Positions 1-37,067 of a stretch of DNA of 37,067 nucleotides are shown here, in pieces (within the stretch, counting starts at the first letter, position 1; each line of letters starts with the position of its first letter). The stretch is from contig JAURHO010000003.1 in the NCBI GenBank assembly GCA_030833265.1, forward strand, positions 1-37,067, in the 5' to 3' direction. The position numbers and the translations under genes are program-made. Below the pieces are notes generated by a model, which did no database searches, was not told the origin of the DNA, and saw only the letters and a list, made by a program, of their open reading frames with translations. This DNA is from Crocinitomicaceae bacterium (lineage in GTDB: Bacteria > Bacteroidota > Bacteroidia > Flavobacteriales_D > Crocinitomicaceae).

Positions 1-306
1 AATCCCTGCCACTTCTTTCTCCGCATAAATAGCTACGTCAGAGAATAAGCCCTCGGCCCAAAGGTTTTGAATAGCCTTACTGATCTGCTGACTTGGTAAA
101 GTGATTTTTTGACCTGTTCGGAGGCCAGCAATCAGTTTAATTGCCTGATGATCAAAGTTGTCTGCACCAACCACACGCACTGGACCAATCTCAAAAGTCT
201 GTGGATTTGCGTAATCAAAGCTAAGGCCACCAAGCGTATTTGGTGTTTGAGCCAACAAATTACTGCTGACAAAAGTGCTTAGCAAACAAAATAGTATAAA
301 CCTCAT
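1..306 (-). CDS. bamA: Outer membrane assembly factor BamA, N-terminal part (runs off window start)
   Basis: Own translation of the minus strand from ATG at 306 stays open to position 1: MRFILFCLLSTFVSSNLLAQTPNTLGGLSFDYANPQTFEIGPVRVVGADNFDHQAIKLIAGLRTGQKITLPSQQISKAIQNLWAEGLFSDVAIYAEKEVAGI. Signal peptide followed by a POTRA-like start; sits directly downstream of uppS as in many Bacteroidota. Confidence 0.85.
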   Translation of the reverse strand, partial: MRFILFCLLSTFVSSNLLAQTPNTLGGLSFDYANPQTFEIGPVRVVGADNFDHQAIKLIAGLRTGQKITLPSQQISKAIQNLWAEGLFSDVAIYAEKEVAGI

Positions 307-1052
307 CAAGCTTTTTTAATTTGTTCTGAAACCATTCCAAATCTTCTCTCTCTCTTTTGATAAGCACAAATAGCTTCCAATAAAGCATCCCGACGAAAAT
401 CTGGCCAATGCGTTTCAGTAAAGTATAATTCTGTATAAGACAATTGCCAAAGCAAAAAGTTACTGATGCGGCATTCACCGCTTGTTCTGATCAATAATTC
501 TGGGTCTGGGATGTCTTTGGTTTGTAAGAGTTGTGCAAAATCTTGCTCTTGAATTTGATCGAGGCTTTTCGAGCCATCTTGAACCAATTCAGTGAGTTTT
601 TTAGCTGCTTCCAATATTTCTTGTCTGGCTGAATAATTAAGCGCTAAAACTAGTGTAAGATTTTGATTGTCTTTGGTGCGCTCCATGGCTGCCATTAATG
701 AATCATAGCAATTACCAGGCAGGCCCTTGATGTCGCCAATTGTAAGTAAACGCACTCCGTTTTGATGCATTTCGTCTACTTCATTGGTAATGGCTTCTAC
801 CAATAAATTCATAAGGCCTTCTACTTCTTCACTTGGTCTGGACCAGTTTTCGGTAGAAAAGGCATACATGGTTAAAAAAGAAATCCCGATTTCACGCGCC
901 GTTTTAATGACTTCTTTTACAGATTCAACACCCGCAGCGTGACCAAACAAACGGTGCTGGCCTTGTTTTTTGGCCCAGCGTCCGTTTCCGTCCATAATGA
1001 ACGCAACGTGTTGAGGAATGTTTTGTAAATCTATTGTGTCTTTGTAATCCAT
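306..1052 (-). CDS. uppS: Isoprenyl transferase / undecaprenyl diphosphate synthase
   Basis: 248 aa; motifs HVAFIMDGNGRWAKKQG and RISNFLLWQLSYTELYFTETHWPDF typical of cis-prenyltransferases. Stop overlaps the bamA start (TGATG). Confidence 0.96.
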   Translation of the reverse strand: MDYKDTIDLQNIPQHVAFIMDGNGRWAKKQGQHRLFGHAAGVESVKEVIKTAREIGISFLTMYAFSTENWSRPSEEVEGLMNLLVEAITNEVDEMHQNGVRLLTIGDIKGLPGNCYDSLMAAMERTKDNQNLTLVLALNYSARQEILEAAKKLTELVQDGSKSLDQIQEQDFAQLLQTKDIPDPELLIRTSGECRISNFLLWQLSYTELYFTETHWPDFRRDALLEAICAYQKRERRFGMVSEQIKKA

Positions 1053-1093
1053 TGGGCCTAACGAAAATACGCATTCTTTTCGGAGAATGTCAT

Positions 1094-1124
1094 AAAAAAA
1101 GGGAGTGGTAAGACCATTCCCTTT
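1094..1124 (-). terminator. Rho-independent terminator downstream of atpDC
   Basis: Minus strand GGGAATGGT-CTT-ACCACTCCC (one mismatch) followed by TTTTTTT. Confidence 0.75.
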
Positions 1125-1144
1125 TACAATTATTAGTTGTTGGC

Positions 1145-1416
1145 TTAATCAGCCAATACAATCAGTTTATTGTTGTTGAGTTCAGCAACACCACCTTTGA
1201 TTTCAATTGTAACATTAGCACCTGAAACCACAAGACTTGGGCTCATTAATTCTGCTGTTCCTTTCGTTTCAAACTGAAGTGTACCTGTTTTGAGTGAAGA
1301 AATAATAGGGGCGTGGTTATTCAAAACTTGAAAAATACCATCAAGTCCTGGTAAACTAACACTGTTTACTTCTCCTCTGAATAGGTTTGCTTCTGGTGTG
1401 ATGATTTCTAGTATCA

Positions 1417-1417
<1 letters not shown>
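1145..1417 (-). CDS. atpC: F0F1 ATP synthase subunit epsilon
   Basis: 90 aa MILEIITPEANLFRGEVNSVSLPGLDGIFQVLNNHAPIISSLKTG; directly downstream of atpD, overlapping as TAATG. Confidence 0.95.
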
Positions 1418-2958
<1,541 letters not shown>

Positions 2959-2993
2959 TTATTTGTTTAGTTGCTAAACAAACCTAAGATTTT

Positions 2994-4205
2994 TTAAGCG
3001 CGCGTTGTCTCGTCTTTCCTTAGCAAGAAACGCACAGGGAAAAACGTAAATAAAAACGACAACATGCTGGCAGCTAGGATGATGTTGATGAAATCTGTTA
3101 GCTTAAAAATAATTGGAAAGGGCACATTGGCACCGGGCACTATTAACCAGCCAAACACTTGTTGTGCGCCACAAACTATCAAACCCAACACTAAGCCAAT
3201 AAACACGCCTAAAAAAGACAACATTAAACCCTCGAAGAAAAAAACCTGAAAACGTTGTGTTTTGTTTAAGCCTATTGATTTGAGCACGAGAATATTTTGC
3301 TGTTTCTCGTGAATCAACATGGTAAGACTTGCGACCAAATTAAAAGAGGCGAGTACAAAGACGAACAAAAGCATGACAAAAACAATAAGGCGCTCTGATT
3401 GGCTGGTCTTGAAAATCAGTTCGTTTTTCTCATAAATCGTTTGAACCAAAAAATCAGGGCCCAACAAAGCCTGTATTTCATTTTTAACCAACTCTAGTTT
3501 CGAATTATCCTTCACATAGACCAATAAATGCGAACAAGAACCCTGAAGATTAAGTAGGTCCGCGGCTAAATTGTAATCCCACAATAGTGCTGAACCATTT
3601 AACTCTTGATTGTAATTAATCGCCCCTTCTACAAAGATCTGTTGTAAATGAAATGGTGTTTTACCAAGGCGCATTTTTGCATTGCGCTTGGGCGCATAAA
3701 GCTGAATGTTGTTTTGCTCAGAGCCAAGGCCTAAATTCAATTTTGAATAGAGGTCTGCTCCTAGAAATGCAAATCCGGGTTGCTCAAGTGCTTTAACACC
3801 AACCCGATTGATCAGGTGTCTTGAGACCTGAGCCTTTTTTAAAAACACTTGATCAACAGCATGCATATTGGCATTGATCCAGCGTTGGTTTTTTCTTAGC
3901 ACGACCAACTCTTCGATTTCCTTGCCGACAGCAGTGATTTTAGGAATCTTTAAAAGCGCTTCAGTATTAACTTCGCGAAGAAAAAAACTTTTTCTGGCGC
4001 TGTGAGAGATAGTAATCGGGGGATCAAATGAAGTATACAGCTTAGAGATCATTCCTTCTATCCCGTTGAAGGCAGAAAGTAAAATGACCATTGCAGCTGT
4101 ACAAATAGCTATGCCAACTACAGATATTCTTGAAATAAGACTGACAATCGAGCGCTTGGAACGATTAAAAAGGTAGCGTTTTGCTATGTAAAAAGAAGTG
4201 CGAAT
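2994..4205 (-). CDS. ABC transporter permease, LolC/LolE/MacB (FtsX domain) family; apparent ATT start
   Basis: ORF-track start (4091) is N-truncated: in-frame translation upstream reads [ATT]RTSFYIAKRYLFNRSKRSIVSLISRISVVGIAICTAA-MVILLSAFNGIEGM, the expected family N-terminus, beginning one codon after the RbfA stop. C-terminal FtsX-like transmembrane segments present. Confidence 0.85.
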   Translation of the reverse strand: MRTSFYIAKRYLFNRSKRSIVSLISRISVVGIAICTAAMVILLSAFNGIEGMISKLYTSFDPPITISHSARKSFFLREVNTEALLKIPKITAVGKEIEELVVLRKNQRWINANMHAVDQVFLKKAQVSRHLINRVGVKALEQPGFAFLGADLYSKLNLGLGSEQNNIQLYAPKRNAKMRLGKTPFHLQQIFVEGAINYNQELNGSALLWDYNLAADLLNLQGSCSHLLVYVKDNSKLELVKNEIQALLGPDFLVQTIYEKNELIFKTSQSERLIVFVMLLFVFVLASFNLVASLTMLIHEKQQNILVLKSIGLNKTQRFQVFFFEGLMLSFLGVFIGLVLGLIVCGAQQVFGWLIVPGANVPFPIIFKLTDFINIILAASMLSFLFTFFPVRFLLRKDETTRA

Positions 4206-4208
4206 GAC

Positions 4209-4544
4209 TTATTTTTTGAGGAGTTCATCAATCTTATTGGCGTAGTCAAGTGAGTCGTCAATGTGGAACACGAGGTCTGGAATTTTTCGCAGATTTTTAA
4301 GTCGTTTACCTACTTCTAGTCTGATTTTACCTCTATTTGTCTGGATGCTTTCTAAAACTTCTTTTTTGTCTGGGCCGGCAAAAATACTGAGGTAAACCCT
4401 TGCCAAGCTTAAATCAGAGGTTACGCGAACCACGGTAACACTGACCATTGCGCCCAAGCAAATTTCACCTGCTTGTCGCTGAAAAAAAGTAGCTAATTCA
4501 GCCTGTATGACTGCTTCAATTTTTTGTTGACGAATCGAACTCAT
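4209..4544 (-). CDS. rbfA: Ribosome-binding factor A
   Basis: MSSIRQQKIEAVIQAELATFFQRQ...VSVTVVRVTSDLSLARVYLSIF...LRKIPDLVFHIDDSLDYANKIDELL; start set to 4544. Confidence 0.95.
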   Translation of the reverse strand: MSSIRQQKIEAVIQAELATFFQRQAGEICLGAMVSVTVVRVTSDLSLARVYLSIFAGPDKKEVLESIQTNRGKIRLEVGKRLKNLRKIPDLVFHIDDSLDYANKIDELLKK

Positions 4545-4608
4545 AATGCAAAGGTAAGAATACTTGTTGTGCAAGGTCTCATCTAAACAAAAATGTATCT
4601 TTGTGTCA

Positions 4609-6447
4609 ATGTCTTATTACAGAGAAATATATCGCTACACATTCAAGTACAAAGGGCTGGCTTGGGCCACCATCTTGTTCAACCTGCTCTTTGTAATCTT
4701 CAACTTGCTTTCGCTCGTATTATTTATTCCGGTGTTGCAACTTATCTTTAGGAATCCGGATGAAATTGTTCCTGTAGCCTACCCCAAACACCATGACGGG
4801 TTAATCGGTTGGTTTCAGTATATCAAAGAATATTATTCCTATTCGTGGTATGAACTAATAAAGGCTTACCCCCAAAGCGCCTTGTTGGTGGTTTGTGTTT
4901 CTGTACTCATCGCTTTTGTGCTTAAAAATGTGTTCCGATATGCAGCCGTCTGGACACAATCAGAAATCAGAATGGCGGTTGTAAGAGATGTGCGTTCAGC
5001 TCTTTTTGACAAAGCACTTTCTTTGCCCTTGGCCTACCACAGTAATGAAAAAAAGGGTGACCTAATGGCCCGAATGAATAGCGATGTCAACGAAATTGAA
5101 GTTGCGGTGGTGAGTTTGCTCGAGCTAATTTTCAGAGAGCCACTAGCCATCTTGATCAACCTCGGCACCTTGATTTTCATGAGCCCAAGGCTTACCTTGA
5201 TTGCCTTACTTTTATTACCCATTTCAGCGTTTGTGATTTCACGAATAGGGAAAAGCCTCAAAAGAACCGCAAAAAAAACTCAAGAACAATTGGGGTTTTT
5301 ATACGCCTCCATGGATGAAAACTTAGGCGGCATTAGAATTATTAAAGCATTTAATGCCATTCCTTACATTTCAAACTCTTTTAAAGAGAAGAATAACCAG
5401 CATCAAAAATTGGCAACAAGGGTTTTTAGAAAACGAGATTTGTCTCCTTTAGTGAATGAAACTTTAGGGGCAGCCGTCTTGTTGGCTTTGGTTTACTTTG
5501 GTGGAAGCCTCATCCTTGATGGCAAACAAATTGGATTAACAGGAGAGGTTTTCCTGACTTATATTATTGTGTTTTCGCAATTTCTAAGACCCATTCAAAG
5601 TGTGTCCAACAACATGGCCAACATGACCAAGGCTCAAGCTTCGCAAGATCGCATCAACTCGTTACTTAATGCCCACGACAACATTGTTGAAGACAAGAAT
5701 GCGCTAGCAAAAAACAGTTTTAAAAACGATATCCAATTTAAAAACGTGGGTTTTGCTTATCAAGATCAAGCCGTTTTAACTGATGTCAACTGGACTGTAA
5801 AAAAGGGGCGGTTGGTGGCTATTGTTGGTGAATCTGGAAGTGGAAAATCTACACTAATGGATTTACTCCAGCGCTTTTATGACCCAACACATGGCATTAT
5901 TGAAATAGATGGTCTTGATGTTGCCAAACTCAAGATACAAGATCTTCGGTCCTTAATTGGCGTCGTGACTCAAGAATCTATTCTTTTTAACATGACTGCC
6001 GCTGAAAACATCGCTTTTGGTGACGACAACCCCAACCATGAGCGAATTACTGAGGCTGCAAAGATTGCCAATGCTTTTGATTTTATTCAAGATTTAGAAC
6101 AGGGGTTTGATACTTTATTAGGGGAGCGAGGAAATAAACTTTCGGGCGGTCAAAAACAACGCATCGCAATTGCCAGGGCCGTTTACAAAAACCCGGCTAT
6201 TTTAATTCTTGACGAAGCCACATCTGCACTTGATACTGAATCAGAAAGTTTAGTGCAACAAGCGCTCGAAAACCTGATGCTGCAAAGAACTTCTTTTGTC
6301 ATAGCGCATCGCTTATCTACCGTAAAAAATGCAGACGAAATAATTGTATTATCCAAGGGGAAAATAATTGAGCGCGGGAAACACCACGAGCTATTGAGTT
6401 TGAATGGGCACTACAAGCGGCTTTGTGACCTCCAAGGATTGTCATAA
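4609..6447 (+). CDS. ABC transporter, fused permease/ATPase (MsbA-like)
   Basis: Six-TM N-terminal domain, Walker A GESGSGKST, signature LSGGQKQRIAIARA, Walker B ILILDEATSALD. Start chosen at MSYYREIYRYTFKYKG (4609). Confidence 0.95.
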   Translation: MSYYREIYRYTFKYKGLAWATILFNLLFVIFNLLSLVLFIPVLQLIFRNPDEIVPVAYPKHHDGLIGWFQYIKEYYSYSWYELIKAYPQSALLVVCVSVLIAFVLKNVFRYAAVWTQSEIRMAVVRDVRSALFDKALSLPLAYHSNEKKGDLMARMNSDVNEIEVAVVSLLELIFREPLAILINLGTLIFMSPRLTLIALLLLPISAFVISRIGKSLKRTAKKTQEQLGFLYASMDENLGGIRIIKAFNAIPYISNSFKEKNNQHQKLATRVFRKRDLSPLVNETLGAAVLLALVYFGGSLILDGKQIGLTGEVFLTYIIVFSQFLRPIQSVSNNMANMTKAQASQDRINSLLNAHDNIVEDKNALAKNSFKNDIQFKNVGFAYQDQAVLTDVNWTVKKGRLVAIVGESGSGKSTLMDLLQRFYDPTHGIIEIDGLDVAKLKIQDLRSLIGVVTQESILFNMTAAENIAFGDDNPNHERITEAAKIANAFDFIQDLEQGFDTLLGERGNKLSGGQKQRIAIARAVYKNPAILILDEATSALDTESESLVQQALENLMLQRTSFVIAHRLSTVKNADEIIVLSKGKIIERGKHHELLSLNGHYKRLCDLQGLS

Positions 6448-6517
6448 AAGAAATCTATAAGGGTTGGTTACAGTTTAAGTGTCTTTATTTGATTAACTTT
6501 GAGTTTTTAAGAAATAA

Positions 6518-7621
6518 ATGAACCAAGCAAACATACAGTTCTCTAAAGAACACAACACAGAGTTTTACAAAACGCTGAAGTCTAGAGTAAATAACTACTT
6601 CAAAGACAACAACATATCTAAGCAGGCCAATGCAGCCATGGTTTTCAAAACCTTTGCGCTTTTGGCACTTTTCCTTACCCCATACGGCTTTCTTTACTAT
6701 CAAGAGCTGCCTGCTTTAGCCTACATTGGGTTGTGGTTTGTGATGGGCTTTGGTATGGCTGGCGTTGGGCTTTCGGTTATGCATGATGCCAACCACGGCG
6801 CTTATTCTAAAAAAGAATGGGTAAACACCTTAGTGAGCAACGTCATGATCATTCTTGGTGGCAGCGCCAGAAATTGGAGAATTCAACACAACGTGCTTCA
6901 CCACACCTACACAAATGTTACCGATCACGACGAAGATATCGATCCACCGGTTTTCATGTTGCGTTTTTCACCACATTCTAAGCACTACGCCATTCATAAA
7001 TTCCAACACCTTTATGCTTGGTTTTTCTATGGTATGATGACGCTTTTCTGGTTCCTTTCGAAAGACTATATCCAAGCTTTCCGCTACAAAAAGAAAAATC
7101 TTATTGCTGCTCAGGGTGTCACTTTCGCTCAACACATGGCTGGCATTTTGTTCTTTAAAGTCCTTTATGCATTCTTGTTCCTCGCCCTTCCTATTTACTT
7201 CGGTGGCGCATCCTGGTTAGTTAATGCCCTTGGGTTTTTACTCATGCAATTTATTTGCGGCCTTATCTTAGCCATGATCTTCCAACCGGCACACGTTGTG
7301 CCTACTTCTACTTATCCGGTTCCTAATGACTCTGGAATTGTTGAAGCAGATTGGGCTGTTAGCCAACTTTTCAATACCGCAAATTTTGCACCTAAAGCGA
7401 AGTTGTTCTCCTGGTATGTTGGTGGGTTAAATTATCAAGTAGAACACCATTTGTTTCCTTCAATTTGCCACATTCACTACAACAAAATTTCTAAAATTGT
7501 AGAACAAACAGCTAAAGAATACAACCTTCCTTACCACTCCTACAGCACTTTTGTTTCTGCACTTGCAGACCACACCCGCATGCTGAAGAACCTCGGTAAG
7601 AAAAACCCTGTATTGGCCTAA
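6518..7621 (+). CDS. Fatty acid desaturase (acyl-CoA / linoleoyl-CoA desaturase-like)
   Basis: Histidine boxes HDANHGAYS, HNVLHHTYTN and QVEHHLFP; hydrophobic segments. Confidence 0.93.
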   Translation: MNQANIQFSKEHNTEFYKTLKSRVNNYFKDNNISKQANAAMVFKTFALLALFLTPYGFLYYQELPALAYIGLWFVMGFGMAGVGLSVMHDANHGAYSKKEWVNTLVSNVMIILGGSARNWRIQHNVLHHTYTNVTDHDEDIDPPVFMLRFSPHSKHYAIHKFQHLYAWFFYGMMTLFWFLSKDYIQAFRYKKKNLIAAQGVTFAQHMAGILFFKVLYAFLFLALPIYFGGASWLVNALGFLLMQFICGLILAMIFQPAHVVPTSTYPVPNDSGIVEADWAVSQLFNTANFAPKAKLFSWYVGGLNYQVEHHLFPSICHIHYNKISKIVEQTAKEYNLPYHSYSTFVSALADHTRMLKNLGKKNPVLA

Positions 7622-7624
7622 TTC

Positions 7625-7978
7625 ATGGAGCCTGATGTTTTGCATCAATATTGCATGCAAAAATTAGGCACAGAAGCCTGTTTTCCTTTTGACCAAAGCA
7701 CACTTGTTTTCAAGGTGTTCGGAAAAATGTTTGCGCTTATAGACATCGATTCTTTTGATGGTATCAACTTAAAGTGCGACCCAGAAAAAGCAATAGACCT
7801 CAGGGAGCGCTACGCTGCTATTCGCCCAGGTTTTCACATGAATCACAAGCACTGGAACACCATAGATTTTCATTCAGATGTAGCTGATTCGCTCATCTTT
7901 GAACTCATCGATCATTCCTATCAATTGGTATATAAAGGGCTTCCAAAAAAAATCCGTGATGAAAATCCGCTTAGATAA
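7625..7978 (+). CDS. MmcQ/YjbR family protein
   Basis: 117 aa; KLGTEACFPFDQSTLVFKVFGKMFALIDID...KCDPEKAIDLRERYAAIRPGFHMNHKHWNTI typical of the YjbR family. Confidence 0.92.
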   Translation: MEPDVLHQYCMQKLGTEACFPFDQSTLVFKVFGKMFALIDIDSFDGINLKCDPEKAIDLRERYAAIRPGFHMNHKHWNTIDFHSDVADSLIFELIDHSYQLVYKGLPKKIRDENPLR

Positions 7979-8342
7979 ATACGTTTGGTGTGTTCGTTTA
8001 ACGAAAACGCGTTCTTTAGCTACGGATCTTATTTCAAAGAGTAAGATCTTACTGAATGATCAAGTTATTAAGCCATCCCGTGAAGTAAAAATCGGAGACC
8101 TCATTGTCGTTCAAAAACACAGCGCACGTTTTGAGTATAAAGTTTTGGAACTAATAGACCGAAGACTAGGCGCGCCTTTAGTTAAAGACTTCATTTTAGA
8201 TCAAACAAAAGAAGAAGAAATTCAGAAACTAAAGGTTTACCAAGAAGCACAACGCAACTACCGTCTAACCGACGGAAAACCTACAAAGAAAGATCGTCGA
8301 GAATTGGATCGCTTTCTGGACGACTGGTCAGAAACTAATTGA
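7959..8342 (+). CDS. RNA-binding S4 domain protein (Hsp15-like)
   Basis: MKIRLDKYVWCVRLTKTRSLATDLISKSKILLNDQVIKPSREVKIGDLIVV; start at 7959 chosen over ORF-track 7899. Overlaps the YjbR gene by 20 nt. Confidence 0.9.
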   Translation: MKIRLDKYVWCVRLTKTRSLATDLISKSKILLNDQVIKPSREVKIGDLIVVQKHSARFEYKVLELIDRRLGAPLVKDFILDQTKEEEIQKLKVYQEAQRNYRLTDGKPTKKDRRELDRFLDDWSETN

Positions 8343-9285
8343 TTTCGTCAGCGAGAATTTTATCGGCCAAAACGGAACTTAGTTTTACATAACTTTCTAA
8401 TGTCCAGCCACCTACGTGAGGGGTTAGCACAACTTTTTCTGAGTGCACCAAATAAGAAAAGGAGTCGGGCAGCTCTTGCTCAAAGAAAGATTCGAAGCTT
8501 TTAGACTCAAATTCTAATACATCTAAACCCGCACCTTTGATTTTGCCGTTTTGAAGCCCTGTTACTAAAGCTTCTGTGTCTACTATTTTACCTCTTGAAA
8601 GATTTAAAAGATAAAATGGCTTCTGCATAGAAGCTACAAAATCGTGGTTGAGAAAAGACCTAGTTTCTTTATTTTGTGGAATATGAAAACTGATAACATC
8701 TGCTTGCTCTAAAATGGCATTCAAGGTGCACTCTTGAACAAAGTGATCTCCGAATCCGGTTTTGTATTTATCGTGAGCTAATACACGCACATCAAAACCC
8801 CTCAGTTTTTTTGCAAAGGCGGCACCATTATTTCCATAACCAATGATACCTACTGTTTTTCCATCCAGCTCTTCGCCTCTATTTGATTCGCGGTTCCATA
8901 CTCCACTGCGCACCTCCTTATCTGCTTTTTGAATTTTGTGCATCAAAGACAACAACATTCCTAGCGCATGCTCGGCGACCGCATTGCGGTTTCCTTCAGG
9001 AGAGTTGTAAACACGAACGCCCAACTCTTTACATGTTTTGGTGTCGATGTTTTCTAGACCAGACCCTGATCGGGCAATGAACTTCAAATTTGGACAAAAC
9101 TTTAGAAATTCGGCATCAATGGTGAATCTTGAACGAATGACGATACCGTAGGCTTGAGGCAAAATTGTCTGAAGCGTTTCAAAATTTGTTTTGGTATGTT
9201 GTAAACAGAGCATTCCGGCTTGTTCTAGTTTTTGTTCTAAAACCGGATGAACGCTATCAATAAAAATTACTTGCTTATTAGCCAT
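8335..9285 (-). CDS. D-2-hydroxyacid dehydrogenase (phosphoglycerate dehydrogenase-like)
   Basis: NAD-binding GIIGYGNNGAAFAKKL, FYLLNLSRGKIVDTEALV, VVLTPHVGGWT. Confidence 0.92.
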   Translation of the reverse strand: MANKQVIFIDSVHPVLEQKLEQAGMLCLQHTKTNFETLQTILPQAYGIVIRSRFTIDAEFLKFCPNLKFIARSGSGLENIDTKTCKELGVRVYNSPEGNRNAVAEHALGMLLSLMHKIQKADKEVRSGVWNRESNRGEELDGKTVGIIGYGNNGAAFAKKLRGFDVRVLAHDKYKTGFGDHFVQECTLNAILEQADVISFHIPQNKETRSFLNHDFVASMQKPFYLLNLSRGKIVDTEALVTGLQNGKIKGAGLDVLEFESKSFESFFEQELPDSFSYLVHSEKVVLTPHVGGWTLESYVKLSSVLADKILADEIN

Positions 9286-9426
9286 TGGTTAAAATTAGCC
9301 AAAATTTCAACGAAAGCCGAAAAAACAGGCCTTTATAGTTGGCTTGTGTTGCGGTTTTTCCTGGTGGTTAAAGTCATTTAGCTTTTTACAACCCCAAGGC
9401 CTCTTAAATCGCTTTAAAATGGATTT

Positions 9427-11298
9427 TTAACGCCCTAGGTGGATCAAAAGCACTGATATATCACTCGGGGAAACGCCTGAAACGCGAGAAGCCTGCCCAA
9501 TGGTTGCGGGCTGAATTTTAGATAATTTTTCTTTTGCTTCTATACTTAGGCTTTTGATTTGTCTGAAATCTAATTCTTGGGGTATTTTCAAATCTTCTAA
9601 ACGAAGCAGTTTTTGAGCTTGTTCTTCTTCGCGCTCGATGTACCCTTCGTATTTCAAAAGTATTTCAGCTTGTTCAACAGCTAATGGGTCGTTGGCTTTT
9701 ACAGACTCAACTGTGGTTCTAATTTGTTCACTAACCCCAACTAAATCATCAAGGGAAATGTGTGGTCGGGTAATTAAAGAAGATGCTTTGACTTGCTGGG
9801 TAATTGGTGCAGACTCTTTTTGCGCTAGCATTTCGTTAGCCTCAGCTGGCGTAACACCAATCTCTCTTAGCTTCGATTTAAGCAGCGTGGTTTGCTTCTT
9901 TTTGTTTTCAACTCGCGCTAAATCTTCATCGTTAGCCAAACCTATCTGATGACCAAGCGGTGTTAAGCGTTCATCTGCATTATCTTGTCTTAATAATATT
10001 CTAAACTCTGCGCGGCTCGTAAACATTCTATATGGCTCATTCGTGCCTTTGGTAATGAGGTCATCTATTAAAACCCCAATATAAGCTTCGCTTCGGGACA
10101 AAATAAACGCGGGCTTTTCATGGGCATTTTGATGCGCATTGATGCCAGCCATTAAACCTTGGCAAGCTGCCTCTTCATAGCCAGTGGTTCCGTTGATCTG
10201 ACCAGCAAAGAACAAGTTCCTAATTAGCTTGGTTTCGAGTGTGTGGCTTAATTGTGTAGGTGGAAAATAATCGTATTCTATGGCGTATCCAGGCCTAAAC
10301 ATTTTGGCACTCTCAAAACCAGGAATGCTTTTTAGGGCTATATCTTGAACATCTTCAGGAAGCGAAGTTGAAAATCCATTTACATAAATTTCTACGGTAT
10401 TCCAACCCTCTGGTTCTACAAATATCTGATGGCGCTCTCTGTCGGCGAACCTTGATATTTTATCTTCAATACTCGGACAGTATCTTGGCCCAGAACTTTT
10501 AATTGCCCCATTAAACATAGGCGACCTATCAAAACCAGTTCTCAATAGATCATGCGTTCTTTCATTGGTATAGGTGATGTGGCAAGGGAGCTGTGTACTA
10601 AGTGCGGGTGTTGAACCGTAGCTAAACTTTGATGGGTTTTCATCACCGTGCTGTACTTCCATTTTAGAATAGTCGAGGCTTCTTCCGTCTATTCTTGGCG
10701 GAGTCCCTGTTTTCATTCTTCCAGCCACAAAACCAAGTTCAACCAACGATTCGGTTAACCCAATAGCAGCTTTTTCACCCGCTCTTCCTCCTCCATATTG
10801 TTTTTCGCCAAGATGGATAAGGCCGTTTAAGAAAGTGCCGTTTGTCAGAACAACAGTGGTTCCATAGACTTTTGTGCCCATGGCAAGTTGTACACCAACC
10901 ACTTTGTCTCCTTCCGTAATGACTCCAACACACATGTCTTGCCAGAAATCAACATTGGGGTTTTGCTCGAGTAAATAACGCCACTCCAAAGAAAACATAA
11001 CCCTGTCGTTTTGCGTTCTTGGAGACCACATAGCTGGGCCTTTAGATCTGTTTAGCATTCTAAATTGAATGGCGCTTTTGTCACTAACAATTCCAGAACC
11101 ACCACCAAGTGCATCAATTTCTCGAATGATTTGACCTTTTGCAACACCTCCCATTGCGGGGTTACAGCTCATTTGAGCAATAGTGTTCATGTTCATGGTG
11201 ATCAACAACACCTTGCTTCCCATCTTGGCGGCGGCATTTGCTGCCTCACATCCGGCATGGCCGGCTCCAACCACAATTACATCGTATTTACCTAACAT
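9427..11298 (-). CDS. mnmG: tRNA uridine-5-carboxymethylaminomethyl(34) synthesis enzyme MnmG (GidA)
   Basis: 623 aa; VIVVGAGHAGCEAANAAAKMG, CNPAMGGVAKGQIIREIDALGG, FFAGQINGTTGYEEAACQGLMAGINA. Confidence 0.98.
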   Translation of the reverse strand: MLGKYDVIVVGAGHAGCEAANAAAKMGSKVLLITMNMNTIAQMSCNPAMGGVAKGQIIREIDALGGGSGIVSDKSAIQFRMLNRSKGPAMWSPRTQNDRVMFSLEWRYLLEQNPNVDFWQDMCVGVITEGDKVVGVQLAMGTKVYGTTVVLTNGTFLNGLIHLGEKQYGGGRAGEKAAIGLTESLVELGFVAGRMKTGTPPRIDGRSLDYSKMEVQHGDENPSKFSYGSTPALSTQLPCHITYTNERTHDLLRTGFDRSPMFNGAIKSSGPRYCPSIEDKISRFADRERHQIFVEPEGWNTVEIYVNGFSTSLPEDVQDIALKSIPGFESAKMFRPGYAIEYDYFPPTQLSHTLETKLIRNLFFAGQINGTTGYEEAACQGLMAGINAHQNAHEKPAFILSRSEAYIGVLIDDLITKGTNEPYRMFTSRAEFRILLRQDNADERLTPLGHQIGLANDEDLARVENKKKQTTLLKSKLREIGVTPAEANEMLAQKESAPITQQVKASSLITRPHISLDDLVGVSEQIRTTVESVKANDPLAVEQAEILLKYEGYIEREEEQAQKLLRLEDLKIPQELDFRQIKSLSIEAKEKLSKIQPATIGQASRVSGVSPSDISVLLIHLGR

Positions 11299-11307
11299 AT
11301 AGAAGAG

Positions 11308-11323
11308 TGTTTCACGTGAAACA
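11308..11323. promoter_or_regulatory. parS: parS centromere site 1 (ParB binding site)
   Basis: TGTTTCACGTGAAACA, perfect 16-bp palindrome identical to the well-known bacterial parS consensus; about 10 bp upstream of the mnmG ATG. Confidence 0.9.
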
Positions 11324-11336
11324 ACAGCTTATTATT

Positions 11337-11768
11337 TCATTTTGTTTCACGTGAAACAAAAAAATTTAAATACTCATTTTCTTTCTTACGCATCAAAGCT
11401 TCATCACTAGGTGATTTATCTTTATAGCCACAAAGGTGCAGGAGACCGTGAAAAATAACGCGAAATAATTCTTCCTCAAAAGAAACGCTTAAAGACTCGG
11501 CGTTGTCCTTGACTCTATCTAATGATATCATGATGTCGCCAGACACAGAAGGAAATACCGAATAATCAAAAGTGATTACATCAGTGTAGTAATCATGATT
11601 TAAATACTGTTTATTGACTTCCAATAAGTATTCGTCATCTGTGAAAACAACACTAATATCCTTAAGGATTTTACCTTCTTTAATTGCTAAACTCTTGAGA
11701 TTTTGTTTGAGTATTGTTTTCGAAATGAAACCCGGGATTTTAACCCCAAGATTGATAATTTGTATCAT
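11337..11768 (-). CDS. ybeY: Endoribonuclease / rRNA maturation factor YbeY
   Basis: 143 aa; DVITFDYS...SGDIMISLDRVKDNAESLSVSFEEELFRVIFHGLLHLCGYKDKSPSDEALMRKKENEYL. Confidence 0.95.
   Translation of the reverse strand: MIQIINLGVKIPGFISKTILKQNLKSLAIKEGKILKDISVVFTDDEYLLEVNKQYLNHDYYTDVITFDYSVFPSVSGDIMISLDRVKDNAESLSVSFEEELFRVIFHGLLHLCGYKDKSPSDEALMRKKENEYLNFFVSRETK
11343..11358. promoter_or_regulatory. parS: parS centromere site 2 (ParB binding site), inside ybeY 3' end
   Basis: TGTTTCACGTGAAACA, embedded in the 22-bp perfect palindrome TTTTGTTTCACGTGAAACAAAA (11340-11361); 35 bp centre-to-centre from site 1. Confidence 0.9.
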
Positions 11769-12178
11769 TTCTGAAAATAAAGATTAACGGTGTTTCCTGG
11801 AGTAACAAACTCAACTTCATCCGCTAGGTTTTTCATTAAGAAAACACCTCGGCCGCTTTCTTTAAAAATATTCTCTGGTGCAGTAGGGTCAGGCAAAGCG
11901 TCAAACTCGAAACCATTCCCTTGGTCTTTAACCTGGATACAAAATAATTCAGGGTCATTTAAGACACTTATTGTAACGTTTAAGTCAGGATTATTTTTGT
12001 TGCCGTGAGAAATTGCATTATTTACTGCTTCAGATACAGCAATTAAAACATTTCCGAAAGCTTCATCATTGACACCTAGGTCTTGACAAACTGTACCAAC
12101 CAACTTCTCAACATCTATAAGAGACTGATAATCAGATGGTAAAACTAATTCTGTAACAATATTTAATCCTTCTTTCAT
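11765..12178 (-). CDS. ATP-binding protein, anti-sigma regulatory factor (RsbW-like HATPase) family
   Basis: 137 aa; N box EAVNNAISHGNKNN, G box VKDQGNGFEFD and GRGVFLMKNLADEVEF. Overlaps ybeY by 4 nt. Confidence 0.9.
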   Translation of the reverse strand: MKEGLNIVTELVLPSDYQSLIDVEKLVGTVCQDLGVNDEAFGNVLIAVSEAVNNAISHGNKNNPDLNVTISVLNDPELFCIQVKDQGNGFEFDALPDPTAPENIFKESGRGVFLMKNLADEVEFVTPGNTVNLYFQK

Positions 12179-12195
12179 ACGCTAAAAGTCTGGAA

Positions 12196-15100
12196 TTACA
12201 ATTGAAGATATTGGTCTGCCCGTTGTTTATAATAGGGCTGTAGCGCAGGGTCAAAACCCCTCAATAACTCAAGATCATTCCATTTTGACCTTTTATACTC
12301 ATCAAATCGAATTTGGTTACCTTTTTCTACATCTTTTCCGCTCTGAGATTCGCGTTTTTCTTCAAAACCTCTTTGCATCATTGCTTTCTCGCTTTCTAAT
12401 AAGCGCGTCATGATTTCTTTTTGCCTTTGAATTGTTTGTTGATCAACCCTTTTCAGAAGCAGTTCTTTCTCTTGTTCTTCTAATTCTTTAATGAGAGGAT
12501 TGAGTTGGTTACCTAAACCTTTGCCCTCTTTATTCATCTCTTGGCGCAATTGTTCTAAATGCTGTCTGATCGCTGTTTGCTCCGCAGCCATCTTGGCTAA
12601 TTCCTTACTTCCTAAACCAAGCATTCCCTGACCTGGTTTACCATCTTTTCCTGGCATACTTCCTGGTTGTTGGCCAGGTTCTTTACCACCCGGCTGCGAA
12701 CCTTTTTGCATTTGTTCCAGTTGCTTTTTTAGCATTTCCTTCATGTCGCCAGGAGACATCGATTGTCCGGATTTTGGTCTTCCTTTTCCAGGATTATCAC
12801 AACTCCCACTTCCATCCATTTCACCACTCATTTGCTGCTGCATAGATTGCAACGCTTCGTTGAGTAATAAAGCAAGATTGTTATAAGAAGTCATGGTGAG
12901 CTGCTGATGTTTTTCGATTTCCTTTTTCTGATGATCATCAATAGCTTCAATGGTCAAGTTTTGATGCAGCGCTATTGCATTCAATTCCGCATCAATGAAA
13001 GTGGCAATTTTAGGCTGGCGTTTAGCCAATGCTAATAAACTGTCCTTAATAATTTTGGTGTCATCGATGATGCGCTGCTGCCTGCGACCTAGTTTTCTAT
13101 AAACTGGATCTTTTGTGCTTATTTTCAAAAATCTTTTTTGAACGTATTCTTGATCGAAACTCAGTGTTAGTAAGCCTTCAAGAATCGCTCTGAGAGCATC
13201 CATATCTTCTTCTTGTTGCTTTTTATTAGCCTGTTGCTGTTTGGAATTTAATTGTGAAGCCATAGACTGCATACCTGCTGCAGCTTGTTTTTGATTTTCA
13301 CTCGCTTTTTTATTTTTTCCTTCTGATATTTCCTGGGTTGCTTCTTTTAAATCTTGCTCAACCTGTTGCTGTAAGCTTTCCATTATATCCAGATCTAAAG
13401 GTCTCTCTAGCGCTTTATTTAACTCATTGAGTTCTTTCAAATCTTGTTTGACCCCATCAAATTTCTTATTGAGTTCTTCTTGCTTTTTAAGTAAATCTTC
13501 TTTGCTTAATTCGTTGTTTTTCTCCTCTAGTTCTTTTTGTTCTTGAGCTAATGATTCTAATTGTTTTTCAAGGTCGTCGATGCGTTCATTGACTTGCATT
13601 TTCTTAAGCATTTCCAGACTTCTATCGAGCTGTTTTTTCATGTCTTCGCTCGACTGATTGAGCTCATCTAACTTCTCTTTAACATCCTCTTTATTTTGTT
13701 CACTGAGTAGTTTTTCTAACTCATCAAGTAATTTTTTAAGCTCATCATCCATGACTTCTTGAAGTAATTTTTCAAGTAAATCTTGTTTTTCTAATAATTC
13801 TTGGTCAAGAGGAGAGAGTTGATTTTTTTGTTCTGTACTTTGCTCCATTTGATCAAGTGTCTCTTTTAACTGATTTTGAAGCTGTTCTTGTTGTTGCTTG
13901 AGTTCCTGGACTTTATTTAACTTGTTCCAGTTTGTATTCTTGTTTTGCAGCGACTCTTTTTTCAATTGCTGGACATCTTTTTGAAACGCTTGACTTTTCT
14001 TTAAAATATCCTGAAGATCATCTATTTGTTTGGTTTGCTCTTCTTGACGTTTTTCATTTAATTCTTCCAAATTCGGTAACTCATAAGTACCAATTTGACT
14101 TCTTGTAGACTTACTTCCATTTACACCATCATTATCAGAAACAATGAAATAATATTTGATTACATCTTGAAGTTGAATCTTTTCTCTTTTGAAATCTACA
14201 GCAAAATCAAAATTCTGTGCCGTTCCTTTTACATTTTGAACAGCCATTTTTTCAGTTCGTTTTTGTCCGTTTGCACTTTCAATTGTATAAACAAATTGTA
14301 AGTTATTTAAACCGTAATCATCTCTTACTGAACCAGAAAAATATTTTCTTCCTTCATAAACAGAATCTTGTTGCTCAGAAACTTCAATTAACGGGTAGGC
14401 ATCTTTAATTACCGTAATTCTTGAATGCGTTGTATCTCTTTTTAGCGTTTGATTATTTGTAAGGATAAAAGATACTTTTACATTACTCAGTAATCTTTTA
14501 TTGAATGAACAAATGGCTCCTTTAAACTTTTCAAGCTGTCCATTCCAGGAAACAGTTACAGACTTCGTATTCTTTGCTTTTAATTGCCATTGAATTTGCG
14601 TTCCTTCTGGAACATTTAAATCACCAACATTTTGAAAGGTTTGTGGCGCTTTATTGAGATACTTTGGATAGGTACATATGGCATTTAATATGCCAATGAC
14701 TGATTTTTTAGTTACTCTAATAAGTTGTTTTTGACTATCAAATTCATTGGTACTGACTTGATAGGTTAGGTCTGTATTCAACTTTTGAAGCCGAGCTGAA
14801 AATTTATTTTTCTTGATTTGTTTCATTAAGAATTTACCCTGATCAGAAACTAAATAAAGCTGCTTAGGTAATTCATTAAAACCTACATTGGGCTTTACTT
14901 TGACTTCTACCAAGTAATCTTCACCTTCCTCAATTGTTTTCTTAGTGTTTAAAAATTCAAAAAGAAATGGATTGGGTTTTTCAAATACTTGATTATAAAG
15001 CACAACCCGCTGACTTCCTTGTAGAATCAACTGTGGTAAAAACAAACCGATGCAAATAAATACGACCAGTAAGGGTAATAAATACTTGAGATACTTGCGA

Positions 15101-15561
15101 TGATCTTGATATTGAAGAGCAGACTGAAAAGGAATAATACTTAATTGCTCAGATCTTTGAATAATACTTGCTTGTAATAGCTCTATATTGCCATCTTGAG
15201 TTGTTAAACTTTGATGTAATTGCAATGTATTTTTCAGTTTATCTGCCACATTTGGAAAAAACTGACCAATAATTTCTGCGGCCTGTAAATGATTGATTTT
15301 TTGGCCTAAAGAAAATAATTTGCTCAGGGGCTGAATGATGAGTCTGAAAAATAAATAAGCGTGGAACAGTATAAAACTGAAAAAAAAGAAAGCTCTGACT
15401 ACGGTTGAGAAACGTCCAAAAAACTCTAGTGATGACGTCAGTAAAAAAGAACCTATGAAAAGCGATATAAAAACTAAAATTCCCCTAAGCAACTGATACT
15501 TGTAGTACTTTCGTATAAAAGCATCTATTTGTTCAAGAAGAGACAGATAGTTCGAATTCAT
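12196..15561 (-). CDS. DUF4175-family large membrane-anchored coiled-coil protein
   Basis: 1121 aa; three N-terminal hydrophobic segments, a beta-rich region, long Q/K/E-rich coiled coil and a G/P/Q-rich linker (PGGKEPGQQPGSMPGKDGKPGQGMLGLGSKELAKM), recognised as the Bacteroidota DUF4175 architecture. Confidence 0.8.
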   Translation of the reverse strand: MNSNYLSLLEQIDAFIRKYYKYQLLRGILVFISLFIGSFLLTSSLEFFGRFSTVVRAFFFFSFILFHAYLFFRLIIQPLSKLFSLGQKINHLQAAEIIGQFFPNVADKLKNTLQLHQSLTTQDGNIELLQASIIQRSEQLSIIPFQSALQYQDHRKYLKYLLPLLVVFICIGLFLPQLILQGSQRVVLYNQVFEKPNPFLFEFLNTKKTIEEGEDYLVEVKVKPNVGFNELPKQLYLVSDQGKFLMKQIKKNKFSARLQKLNTDLTYQVSTNEFDSQKQLIRVTKKSVIGILNAICTYPKYLNKAPQTFQNVGDLNVPEGTQIQWQLKAKNTKSVTVSWNGQLEKFKGAICSFNKRLLSNVKVSFILTNNQTLKRDTTHSRITVIKDAYPLIEVSEQQDSVYEGRKYFSGSVRDDYGLNNLQFVYTIESANGQKRTEKMAVQNVKGTAQNFDFAVDFKREKIQLQDVIKYYFIVSDNDGVNGSKSTRSQIGTYELPNLEELNEKRQEEQTKQIDDLQDILKKSQAFQKDVQQLKKESLQNKNTNWNKLNKVQELKQQQEQLQNQLKETLDQMEQSTEQKNQLSPLDQELLEKQDLLEKLLQEVMDDELKKLLDELEKLLSEQNKEDVKEKLDELNQSSEDMKKQLDRSLEMLKKMQVNERIDDLEKQLESLAQEQKELEEKNNELSKEDLLKKQEELNKKFDGVKQDLKELNELNKALERPLDLDIMESLQQQVEQDLKEATQEISEGKNKKASENQKQAAAGMQSMASQLNSKQQQANKKQQEEDMDALRAILEGLLTLSFDQEYVQKRFLKISTKDPVYRKLGRRQQRIIDDTKIIKDSLLALAKRQPKIATFIDAELNAIALHQNLTIEAIDDHQKKEIEKHQQLTMTSYNNLALLLNEALQSMQQQMSGEMDGSGSCDNPGKGRPKSGQSMSPGDMKEMLKKQLEQMQKGSQPGGKEPGQQPGSMPGKDGKPGQGMLGLGSKELAKMAAEQTAIRQHLEQLRQEMNKEGKGLGNQLNPLIKELEEQEKELLLKRVDQQTIQRQKEIMTRLLESEKAMMQRGFEEKRESQSGKDVEKGNQIRFDEYKRSKWNDLELLRGFDPALQPYYKQRADQYLQL

Positions 15562-16107
15562 AGTATAAAGCTAATGTTTCAAAAGCGTTCAGCAAAATTA
15601 GCAGCTTAGCTCAGCTTTAAATTATATAATATTCTTTTTTATATAAATTTTTAAAGAATTTACTATAGTTATTAAGGCTGTTCATATGTGTATAAAAACA
15701 TTGGCTTTTATTTGTTTATCCGTTGAATGCACCTTTACCAACAATGCATGAACAAAAAATAATTACTAAATCATTGTAAATCATATAGATAAACAACTAA
15801 TTAACAAAACCACAATTCTTACCATTGTTTATAAATGAGCCTCAGTTTTACAAACAATAGGTGTTATAATCGGTGTATAAAGAAAGGATAACATCGCGTA
15901 AAAAATGATGTGTAATCCAATCCAATTTTGGTTTGTTAAAATTCATCGGATAACCAAAAAAGGTTATCACACTTTTTAAACAACTTGTAAACTGAATTTT
16001 GATAAAATGGGTTTATAAGTTCAACGTGTTTATTAGCTTCTAGACTCAATATAAATGGAGATGTTTACAAGTTTATCTTTATTCTAGCTAATTTTACCAA
16101 AAAAAAC
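15562..16107. other. Candidate replication origin (oriC) intergenic region
   Basis: 546 bp between divergent genes, ~26% GC by hand count over 15601-16080; DnaA-box-like TGTGTATAA (15687-15695, perfect TTATNCACA complement), TGTTTATAA (15826-15834), GGTGTATAA (15872-15880), GGTTTATAA (16010-16018), all in one orientation; near-pure A/T tract ~15619-15666; no ORF. Confidence 0.5.
15949..15968. repeat. Perfect inverted repeat GATAACC-AAAAAA-GGTTATC
   Basis: 7-bp arms with an A6 loop inside the candidate oriC region. Confidence 0.8.
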
Positions 16108-16533
16108 ATGATTCCAATAGGTTCTGATCACGCAGGTTTCGAAACAAAACAAGCAGTTATTCAACATCTTTTATCAAAAGGATATGAAGTTAAAGATTAC
16201 GGTTGTTATTCTGAAGAAAGCATAGATTATCCAGATTATGCACACCCGGTAGCCGAATATGTAGAAAGTAACCCAGGAACCCTTGGCATTTTATTATGTG
16301 GTTCAGGTAATGGAATCAACATGACGGCAAATAAACACCAAGCGATCAGAAGTGCACTTTGTTGGAAAAAGGAAATAGCAGAATTGGCTCGCCAACACAA
16401 TGATGCCAACATAATTGCACTACCAGCTCGTTTTATTTCGATTGAAGAAGCAATCGAAATGGTAGACTCTTTTCTAAATACTGAATTTGAAGGCGGTAGA
16501 CACGCCAAGCGAGTGGAAAAAATCGCTTGTTAA
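16108..16533 (+). CDS. rpiB: Ribose 5-phosphate isomerase B
   Basis: 141 aa; IPIGSDHAGFETKQAV, DYGCYSEESIDYPDYAHPVA, LLCGSGNGINMTANKHQAIRSALCW. Confidence 0.97.
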   Translation: MIPIGSDHAGFETKQAVIQHLLSKGYEVKDYGCYSEESIDYPDYAHPVAEYVESNPGTLGILLCGSGNGINMTANKHQAIRSALCWKKEIAELARQHNDANIIALPARFISIEEAIEMVDSFLNTEFEGGRHAKRVEKIAC

Positions 16534-17615
16534 TTCGTTCTAATTAGAATTTCAACCCTTCTATTTGCCTCTTTCTGCTCCTCGTTTTGAGGGTTGGCAA
16601 ATACTGGTTTACTATCTCCAAAACCAATAGGAAAAAGGCGATTCGCTGAAATACCATTTTCCACTAAATATTTCTTAACCATCATTGCCCTTTGTTTGGA
16701 GAGTTTTTTTGCTTCTCCTTCTCCTTCTTCACGGATATTGACATGTCCGTGTATTTCAATGGATACGGTAGGGTTCAATAAAAGAAAATCGCGTAAACGA
16801 TTGAGTTGCGGGTATGATTCTTCTAATATTTCAGGAACACCGGCCCCAAAATAGACCTGTTCTAATTTTGTAAGTTCGCCTTTTTCAAAAGCGTGTAAGT
16901 ATATAGTGTCATTAAACGCCTCTTTAAATGGTAAAGATTGTTCTTTAAACTCGAGTGGAAAATAACCCGGGGCATCAATATTTATATTGAGCTTTCTCAC
17001 CTTTTGATTTAAATTCATGTAAAGATCAGAAGCAAAATAAGTGCCATTTAAATTAGTATTTCCTTGAAAAATTATTCTGCTTGAAACAGGACTAGAATCT
17101 TGATCGTTTCTAATTACAAGGGTGTATATTGGTAAGGAGCGGTCATAAACAAGATCCAATTGATGTCTTAAATCTATTTGATCGTCAATCTGAAAATGAG
17201 AACTAATGTTAACAGTGGAAAGCGCTTTTGGAGCAGCTTCTATTAATAGGCTCAGCACTTCGTTTTTTGCAACCCGCTTTTTAATGTTCTGGTAGTTTCC
17301 CGTCGGAATTATTTCTGGATTTAACCGCGCACTTTCCTCAGGAATTTCTATTAGATCACAAATATTATCTATGCTGGAATATAACTTCCCTTTGAAGTTT
17401 TCATTTCCTCTTAAATTGATAATCACATCTCCTTCATTAGGAGCAATAAAAACCACCCAGATGAAGTTGTTTTTTGTTTTTCCGAGAAAATTTACTTCAA
17501 AGGCACCATCTAATGGCGCAAAAATAGCCCCCTTACATTGATTATATGATTGGTCCTGAGCCCAAAAGGATAGGCTAAAGAAAAAAGCGAAAAAAATACT
17601 AAGAGAAATTTTCAC
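16530..17615 (-). CDS. OmpA family protein
   Basis: 361 aa; signal peptide; C-terminal OmpA-like domain VSIEIHGHVNIREEGEGEAKKLSKQRAMMVKKYLVENGISANRLFPIGFGDSKPVFANPQNEEQKEANRRVEILI. Confidence 0.9.
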   Translation of the reverse strand: MKISLSIFFAFFFSLSFWAQDQSYNQCKGAIFAPLDGAFEVNFLGKTKNNFIWVVFIAPNEGDVIINLRGNENFKGKLYSSIDNICDLIEIPEESARLNPEIIPTGNYQNIKKRVAKNEVLSLLIEAAPKALSTVNISSHFQIDDQIDLRHQLDLVYDRSLPIYTLVIRNDQDSSPVSSRIIFQGNTNLNGTYFASDLYMNLNQKVRKLNINIDAPGYFPLEFKEQSLPFKEAFNDTIYLHAFEKGELTKLEQVYFGAGVPEILEESYPQLNRLRDFLLLNPTVSIEIHGHVNIREEGEGEAKKLSKQRAMMVKKYLVENGISANRLFPIGFGDSKPVFANPQNEEQKEANRRVEILIRTN

Positions 17616-17630
17616 AAGCCTTTATACGCC

Positions 17631-19031
17631 TTATTTGATTTTAAGTTTCAACAAGCCGACAAGCTCAAGGTCTACACTTAAATGGTCCGCGGATAGCTGT
17701 AGATGATGTACACTCATTGAGTGAACCTTGCTGGTCATCCAAACACCCTTGCTGATTTCTCCGTTCATTTGTTGTTCTATAGCAGCTTTGGTGTCATTGA
17801 TAAGCGGATTTAAATCCATATCAAAACCCGTGGTCATGAGTTCTTTTAGTTTGGAGTCTAATATCCATTGTGCAGAATGCAGTAAAACACTTTTGGTTTG
17901 TATGTCGTAATCCACATCTTTAATTTTGAGGTGCTGCTGCTCGTCAATATATGGTGTAACTACTAAAAACAGACGCCCCTTTTTTGTTCCAGAAAAATCG
18001 ACGGCCAGCACTAGTTTGTTTTCTTGTGGCCCTAGGATTTCCACCTTATCAATTTGAATAATGCGCTTTTTAGTGATTTCTATAGTTTGTTGACCCAACT
18101 CTCTCGCAAGAAGCCGGTTGATTGAATCATAAAAAGCAATACTTTTTAAGTGTATGGTGCTTTGTTCGCTTTCCTTTGAAATAGGTGTGTTCTTTGGAAG
18201 CGGGGTCTTGGATAAAAGCAGTGCGTTAGTAGAAAACACAGGGTTTGCAGTTATTTGCGTCAAAAACAAGGCGCGTTTTCCACTGTTTTCTAAGTGAAGA
18301 TTTGAAATACCTATTGTACTTGGCCTTAAATAGAAATAACCATAAGGAGCAACTAAAATAGAGTCTTGTAGACTTTCCCAAACCTCTTCAATCGTTTGCC
18401 TAACCGGGGCGCTTTCGAGCTGCTTGTCAATTTCTTTCTCTAAATTGATAAGCGAGCCGCGCACCTCTTTTTCAATGGTTTCGGTGGCGTTGTATTGAAA
18501 AACAGTGATTTTACAAGGGTCAATAAGTCTGAAGGTTTCTAGCTTTGTTTGGGAGTTTAGCTTGAAATCATGCCCTATACTAACCTTGCTCTGATACTTG
18601 ATTTCAACCCTCCGTTTTGGTTCACCCACCCCACAAGAGGCGTAAATTCTTGGAATTACACAAGAAGGTTCTCCGAACAATTCGTGACAACTCGGGCAGT
18701 AGGCCAGACCGAGGTCAAAGCGGCCGTCGATTTGGTAACTAATAGAATTGTGTTTGAACTCGAAAAACAACGGGTCGCGTTCAAAGTGGTAGTTATAACT
18801 GATGCCCTCGCATTGTTTTTCTTCACCGCTAAATTTAAGGTCTAATGAACTTTCGGCTTCTTTTAGATAGGGCTGGAGCGCTAACTCCGTTTCGATATGA
18901 ATAGTGGAAGCTTCAATTGTTGATAGCTCTGACTGTATGCTGTTTGGATCAAGCACCGGTGCCTGCACTTTAATTTGCTTACAGCCAAAAAGAAGGAGTG
19001 TCAGAAAAAACAAACAGATGAGTGGCTTCAT
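17631..19031 (-). CDS. DUF4403-family lipoprotein
   Basis: 466 aa; lipobox LLLFGC; CPSC...C...CGVGEPKRRVEIKYQSKV segment followed by repeated beta-rich domains as in DUF4403 proteins. Confidence 0.7.
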   Translation of the reverse strand: MKPLICLFFLTLLLFGCKQIKVQAPVLDPNSIQSELSTIEASTIHIETELALQPYLKEAESSLDLKFSGEEKQCEGISYNYHFERDPLFFEFKHNSISYQIDGRFDLGLAYCPSCHELFGEPSCVIPRIYASCGVGEPKRRVEIKYQSKVSIGHDFKLNSQTKLETFRLIDPCKITVFQYNATETIEKEVRGSLINLEKEIDKQLESAPVRQTIEEVWESLQDSILVAPYGYFYLRPSTIGISNLHLENSGKRALFLTQITANPVFSTNALLLSKTPLPKNTPISKESEQSTIHLKSIAFYDSINRLLARELGQQTIEITKKRIIQIDKVEILGPQENKLVLAVDFSGTKKGRLFLVVTPYIDEQQHLKIKDVDYDIQTKSVLLHSAQWILDSKLKELMTTGFDMDLNPLINDTKAAIEQQMNGEISKGVWMTSKVHSMSVHHLQLSADHLSVDLELVGLLKLKIK

Positions 19032-19564
19032 TTGATAGGTTTAAGGACAACTCTTTGTAGGAAACTGACCCGCATCGATTCAACAACACCATCAGCCTCT
19101 TCAATGAAAGGACTTGTATAAGAAGCTTTCTTTTGTCCGCCGCTAATTTCAAAAACCAGATCTTCTTCTTGTTGGCAAAGCGAGGAGTTAAAAAACATGC
19201 CGCTGAGTTCATAATGATCGAACAAGCAGTTACCCATGCGCGTCATTTCAATTAGCAAGCTGTCACCTTCGTCCATCCAAAGCTTCTTATTGGTTTGATC
19301 ATAAAAAATATGATAAGCCTTTGTACTCAGCACCTCGCCTTGCGGGCTTAGATAAGACATGTTGTAGTTCCAATAGTTTTCTCGGTCCATGATGAAGAGG
19401 TCTAGTTGAACAACAACTGCTTGCTGCAAGCCATTTGGCGAGAAGATTTCCATGTTGCCTTTGTAAGAACCCAGCCATGATGAAGGTATTCCTTTGTCAA
19501 GCATAGGCAGATTTTGACTCCAAACAAAAGAGCTTAAAAATGAAAAAAATAAAAGAAAGCGCAT
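19028..19564 (-). CDS. Hypothetical secreted protein
   Basis: 178 aa; signal peptide MRFLLFFSFLSSFVWSQ; 4-nt overlap (ATGA) with the DUF4403 gene supports co-translation. Confidence 0.75.
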   Translation of the reverse strand: MRFLLFFSFLSSFVWSQNLPMLDKGIPSSWLGSYKGNMEIFSPNGLQQAVVVQLDLFIMDRENYWNYNMSYLSPQGEVLSTKAYHIFYDQTNKKLWMDEGDSLLIEMTRMGNCLFDHYELSGMFFNSSLCQQEEDLVFEISGGQKKASYTSPFIEEADGVVESMRVSFLQRVVLKPIK

Positions 19565-19588
19565 AAAAAAAGGGGCTAAAGCCCCTCT
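19565..19588 (-). terminator. Rho-independent terminator downstream of icd
   Basis: Minus strand AGGGGC-TTTA-GCCCCT followed by TTTTTT. Confidence 0.85.
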
Positions 19589-19591
19589 AAT

Positions 19592-20821
19592 TTAATTCAT
19601 TTTTGCTTGCAAGCCTCGGTCGAGTGCATCTAAAAACTCTTCGGTATATACATAGTGTTCGCCGTGGTTGACTTTGTTACCATGGATACAAACAGCAAGG
19701 TCTTTAGTCATGATGCCACTTTCTACGGTTTCAATACAAACACGCTCGAGTTCATTACAGAAATCAATAAGGGCTTGGTTGCCGTCTAGTTTTCCTCGGA
19801 AAGCTAAGCCGCGTGTCCAGGCAAAAATCGAAGCAATTGGGTTTGTGGAAGTCTTTTTGCCCGCTTGGTGATCGCGGTAGTGGCGCGTTACGGTGCCGTG
19901 TGCAGCTTCAGACTCCATGATTTGCCCATCTGGGGTAATTAATACAGAGGTCATGAGGCCTAAAGAACCAAATCCTTGAGCAACGGTGTCAGACTGAACG
20001 TCACCATCATAATTTTTACAAGCCCAAACGAAATTTCCATTCCATTTAAGAGCCGAAGCCACCATGTCATCGATAAGGCGGTGCTCATAAACGATGCCCG
20101 CTGCTTCAAATTGTGCTTTGAACTCTGCTTGATAGATTTCTTCAAAAATATCTTTGAAACGACCATCGTATTTTTTGAGGATGGTGTTTTTCGTAGAAAG
20201 ATATAATGGCCATTTTTTTGTTAAGGCCATATTGAAACAGCTTCTTGCAAAACCAGCAATGGATTCATCGGTGTTGTACATCGCCATACCAACGCCATCC
20301 CCTTTAAAGTTATAAACTTCAAAAGTTTGGGTTTCTCCACCATCTTCTGGTGTAAAGGTCATAGTGAGTTTTCCTTTTCCTTTGAAAACAGCATCAGTAG
20401 CGCGGTATTGATCACCAAATGCATGACGCCCAACAATAATTGGCGCGGTCCAGTTGGTAACTAAGCGCGGTACATTTTGCATGACGATTGGCTCGCGGAA
20501 GACAGTGCCATCAAGAATGTTTCTGATGGTTCCGTTTGGAGACTTCCACATTGACTTCAAGTTGAACTCTTGAACGCGTGCTTCGTCTGGTGTAATGGTG
20601 GCACATTTGATACCAACTTTATATTTTTTAATAGCCTCAGCTGCGTCAATGGTGATTTGATCATTGGTTTCATCGCGCTTTTCAATACCCAAGTCGTAGT
20701 ATTTAATATCTAGGTCAAGGTAAGGTAAAATGAGTTTGTCTTTGATGAATTTCCAAATGATACGGGTCATTTCATCGCCGTCGAGTTCTACTACTGGGTT
20801 GGCTACTTTAATTTTTGACAT
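19592..20821 (-). CDS. icd: NADP-dependent isocitrate dehydrogenase (eukaryotic-like homodimeric type)
   Basis: 409 aa; [68 protein letters not shown], closely resembling eukaryotic IDH1/2. Confidence 0.96.
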
Positions 20822-20895
20822 GAGAATAATTTAAATGCAAAATTAGTGAATATTATGCTCTGCTTTAGGCAGGTTGCGTCAATATTTGATAAAGA

Positions 20896-22293
20896 TTAGT
20901 CCAACGAACCAATCATTTTTGATGGATCAACAATTTGATCGTACTCTTCTGCGCTAACATGACCCAAACCTACAGCGGCTTCTTTAAGTGTGGTGCCATT
21001 CTTGTGTGCATATTTAGCAATTTCAGCAGCTTTGTAGTAACCAATTTTTGTATTGAGTGCAGTAACCAACATTAAAGAGTTGTCAAGGTGTTGTTTGACA
21101 ACTGGCAAGTTTGCTTCAATACCCACAGCACAATTGTCGGCAAATGATACACAAGCGTCACCGATGAGGCGCGCAGATTGCAATACGTTTGCAGCAATGA
21201 CTGGTTTGAAAACATTGAGTTCAAAATGACCATTTGAACCAGCTACGCTAACGGTTACGTCATTACCCATTACTTGAGCACAAACCATGGTTAATGCTTC
21301 TGGTTGTGTTGGGTTGACTTTTCCTGGCATGATAGAAGAACCAGGTTCGTTGTCAGGGATGATGATTTCACCAATACCACAACGCGGGCCAGAAGAAAGC
21401 ATGCGGATGTCGTTCGCTATTTTCATCAGTGCAACAGCAGCTCTTTTTAGAGCACCAGATAATTCAACCATTGCGTCGTGTGCAGCAAGTGCTTCAAATT
21501 TATTGGCAGCAGTAATTAAAGGAAGGCCGGTGAAGTCGGCAATTTTTTTAGCGACCAAAACATCATAACCTTTCGGCGTATTTAAACCTGTTCCAACGGC
21601 AGTTCCTCCTAAAGCAAGCTCTGAAACAGCCACAAGCGCGTTGTTAATGGCGCGTACAGAATGATCAATTTGGGCAACGTAGCCACTAAATTCCTGTCCT
21701 AAAGTAAGTGGTGTGGCGTCCATGAAGTGGGTGCGGCCGGTCTTTACAATATCTTTAAATTGTTCAACTTTTCCTTGTAAAACATCACGCAAGTGTAAGA
21801 GCCCTGGAAGCGTAGTTTCTACTGTCATTTTGTAAGCAGCAATGTGCATGGCAGTAGGGTAGGTGTCGTTTGAACTTTGAGATTTGTTGACGTCATCATT
21901 TGGGTTGAGCGCTTTTTGCTCGTCTGATAATGAGCCACCCTGAATAACGTGTCCGCGATTGGCAATTACTTCATTACAGTTCATATTGGATTGCGTTCCG
22001 GAGCCAGTCTGCCAAATCACTAACGGAAACTCATCATTGTGTTGACCCGTTAGTATCTCATCACAGACTTTAGAAATCAAATCGCGTTTTTCAATAGGAA
22101 GCACTCCTAGGTCATGGTTGGCATGTGCCGCCGCTTTTTTAAGGTAGGCAAAGGCATGAATGATTTCAACAGGCATGGATCCTTCCGGACCGATTTTAAA
22201 GTTATTGCGCGAGCGTTCAGTTTGAGCGCCCCAATAGCGATGAGCTGGTACTTTTACCTCGCCCATGGTGTCTTTTTCAATGCGGAATTCCAT
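20896..22293 (-). CDS. fumC: Class II fumarate hydratase
   Basis: 465 aa; [80 protein letters not shown]. Confidence 0.97.
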
Positions 22294-22299
22294 TTTTTC

Positions 22300-22328
22300 T
22301 TGTTTATAAATTAATTTGTGTAATTTTG
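22300..22328 (+). promoter_or_regulatory. Flavobacterium-type promoter for the small membrane protein gene
   Basis: TTG (22300-22302), 18-nt spacer, TAATTTTG (22321-22328); matches the Bacteroidota consensus TTG-N17-23-TAnnTTTG. Confidence 0.65.
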
Positions 22329-22358
22329 AACTGTTTTCAACTGCAAAAATAATAGAAG

Positions 22359-22514
22359 ATGAGCACTTTCGGTATTGTAATGTTTCTTTTAATCGGCGGA
22401 ATGGCCTTTTGGATGTTGTTCTTTTTATTGGGTTTCATCCTACCTTATTGGTTAACCCTTGGTCTTTTCGAACAACTTCGTCCAAAACGCATCTTTGACG
22501 AAAAATCGAAATAA
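22359..22514 (+). CDS. Small (51 aa) hydrophobic membrane protein, unknown function
   Basis: Own translation: [51 protein letters not shown]. Below the ORF-track length cut-off; preceded by a consensus promoter and followed by a terminator. Confidence 0.75.
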
Positions 22515-22532
22515 CATTATTTCATTGAACCG

Positions 22533-22557
22533 AAAGCGCCAAAAGGCGCTTTTTTTA
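22533..22557 (+). terminator. Rho-independent terminator
   Basis: AAAGCGCC-AAAA-GGCGCTTT followed by a T run. Confidence 0.9.
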
Positions 22558-22618
22558 TGCCCAATTTTGGCATATTAAAATTCCTTAATTTCGAAGCATC
22601 AAAATCAACAACACAATC

Positions 22619-23575
22619 ATGGAAATCACACCAGAACTCAAAGAGAAACTTTCCTTACTTCATGAAAAATATGCAGCTCTAGGAGAAGACTTCAATGCTT
22701 ATCTAGAGGGTTTGTTATACGCTGATGTTACCACTTATTGGGATTACATCCAACTGGATACCCTATTAAGCCTTCAAAAGCCAAAAACCTCTTTTCCAGA
22801 CGAAGTGGTGTTTATTATGTATCATCAAATCACGGAGCTTTATTTCAAATTAGCACTTCGAGAGTTTGAGGCCTTGGGTAAAATAAAAGCGCCATCAAAA
22901 ACACACTTCATTGATCGCGTAGGCCGAATCAACCGTTATTTTGATGCGCTAGTCAAGAGTTTTGAAATCATGATTGACGGCATGGACCGCGACGAGTTTT
23001 TAAAATTCAGAATGAGTCTTTTGCCTGCGTCGGGTTTTCAGTCGGCACAATACCGTGAGATCGAGATTTTCAGCACAGATTTTATCAACCTCGTTGCAAA
23101 AGATAAGCGCGACGAATTGCGTTCTGAAAGCACAATCGAAAAACTTTTTGAACACATTTACTGGAAGGCGGGCGCTACAGAAGTGGCAACGGGTAAAAAA
23201 ACACTTACTCTAATTCAGTTTGAAGAGAAATATAAAGATCAATTTATAGCACTCGGTGAAAAATGCCAAGACAAAAACCTATGGCAAGTTTACTTAAGAC
23301 TTTCTAAAGAAGATCAGCAAGACGAACTAGTTAAAAATGCGCTGCGACAAAACGACATTAATGTCAATATCAATTGGCCATTGGCACATTATAAATCGGC
23401 GGTTCGTTATTTAGCTCGAAAAGACCAAGATGTAGCCGCAACAGGCGGAACCAATTGGCAAAAATACCTGCCGCCACGTTTTCAAAAACGCATTTTTTAT
23501 CCAACGTTGTGGTCACAAGAAGAGCACCAAAATTGGGGAAAAGCATGGGTAGAAGACATGCTTCAAAAGGGCTAA
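22619..23575 (+). CDS. Tryptophan 2,3-dioxygenase family protein
   Basis: 318 aa; YADVTTYWDYIQLDTLLSLQKPKTSFPDEVVFIMYHQITELYFKL, RMSLLPASGFQSAQYREIEIFSTD. Confidence 0.93.
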   Translation: MEITPELKEKLSLLHEKYAALGEDFNAYLEGLLYADVTTYWDYIQLDTLLSLQKPKTSFPDEVVFIMYHQITELYFKLALREFEALGKIKAPSKTHFIDRVGRINRYFDALVKSFEIMIDGMDRDEFLKFRMSLLPASGFQSAQYREIEIFSTDFINLVAKDKRDELRSESTIEKLFEHIYWKAGATEVATGKKTLTLIQFEEKYKDQFIALGEKCQDKNLWQVYLRLSKEDQQDELVKNALRQNDINVNINWPLAHYKSAVRYLARKDQDVAATGGTNWQKYLPPRFQKRIFYPTLWSQEEHQNWGKAWVEDMLQKG

Positions 23576-25306
23576 TCAGATGGCTTTCAAGTAAATTTTA
23601 GAGAAGTCTACGATTCCAGATTCGGATAATTCAAATCCCCGCACGGACAACTTATTGAGCACAAAGAAATCTTCTGTATAAATCGGAACAAGTGCGTAGT
23701 CGTTTATGATTTCATTTTCGCAGATTTTTTGAGAAAATTTGTGCATTTTACTTTGATCATCAGCAAAAATCGAGGCCAAATAAAATTGATCAATGGCTTT
23801 GTTTTTATAAAACAATGGCTTTTGTGCGGCGCTATAAAAAAGCCTCAAATAAGACTCCTCGCCCGGATAATCACCTACCCATCCTCCTCGCCAGATGTCT
23901 ATTTTGGTGTTATAAAGGTTATCACTAACACTGCTGCTATAAATTAACCTGAGCCGGATTCCTAAATTTTGAAGTAACATTTGCTGAACAGCCCGGCACC
24001 ATGCTGCAGCAACCGAGTTGTTTGGCCCACCAACAGCCAAAGAAAGAACTGGAAACTTTCTTCGCGCTGAATAACCAGCTTTAACTAACAGAGCTTTTGC
24101 TTCAGTATTTTTATCTGCTTGACTTCTGAGTTTTAGTTCATTTTGAGCTGCAATTAATAACTCATTCCGAAATCCTTTTCTTTCCGGAATGAATTGGCCG
24201 ATCATTGGGCTGCCTTCTCCGTTCAGATCATTGGTGCAGATCGACCTTTGATCTATAGCCAAACTAATTGCTTTTCTAACCAACTTGTTTTGCAATGGCC
24301 CGCGCATAGCATTGAAATAAAGATAGTGTATCTTGGAAGAGGGCTTGATATACACTTCGTGAAGTGGGTTTTTGCCTTTTTGTGCATCTTGAAGTGTACC
24401 AAAAGCAGCAGGCAGTTGATTGACCGGCAAATCAAATAATAAATCACTGCGATTTTCAGAGAAAAGGCGGTGCTCTATAGAGCTTGAAACGCCTGTAAAA
24501 ACCTCCACTTCTTCTAAATAGGGAAGTTGGTTGCCGTATTTATCTTTTTTCCAATAGGCTTTGTTGCGCTTGAAAAGAAGCCGCCCTTCTTCCTTGGTTT
24601 CTAGATAAAATGCCCCAGTTCCGACAGGGTGATCGACCAAATTATCTTTATAATAGTCACCCGCTTTTTTGCTTAAAACCCCCAAACTATTGTTTGAAAG
24701 CAAAGGTAAAAAATGGTTGTATGGCCCAGTGAGTTGTATGCTTAGGGTGTGTTTGTCTTTAACCTTGATACCACTAACCGTTTTATCAAACGGAGAATCG
24801 TTCGCTTCATAATAAGCTTGCGCCCCTTGAATAAGCCCAATTAATAAATGACTTTGTTGGTTAAATGGCTGTGAAGAGCAAGCATAACTGAGTGTAAAGG
24901 CAAGGTCTTCCGCGGTGAGTTCTTGAGATTCAAAACGAAAACAAGCATCATCGGAAAAATAGATGTGCTTTTTTAGTTCGATTGTTATTTGTCTTTTGTC
25001 TGCCGAAACCTTGATGCGTTTTGCCAAGTTATAGGCCCAGCCCTTACTGTTGTCTGAAGCCAAAAGTACAGGCTCAAATACCAACTGTTGTACACGATGG
25101 TAATCGAGTGTGTTGGAAGAGAGAGGAAAAAGTGCTTGAAAACGTTCTGCACTGCTAAACCGGAGCTTTCCGCCGTAAACTACAGGCCCATTTGCTGCAG
25201 GTCTTTGCCATGGAAAAAACCAGAGCCCAGCGAATAAAATGACACAAGCAAGGCCGATCCATATAAGGGGCTTTCGCTTAATTTTAGGATGGCTCTCTTG
25301 GCCCAA
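23576..25306 (-). CDS. ABC transporter substrate-binding protein, family 5 (peptide/OppA-like)
   Basis: 576 aa; N-terminal membrane anchor; LRFSSAERFQALFPLSSNTLDYHRVQQLVFEPV, DHPVGTGAFYL, VRKAISLAIDQRSI typical of SBP_bac_5. Confidence 0.88.
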   Translation of the reverse strand: MGQESHPKIKRKPLIWIGLACVILFAGLWFFPWQRPAANGPVVYGGKLRFSSAERFQALFPLSSNTLDYHRVQQLVFEPVLLASDNSKGWAYNLAKRIKVSADKRQITIELKKHIYFSDDACFRFESQELTAEDLAFTLSYACSSQPFNQQSHLLIGLIQGAQAYYEANDSPFDKTVSGIKVKDKHTLSIQLTGPYNHFLPLLSNNSLGVLSKKAGDYYKDNLVDHPVGTGAFYLETKEEGRLLFKRNKAYWKKDKYGNQLPYLEEVEVFTGVSSSIEHRLFSENRSDLLFDLPVNQLPAAFGTLQDAQKGKNPLHEVYIKPSSKIHYLYFNAMRGPLQNKLVRKAISLAIDQRSICTNDLNGEGSPMIGQFIPERKGFRNELLIAAQNELKLRSQADKNTEAKALLVKAGYSARRKFPVLSLAVGGPNNSVAAAWCRAVQQMLLQNLGIRLRLIYSSSVSDNLYNTKIDIWRGGWVGDYPGEESYLRLFYSAAQKPLFYKNKAIDQFYLASIFADDQSKMHKFSQKICENEIINDYALVPIYTEDFFVLNKLSVRGFELSESGIVDFSKIYLKAI

Positions 25307-25310
25307 TAGC

Positions 25311-27572
25311 TTATTTTTTATTTGCTAATTGCAGAAATCCGTGGCCCTTTACCTCTTGACCATTGATACCCGTAGCAACATATGTGTAGAAGTAAGTGCC
25401 TTCGGTTGCTAGTTGGCCGTCAATGGTGCCATCCCATGCAGGATTGTTATTGATGAGGTCCACAGAACTTCTGTCGAAAACAACATTACCCCATCTGTTG
25501 AGGATGGTTAATTGAAGCGTCGTTACATTCTTAGTATTTAAATAGAATGCTTCGTTGTTGTTGTCAAGGTTAGGCGTGAAAACATTTGGTGCAATTACAA
25601 CAGGTTCAGGAATGATACAAGTTCCGTCATCAACAGTCGCTTCCGGGTTGTAATTAATGGCTTCTGGATTTGTACACCCACAAATAAACACGGTGATGGT
25701 TGTGCTTGCCTGATCTGTACATTGTGCACCCTGAAGAGCTGTTAGTGAAACAACATAAGAGCCTTGTGAGGCGTCATAACTCATACTAACAGGGCCAGCT
25801 GAATTCGAAGTTTGTCCGTTTCCAAAATCCCAAGCATAGGTTTGTGCGTTTTGACTGGTATTTGTAAATGTGACATTTAGCGTTTGACAACCCTCCGTAA
25901 TAGAGGCGCTGAATTCTGCAACTGGCGGATCTAATAAATCTACAAAAGCGCTGTCAGATACAGAACACACGTTGTCTTCAACGGTAATGTAATACCAGCC
26001 AGAAGGAATGTTTTGCCATACTGATGCGTCAATGAAACCGTTCGGGCCCGGGCCTGTCCAGGTGTATTGTGGCACCCCTTGAAGGCCAGTTGCTTGAACC
26101 GAAACATAACCAGTTGGCACACAGGTCGAAGGACCAATGTAAATGGTATCAATTGCCAATGTCTGATTCATGGTGATGGTCACGGTATCTGTTTGGGTAA
26201 AGTTACAGTTGTCGGTTGCCGTTACTAAATAGTACATGGACCCGTTTTGGCTAATGCCAACCGAAATAGAGTCATTGGTTCCGAGTGGGACGCCCACCAG
26301 GTTTTCCCAGGAATAACTATACGGCGCATAGCCACCAGAGGCACTTGCAGCCAACCAAACGCTATCTGTGGCACAGAACACTGTTGGGTTATTGCCGCTG
26401 ATGTTAATGATAGGGCCCTCACCAATGTAAATAGTGCCTGAGGAGGTGATGGTGTCACCGCACGGGTTGATCAATTGAACAGTAATAACTACTGATTCAA
26501 AACCTTCATTGATGCCGTCTTGAGTTGGTGTCAAGTTAATGACAACCGTATCTTCTCCTGGTAAAAAAGTAATTGGGTTAGGGAGGGTGTTGTAGTCAAT
26601 ACCTTGCTGTGCAACGCCGCCAATGGTATAATTGATAATTAATGTATCGTTAAGTTGGCCAGCAGGGCGTGTAAAAATGAAGTCAGCGTAGGTACAACCT
26701 TCAATAATTGTGGTGTCACCCGAAACGGTTGCAACAGCAACATCTACAGCGGCAGAACTAAATGAACCCGCCTGTAAGAAAACCCCAGAGTCATAAGATT
26801 GGTCACCTACATTGGAAATCGCGAGCTTAATGTGGTAAAGTTGGTTACACTGAACACTGGCAGCAGCAGTTAATAAGACCGTTGTGCCATCGTATTGAAT
26901 CGCGTCTCCGTAAGTTAAAGTAGAAGAAGCTTCATTGAATACGTAATATTGCGTGTTATTGGCATCACCCACATTATTAATGGTAACAGGGATACCGCCG
27001 GGAATGGTGGCAATATTGGCACCACCGTTAGGATAACCCGCTAATACGTATGGACCTGAAATACCAGGGCCCCAAAGGAAAAGTCCAAATGCATCATTGA
27101 AAGAGGAGGGTGAAAATTCAGGATACTCATCAGAACCAAACATGTAGTTAAAATTCAAGGTATCACCTGAAGGGATAAAGTCAAATTCTAAGACAACCCC
27201 ATTGGTTACACTACCCGCTGCGATGTCATTCAGATGTGGGTCTGTAGATACAGATGATGTTGGAGGATTATTATTTGTAAAGGATGTTCCGCTGTTTGGC
27301 CCTACCGCAGCTGAGGCATTTCCGGTCGTTAAAATGAGACCGTTGTTGATAGGAAACAAAGGGTTTGTATTGGTAAAATAACCCACATTTCCTTGTGCGG
27401 TATTTGCCAAGGCTGGGTTACCATTGATGGTAACATTGAAGGCAGTTACACCAAAACCGAGCAAGACGTTGTCCACTAGTTGTTGTGGTGTTTGTGTTGT
27501 AGCAACTGAAATTGGCTGGGCAAAAGCCGCACCCAATGAAAAGATCATGAGGAATTGTAGTAAGTGTTTCAT
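25311..27572 (-). CDS. Secreted protein with choice-of-anchor L domain, PKD domain and T9SS type B C-terminal sorting domain
   Basis: Signal peptide MKHLLQFLMIFSLGAAFAQ; FNYMFGSDEYPEF anchor-L motif; PKD repeat AYAWDFGNGQ; C-terminus PNVFTPNLDNNNEAFYLNTKNVTTLQLTILNRWGNVVFD...GTYFYTYVA. Start set at 27572. Confidence 0.92.
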   Translation of the reverse strand: MKHLLQFLMIFSLGAAFAQPISVATTQTPQQLVDNVLLGFGVTAFNVTINGNPALANTAQGNVGYFTNTNPLFPINNGLILTTGNASAAVGPNSGTSFTNNNPPTSSVSTDPHLNDIAAGSVTNGVVLEFDFIPSGDTLNFNYMFGSDEYPEFSPSSFNDAFGLFLWGPGISGPYVLAGYPNGGANIATIPGGIPVTINNVGDANNTQYYVFNEASSTLTYGDAIQYDGTTVLLTAAASVQCNQLYHIKLAISNVGDQSYDSGVFLQAGSFSSAAVDVAVATVSGDTTIIEGCTYADFIFTRPAGQLNDTLIINYTIGGVAQQGIDYNTLPNPITFLPGEDTVVINLTPTQDGINEGFESVVITVQLINPCGDTITSSGTIYIGEGPIINISGNNPTVFCATDSVWLAASASGGYAPYSYSWENLVGVPLGTNDSISVGISQNGSMYYLVTATDNCNFTQTDTVTITMNQTLAIDTIYIGPSTCVPTGYVSVQATGLQGVPQYTWTGPGPNGFIDASVWQNIPSGWYYITVEDNVCSVSDSAFVDLLDPPVAEFSASITEGCQTLNVTFTNTSQNAQTYAWDFGNGQTSNSAGPVSMSYDASQGSYVVSLTALQGAQCTDQASTTITVFICGCTNPEAINYNPEATVDDGTCIIPEPVVIAPNVFTPNLDNNNEAFYLNTKNVTTLQLTILNRWGNVVFDRSSVDLINNNPAWDGTIDGQLATEGTYFYTYVATGINGQEVKGHGFLQLANKK

Positions 27573-27621
27573 ATGCGCAAGTTGTCGGTTAGACGCTTTT
27601 CTAAGCAAATTAGTTGCAATA

Positions 27622-27650
27622 CAAAATTAATATAATCAACGACGTAGCAA
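27622..27650 (-). promoter_or_regulatory. Flavobacterium-type promoter for the T9SS cargo gene
   Basis: Minus strand TTG-N18-TAATTTTG (CAA at 27648-27650, CAAAATTA at 27622-27629). Confidence 0.65.
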
Positions 27651-27690
27651 AACACCGCGATTTTTCGCAACTTTGATACATTGAAATATT

Positions 27691-29073
27691 ATGGAAAAAA
27701 CACAGCAATTTATAGGACAAAACAAAGACAAATTTGTCTCTGAACTCTTCGATTTACTTCGCATTCCTTCAGTATCTGCAGACCCTGCTTTTCAAAATGA
27801 TGTCAAGGCTTGTGCTGAACATTTAGCGAAGCATTTTAAACAAATCGGCCTCGATGAGGTAGCGATTTATCCTACGGCAGGGCACCCAATTGTTTACGCT
27901 GAAAAAATCCTTGACTCAGCATTGCCAACTGTTTTAGTTTATGGTCATTATGATGTGCAGCCAGCAGACCCGCTTGAATTGTGGCACAGCCCTGCATTTG
28001 AGCCAGTAATTAAAACAACCGAAATACATCCAGAAGGAGCCATTTTTGCCAGAGGCGCTTGTGACGACAAGGGGCAATTTTTTATGCATGTAAAAGCACT
28101 TGAGGCTATGCTAAAAAGTCAAGAGCTTCCTTGTAATGTCAAACTCATGATTGAAGGTGAGGAAGAAATTGGCAGCCCAAACCTTGCCATTTTTGTCAAA
28201 GAAAATAAGACAAAATTAAAAGCCGACATTATCTTGGTTTCTGACACAGGCATGTTGGCCAATGACGTGCCGTCCATTACCACAGGCTTGCGCGGCCTCA
28301 GCTATGTTGAAGTAGAAGTCACGGGCCCTAACCGAGATTTACACTCTGGTTTATATGGCGGTTGCGTGGCGAACCCGATCAATATTTTGACGCAAATGAT
28401 TGCGAGTCTGCACGATGAAAACAACCACATTACCATTCCAGGTTTTTATGATAAGGTGCAGGAGCTCACCCCTGCAGACCGCGCTGAAATGGCCAAGGCC
28501 CCTTATTCAGAATCTGCTTATTGTCAGGCCTTAGATATTAAAGAAACACACGGCGAAGCCGGATACAGCACCATGGAACGCGGCTCAATCCGACCAACCC
28601 TTGACGTCAATGGCATTTGGGGTGGCTACACAGGTGAGGGCGCCAAGACCGTGATTGCTTCCAAAGCATTTGCAAAAATTTCCATGCGCTTGGTACCAGA
28701 CCAAGACCCAGTAGAAATCACCAAATTGTTCCAAGATCATTTTGAAAAAATTGCCCCAAACAGTGTTCGCGTAAAAGTATTGCCTCATCATGGCGGAGAA
28801 CCGGTTGTTACACCAACAGATTCTTTTGCTTACGACGCTGCGGCGCGTGCCTATGAGCAAACTTTTGGCAAAAGACCTATTCCTGTAAGAAGCGGCGGCA
28901 GCATTCCAATTATTGCCATGTTTGAACAAGAACTCGGCCTCAAAACTATCCTGATGGGCTTTGGCCTTGACAGCGATGCCATTCATAGCCCGAACGAACA
29001 TTATGGCTTATTCAATTTCTATAAAGGCATTGAAACCATCCCGTATTTTTTCAAAAATTTTAGTCAACAATAA
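27691..29073 (+). CDS. Dipeptidase, M20/M25/M40 metallopeptidase family
   Basis: 460 aa; VLVYGHYDVQPADPLELW, FARGACDDKGQFFMH, MIEGEEEIGSPNL, DLHSGLYGG. Confidence 0.95.
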   Translation: MEKTQQFIGQNKDKFVSELFDLLRIPSVSADPAFQNDVKACAEHLAKHFKQIGLDEVAIYPTAGHPIVYAEKILDSALPTVLVYGHYDVQPADPLELWHSPAFEPVIKTTEIHPEGAIFARGACDDKGQFFMHVKALEAMLKSQELPCNVKLMIEGEEEIGSPNLAIFVKENKTKLKADIILVSDTGMLANDVPSITTGLRGLSYVEVEVTGPNRDLHSGLYGGCVANPINILTQMIASLHDENNHITIPGFYDKVQELTPADRAEMAKAPYSESAYCQALDIKETHGEAGYSTMERGSIRPTLDVNGIWGGYTGEGAKTVIASKAFAKISMRLVPDQDPVEITKLFQDHFEKIAPNSVRVKVLPHHGGEPVVTPTDSFAYDAAARAYEQTFGKRPIPVRSGGSIPIIAMFEQELGLKTILMGFGLDSDAIHSPNEHYGLFNFYKGIETIPYFFKNFSQQ

Positions 29074-29075
29074 AA

Positions 29076-29549
29076 ATGTTTAAACAACTTTTATTCATCT
29101 CGTTAGGCCTTCTTTTATTTTCTTGCGCCAGCCTAGAAGAGCCAATAGAACTTGTGAGTTATGATGGCTCTGAGATCAAGCAATTTAATGGCCAAATAGT
29201 GCAGTTTAGCGCGACTTTCCACGTACAAAATAAGCTATTTGTACCCGTCAAAATGAAGCCGGGTTCTTTTGAAATTTTTGTAGAGCAACAGAAAATTGGA
29301 AATCTGTACTTGGATCAACCAATAAAACTCAAGGCCCGAAAAGAAACAGCTTTAAAAGTGCCTTTGCGCCTGATTCCTGAACCGGGTTTCATGACCACGC
29401 TTTATAAGTCGGCCAAAAAACCAGAGGTTCAAGCCAAAATAAGTGGTTATCCAAAAGTAGGCGTCTTTTTTATCTATAAAACACTTCCCGTTTCGAAAGA
29501 AACCACCTTACAACCCCAACAGTTTCTTCCCAACCTCCCTGTATTCTGA
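29076..29549 (+). CDS. Putative lipoprotein, LEA14-like type
   Basis: 157 aa; lipobox LLLFSC; KMKPGSFEIFVEQQKIGNLYLDQPIKLKARKETALKVPLRL resembles LEA type-2 / WHy-like domains. Confidence 0.6.
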   Translation: MFKQLLFISLGLLLFSCASLEEPIELVSYDGSEIKQFNGQIVQFSATFHVQNKLFVPVKMKPGSFEIFVEQQKIGNLYLDQPIKLKARKETALKVPLRLIPEPGFMTTLYKSAKKPEVQAKISGYPKVGVFFIYKTLPVSKETTLQPQQFLPNLPVF

Positions 29550-32359
29550 TGCTGACACACGCTGCTCCCAAAAAATTATTTTTACTTGATGCTTATGCCT
29601 TAATATACAGGGCATATTTTGCTTTTGCAAAAAACCCTAGAGTGAACTCGAAAGGCGAAAACACATCTGCAGCCTTTGGATTTACAAACGTGCTCATCGA
29701 TGTTTTAAAAACAGAACAACCCACTCATATTGCGGTTGTTTTTGATCCGCCAGGGGGCTCTACGCAACGACAAGAGGAGTTTACCGCCTACAAGGCGCAC
29801 CGCGAAGAAATGCCTGAGGACATTCGTTCCATGATTCATCCGATCAAGCAAATTGTAAGGGCATTTAACATTCCTATTCTTGAAGTAGCCGGATATGAAG
29901 CCGATGATGTGATAGGTACCGTGGCCTTAATGGCTGAAAAGCATGGCTTCATCACTTACATGATGACCCCAGACAAAGATTACGCTCAGTTGGTCAGCCC
30001 TCAAACATTTATTTACAAGCCTGGAAGAGGCGGCAACCCGCCAGAAATTTTAGGCATTAAAGAAGTCAAAGAAAAATTTGAAGTAGAAGACCCGCTTCAA
30101 GTCATTGATATTTTAGGCTTATGGGGAGACGCTTCGGATAACATCCCTGGAATTCCTGGTATCGGAGAAAAAACGGCAAAAGTGCTTGTTGCCAAATATG
30201 GTTCGATGGAAAATTTGTTTGCCAATGTTCAAGACCTAAAGGGCAAGCAGAAAGAAAACGTCGAGAATTTTCAAGAGCAGGGCTTGATGTCAAAAATGTT
30301 GGCCACCATTATTAGGGACGTACCTGTTGAATTTGACGAAGCCGACCTCAAGGTTTGTCCGGTAGACAACGAGGCGGTCAAAGACATATTTACTGAACTA
30401 GAGTTCAGAACCCTCGCCAAAAGAATCATAGGCGAAGAAATTGTAATAACACAAGCAAGCTCAAACAATTCAGCAGAACCGCAGCTTGATTTGTTTGGTG
30501 TTCAAAGTATGCTTGAGCCTCAACAAAGCAGCCCAACCGCAGGCTATAAAACTATCGCCACAGAAAAACCGAGTTATCATTTAATTTCTTCGCCGGAGGA
30601 AAGAAAAGAATTACTTGAGTTGCTCTTGACCCAAAGTTCCGTTTGTTTTGATACCGAAACCACCGATATTGATGCCTTGCATGCCGATTTAGTGGGCTTT
30701 TCTTTTTCCTATAAAGAAAGAGAAGCGTTTTATGTAACGGTTCCACAGGACTTCGAGGCGGCAAAAGCCATTTTACATGAATTTGCTCCGGTTTTTCTAG
30801 ATATTTCAATTGAGAAAATTGCCCATAACATGAAATACGACCTCAAGGTATTGCATCGTTATGGCTTGCACATTGAAGGCCCGGTTTTTGATACCATGAT
30901 TGCCCAATATTTGATCAACCCGGAATCAAAACAAGGCATGGATTTCTTAGCCACTTACTACCTTAATTACCAACCCATTTCTATTGAAACCTTAATTGGG
31001 AAGAAAGGCAAGAACCAAGGCAACATGGCCGATTTGCGCCCTGAAGAAATTACCGACTACGCTTGTGAAGATGCCGACATCACCTTTCAATTGAAGCAAT
31101 TATTAGAGCCGGAAATTCAAAAACCGCATCTTTATCATTTGTTTTATGACATGGAAATGCCGCTTGTACAGGTGTTGAAAGACATCGAACAAGAAGGAAT
31201 CGCCATTGATACGGCTGCCCTAGATCAATTTTCAAAAGAACTCGACGCACGCATCACTGAACTTGACCAAGAAATTCTTGATGCAGCAGGTGAAAATTTT
31301 AATATTGATTCACCAAAACAACTAGGTGAAATCTTGTTTGAAAAACTGAAAATTTCAACTAAGGCTAAGAAAACAAAGACAGGACAATACGCTACCTCTG
31401 AAGACATTCTTCAGAAACATGAGCACGACCATCCGATCATTGCGATGATTCTTGAGTACCGCCAATTGCGCAAACTGAAAAGTACTTATGTAGATCCACT
31501 TCCAACAATGTGTGACCGCATTGATGGCCGCATTCATACGAACTTTATGCAAACTGTTACCGCAACAGGGCGCTTGAGCTCCAACAACCCTAACCTCCAA
31601 AATATTCCTGTTCGCACAGCCAAAGGAAGAGAAATCAGAAGGGCTTTTGTGGCGCGTTCCACTGATTTTCAATTAATGGCGGTTGACTACTCGCAAATTG
31701 AACTCAGAATTATAGCTGCACTGGCCGAAGATCAAAACATGATTGAAGCATTTAAGCAAGGGCACGATATCCATGCGGCCACAGCCGCCAAGGTATTCCA
31801 CGTGGCGATAGCCGATGTAACGCGCGAACAACGCAGCGCGGCAAAGGCTGTCAATTTTGGAATTATTTACGGACAATCGGCTTTTGGTTTGGCTCAAAAC
31901 TTACAAATTTCGAGAACCGAGGCCAAGCAAATCATCGATGCTTATTTTGAACAGTATCCAAGTATTAAATCATACATGGATAAAGTGATTGCACAGGCCA
32001 GAGAGCACGGTTACGTCGAGACCATCATGAAGCGCCGTCGTTACTTACCAGACATTCATTCTGCCAATGCGGTAGTGAGGGGTTATGCCGAACGAAATGC
32101 CATAAACGCGCCAATTCAAGGTTCAGCAGCCGATATTATTAAAATGGCCATGGTAGCAGTACATGAAGCGATGTCAAAAGCTAAACTTCAGTCTAAAATG
32201 ATCTTACAAGTACACGATGAACTTGTTTTTGATGTGCATCAGCATGAAGTTGAACAAATGCAAAAATTAGTCAAAGAAGCCATGGAAAACGCCGTTCAGC
32301 TCACTGTTCCTATGGAGGTCGAGATGAAGTTAGCAGCAAATTGGCTTGAGGCGCATTAA
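29549..32359 (+). CDS. polA: DNA polymerase I
   Basis: 936 aa; N-terminal 5'-3' exonuclease, intact FDTETT proofreading motif, polymerase motifs VDYSQIELRIIAALAEDQ, RSAAKAVNFGIIYGQSAFGLA, QVHDELVFDV. Confidence 0.98.
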   Translation: MLTHAAPKKLFLLDAYALIYRAYFAFAKNPRVNSKGENTSAAFGFTNVLIDVLKTEQPTHIAVVFDPPGGSTQRQEEFTAYKAHREEMPEDIRSMIHPIKQIVRAFNIPILEVAGYEADDVIGTVALMAEKHGFITYMMTPDKDYAQLVSPQTFIYKPGRGGNPPEILGIKEVKEKFEVEDPLQVIDILGLWGDASDNIPGIPGIGEKTAKVLVAKYGSMENLFANVQDLKGKQKENVENFQEQGLMSKMLATIIRDVPVEFDEADLKVCPVDNEAVKDIFTELEFRTLAKRIIGEEIVITQASSNNSAEPQLDLFGVQSMLEPQQSSPTAGYKTIATEKPSYHLISSPEERKELLELLLTQSSVCFDTETTDIDALHADLVGFSFSYKEREAFYVTVPQDFEAAKAILHEFAPVFLDISIEKIAHNMKYDLKVLHRYGLHIEGPVFDTMIAQYLINPESKQGMDFLATYYLNYQPISIETLIGKKGKNQGNMADLRPEEITDYACEDADITFQLKQLLEPEIQKPHLYHLFYDMEMPLVQVLKDIEQEGIAIDTAALDQFSKELDARITELDQEILDAAGENFNIDSPKQLGEILFEKLKISTKAKKTKTGQYATSEDILQKHEHDHPIIAMILEYRQLRKLKSTYVDPLPTMCDRIDGRIHTNFMQTVTATGRLSSNNPNLQNIPVRTAKGREIRRAFVARSTDFQLMAVDYSQIELRIIAALAEDQNMIEAFKQGHDIHAATAAKVFHVAIADVTREQRSAAKAVNFGIIYGQSAFGLAQNLQISRTEAKQIIDAYFEQYPSIKSYMDKVIAQAREHGYVETIMKRRRYLPDIHSANAVVRGYAERNAINAPIQGSAADIIKMAMVAVHEAMSKAKLQSKMILQVHDELVFDVHQHEVEQMQKLVKEAMENAVQLTVPMEVEMKLAANWLEAH

Positions 32360-32412
32360 TTCTTAGCCTGACTTCACACTTAAAATTAACTTTGTAAACA
32401 AGATATTAGAAA

Positions 32413-33816
32413 ATGGAAATCCTTATCAAAGCTGCGCAGCTTATTACATCTTTAGCCATTTTGGTTACACTCCATGAATTTGGTCATTTTATTCCGGCGA
32501 AACTTTTCAAAACGCGCGTCGAAAAATTTTATTTATTCTTCAATCCTTATTTCTCCTTCTTTCGTTGGAAAAAGGTAAACGGCAAAGGCAAAAAGTCTTG
32601 GCTGAGTAAAACGTCGCCTGAAGAATGGTCCGAAGATCCGGATAGCACCGAATGGGGAATTGGTTGGGTGCCACTCGGAGGCTATGTTAAAATTGCTGGC
32701 ATGATCGATGAGTCCCTAGATACTGAGCAACTCAAACAAGCGCCTCAACCTTGGGAGTTTCGCAGCAAAAAAGCATGGCAGCGCCTAATTATTATGATTG
32801 GTGGCGTTACTGTCAATTTAGTTTTGGGTTTTATTATTTATATCGGCGTTGTGTTCACTTGGGGTCAATTAACACTTGACCAAAACAAGTTACAAGCTGG
32901 CTTAAGTGTGCATCCTTATTTATCGAAATATGGTATTTATTCAGGTGATAAGGTTTTAAAAATTGAAGGACACGCCCCGTTGAATCTAGACGACATCAAT
33001 AAAGAAATCCTTTTGCGAGACGCCAGAAACATCCAGGTTCAGCACCCCGACGGACAAATTCAAAATATCAAATTATCAGCAAACATCGATCAAGAACTAT
33101 TCGAAGCAGGGGCCCTTCCAGCTTTTAGTTTAAGATCTACAAAATTACAGGTAGCTGAGGTTACCAATGATTCTCCGGCATTAGCGGCTGGCCTGAAAGC
33201 CAAAGATCGCGTCCTCAGTGTAAATGGTGAAAGCATCCATTATTACGACGAGTTTCAAGCAAAACTCTTTGCAAATAAGAACCAAAAAGTAGCGCTGAAA
33301 GTGGCGCGCAATGGCAACCTTAAAGACACTCTTACCCTAGGAGTCAAGGTAAAATCTAATGGCACAATAGGCATCCTTGCTAATTCAGAATTTGTCGATC
33401 AAGATGCCATTTCCGAGAAAAAATATGGCTTTGCGCAAAGTATTAGTATAGGAATGGGCTATGGCTACAACACACTTTCTGATTACGTAAGTCAATTCAA
33501 ATTTGTATTTACCAAGAAAGGAGCAACTCAAATTGGTGGCTTTGCATCAATCGGCAATATGTTTCCTCCGCTCTGGGATTGGCACACCTTCTGGCTAACC
33601 ACGGCTTTGTTGTCAATCATTTTGGCCTTCATGAATATTTTGCCAATACCAGCCCTTGATGGTGGACACGTAGTCTTTTTGCTTTATGAAATGATTACTG
33701 GAAAAGAAGCACCTCAAAAAGTTTTGGAGGTGGCGCAGTATATCGGTATTTTCCTTTTACTTTCTTTGATGATTTATGCCAACGGTGCAGACCTTGTGCG
33801 TTGGTTGATAAAATAA
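32413..33816 (+). CDS. rseP: RIP metalloprotease RseP (site-2 protease)
   Basis: 467 aa; HEFGH zinc motif, PDZ domain, NILPIPALDGGHVVFLLYEMITG. Confidence 0.96.
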   Translation: MEILIKAAQLITSLAILVTLHEFGHFIPAKLFKTRVEKFYLFFNPYFSFFRWKKVNGKGKKSWLSKTSPEEWSEDPDSTEWGIGWVPLGGYVKIAGMIDESLDTEQLKQAPQPWEFRSKKAWQRLIIMIGGVTVNLVLGFIIYIGVVFTWGQLTLDQNKLQAGLSVHPYLSKYGIYSGDKVLKIEGHAPLNLDDINKEILLRDARNIQVQHPDGQIQNIKLSANIDQELFEAGALPAFSLRSTKLQVAEVTNDSPALAAGLKAKDRVLSVNGESIHYYDEFQAKLFANKNQKVALKVARNGNLKDTLTLGVKVKSNGTIGILANSEFVDQDAISEKKYGFAQSISIGMGYGYNTLSDYVSQFKFVFTKKGATQIGGFASIGNMFPPLWDWHTFWLTTALLSIILAFMNILPIPALDGGHVVFLLYEMITGKEAPQKVLEVAQYIGIFLLLSLMIYANGADLVRWLIK

Positions 33817-33822
33817 TGAACT

Positions 33823-35868
33823 ATGCAGCGTTTTCAAAACTATGTGCTTGGCCAATGGATTGATGGCCAAGGAGTAGAAACTCCCTTGTTTCATGCAATA
33901 ACCGGCCAAGAATTAGGCTCGGTATCTAGTGCCGGAATTGATTTTGCAGAGGTACTTGCTTATGGCAGAAAAAATGGGCATGCCCTCAGAAAAATGACTT
34001 TCCAAGAAAGAGGTAGAATGCTCAAAGCTTTGGCGCTCTATCTCATGGAAAGAAAAGAAAAGTACTACCAAGTTTCTGCACAAACAGGTGCTACAAAAAT
34101 AGATTCCTGGATTGACATCGAAGGAGGAATCGGCAACCTATTTGCAAATGCAAGCTTGCGCAAACAATTTCCAGATTTACCATATTATGTAGACGGTAGT
34201 GCCGCACCGCTCTCTAAGAACGGCTCTTTCATTGGTCACCACATTATGGTGCCAAAAGAAGGGGTGGCCGTTCATATTAACGCGTTTAATTTTCCAATTT
34301 GGGGAATGCTTGAAAAAATTGCCGTGAACCTGATGGCGGGTGTACCTGCCGTTGTTAAGCCTTCTGAATATACTAGTTTTCTGACCGAAGTCATGGTCCG
34401 AGATATCATTGCTTCTCAGATTTTACCGGAAGGTGCTTTGCAATTGGTTTGTGGCCTTGGCCGCGGAATTTTGGACTCCGTTGATATGCGTGACGTCGTT
34501 ACATTTACCGGAAGCGCGGCAACTGGAAAGCTATTAAAAGGCTTACCTAGAATTGCCGAACAAAGCGTGAGCTTCAATCTTGAAGCAGATTCATTAAATG
34601 CTACAGTATTGGGCGAAGCCGCCACACCTGGCACCGAAGAGTTTGATCTTTTCGTGAAAGAATGCGTCAAAGAAATTACAATTAAAGCAGGACAGAAATG
34701 TACCGCTGTCCGAAGAATCATTGTGCCTGAAAACCTACTCGATGAGGTTCAGGCGGCGATCAGCGCCCGATTAGCGAGCACTAAAATGGGTGATCCAGCT
34801 CAGGAGGGCGTCAGAATGGGGGCTTTGGCAACCAAACTACAAGTGGAGCGCGTAAGAGCCAATGTTGAGTTATTAGCTCAATCCCAAAACATCGTTTTTG
34901 GAAATCCAGATGCGTTCGAACTTGTTGGCGCTGATGCCAAAGCCGGATCCTTCTTTCCGCCGATTTTATTTCGCAATGAAAACCCTTTACAAAACACCGC
35001 TTGTCATGACATCGAAGCCTTTGGGCCCGTGGCTACAATCATGCCTTACAAAGCCCTCGATCAAGCCATTGAGATTGCTAAACTAGGCAAAGGAAGCTTG
35101 GTGTCTTCAATTGTTACCCCGAACAATCAGGAGGCAGTAGACTACGTTGTTGGTGCAGCCAGTATGCATGGTCGAATTTTGGTTCTAAATAAAGATTGCG
35201 CCAAAGAAAGCACAGGCCATGGTTCACCAATGCCGTTATTGACACATGGTGGCCCAGGTAGAGCTGGTGGCGGTGAAGAAATGGGAGGAAAGCGCGGAGT
35301 TTTACATTATTTGCAACGCACCGCTATTCAAGGCCACCCAACTACGATCACAGCAATCACGCAACAATTTCAGGTGGGAGCAGCCATGCCTGAAGCGAAT
35401 CCACATGTCTTCAGAAAGCACTTCGAAGAATTAGTGATCGGCGAAACAGTCTTCACTCATAAGCATACGGTTACAGATGCTGATATCGTCAATTTTGCCA
35501 ATGTATCAGGCGATAATTTTTACGCGCACATGGATGCTACCTCATTAGAAGGCACCATTTTTGAAAGACGCGTTGCCCACGGTTATTTCATTTTGTCTAA
35601 GGCAGCAGGTTTATTTGTTGACCCCAAGAAAGGACCTGTTTTGTTGAATTACGGCATTGAAGAGGCGCGATTTACAAAGCCGGTTTATCCGGGCGCTACA
35701 ATCGGCGTGCGTTTCACCGTTAAAGAAAAGATAGATCAGGAAAAAAGAAGCCCAGAAGATATTGCTAAAGGCATTGTCAAATTCTTGGTCGATGTCTATG
35801 ATGAAACCGGAGAAACAGTTGCGCTAGCGACAATTCTTACAATGGTGAAAAAGCTGCAAGACGCTTAG
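33823..35868 (+). CDS. paaZ: Phenylacetic acid degradation bifunctional protein PaaZ (ALDH + MaoC-like hydratase)
   Basis: 681 aa; ALDH domain HINAFNFPIWGMLEKIAVNLMAGVPAVVKPSEYT, KAGQKCTAVRRIIVP; C-terminal MaoC-like VNFANVSGDNFYAHMD...FERRVAHGYFILSKAAGL. Confidence 0.92.
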   Translation: MQRFQNYVLGQWIDGQGVETPLFHAITGQELGSVSSAGIDFAEVLAYGRKNGHALRKMTFQERGRMLKALALYLMERKEKYYQVSAQTGATKIDSWIDIEGGIGNLFANASLRKQFPDLPYYVDGSAAPLSKNGSFIGHHIMVPKEGVAVHINAFNFPIWGMLEKIAVNLMAGVPAVVKPSEYTSFLTEVMVRDIIASQILPEGALQLVCGLGRGILDSVDMRDVVTFTGSAATGKLLKGLPRIAEQSVSFNLEADSLNATVLGEAATPGTEEFDLFVKECVKEITIKAGQKCTAVRRIIVPENLLDEVQAAISARLASTKMGDPAQEGVRMGALATKLQVERVRANVELLAQSQNIVFGNPDAFELVGADAKAGSFFPPILFRNENPLQNTACHDIEAFGPVATIMPYKALDQAIEIAKLGKGSLVSSIVTPNNQEAVDYVVGAASMHGRILVLNKDCAKESTGHGSPMPLLTHGGPGRAGGGEEMGGKRGVLHYLQRTAIQGHPTTITAITQQFQVGAAMPEANPHVFRKHFEELVIGETVFTHKHTVTDADIVNFANVSGDNFYAHMDATSLEGTIFERRVAHGYFILSKAAGLFVDPKKGPVLLNYGIEEARFTKPVYPGATIGVRFTVKEKIDQEKRSPEDIAKGIVKFLVDVYDETGETVALATILTMVKKLQDA

Positions 35869-35910
35869 GTCAAAAGCCCTATACTAGAATTATTTCCTGG
35901 TATTTTATCC

Positions 35911-37067
35911 TTAATCTTTTTCAGGATGCTCTGCAGCAAACTCAATTTCGAGTTTGTCCATGTCGTAGTCGGTTTCCTCGTTGTAAATATCAATCAAGGG
36001 TTCTTGGAAAGAACGCATGCTGAATTTTCTTTCTAGTGTCAGAAGTAAGGCTGGTAAAATAATGAGGTTTGTTGCCATTCCCACCATAATGGTAATAGAA
36101 ACCAGCAGCCCCAGTGCCTTCGTGCCTCCAAATTGAGAAAAGACAAACATCAAGAAGCCAAAGAAAAGAATCACCGAGGTGTAGAAAATACCTAGCCCTG
36201 TTTCTCTAAGCGAGTGCAATATAGCAAAACGCGTATCCCATGCGTGTTGCTTCAGTTCATGTCTGTATTTGCCCAAGAATAGAATGGCGTTGTCTACGGT
36301 AATCCCGAGTGCTATACCGAAAACCAAAATAGTTGAAGGCTTGAGCGGAATTTGAAAGTAACCCATAATTCCGGCTGTAAAGAGTAGTGGAATGATATTA
36401 GGGATCATGGAAACCAGAATAATTCTGAAGGATCTAAATAAGAATGCCATCATGATGGCAATAGAAATAATGGCAAAAACCAATGATTGAAGTAAGTTCA
36501 CGAAAAGGTACTTAGTTCCTTCTGTTTGCACCAATTTGATGCCTGTGAAAACTAAATCGTAGTATTCTTGATCGATGGCCTGACGAAGATGTTTATCAAA
36601 GCCTTTTTTACGCGCATAGTCTTTGATTTTTTCAGGATTCATGTCAAAGGCCATTTGCTGGGCATCATTTCCTTTAGACAAAATAGCCGTGAGGCTGTTG
36701 TATACTCCCGAATGCTCGTAAATAATGGAGTCAATAGCACCAAGATCCCCTTTGCTAATTTTCGTATAAAGTCTTTCTAGCGTTGGTTTGTCGGGATTCA
36801 GAATCTCTTCGGTTTTAACTTTGAGCTTGTCTAAGGTGGGCCCCACTTTATCCACCTCGAGATCCTTCATTTGCATGCGAATACGCAGCGTTGTTTTACT
36901 TGTGTCAACAAGGTTTTTGAGTGATGCAGAACCGCCATTAAGGCTACTTAAGTCGAGCTTATCGATGTACTTTTTAAGTCGAAGTTTATCGCGATTGGAA
37001 ATAATCGTGAATTTACGAGGATCGCCACCGTGGTAAGCCATATTGATCGATTTGATCAAATCAACAT
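35911..37067 (-). CDS. RND/MMPL superfamily transporter, C-terminal part (runs off window end)
   Basis: Multiple TM helices; GITVDNAILFLGKYRHEL, FGGTKALGLLVSITIMVGMATNLIILPALLLTLER. Frame is open past the TTG at 37059 (VDLIKSINMAYHGG), so that start is probably internal. Confidence 0.85.
   Translation of the reverse strand, partial: VDLIKSINMAYHGGDPRKFTIISNRDKLRLKKYIDKLDLSSLNGGSASLKNLVDTSKTTLRIRMQMKDLEVDKVGPTLDKLKVKTEEILNPDKPTLERLYTKISKGDLGAIDSIIYEHSGVYNSLTAILSKGNDAQQMAFDMNPEKIKDYARKKGFDKHLRQAIDQEYYDLVFTGIKLVQTEGTKYLFVNLLQSLVFAIISIAIMMAFLFRSFRIILVSMIPNIIPLLFTAGIMGYFQIPLKPSTILVFGIALGITVDNAILFLGKYRHELKQHAWDTRFAILHSLRETGLGIFYTSVILFFGFLMFVFSQFGGTKALGLLVSITIMVGMATNLIILPALLLTLERKFSMRSFQEPLIDIYNEETDYDMDKLEIEFAAEHPEKD

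Follow-up and report, generated by a model that had tools for sequence, protein, structure and literature searches.

A pair of putative parS sites at the ybeY–mnmG junction of a Crocinitomicaceae bacterium, and the location of parS-like sites around mnmG in other Bacteroidota

The window, a 37,067-nt stretch from the draft genome of a Crocinitomicaceae bacterium (GenBank assembly GCA_030833265.1, contig JAURHO010000003.1, positions 1 to 37,067), includes an RsbW-like gene, ybeY, and mnmG in succession on the minus strand (Table 1), an order that is the same in the relatives inspected. Near the start of mnmG are two copies of the palindrome TGTTTCACGTGAAACA, both exact and 35 bp apart from start to start. 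Each matches the 16-bp parS consensus, TGTTNCACGTGAAACA, without a mismatch. The original prediction of two perfect parS sites with these coordinates and this spacing is thus borne out by the sequence, and the TIGR00136 and TIGR00043 matches agree with the identities it gave for the flanking genes. Its placement of the pair at the ybeY/mnmG junction is correct for copy 1, which is intergenic, and needs amending for copy 2, which is inside the ybeY coding sequence. The spacer between the two genes is 38 nt and holds copy 1 only. YbeY ends in ...NEYLNFFVSRETK (F-VSRET-K-stop), in which VSRET is copy 2 translated in frame. Rfam and tRNA scans of the window were empty.

Table 1. Positions of the paired palindromes and adjacent genes in the window.
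Feature	Position	Strand	Remarks
parS copy 1, TGTTTCACGTGAAACA	11308..11323	.	ybeY–mnmG spacer, 9 nt upstream of mnmG ATG
parS copy 2, identical to copy 1	11343..11358	.	Within ybeY 3' end; in-frame reading VSRET
mnmG (gidA)	9427..11298	-	TIGR00136, 849 bits; the phylum's parS sites cluster around mnmG
ybeY (rRNA maturation RNase)	11337..11768	-	TIGR00043, 102.6 bits; C-terminal tail written by parS copy 2
RsbW-like anti-sigma/ATPase gene	11765..12178	-	Directly upstream of ybeY; NF003144, 51 bits, below cut-off of 145

A search of the whole 1.99-Mb draft found no exact copies of TGTTTCACGTGAAACA other than this pair, against a chance expectation, from the base composition of the window, of about 0.0007 per genome of this size and 1.4e-5 per window. 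With up to two mismatches allowed, two exact and two weak matches were recovered, and three matches to a reversed-sequence control. Since the control gives as many weak matches, only the exact pair is considered signal, and the 2-mismatch sites (at position 3301 of the window and on contig C316) were dismissed. In keeping with the original prediction, the genome-wide scan puts both exact matches at the window locus, so that the sites are few and clustered, not scattered.

The position of the pair is conserved within the family. Exact pairs with a gap of 5–30 nt were found in 27 of 197 family genomes, all 27 at the ybeY–mnmG junction behind an rsbW-like gene. Thirty more family loci were fetched by a single exact copy, and all are at the same junction except one, where the site is just after mnmG on a contig that starts inside that gene. 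The two sets combined, a motif-selected collection in which a few of the thirty repeat the same genomes, have 56 of 57 loci at the ybeY–mnmG junction and one just after mnmG. A motif allowing T or C at one position per half occurs in 111 of 117 near-complete family genomes, at 1–3 copies each; the reversed control gave zero. Conservation in relatives had been suggested as a check on the original prediction, and, across the family, this junction is indeed where the pair is kept.

The copy at the end of ybeY reads VSRET in nearly all pair loci of the window's family, while in Flavobacteriaceae-type loci it is shifted by one base, giving MFHVEQ, MFHVEH, or FHVK. Because the two frames give different peptides from one retained DNA word, selection is argued to act on the DNA. 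Among relatives, the sequence between the copies varies freely and both palindromes are exact, although this set was picked by exact pairs.

To avoid motif-based selection, 80 named loci were also picked by MnmG alone, 76 of them with enough flanking sequence. By record title, they are from Flavobacteriales, Cytophagales, Chitinophagales, Sphingobacteriales, and others. A site with at most two mismatches is present at 62 of the 76, either within 300 bp upstream or between the last 20 bp of mnmG and 200 bp beyond it. On the same loci the reversed motif gave none, and 20 scrambled palindromes a mean of 0.05. Of the 138 parS-like sites in these loci, 78 precede mnmG, 38 follow it closely, and 3 fall within it; a further 7 are at the end of a displaced ybeY, and the remaining 12 have other locations. 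That is, 126 of the 138 are at the ybeY end or upstream, in mnmG, or just after it, and sites flanking mnmG on both sides are common in Chryseobacterium and Flavobacteriaceae. A site is present at 53 of the 55 loci with ybeY adjoining mnmG and at 9 of the 21 without this adjacency. No parS-like site was seen near mnmG in the mnmG-only loci from Saprospiraceae/Lewinellaceae and a few other lineages. The Saprospiraceae/Lewinellaceae loci, for example L158, L164, L169, L174, L187, and L191, also have no detected ybeY near mnmG.

In a separate draw from the phylum, a site shortly before the conserved mnmG start was found in 57 of 298 genomes, the 57 coming from at least ten families (reversed control, zero). 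This count is a floor, since the pattern cannot pick up sites that are within ybeY, follow mnmG, or are spaced differently; a site was found anywhere in the genome in 222 of the same 298. A literature search that lacked the comparative parS survey of Livny et al. (2007) found no published statement of an mnmG address for parS, and the address is not claimed here as unreported.

Outside the window, contig C346 carries the genome's sole ParB/Noc-family gene to pass the curated cut-off (191 bits). Absence of parB from the genome would have counted against the original prediction, which passes on this point. It had also noted that no parB is in the window and that the centromere is therefore separated from its genes; for parB this is the case. 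All 117 near-complete genomes of the family have a ParB over the cut-off. The best-aligning solved structure for the protein encoded here is B. subtilis Spo0J, and its helix-turn-helix, KSRSHIANHLRLLKLP, has nearly the same recognition helix as that of Spo0J, KSRPHIANHLRLLTLP. In the alignment it has R at position 173 and G at position 201 (Caulobacter numbering, assigned from the conserved KSR, N178, and R204 landmarks). These two residues are reported to be absolutely conserved in the parS-preferring ParB, whereas Noc, with a preference for its own binding site, NBS, has Q and R in their place (PMC7383237). The GERRFRA and ENIQRE motifs are intact, and the letters of the CTP motif are present. 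In all six relatives inspected for it (G004, G069, G022, G052, G205, and G424), parA adjoins parB; the window's draft genome gave only a parA-like fragment of 102 residues at a contig end (C68:5-310). One of these relatives also has a second ParB-family gene over the cut-off (G424:C1:253918-254352, 126 bits, in an open frame of 602 aa), away from parAB and possibly part of an integrated element.

Complete chromosomes of relatives were used to compare the position of the sites with GC skew, sampled in 20-kb stretches. The sampled skew of G205 changes at about 0.98 Mb from negative to mostly positive, with a local cumulative minimum at 0.983 Mb; parS, at 1.025 Mb, is about 42 kb away. In G424 parS, at 4.291 Mb, is about 18 kb from the local cumulative minimum at 4.273 Mb. 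Two others are compatible at a coarser level. The gene-strand-corrected skew of G004 is mostly below zero between 0.65 and 2.735 Mb and above zero from 3.01 Mb, and mnmG, whose nearby sites have one mismatch each, is at 2.72 Mb, so that its distance to the switch is resolved only to about 0.3 Mb. G069 has a weak skew, with which parS at 4.35 Mb is compatible (switch at about 4.5–0.3 Mb), although this is no proof.

The distances to dnaA and parAB were surveyed in eleven Bacteroidota chromosomes, some with rounded lengths. In seven of the eleven (G069, G004, G424, G205, G095, G058, and G479), parAB is 0.85–2.26 Mb and dnaA 0.72–1.91 Mb from parS. The remaining four, members of one other genus, have parAB 0.37–0.58 Mb from parS and dnaA within 55 kb. 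Hi-C work on gut bacteria including two Bacteroidetes likewise reports no systematic coincidence between origin and dnaA (PMC10197239).

The original prediction had placed the window near the origin, in part because mnmG is classically origin-proximal. The premise cannot be assumed, because dnaA is 0.7–1.9 Mb from mnmG in the seven chromosomes above, yet the skew minimum does fall near mnmG-parS in G205 and G424, at 18–42 kb. The window's own genome is a draft in 364 contigs, 78% complete, so the position of its origin has to be taken from these relatives, by homology to which the window would be near it. Six DnaA-box-like words with at most one mismatch occur in the window, three of them at 15687–16244, close to the low in its cumulative skew at about 15–18 kb. 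The words are too few and too weak to call an origin there, and the low itself, being confounded by gene strand, was set aside as origin evidence.

Taken with the ParB found in the same genome, the sequence of the pair and its conserved position in relatives make it very probable that this is the chromosomal centromere (parS) of a standard ParABS system. In such systems ParB, loaded at parS, extends over adjacent DNA, is moved through the action of ParA and, in species possessing SMC, recruits it (PMC7333895). Here, the two palindromes would be the loading points for ParB dimers, which would act as CTP-dependent clamps and spread from there along the flanking DNA. ParA, supplied from another part of the chromosome, would then move the region coated in this way, making the newly copied origin regions the first to separate. 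Two things probably hold the address fixed, a need for the site to stay near the replication origin and the stability of the local gene order itself.

A different role at this position would be as operator sites for a regulator of mnmG, or of ybeY and mnmG together. Copy 1 is only 9 nt upstream of the mnmG start, sites are close to this start in many relatives, and in Pseudomonas aeruginosa ParB itself represses genes beside intergenic parS sites (PMC7022226), so that some regulation may ride along with a centromere. Against operators, sites also occur within both genes and shortly past the end of mnmG, the motif is the parS consensus in a genome encoding a ParB with parS-selecting residues, and there are only 0–3 copies per genome, with nearly all of those inspected at one locus. 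Operators in place of a centromere are accordingly judged very unlikely. Still less probable is that the motif is bound by Noc in nucleoid occlusion. Noc is a ParB paralogue that recognizes a similar 16-bp palindrome (PMC7383237), but the sole ParB/Noc-family protein over the cut-off has specificity residues of the ParB type, R173 and G201, not Q173 and R201, and the sites are few and clustered.

Conservation at ybeY–mnmG might also be a by-product of coding sequence and gene order, with no selection on the site, as the order of these genes is itself conserved and one copy is in coding DNA. Against this, the palindromes are exact where the sequence between them differs freely (in the set picked by exact pairs), sites are strongly enriched in loci picked by mnmG alone, the ybeY-end site is read in two frames by lineage (VSRET vs. 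FHVE/FHVK), and sites persist at loci where ybeY has been displaced (L167 and L214). Together these leave hardly any room for a by-product.

The window's site is an ordinary parS. Less ordinary is that it keeps so constantly to mnmG, overlaps ybeY in two frames, and lies apart from parAB and dnaA. The Spo0J-Soj-parS system of B. subtilis has the same 16-bp palindrome, a ParB of the same class with a near-identical recognition helix, and few, clustered copies near the apparent origin. It differs from the arrangement in seven of the eleven Bacteroidota chromosomes, where parAB is 0.85–2.3 Mb and dnaA 0.7–1.9 Mb from parS, and from the locus described here, where one copy forms the tail of ybeY. 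The gut-bacteria study similarly placed origins by parS clusters together with GC skew; the portion of it consulted has no mention of an mnmG address or a ybeY overlap, and the window's family is outside its scope (PMC10197239).

On balance, it seems somewhat probable that in much of the Bacteroidota the centromere is anchored around mnmG, next to the true origin, with no constraint keeping dnaA and parAB from the opposite chromosome half. It would also be partly coding, dictating the C-terminal tail of YbeY in frames that differ by lineage. If so, parS around mnmG would be a simple sequence landmark for the origin region. It would serve a phylum in which dnaA and the skew minimum are often far apart and in which skew cannot be used to map draft genomes. 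The arrangement also raises the questions of why the centromere stays with ybeY–mnmG while the genes for its own proteins lie far away, and whether the parS-encoded tail of YbeY is merely tolerated or useful.

Several other features of the window may be mentioned. Upstream of the RsbW-like gene, at 12196–15561 on the minus strand, is an ORF of 1121 aa, in an AT-rich stretch (GC about 0.33), with no NCBIfam match and a sub-threshold match to Pfam DUF4175, followed by a very AT-rich divergent spacer of 546 bp (15562–16107). An ORF of 318 aa on the plus strand (22619–23575) has a match to tryptophan 2,3-dioxygenase (80 bits) that covers only about 110 residues. On the minus strand at 1417–2946, near genes for undecaprenyl diphosphate synthase and an FtsX-like permease, a protein of 509 aa with ATP synthase alpha/beta domains is encoded.
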